Positions 1-64,000 of a DNA stretch of 64,000 bases are shown in pieces. The notes beneath the pieces are model-generated. The model ran no database searches, had not been told where the DNA came from, and worked only from the letters and a program-made list of their open reading frames with translations. Every line of letters begins with the position of its first letter. Within the stretch, counting starts at the first letter, position 1. This stretch comes from Bacillus sp. J37 (GTDB lineage: Bacteria > Bacillota > Bacilli > Bacillales > Bacillaceae). The stretch covers positions 186,001 through 250,000 of the forward strand of contig NZ_JAEK01000001.1 of the NCBI RefSeq assembly GCF_000518865.1, written 5' to 3'. Position numbers and translations under genes: made by a program.

Positions 1-1026
1 AAAACATCTGACTCGGAATTTTTAGTGGATAATTCTTTATATCCATTAGGAAGAGGAGCTGTCTTCTTCACAAATAGTAATAACGAGTATACTGCTACAC
101 CTGAAATTTTAAAAGAACATGGATATTACTCATCGATACTCCATGCAAACAATAAAAGTTTTTGGAATCGTGATTTAATGTATCAAGCGTTCGGATATGA
201 TCGTTTCTTCGATGTGAATGATTATGAAGTCACAGAAGAAAATTCAATTGGCTGGGGATTAAAAGATATTGATTTCTTCGAACAATCTGTTCAGCACATG
301 GATGAATTACCACAACCATTTTATACGAGATTAATCACTCTAACGAATCACTTTCCATTTGAACTAGGGGAAGAAGATCGATTAATTGACGAATTTGATT
401 CAAACAGTAAAACATTAAACCAGTATATCCCGACAGTTCGCTATATGGATGAATCTGTCAAACGTTTTTTCGAAGAACTAAAGAAAACAGATGTATATGA
501 AAATTCAATTATCATTTTATATGGGGATCATTATGGAATATCAGAAAATCACAATGTGGCGATGGAGAAATTCCTTGGAAAAGAAATTACGCCATTTGAG
601 TCCATTCAATTACAACGTGTTCCATTTATTGTTCATATACCGGGTGTTACTGATAAAGAACCTCAAACTTTTACAAAGGTTGCAGGACAAATTGATATCC
701 GTCCAACAATCATGAGCTTACTTGGTATCGACGCCAGCGATCAAATTCAATTTGGTACTGATGTTTTTTCTGAAGATAAATTATCATTTACGGTCCTTAG
801 GGATGGAAGCTTTATCACAGAGAATAATATTTACACGAAAGGTTTCTGTTATGATAAAGAAACCGGTGAGCCGACAGATCAATCTGTTTGTGAACCATAT
901 ATGGAAAAAGCAAAACAAGAATTGAATTATTCTGATGAAGTGATCTATGGAGATTTACTCCGTTTTTACGGAGATAACGCTACAGAAGTAGGCGAAACAG
1001 AGGCTGCTGAGTCTAAAGAGGAATGA
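1..1026 (+). CDS. yqgS: Lipoteichoic acid synthase family protein (5' truncated by window edge)
   Basis: This is the C-terminal 341 residues of an LtaS-type glycerol-phosphate transferase, which polymerises lipoteichoic acid from phosphatidylglycerol on the outer membrane face. The frame is open from base 1, so the start and the five N-terminal membrane helices lie outside the window. Visible family motifs are TSDSEF and [12 protein letters not shown] at the beginning, [24 protein letters not shown], and the metal-binding YGDHYGIS near the middle of the extracellular sulfatase-like domain. The C-terminal tail is acidic. The next genes match B. subtilis yqgT-yqgU, so this is the YqgS orthologue by position. 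It ends just before a strong terminator. Confidence 0.93.
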
Positions 1027-1032
1027 TACTTT

Positions 1033-1066
1033 AGGACTGACTTATTCAAAGTCAGTCCTTTTTATT
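1033..1066 (+). terminator. Intrinsic terminator of yqgS
   Basis: A 9-bp perfect stem (AGGACTGAC at 1033-1041, GTCAGTCCT at 1051-1059) with a 9-nt loop is followed by TTTTATTT. It begins 7 nt after the yqgS stop codon. Confidence 0.9.
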
Positions 1067-1156
1067 TCATTTATTGATAATTAGATAAGATTAAAACAAC
1101 AATTGCTTAAATCAATCATAGGCTATAGTAAGTAATGAAGTAATGGAGGTTTGATG

Positions 1157-2083
1157 ATGACCATTCTAAAAAATACGGAAGACTTTGATGGGAACCTTCT
1201 TCATACAAAAAAGCCCTATAGTTCGAATGAATTGTATGATGATCTTGCTAAACTAGAAAATATGTATCCTTTTATTAAACGAAATATTATTGGTTATAGT
1301 GTTTTAGGTAAACCAATTATGGAGGTCATGATCGGAAATGGACCTAAGAAAATTCATATGAATGGATCCTTTCATGCCAATGAGTGGATTACGACAAGTA
1401 TTATGATGCATTGGTTACATGAGTATCTTGAATTAGTAAGTAAAAACTCATCCGATAAAGGACAGGATATGATCGCACTTTATCAAAACACGTCACTATC
1501 ATTTGTTCCAATGGTAAATCCTGATGGAGTTGATCTTGTTTTAAATGGGATTCCTGATGTAACTGAGTATGAAGCAGCACTTTTGCAGATGAATGACTTA
1601 AGTATTGATTTTTCACAATGGAAAGCCAATATTAGAGGGATAGATTTGAATAATCAATACCCGGTTAATTGGGAGATCGAGAAACAGCGGAAAATACCAA
1701 AAGCTCCTGCTCCACGGGACTATCCAGGAGATGCTCCTCTTACCGAGCCAGAAGCAATTGCTCTTGCAGAATTAGTAGAAAAGGCGAATTTTGATCGCGT
1801 CCTGGCATTTCACACACAAGGGGAAGAAATTTACTGGGGATATTTACGTAAGGAACCAGAGGAAGCTGAACACATTGTAAGAGAATTCGAAAAGCTAAGT
1901 GGATATAAAGCTGTGCGAGATATTGACAGTCATGCTGGATTTAGAGATTGGTATGTGAATAAATGGAGAAAGCCAGGTTTTACAATTGAACTAGGAAATG
2001 GCGTAAACCCTCTTCCATTTGATCAGTTTGATGAAATCTATAAAAAAAGTAAAGGAATCTTTTATTCAGCACTTTATATGTGA
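1157..2083 (+). CDS. yqgT: M14-family gamma-D-glutamyl-L-diamino acid endopeptidase
   Basis: Zinc carboxypeptidase-fold enzyme expected to cleave gamma-D-Glu-diaminoacid bonds in cell-wall peptides. Zinc ligands are visible as HANEW (H..E) near residue 73 and the later His in AFHTQGEEIYWG. The substrate-binding segment RGIDLNNQYPVNW and the catalytic Glu in FTIELGNG near the C terminus are present. No signal peptide or LysM repeat is seen, and the length (about 308 residues) fits the catalytic domain alone. TTG-ATG-ATG lie in frame at 1151, 1154 and 1157. GGAGG at 1145-1149 places 1157 best (7 nt), with 1154 possible. It sits between yqgS and yqgU as in B. subtilis. Confidence 0.9.
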   Translation: MTILKNTEDFDGNLLHTKKPYSSNELYDDLAKLENMYPFIKRNIIGYSVLGKPIMEVMIGNGPKKIHMNGSFHANEWITTSIMMHWLHEYLELVSKNSSDKGQDMIALYQNTSLSFVPMVNPDGVDLVLNGIPDVTEYEAALLQMNDLSIDFSQWKANIRGIDLNNQYPVNWEIEKQRKIPKAPAPRDYPGDAPLTEPEAIALAELVEKANFDRVLAFHTQGEEIYWGYLRKEPEEAEHIVREFEKLSGYKAVRDIDSHAGFRDWYVNKWRKPGFTIELGNGVNPLPFDQFDEIYKKSKGIFYSALYM

Positions 2084-2089
2084 AGTCTT

Positions 2090-2126
2090 AGAGTGGTATT
2101 TTTATCAACTTTGCCACTCTTCTTTC
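2090..2126 (+). terminator. Terminator after yqgT
   Basis: AGAGTGG at 2090-2096 pairs with CCACTCT at 2114-2120 and is followed by TCTTTC. It is a moderate hairpin with a long loop and an imperfect U tract. Confidence 0.6.
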
Positions 2127-2323
2127 AAAAAAAATATAAAATTTAAGATGAAATTACGAGGATTGACATAGCTTTTTAAATAAAAAGTATGTTACTTTAA
2201 ATAGGTATGCTCACCACTTTTTTGTGAAATGAATGGAGAAAAAATGAAACATCTTCTATATTCAAACGTATAGTTTATTAGGACAAGAATGATAATTGAT
2301 TTTTAGGAGAGCAAGGTGAGAAA

Positions 2324-3451
2324 ATGTTGATGAGATTAACAAAGTTATTTTCCATCATGTTGTTAATCCAGCTTTTTTTATCAGGATGTATTCCATCTCA
2401 TCAACAGGAGAATAACCAAGAACAACAACCTAGCAGAGAGAGAATCATTCAAGAAGAAAAAGAATCGGAAAACCAACCTGAAGAAAAGAAAATGAACCTG
2501 CAATTGGACATTAAAGAGGAATTATTTCATTCTGTTGCTGATTGGTTGGATGATGAAACAGTTCTATATATTGTAAATAATGCTGAAGGCTCTGAAGTTC
2601 ATACATACAACTTATATACAGGGGATACTAAATTATTTTACAAATCTGAAGATCCAATTGTTCAAATGAAGGCAAATGAGGACAATAGTTTGTTCTTTGT
2701 CCAAACAAGTCCATCTAGCTATGAGGCGGAATTGCTTTTTCTTAATCGTGAGGGTGATATCCAGTATCAAACAGAGATTGAATCATATGAACTTTCATTT
2801 ACATGGAATCAAGTTAATCCTGATCAGCTTTTTGTCACAAGTTTTAATGAGGACTGGTCATATTCTACAAAAATCATTGATGTACATAATGATCTGATCA
2901 TGGAAAATCCTGTAGACATTCCTTTTATCCAATGGATTAATAATAATCATGTCTCCTATATAAAATGGGATCAGGAAGAACCTTCATTGACTGCACCATT
3001 GTATATGTATAATCTAAAAGACCATACAGAGACGTTACTATCTGAACAAGTTGTAGCAAATACAAATTTTCCTAATCTCATAACAACAATTGAATTAATT
3101 GATGAAAATGGGACAGCCGTTGTCCGTTTTTATGATAGTGATAATCAGGAGAAATTAGCAGAGATGTCTACAAGATTGGTTGCTCTATATTCGGATTGGT
3201 CTATTCCGTATCATGATTTGGACAAGGAAGAAAACTTATTTTATATATTTGAAGTAAATGAAGAAAAAAATGATTTTACTCTTGTTTCATTCTCACCTGA
3301 TACAACGGAGAAGAAGGTCATCTTTGAAAGCATCGAGAATTTTCAAATGAAACTTTCACCTAATGGAGAATTTGCTCTATATGGCCCAAGATTTGAAAAG
3401 ATTTTAGATCTAAATAATCAGTCGGTAGAAGAACTCATTACCCTAAACTGA
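2324..3451 (+). CDS. yqgU: YqgU-like lipoprotein with beta-propeller-like repeats
   Basis: Secreted lipoprotein of about 375 residues. The N terminus has a hydrophobic signal ending in the lipobox LSGC with Cys22, so it should be lipidated and held on the outer membrane face. A charged, Gln/Glu-rich linker (residues about 25-60) precedes a domain with recurring aromatic, Asp/Asn-rich strands resembling WD/propeller-type repeats. B. subtilis YqgU has the same position and architecture. Its function is not established. AAGGTGAG at 2313-2320 supports the ATG at 2324 (a second ATG is at 2330). The next gene starts 20 nt after the stop, so the two probably form one transcript. Confidence 0.85.
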   Translation: MLMRLTKLFSIMLLIQLFLSGCIPSHQQENNQEQQPSRERIIQEEKESENQPEEKKMNLQLDIKEELFHSVADWLDDETVLYIVNNAEGSEVHTYNLYTGDTKLFYKSEDPIVQMKANEDNSLFFVQTSPSSYEAELLFLNREGDIQYQTEIESYELSFTWNQVNPDQLFVTSFNEDWSYSTKIIDVHNDLIMENPVDIPFIQWINNNHVSYIKWDQEEPSLTAPLYMYNLKDHTETLLSEQVVANTNFPNLITTIELIDENGTAVVRFYDSDNQEKLAEMSTRLVALYSDWSIPYHDLDKEENLFYIFEVNEEKNDFTLVSFSPDTTEKKVIFESIENFQMKLSPNGEFALYGPRFEKILDLNNQSVEELITLN

Positions 3452-3471
3452 GTTGAAAGGACGAATTTTTT

Positions 3472-3780
3472 ATGGCAATAGTAGATGTAACGGTCATTCC
3501 TGTAGGAACCACTACACCAAGTGTTAGTGAATATGTTGCTGATATTCAACACATTTTAAAAAAATATGAAGAAGAAGGAAAAATTAAATATAAATTAACA
3601 CCAATGAATACCATAATTGAGGGAGAACTTCCTATACTTTTTCAAGTAATATCAGCCATTCATGAGGCACCATTTCAAAAAGGAATTCAAAGGGTTGCAA
3701 CAAATATTAGAATTGACGATCGGAGAGATAAAAAAACAACGATGGAAGGCAAATTGGAAAGTGTTGAAAAACATTTATAA
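3472..3780 (+). CDS. yqgV: MTH1187/YqgV family thiamine-binding-like protein
   Basis: Small 102-residue ferredoxin-like-fold protein of the MTH1187/YkoF family. Members bind thiamine-type ligands or form small tetramers, but the role of this orthologue in Bacillus is not settled. The N-terminal strand AIVDVTVIPVGT and the central TPMNTIIEGELPILFQVI segment are typical. It starts at an ATG 20 nt downstream of yqgU with GAAAGGACG as ribosome binding site and ends at a strong terminator. Confidence 0.85.
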   Translation: MAIVDVTVIPVGTTTPSVSEYVADIQHILKKYEEEGKIKYKLTPMNTIIEGELPILFQVISAIHEAPFQKGIQRVATNIRIDDRRDKKTTMEGKLESVEKHL

Positions 3781-3797
3781 TAATGAGTGAAAGTAAA

Positions 3798-3834
3798 AAA
3801 CCCCTTAGCCGCAGCTAAGGGGTTTGCATTTCTT
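3798..3834 (+). terminator. Terminator after yqgV
   Basis: A 12-bp perfect stem (AAACCCCTTAGC at 3798-3809 with GCTAAGGGGTTT at 3814-3825) has a 4-nt loop. It lies between the convergent yqgV and yqgW ends and can serve both strands. Confidence 0.9.
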
Positions 3835-3835
3835 G

Positions 3836-4009
3836 TTAATGCGCAGTCGGAAAGCCGTGATGGATAAATGTCATGACAGCAAACCAGCCGAATACAGCTA
3901 ATGTACCAAATGCAAAGAATGCACCAAGAAGGTTCTTGTCTTTTAGTGAACGAATAAATCCGAAGATCGCAAGAATGGTTACAAGTGCGAAGATAATAAC
4001 TAAGCCCAT
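3836..4009 (-). CDS. yqgW: Small membrane protein YqgW (DUF2759-like)
   Basis: A 57-residue protein read on the minus strand from ATG at 4009 to TAA at 3836-3838. Two hydrophobic helices (about residues 2-18 and 30-49) are separated by a basic loop SLKDKNLLG, so it is a small bitopic or hairpin inner-membrane protein. The sequence MGLVIIFALVTILAIFGFIR is typical of the DUF2759 family, and its place between yqgV and yqgX matches B. subtilis yqgW. GGGGGC upstream of the start is the likely ribosome binding site. The function is unknown. Confidence 0.8.
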   Translation of the reverse strand: MGLVIIFALVTILAIFGFIRSLKDKNLLGAFFAFGTLAVFGWFAVMTFIHHGFPTAH

Positions 4010-4202
4010 TAAAAAGCCCCCTTACTATGTAGATCATTTTCGTAAAATCATGTTTGATTTTTCATAAACTTAAATATACAAAATAACAAGTCCTTCTAAT
4101 ATTTTAATCGGTTTCATAGCGTTTGTCGAGCTTATTTTCCATATCTGTCAAATACAATCCATTGTCTTATTATCATAACCAGTCTTAGCTAATCTTAAGC
4201 AT

Positions 4203-4240
4203 TTGTCTGATTATCAAGATTTGATAGAATAGTGTACAAT
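4203..4240 (+). promoter_or_regulatory. Candidate promoter of yqgX
   Basis: TTGTCT (4203-4208) and TAGAAT (4225-4230) are spaced by 16 nt ahead of yqgX. A second -10-like TACAAT is at 4235-4240. The match is reasonable but no start site can be read from sequence. Confidence 0.4.
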
Positions 4241-4272
4241 AAAATTAACTGTGGAAATTGGAGGATTATAAA

Positions 4273-4905
4273 ATGAAATGGAGACAACTTCCGTTAGGAC
4301 CGTTACAAACGAATTGTTATCTTTACTCAAATGAACAAAAGGAATGCTTAATCATTGATCCGGGCGGGGATGGAAATAAATTAATTAGTATTCTTCAACA
4401 ACAACAATTGAAACCAATCGCCATTCTTCTTACACATGCTCATTTTGATCATATAGGTGCTGTAGATGATGTTCGAAAGCAATGGAATATTCCGGTTTAT
4501 GTACATAAAAATGAAAAAGATTGGCTCTCTGATCCTTCAAAAAACGGATCACAATTATTCATGGCCGGAGCAGTGTCAGTGTCAGAACCTGATGAATTGA
4601 TAAAAGGTGAAGGCCGGTTAGAAATAGGCAGCTTTGTTCTCGAAGTATATGAAACACCTGGACATTCACCAGGAAGTGTTTCCTATTATGCGAAAGAAGC
4701 TGACGTTGTGTTCTCAGGCGATGCACTTTTTGCAGGCAGTATCGGACGAACTGATTTACCAGGCGGGAATCATGAACAATTAATAAAGAGTATTCATAAT
4801 AAACTTCTTATCTTACCTGAAGAAACTATTGTATTATCAGGACACGGACCTGATACAAGTATTGAACAGGAAATGGAAACCAATCCTTTCTTAAATGGAT
4901 TTTAA
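4273..4905 (+). CDS. yqgX: MBL-fold metallo-hydrolase (glyoxalase II-like)
   Basis: A 210-residue metallo-beta-lactamase fold hydrolase related to hydroxyacylglutathione hydrolases. In B. subtilis YqgX has been linked to methylglyoxal detoxification. Metal ligands are visible as HAHFDH (HxHxDH) near residue 57, GHSPGS, the bridging Asp in SGDALF, and SGHGPDT near the C terminus. An upstream TTG at 4258 is in frame, but TTGGAGGA at 4257-4264 places translation at the ATG at 4273, giving MKWRQLPLGPLQTNCYL, the normal family N terminus. It is convergent with yqgY across a bidirectional terminator. Confidence 0.9.
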   Translation: MKWRQLPLGPLQTNCYLYSNEQKECLIIDPGGDGNKLISILQQQQLKPIAILLTHAHFDHIGAVDDVRKQWNIPVYVHKNEKDWLSDPSKNGSQLFMAGAVSVSEPDELIKGEGRLEIGSFVLEVYETPGHSPGSVSYYAKEADVVFSGDALFAGSIGRTDLPGGNHEQLIKSIHNKLLILPEETIVLSGHGPDTSIEQEMETNPFLNGF

Positions 4906-4909
4906 TATC

Positions 4910-4943
4910 AAAAAACAGGCAGCCAATTCGCTGCCTGTTTTTT
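4910..4943. terminator. Bidirectional terminator between yqgX and yqgY
   Basis: A 14-bp perfect stem (AAAAAACAGGCAGC at 4910-4923 with GCTGCCTGTTTTTT at 4930-4943) has a 6-nt loop, with U tracts readable on both strands between the convergent genes. Confidence 0.93.
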
Positions 4944-4950
4944 GATGAAA

Positions 4951-5199
4951 TTAATGTCCCATATTTTGTCCTGGAATCATCATAAATGTTGTCCAGTACG
5001 TAAATCCGACAAAGAAGATCGTGAGGTAAGCACCAAAAATGTAAATGTACATACGCTCGGATAATTTTAAGTAAGATAAGAAGACAAAAAATCCGGTTTG
5101 TCCGAAAAAGAGTAAGGAAGTAGTCTTCATGTCACCAAGATAAAACATAACAGCGAAGATTCCTGTCCAGAAACCTAATACCCGGAACATACGATCCAT
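4951..5199 (-). CDS. yqgY: Small membrane protein YqgY (DUF2626-like)
   Basis: An 82-residue membrane protein with three hydrophobic segments (about residues 7-22, 27-44 and 50-70) and the C-terminal tail MMIPGQNMGH typical of DUF2626. A longer open frame exists upstream, but GGAGGGAT just before the ATG at 5199 fixes the start as MDRMFRVLGFWTG. Position matches B. subtilis yqgY. Function unknown. Confidence 0.85.
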   Translation of the reverse strand: MDRMFRVLGFWTGIFAVMFYLGDMKTTSLLFFGQTGFFVFLSYLKLSERMYIYIFGAYLTIFFVGFTYWTTFMMIPGQNMGH

Positions 5200-5550
5200 A
5201 TGTATCCCTCCTTTGTTGACTTTGCCTAGGCTTGAAAATGAGTCATAACGACAAAAATCTGATCCTAAAAGTGCATAAAAAATCATCTTCATATGTTAGC
5301 TTTTGACAAATATTAGTATGACCATACAAGTCCACCACTCTAATCATTATAATGTACCCTTCATATAATTGTAAATAGCGTTTACAACCTAGTATTCACA
5401 ATCTAAAAAGAAAATATAGATGTGTAACATTGTTTGGTTTAAAACGAAGTAAATTACTGTACGTAAGTTATACAAATATTGTACAATTGATGTAATGATG
5501 ATCTAGGAACGAATAGTAAATCAATAATATATACCCGAGGAGGATGTATT
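5200..5550. other. Noncoding stretch between yqgY and mgsR
   Basis: About 350 AT-rich bases carry the divergent 5' regions of yqgY and mgsR. No ORF with a ribosome binding site or recognisable RNA is seen. A TACAAT at 5482-5487 could be a -10 element for mgsR but lacks a clear -35. I looked for the sigma-B consensus expected for mgsR and did not find a convincing match. Confidence 0.5.
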
Positions 5551-5931
5551 GTGAAACATCTAACATTTTACAGCTATCCAAGTTGTACATCATGCAGAAA
5601 AGCGAAACACTTGTTAAAAGCTCAAAATATTGACTTTCAAGAACGACATCTTTTCCGTGATCCGCCGACAATTGATGAACTAAAAGATTTGCTAAGACTT
5701 ACAACAGAAGGAATAGATGAAATCTTAGCAACAAGAAGCCAAACATACAAAGATCTAGAAATTGATGTTAATGAACTTACCCTATCTGAATTACTCAAAC
5801 TTATAAATCAGGACCCTAAGTTACTTCGCCGTCCTATTATTACTGACGGTCAACAATTAATTATCGGATATAACCTTCATGAACTAAGTAAGGTTGTGAA
5901 AAAGAAGGAGGTACAACGGTCAGTATCATAG
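5551..5931 (+). CDS. mgsR: Spx/ArsC-family regulator MgsR
   Basis: A 126-residue thioredoxin-fold Spx-family protein. These bind the RNA polymerase alpha C-terminal domain and act as redox-sensing transcription modulators. The N-terminal CTSC (CxxC, about residues 10-13) is the redox switch, and the C-terminal RRPIITDG segment is typical. B. subtilis MgsR (YqgZ) controls a sub-regulon of the general stress response and sits at the same locus. It starts at GTG 5551 behind CGAGGAGGATG. An arsenate reductase function is unlikely since the Spx-type CxxC and locus fit better. Confidence 0.88.
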   Translation: MKHLTFYSYPSCTSCRKAKHLLKAQNIDFQERHLFRDPPTIDELKDLLRLTTEGIDEILATRSQTYKDLEIDVNELTLSELLKLINQDPKLLRRPIITDGQQLIIGYNLHELSKVVKKKEVQRSVS

Positions 5932-5932
5932 A

Positions 5933-5969
5933 AAAAGACGTCTGCTTGTTTAAGTAGACGTCTTTTCTT
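5933..5969 (+). terminator. Terminator after mgsR
   Basis: AAAAGACGTCT (5933-5943) pairs with AGACGTCTTTT (5956-5966) and is followed by CTT. It also faces the 3' end of the minus-strand tRNA gene. Confidence 0.85.
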
Positions 5970-5972
5970 AAG

Positions 5973-6044
5973 CTGGGCTAGCTGGATTTGAACCAACGCA
6001 TGACGGAGTCAAAGTCCGTTGCCTTACCGCTTGGCTATAGCCCA
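5973..6044 (-). tRNA. tRNA-Gln (anticodon TTG)
   Basis: Read on the minus strand, TGGGCTA (5' acceptor) pairs with TAGCCCA, followed by discriminator G at 5973. The D arm contains AGCCAAGCGGTAAGGC, the anticodon loop is CTTTGAC with anticodon TTG, and the T arm carries GGTTCAAATCC. It is 72 nt long and the CCA end is not encoded. It stands alone rather than in a tRNA cluster. Confidence 0.95.
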
Positions 6045-6126
6045 ATAATTTCTTTTATTTAGCTTGTTCATATGTACAAATATATTATGTGTAATTTTCC
6101 ATTTTCTATTCAAAATAAGATAGAAA

Positions 6127-6228
6127 AAAAACAGATTTTCCTCTATTAAATCTAAAAAATAAATAGCCATATTTAAACCAAAACGAAATTTTGCTCATGT
6201 GCAGTTTACTTGAAAGTTTTGTACAATG
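6127..6228 (+). promoter_or_regulatory. comG control region with candidate ComK boxes
   Basis: Two exact AAAA-N5-TTTT AT-boxes are present (6127-6139 and 6181-6193). An imperfect one at 6161-6173 lies 7 nt before the second, close to the 8-nt spacing of known ComK sites. A -10-like TACAAT is at 6223-6228, ahead of comGA. ComK activation of comG is established in B. subtilis. The assignment here rests on motif and position. Confidence 0.55.
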
Positions 6229-6258
6229 ATTTTATCTTAAGGAAAGGAGAAAATTAGG

Positions 6259-7326
6259 TTGCAATCCATTGAACAAATTAGTGAGCGTATTATTGAGGAA
6301 GCCTGTGCATTACGAGCCTCAGATATACATATCATACCAAGGGAACATGAAACCCTTATTCAGTTCCGAGTTGACGATGAGTTAATTGAAAAACACTCAA
6401 TGAAAAAACAAATTTGTGATCGTATAATCTCGCATTTGAAATTTCTTGCATCAATGGATATTGGAGAAAGAAGAAGACCGCAAAATGGTGCCTTATCACT
6501 TTCAACAACGAATATCAATGTTCATCTAAGACTTTCAACACTACCTACTATTCATGAAGAAAGTCTTGTGATAAGGATCCTGCCTCAAGAAAAAATTCCG
6601 CCAATTACTCACTTATCCCTGTTTCCTTCCACAACAAAAAAACTGTTGTCTATTTTAAATCACTCTCATGGATTAATGATTTTCACAGGTCCGACTGGTT
6701 CAGGCAAAACGACAACCTTGTATTCACTCATCCACTATGCAAAGCGACATTTTAACCGTAATATTATCACCCTTGAAGATCCAGTTGAAACAAAAAGTGA
6801 GGAGGTACTGCAAGTTCAAGTTAACGAAAAAGCAGGAATTACTTATGCAGCTGGATTAAAAGCAATATTAAGACATGATCCCGACATGATTATGGTTGGA
6901 GAAATAAGAGATCGAGAGACAGCGCAAATTGCAATAAGGGCAAGCCTAACGGGACATTTGGTTCTCTCAACAATGCACACAAGAGATGCAAAAGGAGCGA
7001 TATACCGGTTATTAGAATTTGATGTGAGCCTCTCGGAAATCGAACAAACATTAATAGCGGTGTCAGCACAAAGATTAGTTCAATTAAAATGCCCGTTTTG
7101 CGAGGGGCATTGTTCACCCTTCTGTAAAAAACTTAGGCAGAAAAGACGATTAAGTATTTATGAATTACTATATGGAAGAAATCTTTCTGCTGTTATTAAG
7201 GAGGCGCAGGGAGAAGTAAGCCAATACCATTATCCAACACTTAAGGATGTGATTAAGAAGGGAATAGCATTAGGGTATCTATATCCGAATTCGTATGATC
7301 GATGGGTATTTCATCATGAAGAATAA
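6259..7326 (+). CDS. comGA: Competence pseudopilus assembly ATPase ComGA
   Basis: A 355-residue GspE/PilB-type secretion ATPase that powers assembly of the DNA-uptake pseudopilus on the inner membrane face. The Walker A motif GPTGSGKTT is at about residues 144-152, followed by the Asp/His boxes (LEDPVE, HDPDMIMVGEIRDRETA, STMHTRDAKGA). A zinc-type cysteine cluster CPFCEGHCSPFC lies near residue 275. The start is TTG at 6259 with AAGGAGA 8 nt upstream. The N terminus MQSIEQISERIIEEA aligns with the family. It is the first gene of the comGA-GG operon. Confidence 0.95.
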   Translation: MQSIEQISERIIEEACALRASDIHIIPREHETLIQFRVDDELIEKHSMKKQICDRIISHLKFLASMDIGERRRPQNGALSLSTTNINVHLRLSTLPTIHEESLVIRILPQEKIPPITHLSLFPSTTKKLLSILNHSHGLMIFTGPTGSGKTTTLYSLIHYAKRHFNRNIITLEDPVETKSEEVLQVQVNEKAGITYAAGLKAILRHDPDMIMVGEIRDRETAQIAIRASLTGHLVLSTMHTRDAKGAIYRLLEFDVSLSEIEQTLIAVSAQRLVQLKCPFCEGHCSPFCKKLRQKRRLSIYELLYGRNLSAVIKEAQGEVSQYHYPTLKDVIKKGIALGYLYPNSYDRWVFHHEE

Positions 7327-8347
7327 AAAATGGACATTACATGATCAAACAATGATCTTAAAAAGATTAAGTGATTTATTAGACAAAGGGTATACATTAA
7401 ATGAAGCATTAAACTTTATCTCTCTATATGAACATGGTTTTAAAAAAGTGGATTTACTTCAATGTTTAAAAAAGCTTTCATCCGGTGTTTCACTTCGTCT
7501 AGCATTAAGTCAGCTACATTTCCATCGTGATGTGATCAGCTATCTTTATTTTGCAGAGCAACATGGTGATTTGGAATTTTCCTTACGGGAATGTAGTGAT
7601 ATTTTGCAAAAGAAGATTACCCAAATGGAAAAGCTAGCAAAGCTATTACGATACCCGATATTTCTAATAATCACTGTTGGCATCATCTTATCCATTGTTC
7701 ACTTTATTATAAGTCCTCAGTTTGAACAGCTGTATCAATCTATGAATATTGAAGCAAGCTTTTACTCCCTTTTCCTCATTGTATCCTTTACAGCTCTGAA
7801 ATGGTGTTGCTTTTTTGCGGCAGGTTTATTCGTTTGTTTACTCAGCTATTTCTATTTTTTCTTTCGAAAAATGCCAGTTGAGGAACGAATGCTGCTAGTT
7901 ATAAAAATTCCAATTGTAAAAAGGTTTTTTACTATTTTCAATAGTTATTTTTTTTCTTTACAGCTTAGTAATTTGTTAAAAGGAGGTATGTCAACTTTTG
8001 AGAGTTTGAAAGTTTTTCAGAATCAAGATATTTTACCTTTCTTTAAAGTCGAGGGGTCTTACTTAATCAATCGGTTAAGTGCTGGCGAGCAATTACACAC
8101 AATTATTGAGAATCGAGGTTTTTATGAGAAAGAGCTGTCGTTAGTGATTTTACATGGCCAAGCAAATGGCCAACTTTCAAGAGAGCTTTATACTTACAGC
8201 CAACTCATTATAGAAAAACTGGAGAAATCAACCATTAAAATGATGACCATTATCCAACCGGTTATTTACGGATTTGTTGGAGTAATCATCTTGTTCGTAT
8301 ACTTATCGATGCTACTGCCGATGTATAAAATGATGGAAAGTTTATAG
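7316..8347 (+). CDS. comGB: Competence pseudopilus membrane platform ComGB
   Basis: GspF/PilC-type polytopic membrane protein that anchors the pseudopilus machine. About 343 residues with three strongly hydrophobic segments (around residues 110-135, 155-185 and 315-340) and the repeated cytoplasmic GspF domains (AEQHGDLEFSLREC, LHGQANGQLSREL). ATG at 7316 gives MKNKKWTLHDQ and overlaps the comGA stop by 11 nt, implying translational coupling. A longer frame from 7295 lacks a better ribosome binding site. Confidence 0.93.
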   Translation: MKNKKWTLHDQTMILKRLSDLLDKGYTLNEALNFISLYEHGFKKVDLLQCLKKLSSGVSLRLALSQLHFHRDVISYLYFAEQHGDLEFSLRECSDILQKKITQMEKLAKLLRYPIFLIITVGIILSIVHFIISPQFEQLYQSMNIEASFYSLFLIVSFTALKWCCFFAAGLFVCLLSYFYFFFRKMPVEERMLLVIKIPIVKRFFTIFNSYFFSLQLSNLLKGGMSTFESLKVFQNQDILPFFKVEGSYLINRLSAGEQLHTIIENRGFYEKELSLVILHGQANGQLSRELYTYSQLIIEKLEKSTIKMMTIIQPVIYGFVGVIILFVYLSMLLPMYKMMESL

Positions 8348-8356
8348 GAGGGTCTA

Positions 8357-8659
8357 ATGAAAAAGGAAAAAGGATTTACATTAATTGAAATGCTGATCGT
8401 TTTGCTCGTGATCTCTGTTTTACTGCTTATTACGATTCCAAATGTCACGAAACACAATCAAGGGATTCAAAAGAAGGGATGTGAGGGACTAATTAATATG
8501 GTCCAAGCACAAGCTACCTCCTATCATATTGATAATCAGGAAATCCCCACAATGCAAGATTTAAAAGATAATGGCTATCTCCGCGAACTCCCGGTTTGTC
8601 CAAACGGAAACGACGTTGTCATCTCTTCAACTGGTGAGGTTTCTGAGGTTGGGTCATGA
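8357..8659 (+). CDS. comGC: Major pseudopilin ComGC
   Basis: A 100-residue type IV-like prepilin, the main subunit of the competence pilus. The prepilin peptidase (ComC) site is KG-FTLIEML with Glu at +5, followed by a 20-residue hydrophobic helix. Two cysteines (in KKGCEGL and LPVCPNG) could form the intramolecular disulfide known for ComGC. GGAGG is located 7 nt before the ATG. Confidence 0.95.
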   Translation: MKKEKGFTLIEMLIVLLVISVLLLITIPNVTKHNQGIQKKGCEGLINMVQAQATSYHIDNQEIPTMQDLKDNGYLRELPVCPNGNDVVISSTGEVSEVGS

Positions 8660-9095
8660 GTATGAAAAAAATGGTTTTACCTTAATAGAATCGATTTTAG
8701 TATTATTTATTGTCAGTATAATGAGCTTTGTTTTGATCATCAATATCGTACCAATATATAACCAAAAGGTAATTGAGACATTCTTACATCAATTTGAAAA
8801 AGATATGATGTATGCTCAACAATACGCGATAGTAAATAAACAAGCAACAACCATCCTTTTTGTACCTACCGAATATAGATACACTGTCGGAGAAAATAGG
8901 ATAACCTTGCCACTGCTCCAGAGAGAATACAATAACGACATAACCATACAAGCTACTAACTTTTCAAATCGAGTTGTCTTTAATGCTAACGGATCAATCC
9001 GAAAAGGGGGGACAATTCATATTTCATATAAAAACCAAACGTATAAGGTGGTTTATTACCTTGGAAAGGGACGTTTTGATATTCAAAAATTGTAG
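8649..9095 (+). CDS. comGD: Minor pseudopilin ComGD
   Basis: Minor prepilin of about 148 residues with processing site NG-FTLIESI and a hydrophobic helix. The frame is open far upstream inside comGC. TTG at 8649 with GGTGAGG 9 nt upstream gives the expected short leader MGHEYEKNG before the cleavage site, so I chose it. GTG at 8634 is the alternative. It overlaps the comGC stop by 11 nt, as usual in this operon. Confidence 0.88.
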   Translation: MGHEYEKNGFTLIESILVLFIVSIMSFVLIINIVPIYNQKVIETFLHQFEKDMMYAQQYAIVNKQATTILFVPTEYRYTVGENRITLPLLQREYNNDITIQATNFSNRVVFNANGSIRKGGTIHISYKNQTYKVVYYLGKGRFDIQKL

Positions 9096-9408
9096 AGGAT
9101 TTTCATTAGCTGAAACCATGACAGCCTTTAGCATATGGCTACTAATCATCACGGTTTTCATCCCTCATCTTGTTTTACTTACACAAGAAAGAGCTAATAA
9201 TAGACAGTCTTTAACAGCCATAAAATTATTACATGAAAAGGTCCAAGGTGTATCTTTTCAAAATATTGAAAAAGTAAACGAGACGATTATGAAGGACAAT
9301 GTGGCATATCACCTCACATGGAAGGAGGACTTGTCTGATCAAAAGGCCTGTTTGGAATGGGAAAACCACTATAAAAAAACAAAGTCAGTTTGCCTGCTTG
9401 TTTCATAA
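9076..9408 (+). CDS. comGE: Minor pseudopilin ComGE
   Basis: Minor prepilin-like protein of about 110 residues with processing site RG-FSLAETM followed by a hydrophobic helix, and late cysteines (KACLEW, SVCLLV). The proposed start is TTG 9076 with AAGGG 5 nt upstream, giving leader MIFKNCRG. It overlaps comGD by 20 nt. TTG 9061 is an alternative start. Confidence 0.85.
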   Translation: MIFKNCRGFSLAETMTAFSIWLLIITVFIPHLVLLTQERANNRQSLTAIKLLHEKVQGVSFQNIEKVNETIMKDNVAYHLTWKEDLSDQKACLEWENHYKKTKSVCLLVS

Positions 9409-9835
9409 TGAACGGGGGTATACGATATTGAATTTGTTACTTACATTTTTTATTTACATCTTCATCATATCCACGGTCACTATCGTCTTTCATTTTCTAG
9501 TTTCTCAGTCTCAGCATCCTAAGGACTTGAAACCATTTGAATGGGAATTGTTTGTTATTCAACTTCATAAAGAAATCAAAGAATCAAGTGATGTTGTCGT
9601 CAATGAAACCAACATTACCTTCCAAAATAAACAAGGTCAACAAATTAGTATAAATAAATACAAAAATCTAATTAGAAGACAGGTAGGGGGATTAGGTCAT
9701 GAAATTATGTTATTAAAAGTTAAAACGGCTACATTTAGACAAAATGAATCAGGATTTGAATTAGCCGTTGTGAGTGAAGCCGGAAAAAGGTATACACATA
9801 ATTTTCGCTCATATAAGGAATTAGTCGAAATATGA
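9398..9835 (+). CDS. comGF: Minor pseudopilin ComGF
   Basis: Minor pseudopilin of about 145 residues. From TTG 9398 the N terminus reads MFHNERGYTILNLLLTFF, retaining a weak prepilin-like RG-YTIL site without the usual Glu. From TTG 9428, which has GGGGG 9 nt upstream, the protein begins directly at the hydrophobic helix, as in the annotated B. subtilis protein. Either start overlaps or abuts comGE. Identity is clear from operon position and the conserved C-terminal region. Only the start is uncertain. Confidence 0.82.
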   Translation: MFHNERGYTILNLLLTFFIYIFIISTVTIVFHFLVSQSQHPKDLKPFEWELFVIQLHKEIKESSDVVVNETNITFQNKQGQQISINKYKNLIRRQVGGLGHEIMLLKVKTATFRQNESGFELAVVSEAGKRYTHNFRSYKELVEI

Positions 9836-10212
9836 GAAATCAAAAAGGATTCATCCTTCCAAGCATCATGGTCATTGCATTATTTTGTTTACTCATCGTA
9901 GCCCATATTTCAACAATCTTAATCAGTGAAAAGACGTTTTATGAAGAAACAAAGCAATATTATATCCTGGAGAATTTGATGAATGTTGCCGTGAAGAAAT
10001 CTTTACAGGAATTAAAGAGTGGGAATACTGTTGATCAATCCAACGGTATATTTCATACAAGTAATGGTTCTTTTTCTTATGATGTAACAACAAGTGATAA
10101 TGTGATATATGAGGTTCAATTAACATGCAGCGCGAGAGAAACGAAAGAATACTCAGCATCTTACAAATTCGATAAATCAAAAAATGAAATGATATTCTGG
10201 TCTGAATATTAA
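9832..10212 (+). CDS. comGG: Minor pseudopilin ComGG
   Basis: A 126-residue minor pseudopilin with an N-terminal KG-FILPSIMVIALF hydrophobic helix and a GspK-like tail. Its ATGA start overlaps the comGF stop, showing coupling. It is the last gene of the seven-gene comG operon, which is intact here, so the organism may be transformable. Confidence 0.9.
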   Translation: MRNQKGFILPSIMVIALFCLLIVAHISTILISEKTFYEETKQYYILENLMNVAVKKSLQELKSGNTVDQSNGIFHTSNGSFSYDVTTSDNVIYEVQLTCSARETKEYSASYKFDKSKNEMIFWSEY

Positions 10213-10250
10213 GAAATATGGTATTGTAGAAAGAAAACATGGAGGACCAA

Positions 10251-10769
10251 GTGTTGAAAGCAATTTATTTAACAGGTTTTATGGGAGCGGGAAAGACAAC
10301 TGTAGGAGAAAAACTGGCAGCTGAAATGAATCTTCCAGTCCTGGACACAGACCAAGAGATCATTAAGAAATTAAACAAAAGTATTAAAGATATGTTTGAA
10401 CAACAAGGTGAACAGTATTTTCGACTTGAAGAAACGAAAATGCTAAAAGAGCTGCCAACTGAGAATATCATTATTACAACAGGTGGAGGTATCGTAATAA
10501 AAGAAGAAAATAGAGCCTGGATGAAAGAACATGGTCACATCGTCATGTTACACGCTGACCTTAATACTATTTTTGATCGAGTACAATCGGATCAGACCCG
10601 TCCATTAGCAAGCAAAAAATCGAAGGACGAGCTATATCAACTTTATAAGTCTCGTGAAAGCTTCTACAACGACTGTTCACTACTAATTGAGACAGATCAT
10701 AAAAATATTGATGAGATTGTGAAAGAAATTAAAGAACGACTAAAAGAAAGCGAAATTGGAAATAGATAG
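10251..10769 (+). CDS. aroK: Shikimate kinase
   Basis: Cytoplasmic enzyme phosphorylating shikimate in chorismate synthesis, about 172 residues. The P-loop GFMGAGKTTVGE, the Asp-rich DTDQEI, RLEE, GGGIV and the lid RPLA motifs are all present. GGAGG at 10241-10245 points to GTG 10251 (5 nt) or TTG 10254 (8 nt) rather than the upstream ATG at 10239, which precedes that site. The gene follows comGG closely as in related Bacillaceae. Confidence 0.93.
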   Translation: MLKAIYLTGFMGAGKTTVGEKLAAEMNLPVLDTDQEIIKKLNKSIKDMFEQQGEQYFRLEETKMLKELPTENIIITTGGGIVIKEENRAWMKEHGHIVMLHADLNTIFDRVQSDQTRPLASKKSKDELYQLYKSRESFYNDCSLLIETDHKNIDEIVKEIKERLKESEIGNR

Positions 10770-10804
10770 AGGTAGAAACCAAAATATAATGAGGTGTTTT
10801 TACC

Positions 10805-10999
10805 TTGTCTACAAACGACTATGTAAAATATGTAACACAGCAACTGGTAAAATACATGGATACCCCAAAAGAAACAAGAAAACTGCAAAAAGAAGAACGA
10901 AAACACCAGGATTTATCAACATCGTATTATAGTAACCGTTGGTTCGGTGTGTTGCCGTTCGCCCTTAAACTTCTAATGAATAAAAAGAAGAATCACTAA
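10805..10999 (+). CDS. yqzE: YqzE family protein
   Basis: A 64-residue YqzE family member, of unknown function. MSTNDYVKYVTQQLVKYMDTP and the C-terminal WFGVLPFALKLLMNKKK (a possible amphipathic or short membrane helix) are the family hallmarks. It starts at TTG 10805 with GAGGTG 8 nt upstream. Its place next to comG and yqzG is conserved in Bacillus. Confidence 0.85.
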   Translation: MSTNDYVKYVTQQLVKYMDTPKETRKLQKEERKHQDLSTSYYSNRWFGVLPFALKLLMNKKKNH

Positions 11000-11014
11000 T
11001 TAAAACGGATTAAT

Positions 11015-11047
11015 AAAAAGCTGACAATAAATTTTGTCAGCTTTTTT
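11015..11047. terminator. Bidirectional terminator between yqzE and yqzG
   Basis: AAAAAGCTGACAA (11015-11027) pairs perfectly with TTGTCAGCTTTTT (11034-11046), with a U tract on either strand. It separates convergent genes. Confidence 0.92.
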
Positions 11048-11360
11048 ACGCCTCGGGAATAACTTGAACTTTCTTAATTTCACCTGTCTCTGAATCAAAC
11101 GTAATTGTCGTGTACACGGCAAAATCCTGCATACCTTCGCGTAATGTAAATCGGTATTGTTTAACCGTAATGTCCTTTTTCTTTTTATCCCAAATCTTCT
11201 GTGAAAACAATACCTGTGATAGCGGATATCGTTTTTTCGTCTCCTTTACCGCCACATCTTCCCATGTTTTTTGAGAAACTGCATGAACCTCTGGAGTAAA
11301 TGAAACCTGTACGGCTGTTAACCCGAATAAAACAGTAAACAGAAACATCCATTTTTTCAC
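11046..11360 (-). CDS. yqzG: Secreted YqzG-like protein (DUF3889)
   Basis: A 104-residue secreted protein. It has a signal peptide (basic MKKW, hydrophobic core, cleavage near VHA-VSQ) followed by a small domain with the recurring KRYPLSQVLFSQKIWD and YTTITFDSETGEI patterns of DUF3889. It starts at GTG 11360 with AAGGATGGTG upstream. In B. subtilis yqzG adjoins the tapA-sipW-tasA matrix operon. Here the next genes are instead a sinI/slrR-like pair and the eps cluster. Function is unknown. Confidence 0.82.
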   Translation of the reverse strand: MKKWMFLFTVLFGLTAVQVSFTPEVHAVSQKTWEDVAVKETKKRYPLSQVLFSQKIWDKKKKDITVKQYRFTLREGMQDFAVYTTITFDSETGEIKKVQVIPEA

Positions 11361-11510
11361 GTATGAACACCATCCTTATGAATTATTTTTACCAATGGAA
11401 AAAAATTCATACATAAGTTGTTGGATGTGATAGTGGTGAGGGAGATATCGGAATTAGAAATGCTGGTGGAGGGGATTAAATATCTATGATCATTAATAAT
11501 AGGCAAGATA

Positions 11511-11537
11511 AAAGGTCGTCAAAAAGACGCCCTTTTA
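11511..11537 (-). terminator. Terminator of the slrR-like/sinI-like transcript
   Basis: On the minus strand AAAGGGCGTC pairs with GACGACCTTT around a 5-nt loop with one mismatch, followed by TATC. It overlaps the stop codon of the sinI-like gene. Confidence 0.65.
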
Positions 11538-11675
11538 TTTTTCAGAAGTTCCACCTTGTTGAAGAAATGCTTGAATTTGATCATATGATAATCCGATCTT
11601 TTTTGCTTCTTGTATCAATTCCAACCATTCCCTATCAATTTGATTATCGATATAATTCTTTGAAATTTCAGTCAT
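11535..11675 (-). CDS. SinI/SlrA-like antirepressor (island copy)
   Basis: A 46-residue protein from ATG 11675 to TAA 11535-11537, with AGGAGG at 11685-11690. Residues 14-38 (DREWLELIQEAKKIGLSYDQ...) match the SinI dimerisation domain that binds the C-terminal helices of SinR or SlrR and blocks DNA binding. Its start lies inside the 3' end of the slrR-like gene (8-nt overlap), so the two are co-translated in the order repressor then antirepressor, opposite to canonical sinI-sinR. SlrA versus SinI orthology cannot be decided by eye. It is distinct from the second copy at 54.7 kb. Confidence 0.85.
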   Translation of the reverse strand: MTEISKNYIDNQIDREWLELIQEAKKIGLSYDQIQAFLQQGGTSEK

Positions 11676-12051
11676 TCGGCTTGTCCTCCTGAATTAGGAT
11701 GTTTTGATTTTTTGCATTTTTCCACTTTTGAAATTTCAGGTAATCCCGAAATTCTCTAAAATCATTTTTGCTCATGCCTTCTTCAATGGCTTTATGTAAC
11801 AACTTGCTCCACTCTTCATCAAAAATAAACTCTTTTGAGTAATTAGCTGCAGTAGACGATGATCCTAATAAATCTTCTACCTCTATTTCCAGAGTTAAAG
11901 CAATCTTCTTTAAAAACTGAAGCGAGGGGTTTTTTTGAACATCTCGTTCAATATAACTTAAATAAGATTTTGATACACCTGCCAACTCGGCTAATTCACT
12001 AATAGAATAACCCTTCTCAAGCCTCAACTCCCTTAATCGTTCTCCAACCAT
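11668..12051 (-). CDS. SlrR/SinR-like XRE-family repressor, divergent from epsA
   Basis: A 127-residue regulator with an N-terminal XRE helix-turn-helix (about residues 5-60; ISELAELAGVSKSYLSYIER is the recognition region) and a C-terminal SinI-type dimerisation hook (FIFDEEWSKLLHKAIEEGMSKNDF, about residues 75-98). The HTH recognition helix SKSYLSYIER is nearly that of SinR, so similar operators are expected. In B. subtilis slrR is divergent from epsA. The same geometry here suggests the SlrR orthologue, although it is shorter than B. subtilis SlrR (about 150 residues). Its promoter region carries a GTTCTTA half-site, consistent with autorepression. Confidence 0.85.
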   Translation of the reverse strand: MVGERLRELRLEKGYSISELAELAGVSKSYLSYIERDVQKNPSLQFLKKIALTLEIEVEDLLGSSSTAANYSKEFIFDEEWSKLLHKAIEEGMSKNDFREFRDYLKFQKWKNAKNQNILIQEDKPND

Positions 12052-12462
12052 GCTTTGGTCTCCTTGTCTATATTACAAAAATTTTCCTCACAAGGTTCAT
12101 TATATGAAACATATTGTTCTTAATAAAATAACGTAAACATGTGGAAATAAGAGGTATTTAAAGAAAAAGTGCAATAATCGTTCTTTTTAACGAAAAAATG
12201 ACAAATTTAAGAGTTTTTTTATTTAGGTAATTTATCATATATTTGTAAAGAATGTAATATTCTATATTTTATGTATAGAGTTAATTTATAGTACATTACT
12301 TGTAAAAGATTAAGACTAGAACTTAAAAAAACCTGGAAAAAACGCAAAATCCATTAAAAAGGATTGACTTGTTCTTTATAGTGAACTATCCTAGTTTTAG
12401 AGAACATGATCTCATGATATTTAAATGTGTGTTCTTAATTAAGAAAAGTAGGTGGCGGGTGT
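12052..12462 (+). promoter_or_regulatory. eps operon promoter with SinR-type operators
   Basis: This 411-nt divergent region holds no gene. A promoter for epsA is TTGACT (12364-12369), 17-nt spacer, TATCCT (12387-12392). The spacer is almost filled by the inverted repeat GTTCTTTATAGTGAAC (12371-12386). Further SinR-like sites follow: AGAGAAC at 12399-12405 (exact complement of GTTCTCT) and the palindrome GTTCTTAATTAAGAA at 12431-12445. Upstream are GTTCTTT at 12180-12186 and GTTCTTA at 12116-12122. On the minus strand a TATAAT (12099-12104) could serve the slrR-like gene. The consensus GTTCTYT is from B. subtilis SinR. Binding here is inferred. Confidence 0.75.
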
Positions 12463-13203
12463 ATGTCTAGCTTTCAAAAGCTTGAAGATAGACGTTTAAA
12501 TGAATTTAAGCAGTCAAAAGAAATTGATTTGAAAGAAGTTTTCCTGATTATAAAAAGGTACATATGGATCATTATCCTTATAACAATCCTTTCAACTTCA
12601 GCTGGTGCCTTTTACTCTGTGTCAACTTATAGTCCTTTGTATCAATCAACTGCCAGAATTATTATTGGCGCAGATAGTAATATGATAACAACATTAAAAG
12701 TCATCATTCAGGATTCCACTGTACTGGAAAAAGTTGTGCAGAAGCTAGATCTCCCTTATTCTGCAGAGTCACTTAGCGGGAAAATTAGTGTTGGAAGTAT
12801 AGAGAATTCTCAAGTTGTGACCATCAGTGTTGTTGACTCTAATTCTAAGCAGGCTGCTACGATAGCAAATACTGTTGCTGAAACATATAAAGATGAGATC
12901 CCAGCAATAATGGATTTTAAGGATGTTAGATTACTGTCTGAAGCAAAAGAAATTCCATTCCCGATAAATGAAAATCAAAATAGAACCATTATTATCGCAG
13001 CTATAGGTGGTATAGTTATTGGAATTGGGCTTGCATTTTTACTGGATTCTTTGAATAACAGCATTCGTAAGGAACAGGAAGTAGAAGAATTACTCGGTAT
13101 CCCTGTTCTTGGATCCGTAGATAAAATGAAAAAGAATAACATGCAGAAGAAAAAAGGCAGGAAAACAAGTTTTGAACAGAGGAGTGAGACACTTGGTTCT
13201 TAA
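12463..13203 (+). CDS. epsA: EpsA-type polysaccharide co-polymerase / tyrosine kinase modulator
   Basis: A 246-residue Wzz/CapA-like membrane protein that controls EPS chain length and activates the partner BY-kinase EpsB. Transmembrane helices lie at about residues 32-54 and 174-196, flanking an extracellular coiled domain. The cytoplasmic tail (LDSLNNSIRKEQEVEELLGIP onward) is the usual kinase-activating region. AGGTGGCGGG precedes the ATG. It is the first gene of the eps operon, with epsB starting 11 nt before its stop. Confidence 0.92.
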   Translation: MSSFQKLEDRRLNEFKQSKEIDLKEVFLIIKRYIWIIILITILSTSAGAFYSVSTYSPLYQSTARIIIGADSNMITTLKVIIQDSTVLEKVVQKLDLPYSAESLSGKISVGSIENSQVVTISVVDSNSKQAATIANTVAETYKDEIPAIMDFKDVRLLSEAKEIPFPINENQNRTIIIAAIGGIVIGIGLAFLLDSLNNSIRKEQEVEELLGIPVLGSVDKMKKNNMQKKKGRKTSFEQRSETLGS

Positions 13204-13861
13204 ACTGAATAAGAAAAAGGCACTTAAAGAAATGACTAAGCGCCATTTTGTTACATACACAAATCCTGGTTCAGAAATTGCAGAACAGTATAGAACAATA
13301 AGAACGAATATACAATTTTCCTCAATTGATGAGAAATATAAAACAATGATCATTACTTCTCCCTCATCTTCAGAAGGAAAAACGACAGCTGCCATCAATT
13401 TAGCCATTTCAATATCTCAACAGGGTGAAAGGGTTCTTTTAATAGATGCAAACCTTCGGAAACCTAAATTACATATCTCTTTTAATCTTAAAGATTATCA
13501 TGGTCTTACTGATGTATTAATTGGAAGAGTGGGATTAGAGGAAGCTATTTTTCAAACTCAAATTGGTAAGCTGGATTTGTTAACAAGCGGTATTATTCCT
13601 TCAAACCCTACTGAAATTATTGGATCAGATGCAATGAAGTTTTTACTTAAAGATATAAAAGAGGAATATGATACAGTCATTTTTGATAGTCCACCAGTAT
13701 TAGAAACCACGGATACAAAGCTTTTAGCAGGACTATGTGACGGTGTTGTGATGGTCGTAAAGAGTGGAAAGACTGATAGAGAAAAAATAGTTGAAGCAAA
13801 TCGTTTATTAAAGCTTGTCAGGGCAAAGGTATTGGGAGTTATATTGAATGAAAGATCATAA
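13193..13861 (+). CDS. epsB: EpsB-type bacterial tyrosine kinase
   Basis: Cytoplasmic P-loop tyrosine kinase (BY-kinase) acting with EpsA to regulate EPS synthesis. From TTG 13193 (AGAGGAG 8 nt upstream) it has 222 residues. Walker A is SSSEGKTTA (about 58-66), Walker A' is LIDANLRKP (83-91), and Walker B is VIFDSPP (162-168). Typical BY-kinases end in a tyrosine cluster that is autophosphorylated. This one ends VLGVILNERS with no tyrosines, so its autophosphorylation site is missing or elsewhere. Followed by the EAR element as in B. subtilis. Confidence 0.9.
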   Translation: MVLKLNKKKALKEMTKRHFVTYTNPGSEIAEQYRTIRTNIQFSSIDEKYKTMIITSPSSSEGKTTAAINLAISISQQGERVLLIDANLRKPKLHISFNLKDYHGLTDVLIGRVGLEEAIFQTQIGKLDLLTSGIIPSNPTEIIGSDAMKFLLKDIKEEYDTVIFDSPPVLETTDTKLLAGLCDGVVMVVKSGKTDREKIVEANRLLKLVRAKVLGVILNERS

Positions 13862-13889
13862 TTTGTTCTTTTGTTGTTCGTTATAAAGA

Positions 13890-14018
13890 ATTTTCGTTTG
13901 TTAGGCGATGTCTCCTTGCCTTTATCAATGGAGGCACTCGGCCATGCTGTGGGTTGAAACAAACCTTAGACGCGAGTCGTCATTAGCATGGTGTGAGGAA
14001 GGGTTAGATGCCCTATTA
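13890..14018 (+). ncRNA. EAR (eps-associated RNA) candidate, processive antitermination element
   Basis: The epsB-epsC intergenic region contains about 130 nt of structured, relatively GC-rich sequence unlike its AT-rich surroundings. Local complementary blocks include GTTTGTTAGGCG near 13896 with AAACAAACC near 13958, and GGCATG/CATGGTG-type segments. In B. subtilis and other Bacillales the EAR RNA sits exactly between epsB and epsC and lets RNA polymerase read through downstream terminators. Position, length and the presence of internal terminators (14019-14076 and 16985-17011) support the call. I could not score it against the Rfam model. Confidence 0.75.
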
Positions 14019-14076
14019 ATTAAAATAATCACTTATAAATCTTACATGATCGAGGTTTATAAGTGATTATTTTAAT
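14019..14076 (+). terminator. Long perfect hairpin after the EAR element
   Basis: A 21-bp perfect inverted repeat (14019-14039 with 14056-14076) encloses a 16-nt loop. The arms are AT-rich and contain AATCACTTATAAA and its complement. It lies inside the eps operon between epsB and the next ORF. It may be a terminator that the EAR RNA must overcome, or an RNA-processing stem. The U tract is only the end of the 3' arm (TTTTAAT). Confidence 0.55.
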
Positions 14077-14091
14077 AAAGGAGCTGAACTT

Positions 14092-14247
14092 ATGAAAGAA
14101 TTTGATCGCTTTCCTAAGGTGATGAAGAAGCTCGTGCGATACATAAAACAGGAGGCAACTATAGAACAGCTGGAGCAATTCAAAAAGGAGCTTGACCACG
14201 CAATGGAGAAAAGAACTGTCATGTTAAAGAAAACAACAGAAAACTGA
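14092..14247 (+). CDS. Small charged helical protein between EAR and epsC
   Basis: A 51-residue ORF with an ideal ribosome binding site (AAGGAG 8 nt before ATG 14092), ending 16 nt before epsC. It is rich in Lys and Glu and predicted all-helical (MKEFDRFPKVMKKLVRYIKQ, then ATIEQLEQFKKELDHAM). I see no signal peptide, membrane segment or recognised family. The pattern of a helix followed by an EQLEQFKKEL helix faintly recalls SinI/SinR dimerisation helices but lacks their EW motif. B. subtilis has no counterpart that I recall at this place. Confidence 0.65.
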   Translation: MKEFDRFPKVMKKLVRYIKQEATIEQLEQFKKELDHAMEKRTVMLKKTTEN

Positions 14248-14263
14248 ATAAGGAGGTGAGACC

Positions 14264-16087
14264 TTGTCTTATCGTAGTCGCATATGGTTGCTTATTGGAT
14301 TAGATTCTCTAATTGTTTTATCCACCATCTATTTCAGCAATGCATTAATTAACCCAAGTTTACAGGCTTTAACTCTTTCTATTTTTGTTATTTCTATAAC
14401 TCTATTAATAAGTCATCATCTATTTTCATTTTTATTTAAGCTTTATAAGAAGGCCTGGGAATATGCCAGCATTGGCGAACTAATCATTATATTTAAAGTC
14501 ATAACTTATACAATTATCGTAACAGCGGTTGTCCAACAAATTGTACAAAAACAAATTGATTTTAGGATCTTAGCCATAACATGGATGATTCACCTTCTAT
14601 TAATCGGTGGTTCAAGATTTTTCTGGAGAATTTATCGAGATACCTATCTGAAACACTCAATAAATAAAAAACGCACGCTTATAATTGGAGCCGGATCGGC
14701 TGGAACAATGGTCGCAAGGCAGCTTCTGCATAACCGTGATGCAGAGCTTATACCAGTAGCATTTGTAGATGATAATGTACATAAACAAAAACTGGACATT
14801 TTAGGTATTCCTGTAGCAGGTGGTGTAACAGAAATTGAGCGAATTACACAAGAGTTAAATATTTCAAACATTGTTATTTGTATTCCATCATTAAATAAGA
14901 AGCAACTCAATCATATTTTTAAAGAATGTGCAAAAACAAATGCAAAAACACAAATGATTCCAATGCTTGAGGATTTAATGACAGGTAAGGTTTCTGTTAA
15001 CCAATTCCGTGACGTTCAAGTAGAAGATCTGCTTGGACGTGATGCGATCGAACTTGATATTAGTAGTATCAGTGATTATGTATCAAATAAGGTAGTACTT
15101 GTAACTGGTGCAGGAGGTTCAATTGGATCGGAAATATGCAGACAAATTTCAAAGTTTCATCCTAAAACATTGGTTTTACTTGGACATGGTGAAAATAGCA
15201 TTTATACAATTGAAATGGAATTAAAAGAAGCATTTAAACAAACTGAGATCGAATTCATAACTGAAATTGCTGATCTTCAAGATTTTGATAAACTCCTCAA
15301 TGTAATGGATATTTATCAACCACATGTGGTTTATCATGCAGCAGCTCATAAACATGTGCCTCTGATGGAACGAAGTCCAGAGGAAGCAGTGAAAAATAAT
15401 ATTATCGGAACCAAGAATGTTGCACAAGCCGCAAGTGTCCATAATGTTGAAACCTTTGTCATGATTTCGACTGATAAAGCTGTCAATCCAACGAGTGTCA
15501 TGGGTTCAACGAAACGACTAGCTGAAATGCTAATTCAACACTTTGATCAAATTAGTTCAACAAGATTTGTTGCTGTTCGATTTGGGAATGTGTTAGGAAG
15601 CAGAGGCAGTGTTATTCCACTTTTTAAAAAGCAAATACAAAATGGTGGTCCTGTTACTGTTACTCACCCTGATATGGTTCGCTACTTTATGACGATTCCC
15701 GAAGCGTCAAGGTTAGTAATTCAAGCTGGAGCACTAGCAAGAGGTGGCGAGATTTTCGTTCTTGATATGGGAGAACCTGTAAAAATTGTAGATCTTGCAA
15801 AGAACTTAATCAAACTAACAGGTAATAATATTGATGAGATTGGAATTGAATTCACTGGTATGAGACCTGGTGAAAAACTCTTTGAAGAGCTCTTAAATAA
15901 AAATGAGGTTCACGAAGAACAAATTTATCCAAAGATTTATATTGGCAAAACCTCGCAATTATATATAGAAGAAATTGATTATATTATTAAAAACTTTAAA
16001 TCGTTGGATCGAGAGCATTTAAGAGAAACACTATTAAATTTAGCTAATGATCGAGTAGAATACCAGAAGAAATTAGTATCTGTTTAA
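14264..16087 (+). CDS. epsC: EpsC-type nucleoside-diphosphate-sugar 4,6-dehydratase
   Basis: A 607-residue FlaA1/CapD-like membrane enzyme converting UDP-GlcNAc to its 4-keto-6-deoxy derivative, the first step to an N,N'-diacetylbacillosamine-type sugar in EPS. Four N-terminal membrane helices (about residues 7-120) precede a GAGSAGTMVARQL nucleotide-binding segment and the extended SDR domain (VTGAGGSIGSEICRQ, about residue 283). The catalytic region has STDKAVNP with MGSTKR, where Met replaces the SDR Tyr, as is normal for this dehydratase family. It starts at TTG 14264 behind AGGAGGTGAG. It works with EpsN and EpsM encoded below. Confidence 0.93.
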   Translation: MSYRSRIWLLIGLDSLIVLSTIYFSNALINPSLQALTLSIFVISITLLISHHLFSFLFKLYKKAWEYASIGELIIIFKVITYTIIVTAVVQQIVQKQIDFRILAITWMIHLLLIGGSRFFWRIYRDTYLKHSINKKRTLIIGAGSAGTMVARQLLHNRDAELIPVAFVDDNVHKQKLDILGIPVAGGVTEIERITQELNISNIVICIPSLNKKQLNHIFKECAKTNAKTQMIPMLEDLMTGKVSVNQFRDVQVEDLLGRDAIELDISSISDYVSNKVVLVTGAGGSIGSEICRQISKFHPKTLVLLGHGENSIYTIEMELKEAFKQTEIEFITEIADLQDFDKLLNVMDIYQPHVVYHAAAHKHVPLMERSPEEAVKNNIIGTKNVAQAASVHNVETFVMISTDKAVNPTSVMGSTKRLAEMLIQHFDQISSTRFVAVRFGNVLGSRGSVIPLFKKQIQNGGPVTVTHPDMVRYFMTIPEASRLVIQAGALARGGEIFVLDMGEPVKIVDLAKNLIKLTGNNIDEIGIEFTGMRPGEKLFEELLNKNEVHEEQIYPKIYIGKTSQLYIEEIDYIIKNFKSLDREHLRETLLNLANDRVEYQKKLVSV

Positions 16088-16103
16088 GAGGAGAGTGTAA
16101 CAG

Positions 16104-16985
16104 TTGAAAGTTAGAAAGGCGATCATTCCAGCAGCAGGATTAGGTACAAGATTTTTACCGGCAACAAAAGCAATGCCAAAGGAAATGCTCCCAATTGTCG
16201 ATAAACCAACCATTCAATATATTATAGAAGAAGCGGTTGAATCAGGAATTGAAGATATCATCATTGTAACAGGAAAAGGAAAGAGGGCGATTGAAGATCA
16301 TTTTGATCACTCTTTTGAATTAGAACACACTTTATTGGAAAAAGGGAAAATGGAGCTACTTAGTGAGGTTCAAAAGGCATCCAAGCTCGTCGATATTCAT
16401 TATATTCGTCAAAAAGAACCACGTGGATTAGGGCATGCCATTTGGTGTGCACGAAAATTTATTGGCGATGAGCCGTTTGCTGTACTTCTTGGTGATGACA
16501 TTGTCAAAGCAGAGAAGCCATGCTTAAAACAAATGATTGATCAATATGAGCGGTACAATGCATCAATCATAGGTGTTCAACATGTAAAAGATGAAGAAGT
16601 GTCGCGATATGGAATCGTAGATGCAATGGAGATTGGAGAAAAATTCTATAATGTTAGCAATCTAGTGGAAAAACCAAATCAAGAAGATGCACCTTCAAAC
16701 TTAGCCATTATGGGAAGGTACATCCTTACCCCTAAAATATTTGAAATGTTAGAAAAACAGCAGCCAGGTTCTGGTGGAGAAATTCAATTAACAGACGCAA
16801 TTGCAACACTAAATCAATTCGAAGCGATTTATGCATACAACTTTGAAGGCAAACGTTATGATGTAGGAGAAAAAATGGGCTTCATTCAAACAACAATTGA
16901 ACTTGCTCTCCAACGTGAAGATCTTAAACATGAGTTATTAGACTTTTTATGCAATGTCATTGAAAAAGAAGTAACAGAAATTTAA
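16104..16985 (+). CDS. galU: UTP-glucose-1-phosphate uridylyltransferase
   Basis: A 293-residue GalU/GtaB-type nucleotidyltransferase producing UDP-glucose. [19 protein letters not shown] at the N terminus is the nucleotide-binding signature, with VEKP and GGEIQLTDA later. It starts at TTG 16104 with GAGGAGAG upstream. It is not part of the B. subtilis eps operon but fits as a precursor supplier together with galE at 41.9 kb. An intrinsic terminator follows directly. Confidence 0.93.
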
Positions 16986-17011
16986 CACCCTTACCATTGG
17001 GTGTTTTTTTT
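16985..17011 (+). terminator. Intrinsic terminator inside the eps operon after galU
   Basis: ACACCC (16985-16990) pairs with GGGTGT (16999-17004) over an 8-nt loop, followed by a run of eight T. It separates galU from epsD although both run in the same direction with no evident new promoter, so distal eps expression would need readthrough. Confidence 0.8.
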
Positions 17012-17033
17012 ATGTTCAAAAAGGGTGAAAACA

Positions 17034-18188
17034 ATGGTAAATAAAGTGTTATTCTGTGCTACTGTTGATTATCATTTTAAAGCCTTCCACCTCCCCATCT
17101 TAAAGTGGTTCAAAGAAAAGGGCTGGGAGGTACACATTGCAGCATGTGGAGAGATGGAACTTCCTTATGTAGATCAAAAATATAATATTCCGATCCAGCG
17201 ATCACCATTTAAAGCAAAGAATATTACAGCTTTTCAAGAGCTAAAGAAAGTCATTAACAAAAATGATTATAAAATAATCCATTGTCACACACCAATGGGT
17301 GGTGTTCTTACACGTTTGGCAGCAAAGCAAGCTAGAAAAAATGGAACAAAGGTTTTTTATACAGCACACGGTTTTCACTTTTGTAAGGGAAGCCCGGTTA
17401 TGAATTGGCTGCTTTACTATCCGATTGAAAAGGGTCTTGCCAGATACACAGATTGCTTGATTACGATCAACGACGAAGATTACGACCTAGCCAAGTCGCA
17501 TCGATTTAGGGCTGGTGAGATTGAGCATGTTCATGGTGTAGGAGTAGATACGTCACGGTTTAAGCCTATTGATAAAGAAGATAGGCGTGAGAGAAGGGAA
17601 AGATTTGGATATAAAGACGATGACTTCTTGATGTTTTACGCAGCTGAGTTCAACCAAAATAAGAATCAGCAATTTTTAATAAAGGCGTTGGCTAAAATAA
17701 AGGACACAATTCCAAATGCTAGACTCTTGTTGGCAGGTGAAGGGATACTTCAAGATTCCTGTAAGAAATTAGCTTCTGATCTAGGTGTAAAGCATATGGT
17801 GGAATTTCTAGGTTACCGAAATGATATTGTAAATCTTCTTCCGATGTGTGATGTTGCTGTGGCTTCGAGCTTACGAGAAGGGTTGCCTGTCAATATTATG
17901 GAAGCGATGGCGTGTGGGTTGCCGGTGGTGGCCACAGTGAATCGAGGACATAATGAGCTCATTGTGAATCAATTTAATGGTTGGACTATTGGCCCTGAAA
18001 ATACAAATGAAATGGCTGAAAAAATCATCCTCCTTGCAACTGAAGAGCATCTTATCACATCTTTAGGTAAGAATGGCCGAGACAGAGTTGAAAGGACATA
18101 TAGTGTAAACACAATTGTAATAGAAAAAAGTCGTCTATATGAGAGATTCATAGAAGAAATGGAGGGGATAAGATGGGTAGCCCAATAA
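17034..18188 (+). CDS. epsD: EpsD-type GT4 glycosyltransferase
   Basis: A 384-residue cytoplasmic GT-B glycosyltransferase adding a sugar to the lipid-linked EPS repeat. The N terminus VLFCATVDYHFKAFHLPIL and HCHTPMGGVLTRLAA match the EpsD type. The C-terminal half carries the nucleotide-sugar site and the E-x7-E-like REGLPVNIMEAMACGLP. ATG 17034 with AAGGGTGA upstream is preferred to the earlier ATG at 17014, which sits in the terminator. It overlaps the next gene by 16 nt. Confidence 0.9.
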   Translation: MVNKVLFCATVDYHFKAFHLPILKWFKEKGWEVHIAACGEMELPYVDQKYNIPIQRSPFKAKNITAFQELKKVINKNDYKIIHCHTPMGGVLTRLAAKQARKNGTKVFYTAHGFHFCKGSPVMNWLLYYPIEKGLARYTDCLITINDEDYDLAKSHRFRAGEIEHVHGVGVDTSRFKPIDKEDRRERRERFGYKDDDFLMFYAAEFNQNKNQQFLIKALAKIKDTIPNARLLLAGEGILQDSCKKLASDLGVKHMVEFLGYRNDIVNLLPMCDVAVASSLREGLPVNIMEAMACGLPVVATVNRGHNELIVNQFNGWTIGPENTNEMAEKIILLATEEHLITSLGKNGRDRVERTYSVNTIVIEKSRLYERFIEEMEGIRWVAQ

Positions 18189-19282
18189 GAGTGTTACATG
18201 TCGTTGTTAATATGAATCGTGGCGGAGCAGAAACACTCATTATGAATTTATATCGCAACATCGATCGCTCGAAGATACAATTTGACTTTTTAACATGTAA
18301 AGAAGGAGTTTTCGATCAAGAAATATTAGATTTGGGTGGGAAAATCCATCGGATCCCTTACATTACGGATGGTGGACATTTTCATTACATAAAGAATTTA
18401 AAACAATTTTTTAAAGCAAATAGTCATTATAAAATTGTACATTCTCACATGGATAAGATGAGTGGTTTTGTGTTAAATGCTGCATTAAAGGCTAGTATTC
18501 CAATTAGGATTGCTCACAGTCATAGTACTCAAAGTGAGGGAAGTGTTGCAGAAAAAGTTTATAAATCATATGCAGGTAGTTATATTTTGGGATCAGCATC
18601 ACACCTTTTAGCATGCTCAACTGAAGCAGCAAAGTGGTTGTTTACAAAACAATCAATTAACGCACTTATTCTTAAAAACGGAATAGATGTTGAAAAATTC
18701 AAATTTTCTACAAGCATCAGGAGTAAAGTTAGAAATCAATTGCAAATCGATGATAAGACTTTTGTGATTGGTCATGTAGGAAGATTTTATGAAACGAAAA
18801 ATCACTCATTTCTAATAGATATATTTGCTAATGTAACTCGGTATCACACCGACTCTAAATTAATTTTAGCTGGAGATGGACCTCTTCGGAAAAATATTGA
18901 GGATAAAGTTGAAGAGCTTGGTTTAGTAGACAAAGTAATATTCACTGGAGTTTATGACAGAATAAATGAACTGTTACAATCATTTGATATCTTTTTGTTT
19001 CCTTCCATATTCGAAGGATTTGGAATTGCAGTGCTAGAAGCACAGGGTTCAGGGTTAAAATGTATTATCTCTGATACTATATCAAATGAGGTAGATTTGG
19101 GAATTAATCTTGTAGATACTTTATCCCTAGAAAATAAAGAATTATGGGTTGAAAAGGTAGTGAATTTATATAACATAAAAAATGATAGGAAAAATAACTG
19201 TCAAGCAATAATTAAAAGAGGATATGATATTACTTCTATAGCTGAATCAGTAAGTGATTTCTATATGAAGGTTGCGAGGTAA
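18173..19282 (+). CDS. epsF: EpsF-type GT4 glycosyltransferase
   Basis: A 369-residue GT4 enzyme. N-terminal VLHVVVNMNRGGAETLIMNL and SKIQFDFLT match the EpsF type, with CHSHS-like HSHMDKMSGF and AHSHSTQ acceptor-side motifs. The donor site is EGFGIAVLEAQGSGL. ATG 18173 lies within the 3' end of epsD with GAGGGG upstream, indicating coupling. It is predicted soluble or peripheral at the cytoplasmic membrane face. Confidence 0.88.
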   Translation: MGSPIRVLHVVVNMNRGGAETLIMNLYRNIDRSKIQFDFLTCKEGVFDQEILDLGGKIHRIPYITDGGHFHYIKNLKQFFKANSHYKIVHSHMDKMSGFVLNAALKASIPIRIAHSHSTQSEGSVAEKVYKSYAGSYILGSASHLLACSTEAAKWLFTKQSINALILKNGIDVEKFKFSTSIRSKVRNQLQIDDKTFVIGHVGRFYETKNHSFLIDIFANVTRYHTDSKLILAGDGPLRKNIEDKVEELGLVDKVIFTGVYDRINELLQSFDIFLFPSIFEGFGIAVLEAQGSGLKCIISDTISNEVDLGINLVDTLSLENKELWVEKVVNLYNIKNDRKNNCQAIIKRGYDITSIAESVSDFYMKVAR

Positions 19283-19287
19283 ATAAA

Positions 19288-20172
19288 ATGAAAACATTAA
19301 CCGTTTTTACACCAACATATAACAGAGCTTACTGCCTATCAAAATGTTATGAAAGCTTGAAAAGACAATCCAGTAAGGATTTTATTTGGTTAATAATTGA
19401 CGATGGATCTACTGATAATACTGCAGAGCTTGTTGGTAAGTGGATATTAGAAGAATCTATAGAGATAACTTATATTAAGCAAGAAAACCAAGGTATGCAT
19501 GGTGCTCATAATACAGCATATGAAAATATAAATACTGAATTAAATGTCTGTATTGATTCTGATGACTATATGCCAGATGATGCCATTGAAAAGATTCTGA
19601 ACTTTTGGGGTAGATATGGAAGTGCTAAAGTAAGTGGGTTAATTGGACTTGATTCTGATAAGAATGGACAAATAATCGGAACGAAACTCCCCAAAGAACT
19701 TAAAGAATCTACTCTATTTGATTTATATAATAAGTATGCTGTTAAAGGGGATAAAAAAATCGTTTATCGAACAGAACTAATAAAAAAATACCCCTACCCT
19801 CTATTTAAAGGTGAAAATTATGTTGGATTAGCATATAAGTACTATAAATTGGATCAAGAATATCCTTTACTATTGATGAACGAAATCTTATGTATTGTAG
19901 AGTACTTGCCCGATGGTTCGTCAATGAATATGTATAAACAATATAAAAAAAATCCAAATGGATTTGCTTTTTATCGTAAAGAATTAATGAAACTTCCTTA
20001 CACGAGTACATCTTTTAAATTTAAGCAAGCAATTCATTATGTATCTAGCAGCATCCTTGCAAATAATAAAAATTTTATAAGAGAGGCTCCATCTAAATTA
20101 TTAATATTACTTGCCTATCCATTAGGTCTAATTTTATATGTACTAGTTATCTTAAAAACAAAAGCAACCTAA
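19288..20172 (+). CDS. GT2 glycosyltransferase, membrane-anchored
   Basis: A 294-residue GT-A family 2 enzyme. VFTPTYNRAYCLSKCYESL begins the Rossmann-like domain, LIIDDGSTDNT is the nucleotide-binding segment and CIDSDDYMPDDA contains the metal-binding DxD. A C-terminal hydrophobic helix (LLILLAYPLGLILYVLVIL, about residues 270-290) would anchor it to the membrane. It starts 6 nt after epsF. Its place is that of epsE/epsH in other Bacillus clusters, but I cannot assign the exact symbol. Confidence 0.85.
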   Translation: MKTLTVFTPTYNRAYCLSKCYESLKRQSSKDFIWLIIDDGSTDNTAELVGKWILEESIEITYIKQENQGMHGAHNTAYENINTELNVCIDSDDYMPDDAIEKILNFWGRYGSAKVSGLIGLDSDKNGQIIGTKLPKELKESTLFDLYNKYAVKGDKKIVYRTELIKKYPYPLFKGENYVGLAYKYYKLDQEYPLLLMNEILCIVEYLPDGSSMNMYKQYKKNPNGFAFYRKELMKLPYTSTSFKFKQAIHYVSSSILANNKNFIREAPSKLLILLAYPLGLILYVLVILKTKAT

Positions 20173-20193
20173 TTTTAATGAAGGGAAAAATCA

Positions 20194-21261
20194 ATGAGTG
20201 TTTTATGGACATTACTTTTAATTGTTTTCTTGGTAACATTTTTAGCAAGATTTCAAGGGCTTCAAAGTTCCGATGGAGTAGTCCTTGAAAGACCCAACAA
20301 GTCTTTTATTTGCCTTGCAATCGTTTGTATTATTCTAGTTTCAGGGCTAAGGAATAACATTGGTGATACTTATTTTTATATGCATGCATATTCTGTTAGT
20401 AATTTCACCTGGGAGTATGTTAAGGACAACAAGGACCCAGGATTCAGTATATTACAAATGATATTGAAAAACATATCAGAAGATCCACAGATTCTTATTT
20501 TCGTAACTGCTCTAATAACAAATCTTTTAATTGGCATTACATTATATAAGCACTCAAAAATGATTGAATTAAGTTTTTATGTTTATATTACTGCAGGTAT
20601 GTTTACTGTTTCTATGAATGGAATAAGACAATTTTTGGCGGCCTCGATTATATTTATTGCAACAAAATATTTACTAAATGGTGACTTTAAAAAATATATT
20701 CTAATAGTAATATTTGCTTCAGCAATTCATCAAAGTGCTCTTGTACTTATCCTTATTTATTTTATTGTTCGTAGAGAGGCCTGGACAAAGGTAACATTTT
20801 TATTATTAGCGTTGGCGATATTTATTGTTTTGGGGTTTAATCAGTTTTCAGAAATGCTATTTGCCTCATTAGAGAATACACAATATGGGAACTATAGTAC
20901 TTTTGAAGAAGGTGGTGCAAATAAAATTAGGGTATTAGTAGACTCAATTCCAGTTATCATTGCTTTTTTAGGTCGTGAAAAATTAAGAAAGCTATGGCCT
21001 AAAAGCGATATAATTGTTAACTTAGCTGTTATTAATTTGATTTTTATGATAGTGGCTACCCAAAACTGGATATTTGCGAGATTTAATATTTATTTTAGTT
21101 TATACAATTTGATCTTAATTTCTTGGATAATATATTTATTTAAAGAGAATAGCAGAAAATTTGTATATTATAGTTTATTAGTTTGTTACTTATTGTATTT
21201 TTATTATGAACAAGTAATTTCATTAAATATGTATTATAGAAGTGATTATATGAATTTTTAA
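20194..21261 (+). CDS. epsG: EpsG-type polysaccharide polymerase
   Basis: A 355-residue polytopic membrane protein with about ten hydrophobic segments, of the EpsG family (Wzy-like polymerases that join undecaprenyl-linked repeat units outside the membrane). Typical features are SGLRNNIGDTYFYMHAY after the second helix and MNGIRQFLAASIIFIA in the middle. Its gene follows the GT2 by 21 nt. The function is by family inference. Confidence 0.88.
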   Translation: MSVLWTLLLIVFLVTFLARFQGLQSSDGVVLERPNKSFICLAIVCIILVSGLRNNIGDTYFYMHAYSVSNFTWEYVKDNKDPGFSILQMILKNISEDPQILIFVTALITNLLIGITLYKHSKMIELSFYVYITAGMFTVSMNGIRQFLAASIIFIATKYLLNGDFKKYILIVIFASAIHQSALVLILIYFIVRREAWTKVTFLLLALAIFIVLGFNQFSEMLFASLENTQYGNYSTFEEGGANKIRVLVDSIPVIIAFLGREKLRKLWPKSDIIVNLAVINLIFMIVATQNWIFARFNIYFSLYNLILISWIIYLFKENSRKFVYYSLLVCYLLYFYYEQVISLNMYYRSDYMNF

Positions 21262-21272
21262 GAGGTAATAAA

Positions 21273-21419
21273 ATGAATCTTTATGGAAAAATAACTGAAC
21301 AAAATTTTCAAGAAATTCTAGAGAATGCTTATAAAAAAGGTCAAGAAACAGAAAACATAAGTGTTCAAGAACTAATTGAAGTTATTAAACAGCAATTTAT
21401 GTCGTACACTACTAAGTGA
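21273..21419 (+). CDS. Small ORF between epsG and epsL
   Basis: A 48-residue ORF (ATG 21273, AGAGGTAA upstream, TGA 21417-21419) that starts 11 nt after epsG and ends 13 nt before epsL, so it fits tightly into the operon. It is predicted as two amphipathic helices, with [16 protein letters not shown] then [13 protein letters not shown]. No family is recognised. The spacing and ribosome binding site make it likely to be translated. Confidence 0.6.
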
Positions 21420-21432
21420 AAGAGGGGAAAAA

Positions 21433-22041
21433 ATGAAACGTATTTTTGATTTAGTTGTTTCTATAGTTTTGCTAATCTTGATTTCCCCAATTATGCTCTC
21501 AATAGCAATACTTGTAAAAATAAAATTAGGATCTCCAATCTTTTTCAAACAACAAAGACCCGGCTTACATAGTAAGCCTTTTTACTTTTATAAATTTCGA
21601 ACAATGACAGATGAAAAAAATGAAAAAGGTGAATTGCTACCTGACCAATACAGATTAACTTCATTTGGTAAGTTCTTAAGAAAATCAAGTTTAGATGAGT
21701 TTCCACAACTAATTAATGTAATAAAAGGTGATATTAGTCTAGTAGGTCCAAGACCGTTATTAATGGATTATTTACCACTATATACAAAAAAACAGGCGAT
21801 GCGCCATCTAGTTAGACCTGGTATAACTGGATGGGCTCAAATAAATGGTCGGAATAGTATTTCTTGGGAAGAAAAGTTTGAGTTAGATGTTTGGTATGTA
21901 AAGAATAGGAACTTTTTGTTAGATCTAAAAATACTTTTTTTTACTGTGTATAAGGTTATTCGTTCTCAAGGTATAAATCAACCAGGGAATGTGACAGTTG
22001 AGAAATTTAAAGGTTCAAACATAAGAGAGGGTCGAGGATGA
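21433..22041 (+). CDS. epsL: EpsL-type initiating phosphoglycosyl transferase
   Basis: A 202-residue monotopic phosphoglycosyl transferase (PglC/WcaJ catalytic domain) that moves a sugar-1-phosphate onto undecaprenyl phosphate to start the EPS repeat. It has one N-terminal re-entrant hydrophobic segment, then [33 protein letters not shown] and [14 protein letters not shown], the core family motifs. ATG 21433 with AGAGGGG is chosen over the upstream in-frame start at 21376, which lies in the preceding small ORF. Its stop overlaps the epsM start (ATGA). Confidence 0.93.
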
Positions 22042-22673
22042 ATATTGTCATTATAGGAAATGGCGGTCATAGTAAAGTTGTAAAGGATATTATTCTATCA
22101 AATCAGAAATTACATATTGTTGGTTATTTGGATGACAAATTTGAAGATTATTTCACTAAAGAAGATATGTTTTACGGTCCTGTATCGGCGTATCAGTTTC
22201 TTATAGATAAATTTGAAAAAATTAAATTTATAATAGCAATTGGAAATAATCAAACAAGGAAGCAGATTGTAAATAAATTGGATCTTGAAAAGGATATGTA
22301 CATAACTCCTACCCATCCTTCAGCAATTATTAGTCCTAGTGTTAGGATAGGGAAAGGTACAGTTATTATGGCCAATGTAACTATTAATGCTGATGCTGTT
22401 CTTGGGGATCACGTTATCGTTAACACAGGTTCAATTATTGATCATGACAGTCGAGTAAATGATTTTGTCCATGTATCTCCAAATGCAACGCTAACAGGAT
22501 CTGTTCATTTAGGGGAAGGAGTACTTATAGGAGCAGGTGCGACTCTTATTCCAAATGTAAAAGTCGGTGATTGGTCAACGATAGGAGCAGGTGCAACTGT
22601 CATAAATTCAGTTCCATCCTATATTACAGCTGTTGGTATACCAGCCAAATCAAAAATAATGGAGGAGGTGTAA
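22038..22673 (+). CDS. epsM: EpsM-type sugar O/N-acetyltransferase
   Basis: A 211-residue NeuD/PglD-family acetyltransferase. An N-terminal nucleotide-sugar binding fold ([17 protein letters not shown]) precedes left-handed beta-helix hexapeptide repeats (about residues 95-200; [20 protein letters not shown]). In B. subtilis EpsC, EpsN and EpsM make a diacetylated bacillosamine-type sugar, and all three are present here with EpsL next door. It is coupled to epsL by a 4-nt overlap. Confidence 0.92.
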
Positions 22674-22675
22674 TC

Positions 22676-23839
22676 ATGCTGCAAAATAATCAACAAAAAA
22701 CAATTTTTCTTTCTGCTCCACACATGAGTGGAAATGAGATGAAGTATATTAGTGATGCATTTAAAACGAATTGGATTGCTCCATTAGGTCCAAATGTTGA
22801 TGCCTTTGAAAAAGAAATAGCCAATTATGTTGGAGTCAGTGAAGCTGTTGCCGTTAGTTCGGGTACTGCAGCAATTCATCTGGCTCTTTCTTTATTAGAT
22901 GTAAAAAGGGGAGATAAAGTATTTTGTTCTACCTTGACTTTTGTTGCAAGTGCTAATCCAATTCTTTACCAAGGGGCAGAACCTGTTTTCATTGATTCAG
23001 AGCCTGAAACTTGGAATATGTCTCCTCGAGCTTTAGAGAAGGCTATAAAAGATGCATCCAGAGTTGGAAAACTACCGAAAGCTGTAATTGTTGTTAATTT
23101 ATATGGACAGAGTGCCAAAATGGATGAAATCGTTTTTTTATGTAATCAATATGATATACCGATCATTGAGGATGCAGCCGAATCTCTCGGATCTACTTAT
23201 AAAGGTAAAGCGAGTGGGACATTCGGAAAATTTGGTGTTTTTTCTTTTAATGGAAATAAAATCATCACAACCTCTGGCGGAGGTATGCTTGTTTCGAATG
23301 ATGTTGAAGCTTTAAAGAAAGCTAGGTTTTTGGCTACTCAGGCAAAGGAACCGGCTCTTCACTACCAACATAGCACAATTGGTTTTAATTATCGAATGAG
23401 CAATATACTTGCTGGCATTGGTAGAGCTCAATTGGAGGTATTGGATCAAAGAGTAACAGCTAGAAGGCTATTATTTAATCGATACAGCAAAGATTTATGT
23501 TCAATCCCAGGAATTCAGTTCATGCCAGAATTAAAGGATACAAAATCAAATCGTTGGCTCACAGCATTGACAATTGATAAGGAAATTACGGGAACTTCCG
23601 TGCACTCTATTTTAAATGCTTTATCGGAAGAAAATATTGAAGCACGTCCTGTTTGGAAACCACTGCATATGCAGCCATTATTTGAAGGTTTAAGCTACTA
23701 TTCTCACAGTGAAAATATGAGTGTATCAGAAGGGTTGTTCAGTTCAGGGCTGTGTCTTCCTTCAGGGTCGAATATGTCAGAAGAAGATCAAATGAGAGTC
23801 ATAAAATGTATGGAAGAATTATTGAAATTAAAGGTTTAG
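22676..23839 (+). CDS. epsN: EpsN-type PLP-dependent sugar aminotransferase
   Basis: A 387-residue DegT/DnrJ/EryC1 aminotransferase acting on the 4-keto sugar made by EpsC. SSGTAAIHLAL (about residue 61) binds phosphate, EDAAES contains the PLP Asp167, and Lys195 in SFNGNKIITTSGGGML is the Schiff-base lysine. ATG 22676 behind GGAGGAGGTG is preferred to a start far upstream inside epsM. Confidence 0.93.
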   Translation: MLQNNQQKTIFLSAPHMSGNEMKYISDAFKTNWIAPLGPNVDAFEKEIANYVGVSEAVAVSSGTAAIHLALSLLDVKRGDKVFCSTLTFVASANPILYQGAEPVFIDSEPETWNMSPRALEKAIKDASRVGKLPKAVIVVNLYGQSAKMDEIVFLCNQYDIPIIEDAAESLGSTYKGKASGTFGKFGVFSFNGNKIITTSGGGMLVSNDVEALKKARFLATQAKEPALHYQHSTIGFNYRMSNILAGIGRAQLEVLDQRVTARRLLFNRYSKDLCSIPGIQFMPELKDTKSNRWLTALTIDKEITGTSVHSILNALSEENIEARPVWKPLHMQPLFEGLSYYSHSENMSVSEGLFSSGLCLPSGSNMSEEDQMRVIKCMEELLKLKV

Positions 23840-23886
23840 TTTAGACAATTTTATTTTGGTATCACATTAGAAGGGAGGTTGTAAAG

Positions 23887-24630
23887 GTGAATGAAAAGAC
23901 AAATAAAATCCCTAAAATTATTCATTACTGTTGGTTTGGTGGAAAAGAAAAACCTGAGATTGTGAAAAAATTTATAGCGAGTTGGGAAAATAAGTTATCA
24001 GGTTATGAAATTAAAGAATGGGATGAAAACAACTTTGATATAAGCAGCAACAACTATGTAAAAGAAGCTTATGATTCTGGGAAGTTTGCTTTTGTAAGTG
24101 ATTATGCAAGGGTATATGCTCTCTACCACTTTGGTGGAATATATTTAGATACAGATGTAGAGGTTTTTAAACCATTTGATGATCTATTGCATCATGAGTC
24201 GTTCTGGGGTTTTGAACAGGAAAATTATATTGCTACGAGTACGATAGGTGCTGAAAAGAGAAATAAATTAATTAAGTTATTTTTAGATTCTTATGATGAA
24301 AAGAATTTTCTTAAAGAAGATGGTAGTTACAATGACTTAACGAATGTAGCTATTGTTACTGAGATACTGAAAAATAAAGGTTTAAAGATGAATGGACAAT
24401 ATCAAGAGCTAGAAGGTTTAGGAGTATTTTATCCTCAAACATACTTCTCTCCATATGATTATATAAACTGTAGAAACTTTAACTCTGAATATACCTATAC
24501 AATGCATCACTTTTATAAGAGCTGGTTATCACCTAAAGCAAGATTTAAGAGCAATATGAAAACAATAGCAGCTAAAGTAATAGGTGGAGGAAATATAGCG
24601 AAGATTAGAAAAGTAATTTCAAGAGTTTAG
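23887..24630 (+). CDS. GT32-type (DXD) glycosyltransferase
   Basis: A 247-residue enzyme of the OCH1-like/capsular glycosyltransferase family. IPKIIHYCWFGGKEKP at the N terminus and FVSDYARVYALYHFGGIYLDTDVEVFKP (containing the DTD metal motif, about residue 98) are diagnostic. It starts at GTG 23887 with AAGGGAGGTTG upstream. From here to 33 kb the cluster becomes visibly more AT-rich and departs from the B. subtilis eps gene set. Sugar specificity cannot be read. Confidence 0.85.
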   Translation: MNEKTNKIPKIIHYCWFGGKEKPEIVKKFIASWENKLSGYEIKEWDENNFDISSNNYVKEAYDSGKFAFVSDYARVYALYHFGGIYLDTDVEVFKPFDDLLHHESFWGFEQENYIATSTIGAEKRNKLIKLFLDSYDEKNFLKEDGSYNDLTNVAIVTEILKNKGLKMNGQYQELEGLGVFYPQTYFSPYDYINCRNFNSEYTYTMHHFYKSWLSPKARFKSNMKTIAAKVIGGGNIAKIRKVISRV

Positions 24631-24639
24631 GAGATACAC

Positions 24640-25833
24640 ATGAAAAATTTATTGATAGCCTCTTATGATATGGAGGTTGGAGGAGTCGAAAGAAGTCTTA
24701 TTAGCATGCTTAACAACTTTGATTACGGAAAATATGCAGTTGATTTAATGTTATACAGACATCAAGGCGATTTTCTAGAATTAGTTTCTAATAAAGTGAA
24801 TTTATTAGACGAAATTCCGCAATACACTACTTTTAGAAAATCAATAGGTGAAAGCTTCAAAGAAAAACAGTTTAGTATAGGGTTAACACGACTTATGGCT
24901 AAGATAAATGCTGAAATTACAGGGAGAATAAAAAAAATTGAAGAGCCAGGCTATTATCAAATGCAACTAATGTGGAAGTATGCTTTACCTTATTTACCCA
25001 AGGTTGCAAAAGAATATGATGTAGCGATAAGTTATTTATGGCCACATGATTTTGTTGCAGAAAGAGTTAAGGCAAAAAAGAAAATAGCATGGATTCACAC
25101 AGATTATTCTACCGTGGATACAAATATAGAAATGGACTTAAAGATGTGGAAAAAATTTGATCATATTGTAGCTGTATCAGATTCTTGCAAAATTTCCTTT
25201 TTACAAAAATATAGTCAATTAGCTGATAAGGTTATTGTAATAGAAAATATAACGTCACCAGAATTTATTAGAAAGATGGCTGATGAAAAAGTTAATAACC
25301 TAATGATTAAAGATAGTAGGTTTAAAATTGTAACAGTTGCCAGATTATCACATGCTAAGGGAATCGATAATGCTGTTAGGGCTTTAAAGGTACTGAAAGA
25401 AAAAGGCTATCATGATATTGCTTGGTATGTTGTAGGCTATGGTGGTGATGAGTCTATGATAAAAGAAATGATAAAAGAATTTAAACTAGAGGATAGCTTT
25501 ATTTTATTAGGGAAGCAAACTAATCCTTATCCATTTATGAAAGCAGCTGATCTGTATGTTCAACCATCTAGATATGAAGGAAAAGCTGTAACGGTGGGAG
25601 AAGCTCAGATACTTTCTAAGCCAGTAATGATAACGAACTATACGACCGCACCTAGCCAAGTGAAAGATGGATTTGACGGATGTATTACAGAGTTATCAGT
25701 TGAAGGAATAGCAATGGGGATTGAAAGGTTGTATAAGGATTTAGAAAAAAGAAAAATATTAATTAACAATTGTAATAATACAAATTTCAGTAATAATAAA
25801 GAATTAGATAAACTATATCAAATTGTTAATTAA
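24640..25833 (+). CDS. GT4 glycosyltransferase, paralogue 1 of a four-member family
   Basis: A 397-residue GT-B enzyme. The N terminus LLIASYDMEVGGVERSLISML, the central IAWIHTDYSTVDTNIEMD and the donor-site QPSRYEGKAVTVGEAQIL are shared with the products at 26882, 29185 and 30396. The last catalytic block differs (EGKAVTVGEA instead of EGYCITLAEA), suggesting a different donor. It starts 9 nt after the GT32 gene. The exact linkage is unknown. Confidence 0.85.
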   Translation: MKNLLIASYDMEVGGVERSLISMLNNFDYGKYAVDLMLYRHQGDFLELVSNKVNLLDEIPQYTTFRKSIGESFKEKQFSIGLTRLMAKINAEITGRIKKIEEPGYYQMQLMWKYALPYLPKVAKEYDVAISYLWPHDFVAERVKAKKKIAWIHTDYSTVDTNIEMDLKMWKKFDHIVAVSDSCKISFLQKYSQLADKVIVIENITSPEFIRKMADEKVNNLMIKDSRFKIVTVARLSHAKGIDNAVRALKVLKEKGYHDIAWYVVGYGGDESMIKEMIKEFKLEDSFILLGKQTNPYPFMKAADLYVQPSRYEGKAVTVGEAQILSKPVMITNYTTAPSQVKDGFDGCITELSVEGIAMGIERLYKDLEKRKILINNCNNTNFSNNKELDKLYQIVN

Positions 25834-25847
25834 TAATGGAGGTAAGC

Positions 25848-26885
25848 ATGGTACCGAAAGTAAGCGTCATAGTACCAGTTTATAATTCTGAGAATTATAT
25901 CTCAGCTTGTATAGAAAGCATACTAAATCAAACATATTCCAAATTGGAGATTATTATTGTCAATGACGGTTCAATTGATAAAAGTGAACAAATTATTATT
26001 GAGTATTTAGAAAAAGATAATCGTATTATTTATTTATATCAGGAAAATAATGGACCATCTGAAGCTAGGAACAAGGGTATCTTATCATCAACAGGTGATT
26101 ATTTAGTTTTTATAGATTCCGATGATACAGTTGATAAACGGTATATTGAATACTTATTAAAAGAAACAATTAAATTAGATGCTGATTTAGTCTGTTGTGG
26201 CTATATAGATTATTCTAAATATGGGGTAAAGAATCATACGGATTTTAATATTAATGAAAATGTTTCTCTACATGCATTTATGGAAATGGTGTGTAAGGGA
26301 ACAGGTGGGGTACTGTGGGGGAAAATATTTAAAAGTGAAATCATTGTCAAGAATAACTTAAAAATGGACGGAAATTTATTTATGTCAGAGGACTTGGTTT
26401 TTGTACTTCAATATGTATCTCATTGTAAGGTATTTGCTGCTGTTCAAGAGTATTTATATAATTACAACAGACTGAATCAAGGAAGCATTAGTTCAAACAT
26501 ATCAATAAATTATATAAATAATCATATAATTGTTTGTGAATATCTGGAAGAAATATTTCGTTCGGTTAAACTAGATGAACACATATGTGAAAAAATAATT
26601 GTAAAACGAATTCAAGATTTTGTACTAATCATTTTACAGCTACAGAGCAATAATGTAAAAAAAATAGGAATAAATAAAGTTCGGGAAAATTTTAAAGAAA
26701 TACTATCTATACCTTATATTGTGAAATATAAAAGTGAATTTAGAAGTACAAGTGTTTACTATAAACCTTTTTTACTTTTTATAAGAAATAAATTTTATAA
26801 AACAGGTATTAAATATCTTTATTATTTGAACCTTCTAAAAAAAATAAAGGGTAAATTATTATATAGAAAGCAAGTGAGTTTATGA
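25848..26885 (+). CDS. GT2 glycosyltransferase
   Basis: A 345-residue GT-A enzyme with SVIVPVYNSENYISACIESI, IIIVNDGSIDKS and FIDSDDTVD (DxD) in the first 100 residues, and a basic, aromatic-rich C-terminal region. ATG 25848 with GGAGGTAAG is chosen over the ATG at 25836, which precedes the ribosome binding site. It ends in an ATGA overlap with the next GT4. Confidence 0.87.
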   Translation: MVPKVSVIVPVYNSENYISACIESILNQTYSKLEIIIVNDGSIDKSEQIIIEYLEKDNRIIYLYQENNGPSEARNKGILSSTGDYLVFIDSDDTVDKRYIEYLLKETIKLDADLVCCGYIDYSKYGVKNHTDFNINENVSLHAFMEMVCKGTGGVLWGKIFKSEIIVKNNLKMDGNLFMSEDLVFVLQYVSHCKVFAAVQEYLYNYNRLNQGSISSNISINYINNHIIVCEYLEEIFRSVKLDEHICEKIIVKRIQDFVLIILQLQSNNVKKIGINKVRENFKEILSIPYIVKYKSEFRSTSVYYKPFLLFIRNKFYKTGIKYLYYLNLLKKIKGKLLYRKQVSL

Positions 26886-28054
26886 AGAAAAAGCTCCTAT
26901 TTGTAATTGATTCATTAACTATTGGAGGAGCAGAAAAAAGTTTAGTTTCATTATTAAATTTGATTGATTCCTCTAAATACGAAATAGACTTATTGCTAAT
27001 TAAAAGAGGGGGAGACCTAGAGAAATACGTTCCCTCATATATAAATATTTTACCAGTACCTAATTATTTTATTAGTTCAGTAGAAAACAAATTCTCTTTT
27101 GAGAACTTGTATTTTAGAATAAAGACTTCTATTAATTTAAGAGTAAATAATTATAAAAAAAACGTTTTACATAGTGAGCAGGTTGTATTTAAAAGTATAA
27201 ATAGAATTATTTCGCCGCTAATAAAAGTATATGATATTGCAATAGCATATAGTCAGGGAATGCCGACATATTTAGTGGCAAATAAGGTTAAAGCATCAAA
27301 AAAATTAGCATGGATTAATACTGATTATGCTAATACTTTATATAATAAAGAATTTGATTATAAGTCATACAGTAAAATAGACAAAATTATTGCGGTTTCT
27401 GAACATACAAAAAGTTCTGTGTCTCAACTAAGAGAAGAATATAAGAATAAAGTTGATCTGGTTTTAGATATAGTTGATCCTGAAATGATTAATAAAATGT
27501 CATTGGAAGAAGAGGCTAAGGAATTTGATAAGTCTGCAGTTAATATTCTAACCGTTGGAAGGTTAGTAACAGCAAAAGGCTATGAAAAGGCTATTGAGGT
27601 AGCAAAATTACTCAAGCATGCGGGATATAAATTTAAATGGTTTAGTATTGGAGAAGGACCTGAAAGAAAAAAGCTTCAAAAATTGATTGAGGAATATGAA
27701 TTACAGGACCACTTTATTTTTCTGGGGAAAAGAGTTAACCCATATGTTTATATGAGAAATTGTGATATTTATGTACAAACTTCAATAAAAGAAGGGTTTG
27801 GTCTTACAGTAAGTGAAGCAAAGATTTTAAAAAGACCGATTGTATGCACAAGTTTTCCTACAGCAAAGGAAATTATCCAAAACGAAGTAGATGGTTTAAT
27901 TGTTGAACAAGATATCGAAAACATATATAAAGGTGTTAAAAAGTATTTGGATGAAAAGAGCTTTAAAGATACCGTTATGAAAAAACTAGATTCAACAGAG
28001 CCGTATAGTTCTGTAAATCAGATAAATATTTTTTACAATTTAATTGAAAATTAA
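26882..28054 (+). CDS. GT4 glycosyltransferase, paralogue 2
   Basis: A 390-residue GT-B enzyme related to its neighbours, with LLFVIDSLTIGGAEKSLVSLL at the start, LAWINTDYANTLYNKEFDY in the middle and QTSIKEGFGLTVSEAKILKRP at the donor site. It starts in a 4-nt overlap with the GT2 stop. Codon use is strongly AT-biased, with many AAA/AAT runs. Specificity is unknown. Confidence 0.85.
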   Translation: MKKKLLFVIDSLTIGGAEKSLVSLLNLIDSSKYEIDLLLIKRGGDLEKYVPSYINILPVPNYFISSVENKFSFENLYFRIKTSINLRVNNYKKNVLHSEQVVFKSINRIISPLIKVYDIAIAYSQGMPTYLVANKVKASKKLAWINTDYANTLYNKEFDYKSYSKIDKIIAVSEHTKSSVSQLREEYKNKVDLVLDIVDPEMINKMSLEEEAKEFDKSAVNILTVGRLVTAKGYEKAIEVAKLLKHAGYKFKWFSIGEGPERKKLQKLIEEYELQDHFIFLGKRVNPYVYMRNCDIYVQTSIKEGFGLTVSEAKILKRPIVCTSFPTAKEIIQNEVDGLIVEQDIENIYKGVKKYLDEKSFKDTVMKKLDSTEPYSSVNQINIFYNLIEN

Positions 28055-28069
28055 AGAGTGGTGATAGAG

Positions 28070-29188
28070 TTGAAGAAAGTTTTTGTAGATATTTATTTGC
28101 AATTTAATCTAGGAGATGATTTATTTTTAGATATCCTTGCAAAGAAATTTCCCAATAGTGAGTTTACAATCAATTATTTAGGAAATAATTATGATCATTT
28201 TATTTCCCAATATAATAATGTTAGAAGAAGAAAATATTCATTAATAAATAAAATAGGGCAGCGACTTAAAATCACTGATTCAATAACTAACTATGATACA
28301 GTTGCTAAAGAGCATGATGCTTTATTATTTATTGGTGGTTCTATTTTTAGAGAAGAAGATTATCATCATACACTCTATCAAGGTCGGATGAAAATGGTTA
28401 AGGAATTTAAGAATCGAGGGAAATCAGTATTTGTTCTTGGAGCAAATTTTGGTCCCTATAAGTCGGAAGCTTTTATCAATGATTACAAAGAGTTCTTTAA
28501 ACTTTGTGACGATGTTTGTTTTAGAGATTTGTATTCATATAATCTATTTAGTGATTTATCAAAAGTAAGATATGCGCCAGATATTGTATTTCAAATGGAC
28601 ATAAGTGATTATAAGACTGATACTGATAAAAAATATGTTGGGTTTTCAATAATTGATGTAAGACATAAACAAGGTTTATCGGAATTTCATAATGACTATA
28701 TTAGTAGTACAGCAAGAGCTATAGAAACTTTTGTAAGTATGGGTTATGAATGCTGTTTAATGTCTTTTTGTGAACACGAGGGTGATTTGCAGGTAATCAA
28801 TGAAATCAAATCTAAACTTTCTTCTGAGGTGATAAACAAAGTATTTGTATACGAATATAAAGGGGAATTAAAAGAAGCTATAAATCTTATAGCTTCTTTT
28901 AGTTTATTTATAGCAGCTAGATTTCATGCTAATATTCTCGCCTTATTGCTTGGAATAGGCGTTATGCCAATCGTCTACAGCAAAAAAACTACTAATATGC
29001 TCCAGGATATTAGTCTAACAGATGTTTTAGTAAACATGGATGAACTTTACCTACAATATAATGAAAACATGCTTAATAGATCATTTAATAATAAAATTAA
29101 CTTAGAAATGATATCAAATGATGCGAAAAAACAGTTTTCAAAACTTAGTGCTTTTCTAAATCGAAATAATATTAGAGGGATTGTATGA
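28070..29188 (+). CDS. Polysaccharide pyruvyl transferase family protein
   Basis: About 372 residues with the pyruvyltransferase/CsaB-type fold, which adds ketal pyruvate from PEP to sugars in exopolysaccharides and makes them acidic. Visible family elements are LQFNLGDDLFLDILAKKFP, LLFIGGSIFREEDY, FVLGANFGPYKSEAF, CFRDLYSYNLF and the C-terminal FIAARFHANILALLLGIGVMPIVYS. TTG 28070 with GGTGA 5 nt upstream is the likely start; GTG 28058 is the alternative. It overlaps the next gene by ATGA. Confidence 0.87.
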   Translation: MKKVFVDIYLQFNLGDDLFLDILAKKFPNSEFTINYLGNNYDHFISQYNNVRRRKYSLINKIGQRLKITDSITNYDTVAKEHDALLFIGGSIFREEDYHHTLYQGRMKMVKEFKNRGKSVFVLGANFGPYKSEAFINDYKEFFKLCDDVCFRDLYSYNLFSDLSKVRYAPDIVFQMDISDYKTDTDKKYVGFSIIDVRHKQGLSEFHNDYISSTARAIETFVSMGYECCLMSFCEHEGDLQVINEIKSKLSSEVINKVFVYEYKGELKEAINLIASFSLFIAARFHANILALLLGIGVMPIVYSKKTTNMLQDISLTDVLVNMDELYLQYNENMLNRSFNNKINLEMISNDAKKQFSKLSAFLNRNNIRGIV

Positions 29189-30369
29189 AGAAAAAAATCA
29201 TATTCATGGTAATAAATATGAATATTGGAGGAACGGAAAAAGCTTTACTAAATATGATATCAGAACTTCCACAGGAAAATTTTAATGTCACTATTTTAAT
29301 GCTTGAAGAATATGGTGGATTCTTAGAGTTGATTCCTAGCCATGTTAATATCGAAAAAGTAGATGGATATAGAGACATTCAAAATATGTATAATAATCCA
29401 CCCAAATTGAGTGCAATTAGATTCATTAAAAAAGGTAAGGTATTAAAAGCATTTAATATATTGTTTTTTCATTTATTCTCAAAGGTTTTTAAGGATAGAA
29501 AGCCATTTTTAAAATATATCTTAAAGGATTATCCTATTAATATAAATAACTATGATATAGCAGTTGCATATGCAGGTCCTATGGATTTAATAACATATTT
29601 TGTATTAAATAAAATAGTAGCGAAAAAAAAGTTTCAATGGATACATTTCGATGTAACAAAAATAGGATTCAATAAGACAAACGAATCAAAAATGTATAAT
29701 AAGTTTGATAAAATATTTGTAGTTTCTGAAGATGGAAGAAATAAATTAGTTAATATGATACCTTCGATAGATAAGAAAACTGAAGTATTTTCAAATATAA
29801 CATCACCAGAATTGTTATATAAGCAGTCGAAAGAGGGAAAAGGATATACTGATTCTTTTGATGGGGTGAGAATATTAACTGTTGGTAGACTAACAAATGA
29901 AAAAGGTCAGGATATGGCTATTAAGGCATTATCGATGTTAATTAAAGAGGGGTATAAAGTTAGATGGTATTGTTTAGGGGAAGGAAGTTCTAGAAAGAAA
30001 TACGAAAAACTGGTTGAAGAGTATAATCTCCAAAACCAGTTTGTTTTTTTAGGGGTAGATCCAAATCCATATCCATATATAGCACAATGTGATATATATG
30101 TGCAGCCATCTAGACACGAAGGATATTGTATAACTTTAGCTGAAGCTAGGTGTTTTAAAAAGCCTATTGTAACAACAGACACTAGTGGTGCAAAAGAACA
30201 AATAAAAAATGGAGAAACGGGTTTAATAGTTGGTGCTAATGAATTTGAATTATATTATGCAGTTATAAAATTAATTAATAATCAAAATTTGTGTAATAGT
30301 TTTACTCAAAACTTAGAAAAAGAACACTTTAATATTGATAATAATAAATTATGTAAACTTATAATTTAA
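29185..30369 (+). CDS. GT4 glycosyltransferase, paralogue 3
   Basis: A 394-residue GT-B enzyme. MNIGGTEKALLNMI, FQWIHFDVTKIGFNKTNES and YVQPSRHEGYCITLAEARC are shared with the next gene, which is clearly its closest relative in the window. The pair therefore looks like a recent tandem duplication followed by divergence of the N-terminal acceptor half. It starts in an ATGA overlap with the pyruvyl transferase gene. Confidence 0.85.
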   Translation: MKKKIIFMVINMNIGGTEKALLNMISELPQENFNVTILMLEEYGGFLELIPSHVNIEKVDGYRDIQNMYNNPPKLSAIRFIKKGKVLKAFNILFFHLFSKVFKDRKPFLKYILKDYPININNYDIAVAYAGPMDLITYFVLNKIVAKKKFQWIHFDVTKIGFNKTNESKMYNKFDKIFVVSEDGRNKLVNMIPSIDKKTEVFSNITSPELLYKQSKEGKGYTDSFDGVRILTVGRLTNEKGQDMAIKALSMLIKEGYKVRWYCLGEGSSRKKYEKLVEEYNLQNQFVFLGVDPNPYPYIAQCDIYVQPSRHEGYCITLAEARCFKKPIVTTDTSGAKEQIKNGETGLIVGANEFELYYAVIKLINNQNLCNSFTQNLEKEHFNIDNNKLCKLII

Positions 30370-30395
30370 GCCAACGCGAAGGGTAGAGGGAAAAA

Positions 30396-31565
30396 TTGAA
30401 AAAGGTTGTAATTGTAACAAGAAGAATGATAATGGGTGGAATAGAAAAGTCTTTGATATCTTTGTTAGAAACTATACCAAATGATAATTTTGATATTACG
30501 GTTTTAGTTATGGGTAAAGGTGGGGAGCTTGTAGAGGAAATTCCAAATCATATTAAAATTCAATGCTTATATGGTAATGAAAAATCAATAATTGAAAAAA
30601 TAATGAATAATATCAAAAAAGCAAAATTTATTACTGCATTTAAGATAGTAAATTACACAATGTTAGCTAAAAAGGCTGCTACATTCTATCAACAAGAAGA
30701 ATATCAATCTAAAATGTTACCTATTATAGATAAGGAATTTGATTTAGCAATTGCATATCATACTCCAGCCTCATTTCCTGTTGTCTATGTAATGAATAAT
30801 ATAAAGGCTAAAACAAAAGCAGTTTGGATTCATAGCGATGTTTCTGAGTATAAAAGGGAACTACTACCCTATAGCAAATATTATGAAAGATATGACAAAA
30901 TCTTTTGTGTATCTAGATATGCAAAAAATAAATTTATAGAAATGTACCCTAAGTTAAAAGGGAAAACAGAGATATTTTATAATATCCTAGATAGGGAAAA
31001 GTTGGAATTACTATCTTTACAGAATGAGGGGTTTTCTGACAATTTTGATGGTACACGCATATTAACTATAGGAAGATTAACCTCACAAAAAGGGCAAGAC
31101 ATATTACCAGGTATAATAAAGGAACTTTTAAAAGCTGGGTATAATATTAGATGGTATTGTATAGGAGATGGAGAAGAAAGGAAAAAACTCGAAAACTTAA
31201 TTAAAGATTTTCATTTAGAAGATCATTTAATTTTATTAGGTACTATAAAAAATCCTTATCCTTATATCAAACAGTGCGATCTCTATGTTCAACCATCCAG
31301 ACATGAAGGGTATTGTATAACACTTGCCGAAGCAAGATCATTCAATAAACCTATAATAACAACTGATTTTGTTGGTGCAAGAGAGCAAATTGAAGATGGA
31401 CTAACAGGAAAAATTGTAAATTTTGATGAAGATGAGCTCTTTAGTGCAATCAGTTATTTGATACATAATAAAGATTTATGTGAGAAATTTAGCAGTAATT
31501 TAAAAAGGAAAAATGTTTCTTCTACTACATGGGAAATAAAAAAATTATACGATTGTTTCTATTAA
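30396..31565 (+). CDS. GT4 glycosyltransferase, paralogue 4
   Basis: A 389-residue GT-B enzyme with MIMGGIEKSLISLLETI, AVWIHSDVSEYKRE and YVQPSRHEGYCITLAEARS. The C-terminal donor half is closely similar to paralogue 3, while the N-terminal half differs more, consistent with the same donor and a different acceptor. It starts at TTG 30396 with GTAGAGGG upstream. Confidence 0.85.
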   Translation: MKKVVIVTRRMIMGGIEKSLISLLETIPNDNFDITVLVMGKGGELVEEIPNHIKIQCLYGNEKSIIEKIMNNIKKAKFITAFKIVNYTMLAKKAATFYQQEEYQSKMLPIIDKEFDLAIAYHTPASFPVVYVMNNIKAKTKAVWIHSDVSEYKRELLPYSKYYERYDKIFCVSRYAKNKFIEMYPKLKGKTEIFYNILDREKLELLSLQNEGFSDNFDGTRILTIGRLTSQKGQDILPGIIKELLKAGYNIRWYCIGDGEERKKLENLIKDFHLEDHLILLGTIKNPYPYIKQCDLYVQPSRHEGYCITLAEARSFNKPIITTDFVGAREQIEDGLTGKIVNFDEDELFSAISYLIHNKDLCEKFSSNLKRKNVSSTTWEIKKLYDCFY

Positions 31566-31593
31566 ATGATAGATAGGAGAGGTAGTTAAGTGA

Positions 31594-33135
31594 ATGAAGA
31601 GTCAACTTAAGGCAGGGGCAGTATTATCATATTTAGCATTGTTTATAAGTAGTGCTATTTCAATAATTTACACCCCAGTAATGTTAAAATTGCTTGGTCA
31701 ATCAGAGTATGGTTTATTTAGTTTAGCTACAGCTGCAGTAAGTTACGTTGGAGTGTTAAATTTTGGATTAGGTAATGCAGTAATTAATTACACCGCAAAA
31801 TATAAAGTACTTAAGGACAAAACGAGTATTTCAAATTTATACGGACTTTTTTGTATAATGTATGGAATATTGGGAATTATTGCCTTAATTTTAGGTATGA
31901 TATTAACACTAAATTCACATTTAATATTTTCGAACTCATTAAATATAAATGAAATTAATCAACTAAAAATAATAATGGGTGTAACCGTAATAAACATTTC
32001 TTTAGGGATAGGTTTTGGTTTTTTTAGTGTTATTTCACTTGCACATGAAAAATTTATTTTTCAAAAAGTTTTGGGGATAGTGAGTTCTATTTTCAGCCCT
32101 CTAGTAATGTTACCTTTATTATTAATGGGATATGGGTCTATTTCTATGGCTATAGTGACAACTATTCTTAACTTTATAACTATTTTAATAAATATTATTT
32201 ACTGTTTTAATGTCTTGAAAATTAATATAACGTTCAAAAAGATAGAGATAAGTTTATTGAAAGAAATACTTGGTTTTTCTTTTTTTATATTTATAAATTT
32301 AATAATAGATAAAATATATTGGTCAACTGATCAAATTATCTTAGGTATTTATAGTGGTACAGTTGCAGTTTCTATATATACAGTAGGTGCAACTTTTTCA
32401 GGATATTTTTCGGGGCTTTCAGCGTCTATATCCAATGTGTTTTTAAGTAAAGTTTCAGGAATGGTTGCAAAAGAAGTATCAGATAAAGAAATATCAGATT
32501 TATTTATTAAAATAGGAAGACTCCAATATATTGTGATTTCATTTGCTTTAAGTGGGTTTATTGTTTTTGGACAAGAATTTATTTTTTTATGGGTTGGAGA
32601 GGATTATATCGATTCTTTTATTATAGCAATTTTAATTCTAGTTCCAATGATAGTACCACTTATACAAGGAATGGGAGGGTTAATACTACAAGCAAAAAAT
32701 ATGCAAAAATTTAAAACCGTTGTTTATGCTGTTGTAGCTATAGCTAATGTTTTACTCAGTATTATTTTTGTACAATGGTGGGGTGCAATTGGCACTGCAC
32801 TTGCTACTGCACTAGCATTTACTATCGGAAATATAATTATTATGAATTTTTATTATTGGAAAAAGATAAGGCTTGACATACCAATGTTTTGGAAAAACAT
32901 TATTATGATGAGCACTCCGTTTGCAGTAAGTTTAATTTTCGGAGCAACAATCAATAATATAGTACCTGCTGAAAATTGGATACTATTCTTGCTAAAGGTT
33001 TTTCTATTTATTATAGCATATTTCGGTATATTATGGTTCGCAGGCATGAACAAATATGAAAAAAATATATTTGTTCTACCTTTTAAAAATATAATAATGA
33101 GTTATAAAAAAGGTATATTACATAAAGTAAGATGA
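31594..33135 (+). CDS. Wzx-type polysaccharide flippase
   Basis: A 513-residue polytopic protein of the MATE-like/MOP superfamily with about 12-14 hydrophobic helices, expected to flip undecaprenyl-linked repeats across the membrane. AGAVLSYLALFISSAISIIYTPVML at the N terminus and LGQSEYGLFSLATA are typical of PST-type transporters. It plays the part of EpsK of B. subtilis but is too divergent for me to assign that symbol. AGGAGAGG is 11 nt from the ATG. Confidence 0.88.
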   Translation: MKSQLKAGAVLSYLALFISSAISIIYTPVMLKLLGQSEYGLFSLATAAVSYVGVLNFGLGNAVINYTAKYKVLKDKTSISNLYGLFCIMYGILGIIALILGMILTLNSHLIFSNSLNINEINQLKIIMGVTVINISLGIGFGFFSVISLAHEKFIFQKVLGIVSSIFSPLVMLPLLLMGYGSISMAIVTTILNFITILINIIYCFNVLKINITFKKIEISLLKEILGFSFFIFINLIIDKIYWSTDQIILGIYSGTVAVSIYTVGATFSGYFSGLSASISNVFLSKVSGMVAKEVSDKEISDLFIKIGRLQYIVISFALSGFIVFGQEFIFLWVGEDYIDSFIIAILILVPMIVPLIQGMGGLILQAKNMQKFKTVVYAVVAIANVLLSIIFVQWWGAIGTALATALAFTIGNIIIMNFYYWKKIRLDIPMFWKNIIMMSTPFAVSLIFGATINNIVPAENWILFLLKVFLFIIAYFGILWFAGMNKYEKNIFVLPFKNIIMSYKKGILHKVR

Positions 33136-33503
33136 GGATAGAAAATAATAAGAGTAAGTTAATTTTATATTTTTAATTTATATTCAGGGAAGGGGTATGA
33201 ATTAAGAATGGAGACGTTTCTTTTCTCTTTATATAACTTAGGAGGAATTCGTATTGTAAAAGAAAAACAAAAAATCTTTATTGAATATTGCTTCGAACTT
33301 TCCATGATTTGAATTTTATGATGTCTATTAAAATCTACTATGCAGTGAGCTATTGAGATATAAGTTTGCTTTTTTCGGAAAACCTACAGCATTAAAAATC
33401 TGATATTTATAATAGAAATGGATTATAGAGAGTATTGATAAATTAGTTCTTAAAATGATGACTTTGGTATGGAATTTAAGAATCCGAAAGGAGTCCAACG
33501 ATT
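33136..33503 (+). other. Noncoding or decayed stretch between flippase and acyltransferase
   Basis: 368 nt without a convincing gene. One short reading frame, about 33208-33312 (METFLFSLYNLGGIRIVKEK and on to a stop), has the flavour of a glycosyltransferase N terminus (LYNLGGIRIV) but no ribosome binding site, and it ends after 34 codons. It may be the remnant of a lost GT gene. No terminator or operator was recognised. Confidence 0.35.
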
Positions 33504-34591
33504 TTGGAAATTTCGAAAAGAGATATGAAAATTTTAAAGGGAGTAGCGATCTTATTTATGCTTCTCCTTCATTTATTTGCTAGAAAAGAGGTAAATGAAT
33601 TATATGAGACATTTCCTGTTTTTAACGGAGTACCTTTAATTTATTATATAGGATTATTTGGTGATGCGTGTGTGCCTATTTTTTGTTTTGCAAGTGGTTA
33701 TGGTTTATATATGGCTTTTTGTAATGATCAGAGGTATACCAAAAGTAAAAATTTCCTCCGTGTTTTTAAATTATTGATTAATTTTTGGATTATTCTTTTT
33801 ATATTTGTAATAATCAGTTTACTGTTGGAAAGGCAGATTCTATTCTAGGTGGCTTAACAGAATTTCTTTTGAACTTTTTTGTATTATCAAACTCATATAA
33901 TGGAGCATGGTGGTTTTTGCAGACCTATATAATTCTTGTTCTTTTATCTCCTGTTCTCACTAGATTAATTACAACGTTTAATTCTATTAGCTTATTATTT
34001 ATTTCAGGAATTATATATTTCTTAAGTTATGTTCAGCGTATAAAACATGTCATTGACTTTAACGATAATACTTTATTTAATATGTTTTTAACTGCTGTTG
34101 TATTGGTTGGTACGTCACAATTTCCATATGTTGTAGGATCTATTTTCGCTAAGGAAAAAATCTACTCGAAAATTTACAGTAAATTTAATTTTTCATCCTA
34201 TAAAAATTTCTTTTGTTTAATAGGGATTTTTTTACTTGTAATTATTCATGCGATTTTTCAGTCAATGTTTATTGCGCCATTTACAGCTATAACTTTTATA
34301 TGCTTGTTTAATATTATGGATAAAGCTATATATATTCAAAAAGTCTTAATCTTCTTTGGAAACCATTCTACTAATATTTGGTTGACTCATATGTTCTTTT
34401 ATATAACGTTTCTTTCAGAACTAATCTTTGCACCAGGATACCCAGTATTGATTTTTATTTGGTTATTGCTGCTTTGTTTGATTACTTCTTATATCATAGA
34501 TACAATTTATAGACCTATAATTAGGTTTATTGACAAAAAAATTGTGTTTGGCAGGAATAATTCACAATTAGAAAGTAATAAAGCAATTTAA
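33504..34591 (+). pseudogene. Acyltransferase-3 family polysaccharide acyltransferase, frameshifted
   Basis: Two overlapping frames together encode one acyltransferase-3 type membrane protein (about 362 residues). The first part (33504-33848) starts KILKGVAILFMLLLHLFAR with the usual His in the first helix and GDACVPIFCFASGYGLYMAF. The second (from about 33820 to 34591) continues GGLTEFLLNFFVLSNSYNGAWWFLQTYI. A shift of -1 is needed near 33820-33840. No clear slippery heptamer is seen, so it is either a pseudogene with one lost base or a sequencing error. The enzyme would decorate the polysaccharide with acetyl or similar groups. Confidence 0.8.
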
Positions 34592-34746
34592 ATTACTAGT
34601 TTTGTGATTTTTTTTACTGAAATATTATTGGTAGTTATAAGGTGACAAAAGGTATGGAAATCTCGAACTCTTATTAGAACATATCCATAAATATAAAAAA
34701 CATAATTTTAATTCGTGATTTGGATTGGTGGAGTTAGAATAGTCTT

Positions 34747-34910
34747 ATGGACACTGCGAGGTCCTAGAGGGATTGCATCATGTATAGAGTGGTTGAAATG
34801 GCAAAAGAGGACGATTTAAAACCATATCATTATTCTCGCTATTTGTTTGAAACGTTGCCAATATGGATCTAACGAAAAAAAAAATAGATAGAGTCTTGCA
34901 ATAATCATCT
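34747..34910 (+). mobile_element. Degraded IS66-family transposase 3' remnant
   Basis: The frame from 34747 reads MDTARS, stop, then RDCIMYRVVEMAKEDDLKPY and HYSRYLFETLPIW, matching the C-terminal end of IS66 TnpC transposases (pattern S-I-V-E-T-A-K-x-N-x-L-x-P...YLxxLFExLPN). A second frameshift at about 34860 restores NMDLT. It carries at least one stop and one frameshift and no intact ends, so it is a dead fragment. It lies in an 840-nt gap between the acyltransferase and the WecA-like gene. Confidence 0.65.
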
Positions 34911-35109
34911 AATTTAACCCATATACAGATGGACCGATAAAAAGTGAGGCAAACAAAATATATACACGAAATACACCATTCATGTAGTATGTGTGGACTA
35001 AATGACGTTTACTTTTATACTTATTTTCGGTTAACCACTGAAGATCAAGGTAGATTCTATTTGCGGTTTCATTTGGATGAGATCTATCGTTTATAATCCA
35101 CCCAACGAC
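34909..35109 (-). pseudogene. Possible 3' fragment of an SGNH/GDSL-type hydrolase
   Basis: An open 66-codon minus-strand stretch without a start reads VVGWIINDRSHPNETANRIY early on, which resembles the catalytic D-x-x-H-P-N block near the C terminus of SGNH hydrolases. It is followed by an unrelated-looking hydrophobic tail ending FASLFIGPSVYGLN. No N-terminal part is present. It may be a decayed esterase or deacetylase carried with the IS66 remnant. The rest of the gap to 35430 shows nothing I recognise. Confidence 0.35.
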
Positions 35110-35430
35110 CTATCTCAAGAGTATCCATTTTTCTGCATTACTAAACATACATCCACTTTGGAAATCAAACTTTATGATTGAGACGAAAAACAACATATCT
35201 ATTGTCATAATTGAAAATAAATTTTTAATTCCAACAACCTTTTTTTATTTTTCTATTGGGTAATATGAAACTCTTCAATTCTATCTAGTCTAAGTAAATT
35301 TTAACCAAAAGATCTATTTTTATATAATCAACGGTTCTTAATATATGACTATTTATTGCTAATATAAGAAAAATAAATGAATTTAGTCCTTATGGTGTAG
35401 GCTTAAAGAGGAATAAAGGAGAGGGCTGAA

Positions 35431-36435
35431 ATTATTTTTATACTATCTTTTTTTATTGCTTTAATTTTAGGGTTAGTGTTCACCCCCATTGCATTGGTAA
35501 TTGCTCTAAAATTTAATATAGTAGATATCCCTAATACAGAAGTAAAAACTCATAAGAAGGTTACACCATACTTAGGGGGTGGGGCCATTGCCCTTTCACT
35601 CTTAGTAACACTATTTATATTAACTATAACTTTCAATCTGAACGTAGATAAGAAGATATATGGTATATTAGTTAGTTGTTTCATTATTATTATCTTAGGT
35701 TTAATAGATGATGTTAAGAATATTACTCCTTTTCGGAAGATTTCATTTCAATTTTTAGCTGCAATAATAGTAGTTCTATCAGGGACAAAGATTTACTTAA
35801 CTAATATTGAAATGATAGATGTTATATTAACCATTTTATGGATTATTGCTCTTACCAATGCGTTGAATCTAATTGATATCATGGATGGATTGGCTGCAGG
35901 TATAGCGACAATTGCATCGCTATCTTTATCGATTTTGTCTTTACAAATGGATGAATTATTTCTTTGTGCAGTCCTTTTAGCTTTAGCAGGGTCATGTTTA
36001 GGTTTTTTAAAATATAATTTTAATCCTGCTCAAATATTTATGGGGGATACTGGAAGCTTGTTTTTAGGTTTTTTATTGGCTTGTATCAGCATAAATTTTA
36101 TCGATGTCGGTGAGGTAATTCAATCTACCTTCATTCTTTTTTTTGTTTTTGGTATCCCTATATTTGAAACAATATTTGTATCTATTCTGCGCATAAAAAG
36201 TAAAAGATCCCCTTTAATAGGAAGTAAAGATCACTTTGCATTAAGGATGGTTAACTCCGGTCTTACAGTTAAGAAAACGGTATTAGTTACATACTCAACT
36301 GGAATATTACTTGGGGTAGTGTCTATAACATCATTTAATTTTAAAGATCTTACTCCTTTTTTCATTATTGTAATATTGATAGCAGTTATTATTGTTGCTA
36401 AGAAGTTAGGCAGAATCGATATGAGTAATTTTTAA
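35431..36435 (+). CDS. WecA/TagO-like undecaprenyl-phosphate sugar-1-phosphate transferase
   Basis: Polytopic initiating transferase of the MraY/WecA family, loading a HexNAc-1-phosphate on undecaprenyl phosphate. The family motifs are [25 protein letters not shown] (DD), [27 protein letters not shown] and SKDHFALRM. An ATG is lacking. GTG at 35476 would cut the first membrane helix, whereas a perfect ribosome binding site (AAAGGAGAGGG at 35415-35425) precedes ATT 35431, which gives the full first helix. I therefore propose an ATT start. It is the second initiating transferase in the cluster besides EpsL. Confidence 0.85.
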
Positions 36436-36463
36436 ATTTTATAAACAAGGGAGGATATAATTA

Positions 36464-37576
36464 ATGGCTAGGATTGCTTTCATTGCCCCATATGCAAGCT
36501 ATTATGTAAATTTTAGTTGGGATCTCCTAAAAACATTAGTGCATGATGGACATGAGGTGATAGCGATAGCTCCTGACAAGGATAACGAGAGTAAATTTAA
36601 ATCTATTGGTGTCCATTATAGGAAAGTACCATTAATTAATACAGGAATCAATCCATTCTACGATATCTACTCTATATGTATATTGATAAGATTATTAAAG
36701 AAAATAGAGCCTGATACTGTAGCATGTTTTTCAATTAAACCAGTTCTTTATGGCTCAATTGCGGCTCGTATTACAAAGATAGAAGATGTCTATTTGACAA
36801 TTACGGGCTTAGGGTATGTTTTTATTGGCAATACATTGAAGCAGCGCATATTGTTACCTTTAATAAAAGCACTATATAAAGTAGCTATTAAAAATAGTAA
36901 AAAAGTCTTTTTTCAAAACCCAGACGATTTACTATTATTTGAGTCCTGGAAATTGTTAACGAGGGATAATAAAGCTTTAATCATAAATGGCTCTGGTGTA
37001 AATATTGATGAGTTTTCTTTTATTTCTTCCAAAGGAGAGCAGATTAGTTTCATATTAATTGCTAGGCTTATAAAGGATAAAGGAATTGAAGAGTTTATTG
37101 AAGCATCAAGGATCTTAAAGAGAAAGTATCCTTTGTTAAACTGTAAGGTCCTTGGTCCCTTTGATAGAAACCCAACTTCTATTAGTAAAGAAAAAGTTAA
37201 ACAATGGGTTAGTGAGGGAATTATAGAATACCTTGGGGAAACAAGTGATGTGCGACCTTATCTTTCCCAGTCTAGTGTATTTGTTCTTCCATCATATCGT
37301 GAAGGAACGCCAAAGTCTGTTTTAGAAGCTATGTCAATGGGACTACCTGTTATTACAACAGATTCTCCTGGATGCAGAGAAACAGTTACTCATCAAGAAA
37401 ATGGTTTTTTAGTTCCAATTAAGGACTCAAAAGCTCTTGCAGATGCTATGGAAAAATTTGTGTTAAATCCAAGTCTAGTTAGCATAATGGGTTATAAAAG
37501 TCGTGAAATTGTTGTCCAAAAATACGATGTTCGCAAGGTTAATGAATTTATGAAGGACAATATGGGTTTAGCCTAA
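36464..37576 (+). CDS. GT4 glycosyltransferase, PglA-like
   Basis: A 370-residue GT-B enzyme. IAFIAPYASYYVNFSWDLLK, CFSIKPVLYGSIAARI, YLTITGLGYVFIG and the donor block PSYREGTPKSVLEAMSMGLP match the group that adds the second sugar (often GalNAc or related) to an undecaprenyl-diphospho-sugar. Its position right after the WecA-like gene supports that order. GGGAGGATA precedes ATG 36464. Confidence 0.87.
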   Translation: MARIAFIAPYASYYVNFSWDLLKTLVHDGHEVIAIAPDKDNESKFKSIGVHYRKVPLINTGINPFYDIYSICILIRLLKKIEPDTVACFSIKPVLYGSIAARITKIEDVYLTITGLGYVFIGNTLKQRILLPLIKALYKVAIKNSKKVFFQNPDDLLLFESWKLLTRDNKALIINGSGVNIDEFSFISSKGEQISFILIARLIKDKGIEEFIEASRILKRKYPLLNCKVLGPFDRNPTSISKEKVKQWVSEGIIEYLGETSDVRPYLSQSSVFVLPSYREGTPKSVLEAMSMGLPVITTDSPGCRETVTHQENGFLVPIKDSKALADAMEKFVLNPSLVSIMGYKSREIVVQKYDVRKVNEFMKDNMGLA

Positions 37577-37613
37577 TATCCTTCTCTCATAATAAGTCAA
37601 TTAGGAGGATATG

Positions 37614-38894
37614 ATGATTACTTATGTAATTGGGGCGGGAGTAACAGGTTTATCATTTGTGAAGGTCTTTGGTGATGATGCGGAGATTTTGGAATCTAAA
37701 AAAGAGTTGGGTGGAAAAGCATTATCTTATCAAGTAGAGACTGATGTGGGGGATTTTGGATTTGATATCGGTGGGCACTGGTTTCATCATAAAAGTGCGC
37801 CTGAAGCATTAGAGTTGTTAGAAGGCCTTGAATTAGAGAGCCATAAGCGTAATGCGTATATTTATCTTGACGGTCAGTTTTTTGATTTTCCAATTCAGCA
37901 AAGCTATATAGCGCATTCTAATTTAGACTTTGTAAAACGTGTAGAAAGAGATTTCAAAGCAATACAGAAAGACCATAAATTATATGATAATTATAATGAT
38001 ATGTTATTAGAATCTTATGGTTTTACTTTATATGAATCTTTTTTTCGAAATTATAACATGAAAATGTTAGGGATAGAGGATCTATCACGAATAGGTATTG
38101 GTAATTATGAAAAGAAAAGAAATGTTAGAATTGACGAGGATATAAAAGGCTATAATGACGACTTTGTTTATCCTAAAGGGGTTATAGGAGCAAAAGGGAT
38201 TCCCATATTTTTAGCAAAAAATGCAAAAGTGAATTTTAATTCTAAAGTTAAATCCATTAATCTTGAAAAAAAAACTATAGAGGTTAATAAAAAAAATATC
38301 ACTTGGAAAAACTTAATTTCAACTATGCCATTAACATCTTTAGTAAAGATAATTTCGGATATCGATCCGGAAATATTGAGATTGTCAAAGAAATTAGAAT
38401 CCACTAAGGGTATGATTTTAAATATAGGAGTAAAGCGTAACCCAATACATGGTAATAAGAGTTGGGTGTACATACCTAGCTTAGATTATAGCTTTTATCG
38501 TATTGGATTTTATAGCAATATTGAACCTTTGCTAGCTCCAAAAGGTTACGTTTCTATGTATGTTGAGTGTTCACCTCTTTTTTTTCAGAATAAAAAAGAG
38601 GCGTTGGCTCTAGTACCTAAAGTTATTGACGAGTTAATAGAGATTGGTTTTATCGGAAATAAAGAAGAAATTGTTACAAGTCGGTCAATTTACCTGGAAC
38701 ATAACTATTGCCTTCCCAATATTAGAGTGAGTGAAAGAATTAGGAGTTATTTAGAAGCATTTGGGATTTATAGTATTGGTAGATACGGAACATGGCATTG
38801 GTCGAGTCAACATGAGGATATGAAACAAGCAATTAATCTGGTAAAGAAATTAAAAACTGACAGTACGATTGATAAGACCATACTACAAGTTTAA
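37614..38894 (+). CDS. FAD-dependent UDP-galactopyranose mutase-like protein
   Basis: About 426 residues with an N-terminal dinucleotide fold (YVIGAGVTGLSFVKVF), ESKKELGGKA and the FDIGGHWFHHK block, resembling UDP-galactopyranose mutases and protoporphyrinogen-oxidase-type flavoproteins. A C-terminal GRYGTWHWSSQHEDMKQAI segment is the usual FAD-binding end. In an EPS cluster with galE a sugar mutase giving a furanose residue is the best guess, but amine-oxidase-like sugar modification is possible. ATG 37614 is better spaced from AGGAGG (37603-37608) than the ATG at 37611. Confidence 0.7.
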   Translation: MITYVIGAGVTGLSFVKVFGDDAEILESKKELGGKALSYQVETDVGDFGFDIGGHWFHHKSAPEALELLEGLELESHKRNAYIYLDGQFFDFPIQQSYIAHSNLDFVKRVERDFKAIQKDHKLYDNYNDMLLESYGFTLYESFFRNYNMKMLGIEDLSRIGIGNYEKKRNVRIDEDIKGYNDDFVYPKGVIGAKGIPIFLAKNAKVNFNSKVKSINLEKKTIEVNKKNITWKNLISTMPLTSLVKIISDIDPEILRLSKKLESTKGMILNIGVKRNPIHGNKSWVYIPSLDYSFYRIGFYSNIEPLLAPKGYVSMYVECSPLFFQNKKEALALVPKVIDELIEIGFIGNKEEIVTSRSIYLEHNYCLPNIRVSERIRSYLEAFGIYSIGRYGTWHWSSQHEDMKQAINLVKKLKTDSTIDKTILQV

Positions 38895-39400
38895 TTGTAA
38901 TTTAACCAGGGAACATATCTGCTGTTGAAAATTTCAAAATAGATAATTTCTAACTTAATAAAAAGTTTTTAAACTAGTTATATTTTCAAACTTGAGCATT
39001 ATGTCTCATATTAAATTTGTCGATAGACGGAAAAATAGATTTGTAAATAAATACAAAAAGTCAATGAGTTGCCTACATTAGATTGTCAATAATAATATAA
39101 TTTCAAGGAAAATTACAATTTAAAAACTTAAACTAGGTTGAAAGGTTTATAAACTAAACTTTTAACTTTGATGGTAGCTATCTTACATAGAATGAAAAAA
39201 AAGCAAAAGACTACAAAGGGTTACCTCGATTTAGAGTGGAATATGTTGAGTTAGAGAAAAAATTGTTCTCACAATAAATCAAGGGGACCCATCATTGTAG
39301 TATAGCTAGGCCATCACTTAAATTGGTAGAGGAGTAACTTAAGAGCGTATTAACCTTTTTGACTTGACGCTCACCTTTTCTTACTAATATATACTTATAG
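38895..39400. other. 506-nt noncoding stretch between convergent genes
   Basis: AT-rich DNA with no gene of normal length. A short open stretch, about 39207-39277, reads KDYKGLPRFRVEYVELEKKL and looks like a protein C terminus that I cannot place. It may be debris from a lost gene. No clear terminator for either convergent neighbour is visible. A lone GTTCTCA at 39264-39270 is probably chance. Confidence 0.4.
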
Positions 39401-41560
39401 TTATAACTGATCTTTCACATTATTTGTATAAATTATATCTGAATTAATTTTAATATTATTTTGATCTATAATCGTGGTTTTCGGTATTGCTATTCTTGAA
39501 CCACTTTTCCTATATGCACCTTCGATTGTAATTAATCCTCTTGTGTTTGTGTTAGATATTTTTGTAGTTAGAATTGTATTATTAGAGAGATTTAAATGGT
39601 TTTCTGTAAATATTCTTAATGTGTGTAGAGATCCGAGGGAAATGCCTTTATCAATAACATTAAAAATATTATTTAAGATTTCTAACCTTGGTATATAGAG
39701 AAAAGCAATACCAGGTCCTCTTGCTTCGTGGGTAGCAATTGTATACGATGCATCCCAAACCATTTTATTATTCTTGAAACTATGTGTAATATAACCTGTA
39801 TCTTTTGCTAATATCTCTGTACCGTATATGTTACCACCATCAAACCTAAAGGATTGATTTTTAAAAGTTGAATTTTCTACTCTCATAGACTCTGAGACCA
39901 TCATGCGGCTGTAATTAGTTGTGGTTCCATTATGAATAAATTCACATTTGTCTACAATTAAGTTTTTCGTTCCTACATAATGTCCACCATTGGTTTCACC
40001 TGTAATAAATTTAACATTTGATAATAATACATTTTCACTTGAATTATAAAAAGCCGACGAGATACTTTTAGACCTTCTAATATCGAATAATGAATTATAT
40101 ACTTCCACATTTTTACCGGAAAAGCCAAATGCACCATCTTTGTCTGGATCATCAAAAGTAAGCTTACAATTAATAACTTTTGCAGTTTCACCACCTAGAG
40201 TAAGGCTGCTTTTAGAAAAAACGCAATTTTCTAAGGTGGTATTACCTGCTAATATTGAGACCGATTGGCCAAACACAGAATCATTTCGAAACGTACAAAA
40301 TGTGCCATCAGCTTCAGTTCCACTAGTTATAGATCTACCACTGATGCTACCATAATACATATTATTCAAAGAATAATAATCATCTCCGCTACCAGAAAAA
40401 ACAAATGCCCCTCTAAATTTATTGTTTTCTACGTGTACACCCCTAGTACTAACGCAAATAAATGCACCTGCTCTATTATCATATATGTTACAGTTTCTAA
40501 TCGTAATTTTTTGATTCGTCATATATCCATCTTCAATATCAATTCCATAACCAGGATTAACACCTGTGGATCTACTCAAAGGATTGCTATTATTATAAAT
40601 TTCACAACTATCAAATGTTACAAATCTTCCACCATTAATAGATGCACCAAGTCTTCTATTTTTATGTGATTTGCAATTAATAAAGTTTATATACTGAGGA
40701 ATTTTAGCGCACATGACATAATGTAAGTTACCGCTCATTAAATCGAAGTTTTGTAAAAATGAGAATCTTACTTTTGTTGTACCTGGGGGTAATGAATCTA
40801 AATAGATAAATTCATAAGAACGAGTATTTCTAAAACCAAGATAGGTATCATCGGATTTATAAAAATGCACTTTTATTACAGTTTTATTAAGGTTACTCCC
40901 AGTACCATACCCACCATATCCATCACCAGCGTAATAAAAGTATCCGACAGATTTTACTAAGTTTCCAGTTACATCAAAAAATTTAGAAACTGTAGTATAG
41001 TTAGTCTTTGTGCTATCGATACTTCCTTGACTATTAATGTCACCCTTTGCAAAATGTGCTGGATGCTGAGCTCCACCTATTGCTGAAAAATCCATTGAAG
41101 TAACAAATCCATCTCCAGTGCATTCATAGGCTTCACAATTTTTTATTTCAATGTTAGAACAGGAATTTTTACATTCAATCCCATATCCCCATTCATGTGT
41201 ACCACCACTTGAATAATCATGTGTTTCTCTATCACCTCTTACTGTCGCACCTTCAATTGTAACGTTTTTAACGCTATCACAAGTTAGTATAGAATAGCCT
41301 GTAAGATTATTTGATTCTTTAACAAAAAAACAATCATAAAATTTATAGTGTGTGTTACTTTGAAGTAATATAGAAGCATTTTTATCAATAAGATATTGAC
41401 CTTTTGGTAAGACAACTGTGTATAGATTGTTATCTTTTGCCCACAATAGGGCACTATTGATTCCATTCGTGGTGTTCAATGCATCTGTTCCATCATTCTT
41501 AATTCCCCAACGACCAAGTTCTACTACATAGGTAGCATTAGAACTAACCATAAGAAACAT
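39401..41560 (-). CDS. Phage-like right-handed beta-helix protein
   Basis: About 719 residues, the only large minus-strand gene in the cluster. Residues about 10-50 (TYVVELGRWGIKNDGTDALN, then a VVLPKGQYLID strand) form the pectate-lyase-3/tail-spike entry domain common in Bacillus phage tail proteins. A long series of short Asn/Cys/Ile strand repeats follows (NVTIEGATVRG, IEIKNCEAYECTGDGF, ITIRNCNIYDN). A galactose-binding-like insert of about 90 residues lies near 160-260. No signal peptide is seen. It could be an EPS depolymerase, lyase or epimerase. Catalytic residues cannot be assigned. AGGAGG precedes ATG 41560. Confidence 0.75.
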   Translation of the reverse strand: MFLMVSSNATYVVELGRWGIKNDGTDALNTTNGINSALLWAKDNNLYTVVLPKGQYLIDKNASILLQSNTHYKFYDCFFVKESNNLTGYSILTCDSVKNVTIEGATVRGDRETHDYSSGGTHEWGYGIECKNSCSNIEIKNCEAYECTGDGFVTSMDFSAIGGAQHPAHFAKGDINSQGSIDSTKTNYTTVSKFFDVTGNLVKSVGYFYYAGDGYGGYGTGSNLNKTVIKVHFYKSDDTYLGFRNTRSYEFIYLDSLPPGTTKVRFSFLQNFDLMSGNLHYVMCAKIPQYINFINCKSHKNRRLGASINGGRFVTFDSCEIYNNSNPLSRSTGVNPGYGIDIEDGYMTNQKITIRNCNIYDNRAGAFICVSTRGVHVENNKFRGAFVFSGSGDDYYSLNNMYYGSISGRSITSGTEADGTFCTFRNDSVFGQSVSILAGNTTLENCVFSKSSLTLGGETAKVINCKLTFDDPDKDGAFGFSGKNVEVYNSLFDIRRSKSISSAFYNSSENVLLSNVKFITGETNGGHYVGTKNLIVDKCEFIHNGTTTNYSRMMVSESMRVENSTFKNQSFRFDGGNIYGTEILAKDTGYITHSFKNNKMVWDASYTIATHEARGPGIAFLYIPRLEILNNIFNVIDKGISLGSLHTLRIFTENHLNLSNNTILTTKISNTNTRGLITIEGAYRKSGSRIAIPKTTIIDQNNIKINSDIIYTNNVKDQL

Positions 41561-41745
41561 CATACCTCCTATTTAATAACGTTATGTTTATAATATTGAA
41601 TTCAAGTAGTTGTTAAAATGCTTGGACAGTTTGGTAATGAAATAATTTGATGTATCAACAAAACTCTAAATGATTCTAGGGGTTTACCAATTAATTTTTC
41701 TGAAAAGGTTGAATAAATGGTTTTTGGAGTGTAATATTAATGTGT

Positions 41746-41769
41746 GTTCTTTATAGAGAACTATATATT
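41746..41769 (+). promoter_or_regulatory. SinR-type operator upstream of galE
   Basis: The near-perfect inverted repeat GTTCTTTATAGAGAAC (41746-41761) contains GTTCTTT and the exact complement of GTTCTCT. It directly abuts TATATA/TATATT (41762-41769), a plausible -10 element. It lies between the divergent beta-helix gene and galE and could control either. The site is nearly identical to the one in the epsA promoter. Confidence 0.75.
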
Positions 41770-41884
41770 TTGAAAACTAAGTTTAATTTATTCTCATTGG
41801 GTAGAGTAGATTTAAGAATAGTAAAGTTTTTTACTACTACTCAAACATAAATATTAAATATAAATTTTAGCGGGGGGAAAATAT

Positions 41885-42934
41885 ATGTCCATCCTAATCA
41901 CAGGGGGAGCAGGTTATATCGGCTCCCACACATGCGTAGAATTATTAAACGCAGGATATGAAGTTGTGGTACTAGATAATCTATCAAACAGTAAGGTGGA
42001 TTCGCTTGATCGTATTAGAGAAATTACCTCAAAGGACTTTAAATTTTATCAAACTGATTTACTTAACAAACCTGATTTACAAAACATTTTTGCTGAAAAC
42101 AACATTGAAGCTGTTATACATTTCGCTGGATTAAAAGCTGTTGGAGAATCTGTTTCAATTCCACTGCATTATTACCACAACAATATTACAGGAACACTAA
42201 TTCTGTGTGAAGTGATGGAGCAATTCGGTGTCCACAACATGGTCTTTAGTTCGTCAGCAACCGTGTATGGTATGCAAGAACAGGTCCCACTCACTGAAGA
42301 ATTACCTCTTCAAGCAACAAATCCATATGGAAGAACAAAGCTGATGATTGAGGATATATTACGTGATGTATATGTTTCAAATGAAAATTGGAGTGTAGCT
42401 TTGTTACGATACTTTAATCCTGTAGGAGCCCATTCTAGCGGTCTTATTGGTGAAGATCCTAATGGTATTCCTAATAATCTTGTACCATTCATAACACAAG
42501 TAGCTGTTGGGAAACTAACTGAGCTTAGTGTTTTTGGGAACGACTATGCTACTCATGATGGAACAGGTGTTAGAGATTATATCCATGTCGTAGACCTTGC
42601 AGCCGGCCATTTAAAAGCACTTGAAAAAGTAATGGTATCTTCAGGTGTAAGTGCTTATAATCTTGGGACGGGTACGGGATATAGTGTCTTGGATATGATA
42701 CATACTTTTGAAGAAGTAACTGGTAGATCTATACCTTATCGTATTAGTAATCGTAGACCAGGGGATATAGGAATTAGCTTTGCGGACCCATCGAAAGCAC
42801 AAAAAGAATTAAATTGGGTAGCAAAAAAGGGACTGCAGGAAATGTGCTTAGATTCCTGGCGATGGCAGTCTAATAATCCCAATGGTTATGAGGGATCTAG
42901 TAAAGAACAAGCGGTTTTAAATGTTGTTAAATAA
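41885..42934 (+). CDS. galE: UDP-glucose 4-epimerase
   Basis: A 349-residue short-chain dehydrogenase-type epimerase interconverting UDP-Glc and UDP-Gal (or the GlcNAc/GalNAc pair). [12 protein letters not shown] (residues 5-16) binds NAD. The catalytic triad is Ser124 (FSSSATVYG), Tyr148 and Lys152 (NPYGRTK). GGGGGG precedes ATG 41885. With galU in the same island it supplies galactose-type donors for EPS. It has its own SinR-controlled promoter region. Confidence 0.94.
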
Positions 42935-43055
42935 TTAGGCTCAAACTATGTTCATGGTTGAAGTGACCACTAAAATAATTACATGAAGGTTAAACAAAGC
43001 AAATATTGAAAATACGTAATAAAAACTGTTGCATGCCATAAGATTGTATAGTATT

Positions 43056-43156
43056 GTTCTTTATATAGAATATTTTTGTTCTTGAAAATGAAATGAAACT
43101 CCTACTTTTAAAAAATGTAGTTTATTAATCATATTTATGGATTCTTTATAAAGAAC
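43056..43156 (+). promoter_or_regulatory. Cluster of SinR-type operators upstream of the lasso region
   Basis: The 341-nt gap between galE and the next small gene contains GTTCTTTATATAGAAT (43056-43071), GTTCTTG (43078-43084) and the 16-bp palindrome ATTCTTTATAAAGAAC (43141-43156). These match the same operator form as in front of epsA and galE. TTGTAT (43044-43049) could be a -35 element overlapping the first site. Confidence 0.7.
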
Positions 43157-43278
43157 AACGTTTTATTTGAATTCAAATTGTTTCTAGAAATCACATTTTC
43201 ACTTAAATTTCGCAGCTTCGTTAACTTTTAGTGAATTGCAATTGGTAAGTTGACCTTTATGGTTTTTAGGGGGATATG

Positions 43279-43488
43279 ATGTATAAAAAACTATGCTCAC
43301 GCTGTATGTGCATGTCTTATAGTAGTTCAAATCTGGCAAATTGGCTATGTCCACATTGTGCAAACGACCTAACAGAAGAAAAAGCGAAAAAAGTTGATCA
43401 TTCAATTAATATACCATTAATGAATAGAAGACTGGATCAGCAAATGGGCATCAATACATATCGACAACTTTCTAAAAAGATTAGATAA
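43279..43488 (+). CDS. Small CxxC...CxxC zinc-ribbon-like protein
   Basis: A 69-70 residue protein with CSRC near the N terminus and CPHC about 16 residues later, plausible for one zinc ribbon, followed by a basic C-terminal half (NRRLDQQMGINTYRQLSKKI). ATG 43279 is better spaced from AGGGGG (43268-43273) than the ATG at 43276. It lies between the SinR-like operators and the first lasso cyclase on the same strand. I do not recognise the family. A regulatory or chaperone role for the lasso unit would be a guess. Confidence 0.7.
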   Translation: MYKKLCSRCMCMSYSSSNLANWLCPHCANDLTEEKAKKVDHSINIPLMNRRLDQQMGINTYRQLSKKIR

Positions 43489-43567
43489 ACGATAAATCAT
43501 ATATTTAAAAATGTATATACCAATGAGTTCTCTAATAAGCATCCGTTTGATGATTTGGTAGAGTTAT

Positions 43568-43574
43568 GTTCTTT
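43568..43574 (+). promoter_or_regulatory. SinR half-site just upstream of lasso cyclase 1
   Basis: GTTCTTT followed by TTAATGC is placed about 23 nt before the start codon of the first cyclase, immediately ahead of its ribosome binding site. A single heptamer is weak evidence alone, but it recurs at each transcription unit of the island. Confidence 0.45.
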
Positions 43575-43596
43575 TTAATGCATAGGAGAGGTAAAT

Positions 43597-45537
43597 ATGA
43601 GTGCAATCGCTGGAATTGTTCATCTGAACGATGAGCCAATAAATGTAGAACAAAGGAATAATGTAATGTCAGCCTTACAAAAATATCCTGCTGATGATAT
43701 TCAGGTTTGGCATAATGAAAGAGTATTTTTCGGTTGTCATGCACAGTGGATAACACCAGAATCAGTTGGTGAACAAATTCCTTATTATGATTATGAAAGA
43801 CAATTGCTTATTACTGCAGATGCGATCATTGATAATCGAAAAGAATTATTTCAGAAGTTACAAATCCCCACTAGTGCTTCAGCGATCACTGATAGTCAGT
43901 TAATTTTACTTGCCTATGAAAAATGGGGAGAGGATGTATCAAAATACTTAGTTGGTGATTTTGCTTTTTTGATTTGGGATGAAAGAAATCAGCAACTGTT
44001 TGGAGCTAGGGACTTTTCAGGAACAAGAACATTGTACTTTTTTCATAATAAAGAGAAATTTGCATGTTGTACTGTTATAGAGCCTTTGTTTTCATTGCCA
44101 TACATTCAAAAAAACTTAAATGAACAGTGGCTTGCCGAGTTTATTGCGATTCCGGTTACTGCAGATTCAGTATCAATCAATACAACAGTTTATAAAGATA
44201 TTCAGCAAATACCACCTTCTCATACGATAAAAGTCCAGGGTGGAAAAGTTGAATTATCAAGATATTCAATAATTAATTTCGGAGAAAAAATAAAGCTAAA
44301 ATCAAGTAATGAATATGAGGAAGCATTTAAAGAGGTGTTTGACAGAGCAGTTGGAGATAGGTTGCGTACCTACAAGCAAGTTGGGTCACACCTAAGCGGA
44401 GGCTTGGATTCAGGATCAGTAGCAAGTTTTGCGTCAAAAACTCTTAAGGAAAAGAATAAAAAGTTACACACTTTCAGTTATGTACCTGTGGATGACTTTA
44501 TAGATTGGACACATAGAACCAGGATAGCGAACGAACGACCATTTATAGAATCGACAGTTCAATATGTAGGAAATATCTCTGATCAATATTTAAGTTTTCC
44601 AGAGAAAAGTCCTTTTTCAGAAATTGATGATTGGTTAGATACGATGGAAATGCCCTATAAATTTTATGAAAATTCTTTTTGGTTAAAAGGGATTTATGAA
44701 CAAGCTAATCAACAAGATGTTGGCATACTTTTAAACGGGCAAAGAGGCAATTGGACTATATCATGGGGGCATGCTTTAAATTTTTATGCAACTCTTTTAA
44801 AGCGATTGAAATTTCTAAAGTTATATAAAGAAGTTAAGTTATATAGTAAGAATTTAGGAGTGAATAAAAAGCGTACGATGAAATTTGTCTTAAAAAAAGC
44901 ACTTCCAATGCTATATAGACCTCATTCAACGCAAATACAAGAAACTTTCCCGATTTGGATTAATCAAGACTTTGCTGCAAGAACAAATGTCTTCCAAAAG
45001 CTTGAAGAACAGGGAGTAGATATTAAGGGAAACACAGTTACTGATGTATATAAAATCAGAAAAAAACAATTTGAACAATTACACTTTTGGGGATTAAATG
45101 GCACAATAGGCACAAAGTTATCTCTACGACATTCTCTGTGGGAGCGCGATCCTACAAATGATCTTAGGGTAATTAATTTTTGTATTTCAGTACCTGAGGA
45201 TCAGTATGTTCAAAATGGTCTTGACCGGTCGTTAATTCGTCGATCTACGGAAAATTTATTACCAGATAACATAAGACTTAACCAGCGGACTAGGGGAATT
45301 CAAGGTGCAGATGGCATCCACCGAATGAAAAAAAGTTGGCAATCGTTTATAGAGGAGCTAAATATTCTCTCAAATGATTCGATAATGTCAAATTTTATTA
45401 ATATCGACGTTTTTAGAGATTCGTTAGAAAAAGTTAAGAATAATCCAAAACCTGAATTCATTTATGAGTTCGAATTTAAGATATTAATGAGGAGTTTAAT
45501 TTTATTCCGGTTTCTAAAACAGTTTGAAGGGAGGTGA
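43597..45537 (+). CDS. Lasso peptide cyclase 1 (asparagine synthetase-like)
   Basis: A 646-residue AsnB-like lasso macrocyclase (C protein), which adenylates the Asp/Glu side chain of the core and closes the isopeptide ring. The N-terminal Ntn glutaminase-like domain begins MSAIAGI, with Ser in place of the catalytic Cys, so glutamine hydrolysis is not expected, as usual for lasso cyclases. The PP-loop SGGLDS is at residues 267-272. Its stop lies 4 nt before the precursor gene A1, which shares the AAGGGAGGTGA ribosome binding site inside the cyclase end. It is a clear paralogue of the cyclase at 45973. Confidence 0.92.
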   Translation: MSAIAGIVHLNDEPINVEQRNNVMSALQKYPADDIQVWHNERVFFGCHAQWITPESVGEQIPYYDYERQLLITADAIIDNRKELFQKLQIPTSASAITDSQLILLAYEKWGEDVSKYLVGDFAFLIWDERNQQLFGARDFSGTRTLYFFHNKEKFACCTVIEPLFSLPYIQKNLNEQWLAEFIAIPVTADSVSINTTVYKDIQQIPPSHTIKVQGGKVELSRYSIINFGEKIKLKSSNEYEEAFKEVFDRAVGDRLRTYKQVGSHLSGGLDSGSVASFASKTLKEKNKKLHTFSYVPVDDFIDWTHRTRIANERPFIESTVQYVGNISDQYLSFPEKSPFSEIDDWLDTMEMPYKFYENSFWLKGIYEQANQQDVGILLNGQRGNWTISWGHALNFYATLLKRLKFLKLYKEVKLYSKNLGVNKKRTMKFVLKKALPMLYRPHSTQIQETFPIWINQDFAARTNVFQKLEEQGVDIKGNTVTDVYKIRKKQFEQLHFWGLNGTIGTKLSLRHSLWERDPTNDLRVINFCISVPEDQYVQNGLDRSLIRRSTENLLPDNIRLNQRTRGIQGADGIHRMKKSWQSFIEELNILSNDSIMSNFINIDVFRDSLEKVKNNPKPEFIYEFEFKILMRSLILFRFLKQFEGR

Positions 45538-45541
45538 CGAG

Positions 45542-45679
45542 ATGAAAAAACAATGGAAAGCTCCAGAGTTAGAAGTGCTTAATATTAGTATGACGATGGC
45601 TGGTCCTGGAATAAAAACTCCAGATGCAGTTCAGCCAGATCCGGATGCTGATGAAAATGATGTAGTTCATTATAGCTAA
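45542..45679 (+). CDS. Lasso peptide precursor A1 (paeninodin-type)
   Basis: A 45-residue precursor too short for routine calling. The leader (residues 1-19) contains WKAPELEVL, the Tyr/Trp-x-x-Pro-x-Leu motif recognised by the RRE protein, and ends S-M-T-M with the conserved Thr at -2. The core (20-45) begins AGPGIKTPD, so the ring would join Ala1 to Asp9. The tail contains QPDPDADENDVV and ends HYS. Paeninodin from Paenibacillus has the same AGPG...TPDA..QPDPD...VHY pattern and is phosphorylated on its C-terminal Ser, which is present here. AAGGGAGGTGA precedes the ATG. Confidence 0.93.
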   Translation: MKKQWKAPELEVLNISMTMAGPGIKTPDAVQPDPDADENDVVHYS

Positions 45680-45707
45680 TGCTAGCGAATTGAAAATGGA
45701 CATAAGA

Positions 45708-45744
45708 AGCTCTTATACGTTTTTGTGTAAGAGCTATTTCTTCT
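45708..45744 (+). terminator. Terminator after lasso precursor A1
   Basis: AGCTCTTATAC (45708-45718) pairs with GTGTAAGAGCT (45725-45735) with one G-U pair and a 6-nt loop, followed by ATTTCTTCTTT. It likely separates the C1-A1 unit from the second unit. Confidence 0.75.
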
Positions 45745-45781
45745 TTATTACTAATAAAAAATAAATAGTATTTATTAGTGA

Positions 45782-45910
45782 TTGACACATTTTTATAAAG
45801 ATGGTACTTTTATCTTAGTGTTGTTCTTTATAAAGATCATCTGTGCAGTGTTTTGTATTATTATCATTTTATTTATGATCGATCGTTCTTTATAATGAAC
45901 TTTAATTCGA
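45782..45910 (+). promoter_or_regulatory. Promoter and SinR-type operators of the second lasso unit
   Basis: TTGACA (45782-45787), 17 nt, TACTTT (45805-45810) form a reasonable promoter. Downstream are GTTCTTTATAAAGATC (45833-45848) and the inverted repeat GTTCTTTATAATGAAC (45895-45910). The latter overlaps a consensus -10 TATAAT at 45901-45906. Two operators in 80 nt suggest cooperative repression of the C2-A2-K-B1-B2 transcript. Confidence 0.7.
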
Positions 45911-45972
45911 GTATTAGTTTTATCATAATTTACCTTCATAAGTCTAAATTATTTGTCAGGAGAATATTAAGT

Positions 45973-47919
45973 ATGAGTGCAATCGTAGGCATAGAAACCT
46001 TTAATAATAAACCCATAAATTCAATAGAACTCTATCCTTTATTAAATGCTTATAAAGATTTTCCTGCAGATAACATTCAAATCTGGCAAAAAGACAATAT
46101 CTTCCTCGGCTGTCACTCTCAATGGATAACTCCTGAATCAATTGGAGAAACACTTCCATACTATGATTATCATAGACAATTAGCAATAACCGCTGATGCA
46201 ATTATAGATAATCGAGAAGAATTATTAGATCGGCTACAAGTTGAAAAATCACGATGGAAAACAATACCTGATAGTCAAATCATTTTACTAGCGTATTCCA
46301 AGTGGGGAGAAAACGCCCCTATAAATTTAGTCGGTGATTTTGCTTTTATGATTTGGGATGAAAAACAGAAAAAGTTATTTGGTGCGAGAGATTTTTCTGG
46401 TGCAAGAACTTTATATTATTTTCACGATAGCGAACAGTTTGCCTTTTCAACTTTAATAGAACCTCTATTTTCTTTACAAGATGTAAAGAAGAGTCTCAAT
46501 GAAGAGTGGTTAGCAGAGTTCTTAGCTATTCCAAACATGGTTGAAAGTGTTGATATGAATTCTACTGTTTATAACAATATAAATCAAGTACCTCCATCTC
46601 ATAGTATTACGGTAAAAAACGGAAAAGTAACATTAAAGAGGTACTATACGATAGAGGTAACTGAGAAATTAAAACTAAATTCTAATGAAGAATATGAAGA
46701 AGCTTTTCGAGAAGTCCTGCAAAAGGCTGTGACCGATCGACTTAGAACGTTTGGTGAAGTTGGATCACACTTAAGTGGGGGTCTGGATTCAGGCTCAGTT
46801 GTAAGTTTTGCTGCCAGAGAATTGAAGAAAACGAATAAAACACTACATACATTTAGTTATATACCAGAAGAAAGCTTTATTGATTGGACAGATAATTATT
46901 ATTTACCAAATGAAAAGCCTTATATAAAAGAAACAGTTAAATACGTAGGAAATATAAAAGATCAATATTTAAGTTTTTCTGGAGAAAGTCCTATGGATGT
47001 AATAGATGATTTCCTTGACGTAATGGAGATGCCTTATAAATTCTTTGAAAATGCCTTTTGGTTAAATGGTATCAACCATGAAGCACAAGAAAAAGGGATA
47101 AAAGTGCTTTTAAATGGTGCAAGGGGTAATCACTCTATTTCATGGGGCTCTATGAACTTAACATATAGTTATTATGTATCCTTACTTAAAAAGGCTAAGT
47201 GGGTAAAATTATATAATGAATTGGATGATTATTGTAAGAACTTTAAAACAGGAAAAGCAGTAATGATTCCATTCATTTTCAAAAGGGCATTTACTTCATT
47301 TAAAACCAAGACGAACAACTCTAACTCAAATCTAAGTAATTTTTTAATAAATCCTCATTTAGCTAGTAAAACAAAAGTCTTTGATAAATTAAAAGATTTT
47401 GGATTAGATGTTTATGGCAATCCAATAAAGGATGTAAATCAGTATCGAAAAAACTATTATCAACACTTATATGTTTGGAACAAAAGTGGTGTAGCAAACA
47501 CCAAAATGTCCTTACGCTATTCTTTATGGGATAGGGATCCCACTAATGATATAAGACTTATTCGTTTTTGCTTGTCTATTCCTGATGAACAATATACGAC
47601 AGAAGGGTTGGAACGTTCTCTAATAAGAAGGGCCACTGAAAACTACTTACCTAATTCTGTGAGGTTAAATCAAAGACAAAGGGGTATACAAGGAGCTGAC
47701 ACAATTCACAGAATGACCAAAAATTGGGGTGTTTTTATTGAAGAAGTAAATACCCTTCTCAATGATTCCATCATGTCATCTTTGATTAACACAAGAATGG
47801 TAAATGAGGCAATTTCAAAATTAGGTAAAGAACCAAAACCTGAAATGGTATTCGAAGAGAATTTTAGAATAGTAGTTCGTAGTTTAATTGTGTATCGATT
47901 TTTAAAAAAGGTTGGTTAG
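45973..47919 (+). CDS. Lasso peptide cyclase 2 (asparagine synthetase-like)
   Basis: A 648-residue lasso macrocyclase paralogous to cyclase 1 along its whole length (shared QWITPES.GE..PYYDY, GSHLSGGLDSGSV, RGIQGAD.IHRM). The N terminus is MSAIVGI, again Ser at the glutaminase position. A longer open frame runs upstream through the operator region, but ATG 45973 with AGGAGA 9 nt upstream gives the normal start. It is followed by its own precursor A2 and then by the shared maturation genes. Having one cyclase per precursor suggests each is dedicated to its own substrate. Confidence 0.92.
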   Translation: MSAIVGIETFNNKPINSIELYPLLNAYKDFPADNIQIWQKDNIFLGCHSQWITPESIGETLPYYDYHRQLAITADAIIDNREELLDRLQVEKSRWKTIPDSQIILLAYSKWGENAPINLVGDFAFMIWDEKQKKLFGARDFSGARTLYYFHDSEQFAFSTLIEPLFSLQDVKKSLNEEWLAEFLAIPNMVESVDMNSTVYNNINQVPPSHSITVKNGKVTLKRYYTIEVTEKLKLNSNEEYEEAFREVLQKAVTDRLRTFGEVGSHLSGGLDSGSVVSFAARELKKTNKTLHTFSYIPEESFIDWTDNYYLPNEKPYIKETVKYVGNIKDQYLSFSGESPMDVIDDFLDVMEMPYKFFENAFWLNGINHEAQEKGIKVLLNGARGNHSISWGSMNLTYSYYVSLLKKAKWVKLYNELDDYCKNFKTGKAVMIPFIFKRAFTSFKTKTNNSNSNLSNFLINPHLASKTKVFDKLKDFGLDVYGNPIKDVNQYRKNYYQHLYVWNKSGVANTKMSLRYSLWDRDPTNDIRLIRFCLSIPDEQYTTEGLERSLIRRATENYLPNSVRLNQRQRGIQGADTIHRMTKNWGVFIEEVNTLLNDSIMSSLINTRMVNEAISKLGKEPKPEMVFEENFRIVVRSLIVYRFLKKVG

Positions 47920-47941
47920 AGATCAAAAGGAGGTGATATAA

Positions 47942-48112
47942 GTGAAAAAAACTTGGAATGTTCCTGTATTAGAGATTCTTGATATCAGCATGACAATGAA
48001 TGGTCCTGGTAATGCAAATGCCGATTGTTTTGATGTTTCTGATGGTAAAAGTGAAACTCACGAAGGAAGATCTAATGCTTCTTGCCTACCAAAAGGTAGT
48101 TTAGATAGCTAA
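47942..48112 (+). CDS. Lasso peptide precursor A2, long and cysteine-containing
   Basis: A 56-residue precursor starting at GTG 47942 with AAAGGAGGTGAT upstream. The leader (1-19, WNVPVLEILDISMTM) is nearly the same as in A1, including Trp-x-x-Pro and Thr at -2. The core (20-56) begins NGPGNANAD, so Asp9 keeps the ring position but residue 1 would be Asn, rare for lasso peptides. It is 37 residues long, has Cys10 and Cys29, and ends LDS with a C-terminal Ser as kinase substrate. The ring might carry a disulfide-constrained tail. Whether it folds as a lasso is unproven. Confidence 0.85.
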   Translation: MKKTWNVPVLEILDISMTMNGPGNANADCFDVSDGKSETHEGRSNASCLPKGSLDS

Positions 48113-48133
48113 TATCCTGCAAAATAAGTAAAA

Positions 48134-48163
48134 ATCCCTTATAACTTAAATAGTATAAGGGAT
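48134..48163 (+). terminator. Hairpin between A2 and the lasso kinase gene
   Basis: A 10-bp perfect stem ATCCCTTATA (48134-48143) with TATAAGGGAT (48154-48163). No U tract follows, so it may act as a partial attenuator or protect the 3' end of the precursor mRNA and so raise A2 output over the downstream genes. Confidence 0.6.
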
Positions 48164-48192
48164 AGTATTAAACACATTATGGAGGACATTGG

Positions 48193-49131
48193 GTGAAAAC
48201 ATCTATTAAACAAAAAACATTATACAAAGCATTTGGATTTAATATTTTGAGCGATATCTTTCTTCCAGAATTACCAGATCCGGAAAATGATGGAGAAGCA
48301 GATATTTTCATAGAATATAAAAACCTAACATCCGCTTGGGAGGAGCTAACAGAGGGAAGTCAATATTTTGTCCTGAAAAAGGACCTAATACTTTTCCGCA
48401 TACCTGAAAAAGCAATCTTCATGATTAAAAACGGAAATAAAATCTATTACACCCCAATGAATAACACCACTGAAGACCAAATTCGATTATATCTACTAGG
48501 CACCTGTATGGGAGCGCTATTAATGCAGAAAAAAATCCTTCCACTTCACGGTAGTGCAATAGAAATAGATGGAATGGCATATGCAATCGTTGGAGATTCA
48601 GGTGCTGGTAAATCAACTTTGGCTTCTGTCTTTTTAAATAAAGGATATCAGCTTATAAGTGATGATGTTATTCCTGTCACTCTAAATGAAAAAAACATTC
48701 CGATGATAACACCCGCATATCCTCAACAGAAGTTATGGCAAGAGAGTCTGGATCATTTTAATGTTGAATCAAGCCAGTACCGTCCAATCATTGAAAGAGA
48801 AAGTAAATATGCAGTTCCAGTATTAAATCAATTTGCTTCAAAACAATTACCTCTAGCGGGTGTGTTCGAATTAGTTAGAAAAGAAAATGACGTGATTGAA
48901 TTTAATCCAATACAGAATCTCCAGTGCCTTCAAACTTTATATGCACATACCTATCGAAATTTCTTTATTCATCCGTTAGGTTTATTGGATTGGCATTTTA
49001 ACATAACAGCAAAAATATGTGAAAGTATTAGTTTATATCAATTGTGTCGACCTGTATCTAGATTTTCAGCACTCGATTTAGCAGAAATTATTTTATCAAC
49101 AGTAAAAAAGGAGGAAACGTTTTATGGTTAA
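48193..49131 (+). CDS. HPr kinase-like lasso peptide kinase (PadeK type)
   Basis: A 312-residue kinase of the HprK-related group found in Firmicute lasso clusters, where PadeK phosphorylates the C-terminal Ser of the precursor. The P-loop GDSGAGKST is at residues 134-142, followed by LISDDVIPV, the HprK-like Asp pair. HGSAIEIDG precedes it. It starts at GTG 48193 with GGAGGA upstream. Both precursors end in Ser and could be substrates. The last bases overlap the start of the B1 gene. Confidence 0.9.
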   Translation: MKTSIKQKTLYKAFGFNILSDIFLPELPDPENDGEADIFIEYKNLTSAWEELTEGSQYFVLKKDLILFRIPEKAIFMIKNGNKIYYTPMNNTTEDQIRLYLLGTCMGALLMQKKILPLHGSAIEIDGMAYAIVGDSGAGKSTLASVFLNKGYQLISDDVIPVTLNEKNIPMITPAYPQQKLWQESLDHFNVESSQYRPIIERESKYAVPVLNQFASKQLPLAGVFELVRKENDVIEFNPIQNLQCLQTLYAHTYRNFFIHPLGLLDWHFNITAKICESISLYQLCRPVSRFSALDLAEIILSTVKKEETFYG

Positions 49132-49417
49132 AACAAAAGAGCTTTTGCCAACACATATTGTTAGTCAAGGAGAAGGGAATATAGTAAGTGATATGGGTGG
49201 AGAAAAAGTAATGTTAAGTATTGGAAATGGGAAGTATTACAATTTAGGTGAAATAGGTGGAGTAATATGGGATTTAGCAAAAAAACCTATCACAATTGAT
49301 CAAGTAGTCACCAAATTAGTTTCTCAGTATGAAGTTGAAAAAAATGAATGTGAACAGCAAGTAATGAAGTTTGTTAAGCAATTAATTGATGAAGGTTTAT
49401 TAATAATAGAATCTTAA
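49124..49417 (+). CDS. PqqD-like RRE protein B1 (lasso leader binding)
   Basis: A 97-residue winged-helix PqqD-fold protein. In lasso systems B1 binds the leader peptide and presents it to the B2 protease and cyclase. IGNGKYYNLGEIGGVIWDLA and the C-terminal VMKFVKQLIDEGLLII are the family pattern. It overlaps the kinase gene by 8 nt behind AAAAGGAGG. Near-identical leaders in A1 and A2 suggest that one B1 serves both. Confidence 0.9.
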   Translation: MVKTKELLPTHIVSQGEGNIVSDMGGEKVMLSIGNGKYYNLGEIGGVIWDLAKKPITIDQVVTKLVSQYEVEKNECEQQVMKFVKQLIDEGLLIIES

Positions 49418-49451
49418 ATTATAGTTTTATATCTAGAAGGGAATAATTAGC

Positions 49452-49925
49452 TTGAATAAACTAAAGATCTTTCTAAAAATGGATTGGAAGATGAAATTAC
49501 TCTTGGTTGAAGCTTATTTCTATTTAGCTATAGGTCGCTATTTGAAAAGCATTTCATTCGCAAAAATAGCACCTTCTTTAGGGGAGCATATGAAAGAAAC
49601 ATCATTTGAGCAAACTTTATCAAATAAAAGAGTATTATCAAGTATTTCCCAGGCTATTCATATGATGAGCCGTTATACATTTTGGGAAAGTCAATGCCTT
49701 GTAAAAGCGATTGCCGCGATGAAAATGTTAGAGAAGCGGAATATTGAAAGTACCTTATACTTAGGGACAGCTAGAGATGAATCCGGTGAGATGATTGCAC
49801 ATGCATGGCTGCGAAGTGGACCTTATTATATTACTGGATTTGAAGGAATGGAAAAGTTTACAGTTGTCGGGAAATTTGCCAAAAAAACTGGGGGAAAGCA
49901 CCATGCAAAATCAAGTTCACCTTAA
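49452..49925 (+). CDS. Lasso leader peptidase B2 (transglutaminase-like)
   Basis: A 157-residue cysteine protease of the lasso B2 family that removes the leader just after the Thr-Met (-2/-1) residues. Catalytic Cys82 is in ESQCLVKA and His117 in IAHAWLRSG. It starts at TTG 49452 with GAAGGGAA upstream. Its 3' end overlaps the next gene by 23 nt. The N-terminal third is hydrophobic and basic (MKLLLVEAYFYLAIGRYL) and may associate with the membrane. Confidence 0.9.
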   Translation: MNKLKIFLKMDWKMKLLLVEAYFYLAIGRYLKSISFAKIAPSLGEHMKETSFEQTLSNKRVLSSISQAIHMMSRYTFWESQCLVKAIAAMKMLEKRNIESTLYLGTARDESGEMIAHAWLRSGPYYITGFEGMEKFTVVGKFAKKTGGKHHAKSSSP

Positions 49926-51072
49926 TCTAGCGAATGTTCCTGAAGAACTTAAAGTGATCCTTGAGATAATAAAGAAAAATACTGTTAATAGAGACCTTTT
50001 TATGGGCATTGATTGGGATCATTTTATTGAGCAATCAATGCATCACCGTGTATATCCTGTACTACATTCCATTTTAATCCATTTAGACAAAGGAATAATA
50101 CCAACGAAAGTAATGAATCATCTTTCCGTTCAATATAAAAGAAACACATTTAACATGCTTTATTTAAGTTCAGAGATGGAACGGATAAGTAAGTTTTATA
50201 CAGAGGATAACATTCGTCTTCTATTCTTAAAAGGACCTGTTATAGCTCATGATCTTTATGGTGATGTTTCACTTCGTACATCCAGCGATTTAGATTTTCT
50301 GATTTCAATTGAAGACCTTGAAAAGGCAGAAGCCATTTTAATAAAACAAGGGTATGAGAAAGTTGACTACATTGAAACAGTTTTAAATGATTGGAAATGG
50401 AGACATCACCATGTTACATATTTTCATCCTTTAAAACGGATGAAAGCAGAAATACATTGGAGACTAAATCCCGGACCTGGAGTTGAACCTAAATTTGAAC
50501 AATTGTGGAATCGTAAACTAAAAAGTGAATTAACAAATTATCCAGTTTATTTCCTTGGAAAAGAGGACCTTTTCTTATTCCTCGTTTCACATGGGGCTAG
50601 ACATGGGTGGTCGCGTCTAAGGTGGTTACTTGATATTCATCAGTTGACAGAACAACAGGTTAATTGGAAAAAAGTAAATGAATTATTAAAAATCTATCAA
50701 TTTCACAAAGCAGGAGCTCAGGCACTTGCTTTAACTTCAGAGTTATTGGGTTCACATATCTCAGCGGAAATGATGCCTATACTAGCTAATAAACATTCTC
50801 AAAAACTAGCACAAGAGGCCATTTTTTATTTTGAAAAAATGGTTAATTTACATACAGATCCCGTACCTGAAGAGGTATTTCGCTATCATTCACGTCATCT
50901 ATTTTCATTAATGTCTTTAAAACAAAAGATATGGTATGCATTAAGTATATTACACCCATTGCCTGAGGATGCCGATGCATTACCATTACCAAAAAAACTT
51001 CATTTTTTATATTTCCCTCTACGACCATTTATTTGGGCTTGGAGGAGAGTAAGGAAACACGCGTTACCTTAG
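49903..51072 (+). CDS. Nucleotidyltransferase-like protein of lasso clusters
   Basis: About 389 residues of the uncharacterised nucleotidyltransferase family seen in paeninodin-type lasso clusters. The GT-like core LLFLKGPVIAHDLYGD with SLRTSSDLDFLIS (residues about 115-140) contains the DxD of a nucleotidyltransferase palm. AEIHWRLNPGPG may be the third acidic strand. ATG 49903 with GGGGGAAAG upstream is chosen over starts deep inside B2. The role is unknown. A further modification of the phosphorylated Ser is one hypothesis from family context. Confidence 0.85.
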   Translation: MQNQVHLNLANVPEELKVILEIIKKNTVNRDLFMGIDWDHFIEQSMHHRVYPVLHSILIHLDKGIIPTKVMNHLSVQYKRNTFNMLYLSSEMERISKFYTEDNIRLLFLKGPVIAHDLYGDVSLRTSSDLDFLISIEDLEKAEAILIKQGYEKVDYIETVLNDWKWRHHHVTYFHPLKRMKAEIHWRLNPGPGVEPKFEQLWNRKLKSELTNYPVYFLGKEDLFLFLVSHGARHGWSRLRWLLDIHQLTEQQVNWKKVNELLKIYQFHKAGAQALALTSELLGSHISAEMMPILANKHSQKLAQEAIFYFEKMVNLHTDPVPEEVFRYHSRHLFSLMSLKQKIWYALSILHPLPEDADALPLPKKLHFLYFPLRPFIWAWRRVRKHALP

Positions 51073-51082
51073 GGGGAAGAAA

Positions 51083-52873
51083 ATGTCAGATTTAATATAC
51101 TTCTTAAAACAAATCCACCATTATGCAGGGAAGGTTTTATATATAAATCTGTTTGCCATGATGTTTATAAGTTTACTAGACGGTGTAGGTATCTTACTGC
51201 TCATCCCGATGATTAGTATGAGCGGAATCGTAGAAATTGAAGCGAATGAGATGCTTTCAAACGTATTCTCATTTTTTAATAATATTCCTAGTAATATAGG
51301 TTTGCCAGTCATTTTAGTCATTTATGTTTTAATTGTTGTTGGACAAAATGTACTACAAAGATCCATTACGATTCGGAATACTAAAATTCAACATGGCTTT
51401 TTCCGACATATTCGAATTGAAACTTACGAAGCTCTCCTTCATGCAAATTGGAATTTCTTTATAAAGAATCGAAAATCAGATCTTATTAATTTTTTAACTG
51501 CTGAAATTGCCCGTTCAAGTGCAGGTACACATTCATTCTTACAATTTATGACTTCCTTAGTCTTTACAGTTATCCAGATAGGGATTGCCCTTTGGTTATC
51601 CTCAAGTATAACAATGTTTGTTTTGTTAAGTGGGCTTGTATTAATCCTCTTTAATAGAAAATTCTTGAAGAAATCTGTAGAATTGGGACAAAAAAATTAC
51701 ACGATGGGTAGAGAATATTTAGCTGGAATAACAGACCAAATAAATGGGATAAAAGATATTAAGAGTAATTCATTAGAGAGTTCCCGCATGGAATGGTTTA
51801 GAAAGATTACAAAAGGAATGCAAGATGAGCAGATTGAATATACAAAGCTAAAAACCATTTCACAAATGAACTATAAAGTCGCTTCGGCTCTTTTAATTGC
51901 TTTATTTATCTTCATTGCTCTAAGCGCATTTCATGCACAGGCAAGCCAATTAATGTTAATTATCGTGATTTTTTCTAGACTTTGGCCAAGAGTTGCAGGA
52001 ATTCAAGGGTCACTTGAACAAATTGCAACTATATTACCTGCTTTTAAAGCAGTGAAAAATTTTCAAGAAGAATGTAAGAAGTCTAGAGAATTTCATCTAG
52101 GAAAAGAACATAAACACATACATATTAACCGACAAATTGAATTGGAAGATGTGTTTTTCCGTTATGAAAGTAATCCATCAACTGTATATGCCTTAAACAA
52201 CATAAATATTGTTATACCGGCTAATAAAATGACAGCTATTGTAGGTCGTTCTGGTGCGGGAAAAAGTACGTTGATTGATATGTTGATGGGATTGAATCAA
52301 CCAGAAAGAGGTAAAATCTTATTAGATGGTATTCCTGTATCACAAGATAATATCCCATCTTTTCGTAAGTCAATTAGTTATGTTCCACAGGAACCCTTTT
52401 TATTTAATATAAGTATAAAAGAAAATTTGGAACTTGTTGAACCCAATGCCTCAGAAGAACAAATGTGGGATGCATTAGAATTTTCTTCAGCTGCTGAGTT
52501 TGTACGTGAGTTACCTAATGGGTTAGACACGATTATTGGGGATAGAGGTATCCGACTTTCTGGAGGAGAACGACAAAGGATCGTTTTAGCAAGAGCCATT
52601 TTACGCAAACCATCGATGCTGGTATTAGATGAAGCAACAAGCGCACTTGATACAGAAAATGAAGCGAAAATTCAACAAGCACTGGAAAAGTTAAAAGGAA
52701 GAATGACCATTGTCGTAATCGCACATCGATTGTCAACAATAAGAAATGCTGATCAAGTAGTTGTTCTTGATAAAGGTTCAATTATTCAAAATGGTGAGTT
52801 TGGGAGATTAGCTAAAGATAAGCAAGGTATGCTAGGGCATCTATTGGAAAGTCAAATGAAAGCTAGTTTATAA
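51083..52873 (+). CDS. Lasso peptide ABC exporter (D protein)
   Basis: A 596-residue half-transporter with an N-terminal membrane domain (six helices within residues 20-300) and a C-terminal ATPase: Walker A GRSGAGKST (388-396), Q-loop SYVPQEP, signature LSGGERQR, Walker B MLVLDEATSALD and switch His in AHRLSTI. It exports the mature lasso peptides and usually gives self-immunity. It starts 10 nt after the nucleotidyltransferase gene with AGGGGGAAG. No C39 peptidase domain is present, consistent with leader removal by B2. Confidence 0.92.
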   Translation: MSDLIYFLKQIHHYAGKVLYINLFAMMFISLLDGVGILLLIPMISMSGIVEIEANEMLSNVFSFFNNIPSNIGLPVILVIYVLIVVGQNVLQRSITIRNTKIQHGFFRHIRIETYEALLHANWNFFIKNRKSDLINFLTAEIARSSAGTHSFLQFMTSLVFTVIQIGIALWLSSSITMFVLLSGLVLILFNRKFLKKSVELGQKNYTMGREYLAGITDQINGIKDIKSNSLESSRMEWFRKITKGMQDEQIEYTKLKTISQMNYKVASALLIALFIFIALSAFHAQASQLMLIIVIFSRLWPRVAGIQGSLEQIATILPAFKAVKNFQEECKKSREFHLGKEHKHIHINRQIELEDVFFRYESNPSTVYALNNINIVIPANKMTAIVGRSGAGKSTLIDMLMGLNQPERGKILLDGIPVSQDNIPSFRKSISYVPQEPFLFNISIKENLELVEPNASEEQMWDALEFSSAAEFVRELPNGLDTIIGDRGIRLSGGERQRIVLARAILRKPSMLVLDEATSALDTENEAKIQQALEKLKGRMTIVVIAHRLSTIRNADQVVVLDKGSIIQNGEFGRLAKDKQGMLGHLLESQMKASL

Positions 52874-52927
52874 GAATTTTCAAAATAACAATAACTACAG
52901 GTGGATGTACAAACTGAGGGGTGTTTT

Positions 52928-53821
52928 ATGGGAAAGGGGAGGTTATTTCTAATTTTTGTTCTGGGTCTATGTTTTTTGATCGTTATCTATACCTTTTGGG
53001 ATAATAATAGAATAAAAATTGTTGAACAAGTGATCAAAATTGATGATTTACCACGGGAATTAGAGAATTTTAAAATTCTTCAAATATCGGATTTGCATGA
53101 AAAGACATTTGGTTCGAAACAAGAAACTCTCATCAGAAAAATAAATTCTATTAATTATGATGTTATCGCGCTAACTGGTGACCTCTTAAGTCATAGTGAT
53201 AGTGAAAATTACTCTCCAAATTATGATTTGTTAGATGGTATTAAAAATAAAGAACATATTCTATTTGTTCCTGGTAATACCGACCCAATACCTTATGTTG
53301 TTCATCCTGATAAATCTATTTCAAAGAACACATTCCTTTTGGGGATGGAGGATCGAGGTGTACACTTATTAGATTCAGTATATACAATTGATAAAAGTAA
53401 TACCTCCATTTATTTTGGAAATTTTGATATATCTATTGCTGATACTACTAGTCAGCTCGCTAAGGTTGAAAAGGGTGATCTATTTGTCATATTGAATCAC
53501 TATCCAATCGTAGATAAAAGAATTGACCAGTTAAAACAAGACCCACATTCATATTTTAGCAAGAATGATTTAATCATAGCAGGACATTATCATGGCGGGC
53601 AAATTAGAGTTCCATTTGTTGGTGCCTTATTTATACCCGAACCATACTATGCTAATAATGGGCTATTTCCACCTCAAGATCGAGTAAAAGGATTGTGGGA
53701 ATACAATGGTACAAAACAATATGTTAGTGCTGGCTTAGGGAGTAGTAATGCAATACCATTCCTAAAATTCCGTTTTCTAAATACTCCGGAGATAAATGTA
53801 CTTACATTAAGAAAGAAATGA
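52928..53821 (+). CDS. Membrane-anchored calcineurin-like phosphoesterase
   Basis: About 297 residues with an N-terminal membrane helix (LFLIFVLGLCFLIVIYTFW) and an external metallophosphoesterase domain: ISDLHE, LTGDLLSHS, PGNTD (in place of the usual GNHE), LNHYP and AGHYHGGQIRVP. It resembles the YkuE/YaeI branch, which acts on lipid-linked phosphates. ATG 52928 with GAGGGG upstream is preferred to GTG 52901. It follows the exporter by 54 nt and may belong to the same transcript. A role with the phosphorylated lasso peptide or undecaprenyl intermediates is speculation. Confidence 0.85.
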   Translation: MGKGRLFLIFVLGLCFLIVIYTFWDNNRIKIVEQVIKIDDLPRELENFKILQISDLHEKTFGSKQETLIRKINSINYDVIALTGDLLSHSDSENYSPNYDLLDGIKNKEHILFVPGNTDPIPYVVHPDKSISKNTFLLGMEDRGVHLLDSVYTIDKSNTSIYFGNFDISIADTTSQLAKVEKGDLFVILNHYPIVDKRIDQLKQDPHSYFSKNDLIIAGHYHGGQIRVPFVGALFIPEPYYANNGLFPPQDRVKGLWEYNGTKQYVSAGLGSSNAIPFLKFRFLNTPEINVLTLRKK

Positions 53822-53865
53822 TAAATATTTACATCATTACTATATGAGATGGTGGGTTATGGGTT

Positions 53866-54177
53866 ATGTTAAAACTTGTTTGTTTCTATCTTGCAATATT
53901 AAATGTAGTCGATGGAACAATAACATATATTGGTTTGAAGTTAAATATCATTGATGAAGGAAACCTAATTATGAGTTTACTATATGAATATAACTCTGCT
54001 TATTTTCTTCTCTTAAAATTTTCACTTTCCGTTTTTTTAGTATTGATTCTTTGTTATACGAATATCACTCTAAGTAAAATACTTGTTTTTTTCTCTTTGG
54101 TTGGTGCTACTCTTTATACGATTGTTATGTTTATGCACGCATACTGGATTTTCATTTCGTTATTAATTTGTTTATAG
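53866..54177 (+). CDS. Small DUF5658-like membrane protein
   Basis: A 103-residue protein with three or four hydrophobic helices and the family-like N terminus LAILNVVDGTITYIGLKLN followed by EGNLIMS. ATG 53866, GGTGGG upstream. It is the last plus-strand gene of the island and converges on sinR. Function unknown. Confidence 0.75.
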   Translation: MLKLVCFYLAILNVVDGTITYIGLKLNIIDEGNLIMSLLYEYNSAYFLLLKFSLSVFLVLILCYTNITLSKILVFFSLVGATLYTIVMFMHAYWIFISLLICL

Positions 54178-54242
54178 CACGAAGATAAATTGTACACAAA
54201 ACAAAAAGCACAACCAGCAGCCATCAAGCCGCCGATCATGCT

Positions 54243-54578
54243 TTATTTATCATTTTCATTCTGTAATCTCCACTTATTAAATTCCAAAAACTCTTTAAAC
54301 TGTTCCTTTGATACACCTGATTTCATTGCATCCTGTACCAGTTTTGTCCATTCTAAATCGAGCTCTTCTGGATCGGTTTCGTTTTGTTCGTTTAGAAGAG
54401 TGTTTACTGATACCCCAAGAACAGATGAGACCTTTTCTAAAAATTGCACAGAAGGATTTGACTGGAGATTTCGCTCAATCGAACTTAGGTAGGATTTTGC
54501 GACTCCTGCTCGTTCTGCTAGTTCAGACAGTGATAGATTTTTTTGTGTGCGATATTTTTTTATTCTCGGACCAATCAC
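54243..54578 (-). CDS. sinR: Biofilm master repressor SinR
   Basis: A 111-residue repressor matching B. subtilis SinR almost throughout: MIGPRIKKYRTQKNLSLSEL, the HTH AERAGVAKSYLSSIERNLQ, NPSVQFLEKVSSVLGVSV, and the C-terminal SinI-binding hook LDLEWTKLVQDAMKSGVSKE. It represses matrix genes by binding GTTCTYT sites, of which many occur in this island. It is read from ATG 54578 on the minus strand, downstream of sinI as in B. subtilis. Confidence 0.95.
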   Translation of the reverse strand: MIGPRIKKYRTQKNLSLSELAERAGVAKSYLSSIERNLQSNPSVQFLEKVSSVLGVSVNTLLNEQNETDPEELDLEWTKLVQDAMKSGVSKEQFKEFLEFNKWRLQNENDK

Positions 54579-54676
54579 GTCAAGTCACCTTCCTTATTGA
54601 AGCTATTATAACATATAAAGAAGGGTTTGTTTTATATGCAGAACACGAAAACAAAAAAATTTACATTCTCTTAATA

Positions 54677-54829
54677 CTATAATGATGATTTTAAAACGGC
54701 ATCTGACTTTTTGGATAAGAACTCTTTAATCTCTTCTACACTGATTCCTAGCTCAAGTGCTTCTAGTATGAGCTCAACCCATTCTTGATCAAGCTGTCCA
54801 TCGTGTGTGATTCCTTCAATTATTCCCAT
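54677..54829 (-). CDS. sinI: SinR antagonist SinI
   Basis: A 50-residue protein from ATG 54829 to TAG 54677-54679 with AGGAGG upstream. LDQEWVELILEALELGISVE is the SinI helix that displaces SinR dimers. It was too short for standard ORF calling. Order sinI-sinR and the neighbouring yqhG match B. subtilis. Its leader carries a c-di-GMP-I riboswitch-like RNA. Confidence 0.92.
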   Translation of the reverse strand: MGIIEGITHDGQLDQEWVELILEALELGISVEEIKEFLSKKSDAVLKSSL

Positions 54830-54863
54830 TATTCTTTTCCTCCTAAAATACTAATCTGTATTT

Positions 54864-54942
54864 CAGGCAGCCCAGCCGTCTTAGTTGTCAACCTGAAGAC
54901 CCGTGACTTTGCGTCCCTACTTTTCAATAGGTTTGCCTTTGT
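54864..54942 (-). ncRNA. Cyclic-di-GMP-I (GEMM-I) riboswitch in the sinI leader
   Basis: On the minus strand the leader reads AAAGGCAAACCTATTGAAAA then GTAGGGACGCAAAGTCACGG, and after GTCTTCAGG it closes with AAGACGGCTGGGCTGCC. This carries every hallmark of the c-di-GMP-I aptamer: GGCAAACC, the GAAA-capped hairpin (CCTAtTGAAAaGTAGG), the invariant GGGACGCAAAG junction, a GTCTT/AAGAC stem, and the 3' GGC(T)GCC partner. It ends about 30 nt before the sinI ribosome binding site. A small AAATAC/GTATTT hairpin lies between it and AGGAGG, suggesting control of translation. Confidence 0.9.
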
Positions 54943-54946
54943 ACTG

Positions 54947-55215
54947 ATTATATTGGCATCAATTGTTAATAGTATATTTCTAAGGTCCTTCGTTTATGTA
55001 TAACTATTTAACTATTGACAATGTCTATTATAAATGAGAGCTATTAACAATGTTTGCAGAACTTTGTCGACGATATAAATTTTTTTCATTTATCTGTAAT
55101 TTTTACAATGAATTTACAAATGTAAGAGTGAAGGATAGTTTTTATAGGTTTTTCCTAGGTGGGATTTACAAAAAATTAATAAAGTTAAGAAATGATAAAA
55201 ATTAATTTTGTCGAA
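54947..55215 (-). promoter_or_regulatory. sinI promoter region with Spo0A-box-like sites
   Basis: TATAAT on the minus strand (54947-54952) lies just upstream of the riboswitch and is a good -10. No consensus -35 is seen at 17 nt, as expected for an activated promoter. TTTGTCGAA at 55207-55215 is a perfect Spo0A-box core and TTTGTCGAC at 55063-55071 matches 8 of 9. In B. subtilis sinI is activated by Spo0A~P. The rest of this 265-nt gap to yqhG shows no gene. Confidence 0.55.
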
Positions 55216-55268
55216 CGAAAATTTCATTTTCATCATTTGTGTTTCTCCTAAGTAATTTGTATCATTAC

Positions 55269-56069
55269 TTAGGAGTTTAAAATTCCTCCGGGAGTCAAAT
55301 AAAAGATCCCGCCATTTTGAATGGATATATGGATTTGTGGTTCATACAACTCTTGTAATGCTTGTTTTTCAACTTCGTAGCATTCGGGTTTTTCTTCAAG
55401 ATCTTCGTAAAAATGATTTAAAAGTTCTAAATCTTTGTTCCATCTTTCCCGTGCTTTGTCAGCCCAGGTATGATCGTGATTGTGTATATCTTGCAGTATG
55501 AATTGTTCAATCCGTTTTAACCCGCTTTGCGGCTTTATGAGAGGGGTCATAGTAAAGCAAAGATCTGGAATTTTTGGAGTTAACTCCAAATTTTCAAGTT
55601 TTTCTTGGAAGTTTTCGACTAGCACTCCACTTACTAAGTGTAACCCGATGGAATAGAGTTGATCTTTTTTCATATCACATTGATAGGAGACCATGATATT
55701 GACTCCGATCCAGGGGTGGAGAGGAACATTTCCTCCATGTGGTTTGACGTACTCAAAAAGTCTGATATAGCTTCCTAACTCTTTTGTCGCTTGAAAAATT
55801 TGATGAAGGCGAGGGGCTCCAAAATGCATAACCTCACCTTTCAGGTCTTTTGGTGCACGATTCTGGTCTGTGATGAGCGTAAGCTTCATTGGATTTGGGA
55901 CCCCGTTTGTTTTTTCAAGGTAGTGCCAGTAAAAAGGTCTGTTCATTAACAGCTTATCCATTTCAATTGTTAGTTGTACGGTTATATATCCTTCTTTGTT
56001 TTCAAGAACTTCACAGGAGTTGGATGTGAAAAAACTTTCTAAAAAATGATGAATTTGCGCTTGCTGCAT
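55269..56069 (-). CDS. yqhG: YqhG family protein
   Basis: A 266-residue cytoplasmic protein conserved in Bacillus next to the YqhH helicase, of unknown function. QIHHFLESFFTSNSCEVLE at the N terminus, VQLTIEMDKLLMNRPFYWHY and the C-terminal QIHISIQNGGIFYLTPGGI are family features. It starts 15 nt after the yqhH stop and is probably co-transcribed with it. The pair precedes sinI as in B. subtilis. Confidence 0.88.
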   Translation of the reverse strand: MQQAQIHHFLESFFTSNSCEVLENKEGYITVQLTIEMDKLLMNRPFYWHYLEKTNGVPNPMKLTLITDQNRAPKDLKGEVMHFGAPRLHQIFQATKELGSYIRLFEYVKPHGGNVPLHPWIGVNIMVSYQCDMKKDQLYSIGLHLVSGVLVENFQEKLENLELTPKIPDLCFTMTPLIKPQSGLKRIEQFILQDIHNHDHTWADKARERWNKDLELLNHFYEDLEEKPECYEVEKQALQELYEPQIHISIQNGGIFYLTPGGILNS

Positions 56070-56084
56070 ACTTCTGCCACCTTT

Positions 56085-57770
56085 CTACTTATCTCCGCTT
56101 GCTGCTTTACGTTGTTCTTGTGAAGCTTGTGCATAATCAAGAATAGATGTTAAATTCTCCATTTTGATTTTCATTTCTCTGTCATTTTTTGAATGATACA
56201 TAATGTCTTGTATATGTTCTTCAAAGTTTTTTATTTCTAATCGAGTGAGAATTTCATCAAGGTCACCAATGACTTTTTCAAATAAGTGTATTTTGTCATA
56301 TAAAAGAGTTAATATATGTTCTTCGACCGTGTTTTTGGTTGCCATATTGTATATGTTAACGTCATGATCTTGTCCTAAACGGTGGATACGGCCAATTCGT
56401 TGTTCTAATCGCATTGGGTTCCATGGTAAATCATAATTGATAATATTATGACAAAATTGAAGGTTGATTCCTTCACCACCGGCTTCTGTTGCAATTAGTA
56501 CCTGAACACGATTTTTAAAGAGTTCCTTCATCCAATCTTTTTTACCTCTTTTAAAGCCGCCTCGAAAAGGAACAGACGTAATACCATGTTGCTGAAGAAA
56601 CCATTGTAAATAAAATTGAGTTGCACGGTATTCGGTGAAAATAATGACCTTATCATCCAGTTCTTTTATCAACTCTACTACTTTTAATGCTTTCGAGTTT
56701 TGAGTAACACCGTCAATGGCCATCATAATATCTTTGATCACATCATTAGAAAGGACTGCTTCCTCTTCCTCGGGCCGATCAAGCATTTTTTTTAGTGTCA
56801 TATAGACAGCTTCACGACTACTGCAGGCTTCCCGCTGTAGGGTCATGATAGAGAAGGTATTTGCAGCATATTGTGAAGATGACTTTAGAGCAGTGATTGT
56901 GTCATAAAGATGTTGTTCCGTTTCAGAAAATTCAATCGGTACTGTTTCAACATTACGCTTTGGCCAATCAATACCTGTGTCACCGCGTCGATTTCGAATC
57001 ATAACCTTATTAATAAGCTCTCGTAATTGCTCATGGTCTTCAATTGAACGTTCCTTCGCAGAAAACACATCTGAAAAATAGGCTTCGTTTCCGAGATGAC
57101 CCGGCTTCAATAAAGATACTAAATTAAAAATTTCTTCTACTCTATTCTGAACAGGTGTAGCTGTTAATAGTAAACAATATTTCTTCTTTAAATTTTGAAC
57201 AAATTCATAGTTTTTTGTTTTATTATTTTTAAGCTTGTGTGCTTCATCAATAACGACTAAATCATAGTTCTGGTTATAGACTATGTCTCGGTGTGGGCTT
57301 CTTTTTGCTGTATCAATAGACGACACAACAACATCACACGCTTCCCATACATAGCTTTTCTTTTGTTCTACTGCAGGAATAAAGAACTTTTCATTCAATT
57401 CACGTGCCCATTGTGAAACAAGTGATGCGGGGACGAGAATGAGTACTTTTTTGACCAGTCCCCGAATCATATATTCTTTTAAAATGAGACCTGCTTCGAT
57501 TGTTTTTCCTAAACCGACTTCATCTGCAAGGATCGCTTTTCCATTCATGTTTTCGACTACTCTTTGCGCTACCTCTAATTGATGAGGAAGAGGTGTAAAG
57601 TGTGGCAAGTGCTTTGGGGCTTGTAAGCCTTCAAATGATGGTACTTGTGTGTTTTTTTGTACTTCGTATGCAAGCTTATACAGCTCCCAATTTGACCACG
57701 GGCCATCATTATCTAATTTTTCTAGAAATCCCTTCTGCCAGGAAGAATCGAAGTTCGTCTTTATATTCAT
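56085..57770 (-). CDS. yqhH: SNF2-family helicase YqhH
   Basis: A 561-residue SNF2/Swi2-type DNA translocase. The first RecA domain has DEVGLGKTIEAGLIL (Walker A, about residue 81), the DEAH box VVIDEAHKLKN and LTATPVQNR. The second has IIFTEYRATQFYLQWF, EAGGEGINLQFCHNIINYD and the arginine-finger block RLEQRIGRIHRLGQ. The biological role is not known. It diverges from the gcv operon across a 600-nt region. Confidence 0.93.
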   Translation of the reverse strand: MNIKTNFDSSWQKGFLEKLDNDGPWSNWELYKLAYEVQKNTQVPSFEGLQAPKHLPHFTPLPHQLEVAQRVVENMNGKAILADEVGLGKTIEAGLILKEYMIRGLVKKVLILVPASLVSQWARELNEKFFIPAVEQKKSYVWEACDVVVSSIDTAKRSPHRDIVYNQNYDLVVIDEAHKLKNNKTKNYEFVQNLKKKYCLLLTATPVQNRVEEIFNLVSLLKPGHLGNEAYFSDVFSAKERSIEDHEQLRELINKVMIRNRRGDTGIDWPKRNVETVPIEFSETEQHLYDTITALKSSSQYAANTFSIMTLQREACSSREAVYMTLKKMLDRPEEEEAVLSNDVIKDIMMAIDGVTQNSKALKVVELIKELDDKVIIFTEYRATQFYLQWFLQQHGITSVPFRGGFKRGKKDWMKELFKNRVQVLIATEAGGEGINLQFCHNIINYDLPWNPMRLEQRIGRIHRLGQDHDVNIYNMATKNTVEEHILTLLYDKIHLFEKVIGDLDEILTRLEIKNFEEHIQDIMYHSKNDREMKIKMENLTSILDYAQASQEQRKAASGDK

Positions 57771-58094
57771 TGTAAAGACAGTCCTTTCGTGATAATAACT
57801 TTTTTGGAATGTTCACGATTTTTCTTGTGATATGTGAAAATATATATATAAATAGAATTTAATTGTTAAAAACCGAACATTTAACTAGAAAATAAATTTA
57901 TTGTTAAGATAAAAAATGATTGTCGAAAGCCTGCTCACATGGTAGGATGTTAGTAAGAAAGTTCATCATTTTCATATCTTTCAGTCAGCTTAACGCTTTC
58001 ATTCGATATGAAATGCAAATGTTTAAAATGTCAAATGTCATAATTCAGGTTTTAGTAGTATAACCAACACAAAAACAAAATATGTGCGGATGAG

Positions 58095-58292
58095 AATAAG
58101 GGGAGAGACTATCGTTTAGTATAGCGCCGAAGGAGCAAACAATTGTGAATCTCTCAGGCAAAAAGACTCTTATTTGACGCGACTCTGGAGAGTGTTTGCG
58201 TGAGTTCACGTAAACTACCAAAGGGGAAAGCCGTATGAGGTGGTAGTATGTCTTTTTTTAGTCATCGTCATCCATAAGGTAAACTTTCAGGT
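58095..58292 (+). ncRNA. Tandem glycine riboswitch upstream of gcvT
   Basis: Two consecutive glycine aptamers are recognisable. The first is GGGAGAGAC near 58101 through GCGCCGAAGGAGCAAAC to CTCTCAGGCAAAAAGAC. The second is GACTCTGGAGAG near 58182 through ACTACCAAAGGGGAAAGCC to TTTCAGGTAAAAAGGACAG. It precedes a terminator and the gcvT-gcvPA-gcvPB operon, as in B. subtilis, where glycine binding turns the operon on. Between 57771 and 58094 nothing else is recognised. Confidence 0.95.
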
Positions 58293-58343
58293 AAAAAGGA
58301 CAGAGACTTCCATATGTAAATGGGAGTTCTATGTCCTTTTTTT
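58293..58343 (+). terminator. Glycine riboswitch terminator
   Basis: AAAAAGGACAGAGACTTCC (58293-58311) folds back on GGGAGTTCTATGTCCTTTTT (58322-58341), ending in a run of seven T. This is the expression platform that glycine binding should disrupt. Confidence 0.88.
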
Positions 58344-58377
58344 GATGCATTTTTTAAAAACGGAAGGAGTAGTCCAC

Positions 58378-59478
58378 ATGTCAGAACTACATCGAACACC
58401 TTTATTCGATCTTTATAAAGAGTATGGTGCCAAGACAATTGATTTTGGAGGCTGGGATTTACCTGTTCAATTTACTTCTATTAAGGATGAACATGAAGCA
58501 GTTCGAACGAAAGCAGGGTTATTCGACGTATCACATATGGGAGAGGTCGAGGTTCGAGGAGAAGATAGTTTAGCTTTTTTACAAAAGGTTGTAACAAATG
58601 ATGTGTCTCTACTTAAGTCTGGAGGCGCTCAATATACAGCTATGTGCTATGAAGATGGCGGAACAGTGGACGATTTACTTATATATAAAAGAGCGGAAAA
58701 TGATTATTTACTTGTGATTAATGCTTCGAACATTGAAAAAGATCTGAAGTGGCTAGTATCCAATAAGAATGGGAATGTCTCAATTGTAAACAAATCGGAA
58801 GAATATGCTCTTCTTGCTCTGCAAGGACCAGTGGCTGAAGAGGTTCTCCAAATATTAACGGATACAGATTTATCTGAGATCAAGTTCTTTAAGTTTAAGA
58901 AGGGCATAAAAATTGCTGGTGTTGATGTGCTAATTTCAAGAACAGGTTATACAGGTGAGGATGGGTTTGAGTTATATTGTGATTCAAATGATGCTATAAC
59001 GTTATGGGAAAACATCCTTGAGGCCGGTAAAAGTAAAGGGGTTATTCCATGTGGACTTGGTGCCAGAGATACATTGCGTTTTGAAGCAGCGTTACCATTG
59101 TATGGTCAAGAGCTATCAAAAGATATTACTCCGATAGAAGCGGGTATTGGATTTGCGGTGAAAACGAACAAAGAAGCAGAGTTTAACGGAAAAGCAGTTT
59201 TATTGAAACAAAAGGAAAAGGGAACAGCTCGTAAGCTAGTTGGAATTGAGTTGTTGGAAAAAGGGATTCCACGCCATGGCTATGAGGTTTTTGCAGGTGG
59301 AGAATTAATAGGTGTTGTTACAACAGGAACTCAATCCCCGACTTTAAAGAAGAATATTGGTTTAGCTCTACTAAAATCTGAATTTACACAACTAGGTACA
59401 GAAATCGAAGTGCAAATTAGGAAAAAACGCTTAAAGGCTAAAGTGGTTGCTACACCTTTTTATAAAAGATCCAAATAA
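58378..59478 (+). CDS. gcvT: Glycine cleavage T protein (aminomethyltransferase)
   Basis: A 366-residue tetrahydrofolate-dependent aminomethyltransferase of the glycine cleavage system. [43 protein letters not shown] and [18 protein letters not shown] are the family motifs. ATG 58378 with GGAAGGAGT 7 nt upstream is the start. The frame upstream lies in the riboswitch. Confidence 0.96.
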
Positions 59479-59527
59479 TGACGCTAACTTATATATCTGA
59501 ATGGAATCTGAGAGGAGATTTTTAGCT

Positions 59528-60874
59528 ATGAATCATCGTTACCTACCAATGACAGAGCAAGACAAGCAGGAAATGCTTCAAGCAATTGGTGTTCAAACAG
59601 TAGATGAGCTTTTTCAGGATATTCCTGAGAGTGTTCGTTTTAAGGGAGAGTATAAGATTAAACAAGCAAAATCTGAAACAGAGCTTCTTAAAGAATTATC
59701 ACAACTTGCAGCAAAAAATAATGATTTACGCAAGAATGCTTCATTCTTAGGGGCAGGAGTATATGATCATTACATGCCAATTATTGTTGATCATGTGATT
59801 TCCCGCTCGGAATTTTACACGGCGTATACTCCTTATCAACCCGAGATTTCTCAAGGGGAACTACAGGCAATCTTTGAATTTCAAACGATGATTTGTGAGC
59901 TAACCGGAATGGATGTGGCGAACTCATCCATGTATGATGGTGGAACAGCATTGGCTGAGGCAGCAATGCTTGCAGCAGGACAAACCAAAAAGAAGAAAGT
60001 TCTTATTTCGAAGGCTGTTAATCCGGAAACACGTGATGTGGTAAAGACATATGCGGCAGGACAATATATTGAAGTGATCGAAATTCCTGTTAAAAACGGT
60101 GTGACAGATATAGAAGCATTAAAACAAGAAATGGATGAGGATGTAGCAGCGGTTTTAGTTCAATATCCAAACTTTTTTGGTTCTATTGAGCCATTAAAAG
60201 AGATTGAGCCGGTTGCACATACAGGCAAAAGTATGTTTATTGTTTCATCAAACCCTCTTGCTTTAGGTGCAATAACTCCTCCGGGAGCGTTTGGTGCTGA
60301 TATTGTTGCAGGTGATGCGCAACCATTTGGAATTCCTACAGCATTTGGAGGACCACATTGCGGTTATTTTGCTGTAACAACGAAATTGCTACGAAAAGTT
60401 CCAGGTCGACTTGTTGGTCAAACAACAGATGAAAACGGAAAACGCGGGTTTGTTTTAACGCTTCAAGCACGTGAACAGCATATTCGAAGAGATAAAGCGA
60501 CTTCAAATATATGCTCAAATCAAGCATTAAATGCTCTTGCTGCCTCTGTAGCTATGACAGCTTTAGGGAAAAAGGGTGTTAAGGAAATGGCGATTCAAAA
60601 TATCCAAAAAGCGAACTATGCAAAAAGAGCCTGTTTAAAAGCGGGTTTAGAGCTTCCATTTGATCAACCTATATTTAATGAGTTTGTTGTTAAGCTGGCA
60701 AAACCTGTTGTTGAGGTTAATAAGCACCTTCTGGAAAAAGATATTATCGGGGGATTTGATTTAGGAAAAGTCGATCCTGAATTTGAAAACCATATGCTGA
60801 TTGCGGTGACAGAGCTAAGAACAAAGGACGAAATTGACACACTTGTGAAGGAATTGGGGGATGACAATGAGTAA
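59528..60874 (+). CDS. gcvPA: Glycine dehydrogenase subunit 1
   Basis: A 448-residue N-terminal half of the split, PLP-dependent P protein (glycine decarboxylase). [38 protein letters not shown] and [18 protein letters not shown] are conserved. The PLP lysine is on the partner subunit. ATG 59528 with GAGAGGAGAT upstream is chosen over 59501. It is in the gcv operon, 49 nt after gcvT, and overlaps gcvPB. Confidence 0.96.
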
Positions 60875-62324
60875 TCAAGATCAAGCATTAATCTTTGAAT
60901 TAAGCAAAGAAGGACGTATTGGGTATAGCTTACCAGAGCTTGAAGTCGATGAATTGTCATTAGATGAACTAATTCCTGCTGATTATATTCGTACAGATGA
61001 GGCATTGCTGCCTGAAGTGTCAGAGCTGGATATTATGAGACATTACACAGCTTTATCTAAGCGGAACCATGGAGTTGATTCCGGTTTTTACCCGTTAGGT
61101 TCATGCACGATGAAGTATAACCCGAAAATCAATGAAAATGTTGCGCGTATCGCAGGTCTCGCACATATCCACCCACTACAGGACGAGTCAACAGTACAGG
61201 GAGCAATGGAGTTGCTATTTGATCTACAGGAGCATTTAAAAGAAATTACGGGAATGGACGAAGTTACTCTTCAACCTGCTGCAGGTGCTCATGGGGAGTG
61301 GACTGGTCTTATGATGATTCGTGCCTATCATGAAGCAAACAATGATACAAAAAGAACTAAGGTCATTGTTCCTGACTCAGCACATGGTACAAATCCAGCA
61401 TCTGCTACGGTAGCTGGTTTTGAGACAATTACAGTCAAGTCAGATGAAAATGGATTAGTGGATTTGGAGGATTTACGCCGTGTAGTTGATGATCAAACAG
61501 CTGCTTTAATGTTAACAAATCCAAATACGTTGGGATTATTTGAAGCACATATTTTGGAAATGGCTCAAATTGTTCATGATGCGGGCGGTAAGCTTTATTA
61601 TGATGGAGCTAACTTAAATGCTGTTTTAAGTAAAGCGAGACCAGGTGATATGGGATTTGACGTTGTTCACCTTAATCTTCATAAAACATTTACTGGTCCT
61701 CACGGTGGCGGTGGTCCTGGTTCTGGTCCGGTAGGTGTGAAAGCTGATTTAATCCCGTATTTACCGAAGCCTGTATTAATAAAAACAGAAGAAGGCTATC
61801 ATTTTGAATACAACCGACCACATTCGATCGGTCGTGTGAAGCCATTCTACGGAAACTTTGGGATCAATGTTCGAGCATATACGTACATCCGTACAATGGG
61901 TCCTGACGGCTTAAAGGCTGTAACAGAATATGCTGTGTTAAATGCCAACTATATGATGCGCCGTCTCGCACCATATTATGATCTTCCATTTAATCAACAT
62001 TGTAAACATGAGTTTGTTTTATCAGGTAGACGTCAGAAGAAATTAGGTGTTCGCACACTTGATATTGCAAAGAGGTTACTTGACTTTGGTTATCATCCTC
62101 CAACGATTTATTTCCCGTTAAACGTTGAGGAGTGTATCATGATCGAACCAACCGAAACAGAATCAAAGGAAACTCTTGATGCATTTGTTGATGCAATGAT
62201 TCAGATCGCAAAAGAAGCTGAAGAAACACCAGAAGTTGTGCAGGAAGCACCGCACACAACTGTTGTTAAGAGATTGGACGAAACAACGGCAGCAAGAAAG
62301 CCAATCTTAAAATATCAGCGATAA
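60867..62324 (+). CDS. gcvPB: Glycine dehydrogenase subunit 2
   Basis: A 485-residue C-terminal half of the P protein, carrying PLP on the Lys of [38 protein letters not shown] and [12 protein letters not shown] are family signatures. ATG 60867 gives the usual [20 protein letters not shown] and overlaps the gcvPA stop by 8 nt. It ends at a strong terminator. Confidence 0.96.
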
Positions 62325-62329
62325 ACGTG

Positions 62330-62362
62330 AAAATGACCTACTTTGTTTGTAGGTCATTTTTC
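62330..62362 (+). terminator. Terminator of the gcv operon
   Basis: A 12-bp perfect stem AAAATGACCTAC (62330-62341) with GTAGGTCATTTT (62349-62360) and a 7-nt loop, then TTC. It also faces the convergent gene and can act on both strands. Confidence 0.9.
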
Positions 62363-62380
62363 GTAATGTTTTTCAAGGCA

Positions 62381-63202
62381 CTATAATTTATGCGCATATT
62401 CATTCAGACGCTTTGAGAGCTGTTCAATCTCCATTACTGAGTTGGAAATTTGCTGCATGGATGTTGCTTGATCACTACCGATCTTATCCATTTCCTTAAT
62501 TGAGTCTGCCATTTGCTTTGTTACCTTTTGGATTTGTCCCGTAATTTCATTGACCTTTTGGGTAGAAGAAACGGTTTCTCTGGAAAACTTTCTAATTTCA
62601 TTTGCTACAACTTCAAATCCTTTTCCTTTTTCACCTGCACGTGCTGCCTCTATTGCTGCATTTAGCCCAAGCAGATTTGTTTGATCAGCAACCTTCTTAA
62701 TCATGGCTAATACGACATCAGTCTCTTTTACATTATCTCCAGCTTGTGTGGATTGAATGATTAGTTCTTGTATATACTTCGCGAGGATATGAGAACCTTC
62801 AGCAACAGTTTTCATTTGATCGTTCGCTTTAGAAAGTGCTTGTCCGATTTGTTCAGCTATATTCTTTAATTCTGTTTGCTTTCGAATTTGGACAGCAATC
62901 CCTCCGATTACGTTATTGTGAACATCAAAAAGGGGGAGAGCTGTACCTGTAAATTCAAAACCATAGAATTCAGCAGGAACATCGGCTTGTAATCGCTTCT
63001 TCTCGCGGATTGCGATAGATAGTGGTTCTTCGGGATTTATTTTTTGTCCGATCTTAATATTGAGGTTGATTTGTTCCCCTGGATGATAAGAAAGGAATTG
63101 CTCTAAATCACAAACTGCTATGGATAAATCAGCTGGAACGGCTGCTTTTATAACAGGGATTATCTTAATTAAGCTTTCTAAAGAATCTATTTTGTTGATC
63201 AT
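62381..63202 (-). CDS. Soluble methyl-accepting chemotaxis-type signalling protein
   Basis: About 273 residues without transmembrane segments. An N-terminal PAS/GAF-like sensor part ([40 protein letters not shown]) is joined to a short MCP signalling hairpin with the invariant tip [20 protein letters not shown] and [17 protein letters not shown]. It resembles B. subtilis YfmS in size. It likely signals to CheA/CheW in the cytoplasm. ATG 63202 with GGAG 9 nt upstream is preferred to the ATG at 63217. Confidence 0.87.
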
Positions 63203-63459
63203 TTCATATTTCTCCATTCATTGTAATCTTCTACATCATACATAATACCCTATTTTATAGTAACTTTCTTCTTATACAATATTCACAGATAGTTGTAAGG
63301 CAGTCGTACATTGTCTTAAACATACAATTCATGCCGAAATAATGTTAATCTGCAAACATTATGACTACTTTTTAGAACCTTTGTCGAGAGGGAGGAATTG
63401 AGTACGTGATTAGTAGAACTAGTAGTATTAAGAAAAATAGACAAAGGTTGGTGTTTAGA

Positions 63460-64000
63460 TTGGCAGCAAAATATATAACGATTTCAAAAGCAGCCTCATT
63501 AATCGGTGAAAAAGCATTTGTGTTAAAGCAGTGGGAGGAAGACTTTTGTGAGCTTATCACCATAAAAAGAGATGAAAAGAATATGCGGTTATTTACTGGA
63601 GAGAACATTGAATTTTTCCAAAAGATTAAAGCGTATAAAGATAGAAATTTAGATAATGAGACGATTAAACAACTTCTGCAGCAGCAATCCGTAAGTTCAC
63701 CAGTTCAAGAAAGCTTGGATCAGGCTGATGTTGCTGAGCTGAAAGCAACTCTGTCAAAAATCACTTCATTTATTGAATCCAAACAAGTTCAGTCTGTATT
63801 CGAGATGGATGAACGACTTGATTTGCTTGAGAAAAATGTGATTTCATCGGTTTCAGAGAAAATCAGTGAAACAGCTAAATTACAAACAGAGGTAGCACGG
63901 ATTGAGTTTTCAGATCTTCAAGACATGATTACAAGTTTAGAAGTGACAGCTGAGGCGGAAAGGGAGTCTTTTAAAGAAGAAGTTCATCAGGAAAGAGAAA
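63460..64000 (+). CDS. MerR-like HTH and coiled-coil protein (3' truncated by window edge)
   Basis: The frame is open from TTG 63460 to the window end. The N terminus AAKYITISKAASLIGEKAFV leads into a MerR/RacA-like winged-helix (VLKQWEEDFCE, MRLFTGENIEFFQKIKAYKD), then a long Glu/Lys/Gln-rich coiled coil. Such architecture occurs in DUF3967 or RacA-type DNA-binding proteins. The start is uncertain (GTG 63451 also in frame; AAAGG upstream is weakly spaced). The rest is outside the window. Confidence 0.65.
   Translation, partial: MAAKYITISKAASLIGEKAFVLKQWEEDFCELITIKRDEKNMRLFTGENIEFFQKIKAYKDRNLDNETIKQLLQQQSVSSPVQESLDQADVAELKATLSKITSFIESKQVQSVFEMDERLDLLEKNVISSVSEKISETAKLQTEVARIEFSDLQDMITSLEVTAEAERESFKEEVHQERE

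Follow-up and report, generated by a model that had tools for sequence, protein, structure and literature searches.

A predicted class-I c-di-GMP riboswitch as a probable translational ON switch for the antirepressor gene sinI in Bacillus sp. J37 and its relatives

The SinI/SinR pair is the textbook matrix decision of Bacillus and has been studied in B. subtilis; SinI binds SinR, and its role in promoting matrix formation is established. The question raised by the present locus is whether the second messenger c-di-GMP enters this decision directly, through an RNA located in front of sinI. The window, which is the whole 64,000-nucleotide stretch of Bacillus sp. J37 DNA analysed, carries a c-di-GMP class-I (GEMM-I) aptamer at 54862-54946 on the minus strand; in a whole-genome Rfam search it was matched by RF01051 with 69.0 bits (gathering 35, E 3.8e-13), which is far outside chance. 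The original prediction, made from the letters of the sequence, had placed a near-textbook GEMM-I aptamer in the sinI leader at 54864-54942 and had proposed scoring it with the Rfam covariance model. The motifs named there are present and the score is the one just given, the Rfam span being slightly longer. This is the only c-di-GMP aptamer of the window at Rfam gathering thresholds, and four class-I matches (RF01051) are found in the 5.3 Mb genome in total. As discussed below, the element is best read, with a probability of roughly 0.8, as a c-di-GMP class-I riboswitch that would act as a translational ON switch for sinI.

In the alignment to RF03167, the window aptamer contains a GAAA-capped P2 as well as P3, with conserved junctions. 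RF03167 (c-di-GMP-I-GGC) scores 62.5 bits (gathering 59) and thus stays below RF01051; its name is the clan member that cmscan keeps. As we read the printed consensus, GACGC is followed by G in RF03167 (GACGCGAAG) versus A in the window (GACGCAAAG), and because of this A the window aptamer is filed as canonical class I. The A is present in 104/104 leaders, 103/104 keep C at the first position of the closing CC, and neither G of GGC varies in alignments of 56 and 54 rows. The c-di-GMP-I-GGC label, considered as a sign of another ligand, was rejected on account of the canonical A and the higher RF01051 score. The archetype of the class-I aptamer is Vc2 of Vibrio cholerae, from which the window case differs in the target gene. 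The ligand-contact bases G20, A47, and C92 of Vc2 presumably correspond to window bases G54937, A54910, and C54867, which, placed by hand on the sequence, fit such contacts. c-di-GMP would be the expected ligand.

The first gene after the aptamer is sinI (54677-54829, minus strand), coding for an antirepressor of 50 amino acids (PF08671, 49.4 bits). It is followed, 98 bases further on and in the same direction, by the matrix repressor gene sinR (54243-54578, minus strand; 111 amino acids, HTH_3 with 62 bits plus a SinI domain with 51.2 bits), and the target genes named in the original prediction are thereby confirmed. Upstream lie a gene for an SNF2-type helicase and yqhG (55269-56069, minus strand; PF11079, 415 bits), a conserved neighbour that served as the survey anchor; this gene order is presumably that of the B. 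subtilis sin locus. SinI carries the PF08671 domain without an HTH and is encoded beside sinR, as is fitting for the antirepressor. The NCBIfam equivalog NF046031 (SinI) gives 39.8 bits at a cut-off of 80, and the NCBIfam SinI and SlrR models yield sub-cut-off matches only; the names SinI and SinR therefore rest on Pfam domain and synteny. Judged by yqhG, Metabacillus niabensis (98%) and M. halosaccharovorans (97%) come closest among named relatives. With nine GGDEF-domain matches in its genome, the organism probably makes c-di-GMP.

SinI-domain matches number seven in the genome. A second SinI-domain gene (46 amino acids), together with a gene for a SinR/SlrR-like HTH protein (127 amino acids), is located at 11535-12051 on the minus strand, divergent from a polysaccharide operon that begins at 12463 with a Wzz-type gene. 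Directly before the latter, GTTCTTT and an inverted GTTCTCT are found at 12371-12405 (starts 12371 and 12399); GTTCTYT is taken here to be the SinR consensus, so that the pair would resemble a SinR operator. Over the whole window, GTTCTYT was observed 41 times versus 24.9 expected. The same operon contains an epsC (EAR) RNA at 13903-14014 on the plus strand (114.2 bits), and a glycine riboswitch precedes a gcvT gene at 58090-58179 on the plus strand (72.7 bits). A further class-I aptamer of the genome (L003:1435-2241) overlaps an ORF without Pfam match; the next ORF there, near a sigma-factor gene, contains a SinI-like stretch (HPEWIELHAFQLGNPIDEIRDFL), again without Pfam match.

How the aptamer might control sinI is suggested by the fold of the segment that links the two. 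Between G54868 and the start codon, a hairpin CCUGAAAUAC-AGAUUA-GUAUUUUAGG is predicted, in which 54867-54858 pair with 54851-54842 around the loop 54852-54857, at -11.5 kcal/mol, with 200 shuffles averaging -2.7 (sd 1.7); the minimum-energy fold of the full window leader also contains this hairpin. The original prediction had pointed to a small AAATAC/GTATTT hairpin next to AGGAGG, which is real, but only the top of the longer CCUGAAAUAC/GUAUUUUAGG structure. The long hairpin covers AGG of the Shine-Dalgarno sequence AGGAGG (54839-54844), the last two bases of which, G54840 and G54839, are able to pair with U54869 and C54870 in the fold. When GCCU is withheld, a hairpin of -4.0 (GAAAUAC/GUAUUUU) is left and AGGAGG is unpaired. 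The 5′ strand starts with C54867 and C54866, so that the ligand and the Shine-Dalgarno sequence would compete for the same bases: C54867, which pairs with G54842 of the Shine-Dalgarno sequence in the hairpin, is by Vc2 alignment presumably the base pairing with a guanine of c-di-GMP, and C54866 would close P1. The 5′ strand of P1, UCAG (54944-54947), has as its partner CUGA (54863-54866), which is common to P1 and the hairpin. In the predicted structures, P1 and the Shine-Dalgarno-covering hairpin are mutually exclusive, as would befit a translational switch working by release of the Shine-Dalgarno sequence.

A transcriptional platform was rejected because no intrinsic terminator was found in 54200-55300; terminator-like sites number zero in that region, and none lies between aptamer and start codon. 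The translational control suggested in the original prediction is thus supported by the Shine-Dalgarno-covering hairpin, the accessibility of that sequence in the leaders compared, and the lack of a terminator. Since a search of 54200-55300 gave no sigma-70-like promoter ahead of the aptamer on the minus strand, the start of the transcript, and hence P1, remains a prediction. It was considered that a TATAAT just upstream of UCAG is the -10 box, in which case the transcript would start inside P1; aligned by eye, however, most relatives lack TATAAT, whereas CAG is conserved. A P1 extension UAAUC/GAUUA in the window leader was not kept, being absent by eye from aligned relatives, whereas CAG/CUG is present.

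The following mechanism would be in line with these structures. In the ligand-free state, CUGCCUGAAAUAC at the 3′ end of the aptamer would fold onto GUAUUUUAGGAGG and hide the Shine-Dalgarno sequence; SinI would be scarce and SinR would remain active. Upon binding, c-di-GMP would pair with C54867 and P1 (UCAG:CUGA) would close, by which the lower half of the hairpin would be lost and only the AAUAC/GUAUU top could stay. AGGAGG would be released, SinI would be translated and would titrate SinR, and matrix genes, such as those of the polysaccharide operon in the window, would be derepressed. The effect on SinR targets is put forward by analogy with established SinI/SinR biology. Since the ligand-free pairing hides the Shine-Dalgarno sequence and the ligand-bound form frees it, c-di-GMP should raise SinI translation. 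The original prediction had held that the direction cannot be read from sequence; structure prediction and conservation, compared over 104 leaders, point to ON.

Of these 104 distinct leaders, yqhG-linked loci supply 37 and the 81 pattern-positives of the order-wide survey described below the other 67; identical leaders were merged, 12 further pattern-positives being identical to one of the 104. Leaders L041-L043 (no start codon), L216 (Ns), and L225 (length) were dropped, start or anchor was set by hand in L092, L243, and L311, and the nine aptamers found by Rfam alone are outside this set. Alignment A3 consists of 54 hand-chosen leaders, namely 48 of the 56 in alignment A2 plus L243, L253, L275, L291, L298, and L333; it omits the eight A2 leaders with a differing platform (L239, L267, L273, L278, L309, L314, L316, and L335). 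In A3, 85.6% of the P1 cells are paired, and changes on both sides occur in 3/4 pairs (7 cells), five of these cells being C-G to U-A at one pair, and four of those five possibly stemming from one family; the outermost pair forms in 35/54 leaders. P1 thus covaries weakly and in part. For P1 and P2 together, 92.0% of cells are paired versus 84.3% in shuffled and 29-50% in slid versions of A3. Covariation is seen for P2 in A3 and for P3 with RNAalifold, whose consensus comprises P2, P3, and the hairpin's lower part, and no P1. The hairpin itself is paired in 96.8% of cells versus 30-51% when slid (A3, with the eight other-platform leaders omitted). Shuffled versions come out practically level (96.7%; 76/500 reach the real value), and base changes affect one side of a pair, such as A-U to G-U, so that the hairpin is supported by conservation more than by covariation.

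Individual leaders were also folded. Both terminal aptamer Cs (54867 and 54866 in the window) pair with the Shine-Dalgarno sequence in 100/104 minimum-energy folds, one C does so in 1, and none in 3; with shuffled spacers, both Cs are placed there in 64% of folds. The median probability of an unpaired Shine-Dalgarno sequence over the 104 leaders amounts to 0.22 while the 3′ strand of the aptamer is free versus 0.84 once it is locked, and locking raises the value by more than 0.2 in 97/104. The corresponding control medians are 0.31 for a dinucleotide-shuffled spacer, already this low because the conserved GCUGCC is itself an anti-Shine-Dalgarno sequence, and 0.52 when aptamer end and spacer are both shuffled; the free value lies below the spacer-shuffle control in only 87/104 leaders and below the double-shuffle control in 94/104. 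The motif CCURRAAURC..GUAUUUURGG, with small variation allowed, is present in 86/104 leaders. In single cases outside the register of A3, an equivalent hairpin is formed from different sequence, namely in L244 (CCAAUAAUAC/GUAUAAUUGG, one mismatch), L304 (CCUAAGGC/GCUUUAGG), and L333 (CCUAAAAUA/UAUUUUAGG); in the extra locus L293, the predicted fold places the aptamer end away from the Shine-Dalgarno sequence.

Some leaders are built differently. A second type of platform was noted in family f2 (L239, L251, L278, and L335), where CCUC or CCUU at the aptamer end faces the Shine-Dalgarno region and the 5′ strand of P1 is of other sequence. L225 (genome G436) has before sinI an aptamer of 236 bases, apparently through an insertion in P3, versus a median of 77; it scores 38.7 bits, and the sequence of the Shine-Dalgarno hairpin is intact.

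For the family of the window organism, 80 genomes were surveyed, 79 of them with yqhG, and the region downstream of yqhG was read. With stricter filters, a class-I match occurs anywhere in 59/80 genomes. Outside the genus g2, the aptamer is found at sinI in 34/36 genomes by pattern or leader reading (g1 19/21, g3 7/7, g4 6/6, g5 1/1, g6 1/1), which answers in the affirmative the suggestion of the original prediction to look at other Bacillaceae sinI genes. The degenerate aptamer of G079 has its leader in common with L113, where Rfam gives 59.5 bits. G055 is without an aptamer at sinI by pattern, and Rfam found none in L115, a record with the same SinI peptide; in G061, yqhG was not found and the sole class-I aptamer is not beside sinI as judged by our own motif. 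Among the 80 named yqhG loci, a sinI-type gene lies just downstream in 20 by our own motif (60 are without), and 19 of these 20 carry the aptamer (L113 by Rfam). The 19 carriers belong to Metabacillus, Litchfieldia salsa, a Cytobacillus, and an uncultured Bacillaceae, or are Bacillus records that bear no species name; in Metabacillus fastidiosus (L115), sinI is without aptamer by Rfam.

The genus g2, with 44 genomes, forms the exception, no aptamer being seen at any yqhG-linked sinI. Its SinI resembles that of B. subtilis, and g2 is presumably the genus of B. subtilis. In G008 and G028 no sinI was seen beside yqhG, so the negative there concerns yqhG only. In detail, 21/44 genomes are without any class-I match, 12/44 are negative by Rfam at the fetched locus, and in 11/44 the listed matches are far from yqhG; one of these 11, G042, which has a second match outside the listing, is without the aptamer pattern at sinI. 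With a loosened pattern, one match each was obtained in the g2 loci L369 and L047, where yqhG and sinR occupy the other strand; Rfam found nothing at L047. RF01051 also has no match in 14 control genomes, B. subtilis among them. The original prediction, which knew of no such element at sinIR in B. subtilis, was therefore right on this point.

Beyond the family, the SinI alignment A1 was matched in 302/397 genomes of the order. Examined were 130 sinI-type genes from 120 genomes and 29 families, these being 130 of the best 150 SinI matches listed; the 20 left out are G098, the family genomes G001, G022, G029, G042, G044, and G072, and the 13 lowest others. Among these matches, the aptamer core was recognized by sequence pattern within 330 bases upstream of 81/130 genes, a fraction that, like those that follow, is not an unbiased rate because the listing is ordered by SinI score. 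Rfam added nine class-I aptamers among the 49 pattern-negatives (L253, L275, L291, L293, L298, L304, L315, L328, and L333), two of which score best with RF03167, and re-scoring of 40 of the 81 pattern-positives, hand-chosen across families, left all 40 above the class-I gathering threshold. At Rfam cut-offs, the totals upstream of sinI among the matches listed are class I in 90/130, class II in 1/130, and none in 39/130. By family, in the genes examined, class I is found in 23/29, class II only in f15, and neither in f9, f22, f25, f44, and f46. All of the SinI proteins scored from surveyed loci (7/7) pass the Pfam cut-off.

Class II recognizes the same ligand, c-di-GMP, through an RNA fold of its own. 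The one class-II case (L305/L357, genome G381) has the aptamer directly before sinI with 72.8 bits, and sinR on the opposite strand, facing sinI; the fold of this leader is no better than its shuffles, 172/200 of which folded at least as well. As to gene order elsewhere, each of the 20 pattern-positive loci with long flanks has a SinR-like HTH gene downstream in the same orientation. Of 11 further long loci, four have sinR in the orientation of sinI (L362, L363, L365, and L366), three showed no sinR by motif (L360, L361, and L367), and four have it on the opposite strand, facing sinI (L357, L358, L359, and L364, of families f15, f47, f28, and f39). In the last four the switch can act on sinI alone, because sinI and sinR are on opposite strands.

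This arrangement bears on an alternative in which the switch acts on the whole sinI-sinR operon, both proteins rise, and their ratio hardly moves. The co-directional genes of the window, 98 bases apart, and the 20 long pattern-positive loci with both genes on one strand would allow for it; the sole visible platform, however, covers the Shine-Dalgarno sequence of sinI, no terminator-like site is present, and sinR sits on the other strand in the f47, f28, f39, and f15 loci, which makes such an operon-wide effect improbable. Hardly more or less probable is an OFF switch, where the ligand would lower sinI, for example, via mRNA decay or an unseen terminator, and c-di-GMP would favour SinR. Both signs are described, in the text available, for class-I switches of B. 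thuringiensis, namely "on" at the collagen adhesin and "off" at a chemotaxis-receptor gene. Against this stand the absence of a terminator-like site from 54200-55300 and the predicted ligand-free pairing that hides the Shine-Dalgarno sequence; moreover, the matrix-promoting role of SinI fits c-di-GMP as a sessility signal.

That another cyclic dinucleotide, such as c-AMP-GMP, is the ligand instead of c-di-GMP appears still less credible. A key base change in this aptamer has been reported together with c-AMP-GMP response in the part of PMC9481103 available, and the label kept by cmscan is c-di-GMP-I-GGC. The invariant Gs of GGC, the A after GACGC in all 104 leaders, the first C of the closing CC in all but one, and the class-II c-di-GMP aptamer at the same place in one genome argue for c-di-GMP. 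That the aptamer is a relic or arose by chance and has no role at sinI is the most remote of these readings by far, considering that class-I aptamers with covarying P2 and P3 stand at sinI in 23/29 families. The preferred interpretation thus remains a translational ON switch for sinI with c-di-GMP as the ligand.

The link between a c-di-GMP riboswitch and sinI is not wholly new. It is preceded by an entry "(c-di-GMP)-sinI" in Table 4 of an RNA-seq study on B. methanolicus MGA3 (Irla et al. 2015, PMC4342826), where, as here, a c-di-GMP riboswitch stands before sinI. In the portion of that study available, unlike in the present work, it takes up one table row and one clause for one species, and platform, direction, and distribution are not discussed. 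The Bc2 RNA of Bacillus thuringiensis (PMC4933901) is likewise a c-di-GMP class-I ON switch according to the accessible text, but it employs a terminator/anti-terminator on a collagen adhesin gene, whereas the window has a predicted Shine-Dalgarno-covering hairpin at the gene for a regulator's antagonist. For a SinR-like gene of a Paenibacillus, a class-I riboswitch in antisense has been proposed in a 2023 paper (PMC9943018), as far as available; this is also a computational link of the riboswitch class to a SinR relative, but antisense and on the regulator, the window case being sense and on the antirepressor. In the B. thuringiensis transcriptome at raised c-di-GMP, sinI is reportedly up (PMC7793685); (c-di-GMP)-sinI is not listed in the available text of that paper. 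PMC6143707 and PMC8470499 mention a c-di-GMP riboswitch along with sinI and SinR. As receptors known for c-di-GMP in B. subtilis, PMC7064775 names two, DgrA and YdaK, both of them proteins. In the literature searched, which lies mostly outside subscription journals and was available in part, no account was found of breadth, platform, direction, or a class-II case at sinI.

It appears somewhat more probable than not that SinI-SinR is at root a c-di-GMP effector module. The messenger would directly set SinI translation by riboswitch across most of the order, one lineage or more having rebuilt the switch with class II, and the genus of B. subtilis would be the exception that lacks it. An increase in c-di-GMP should then raise SinI protein, with sinI mRNA not increased. 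If this holds true, c-di-GMP would enter the matrix circuit of many relatives via an RNA at the antirepressor, one step before the matrix genes, and B. subtilis would be a poor guide on c-di-GMP input to SinI/SinR.
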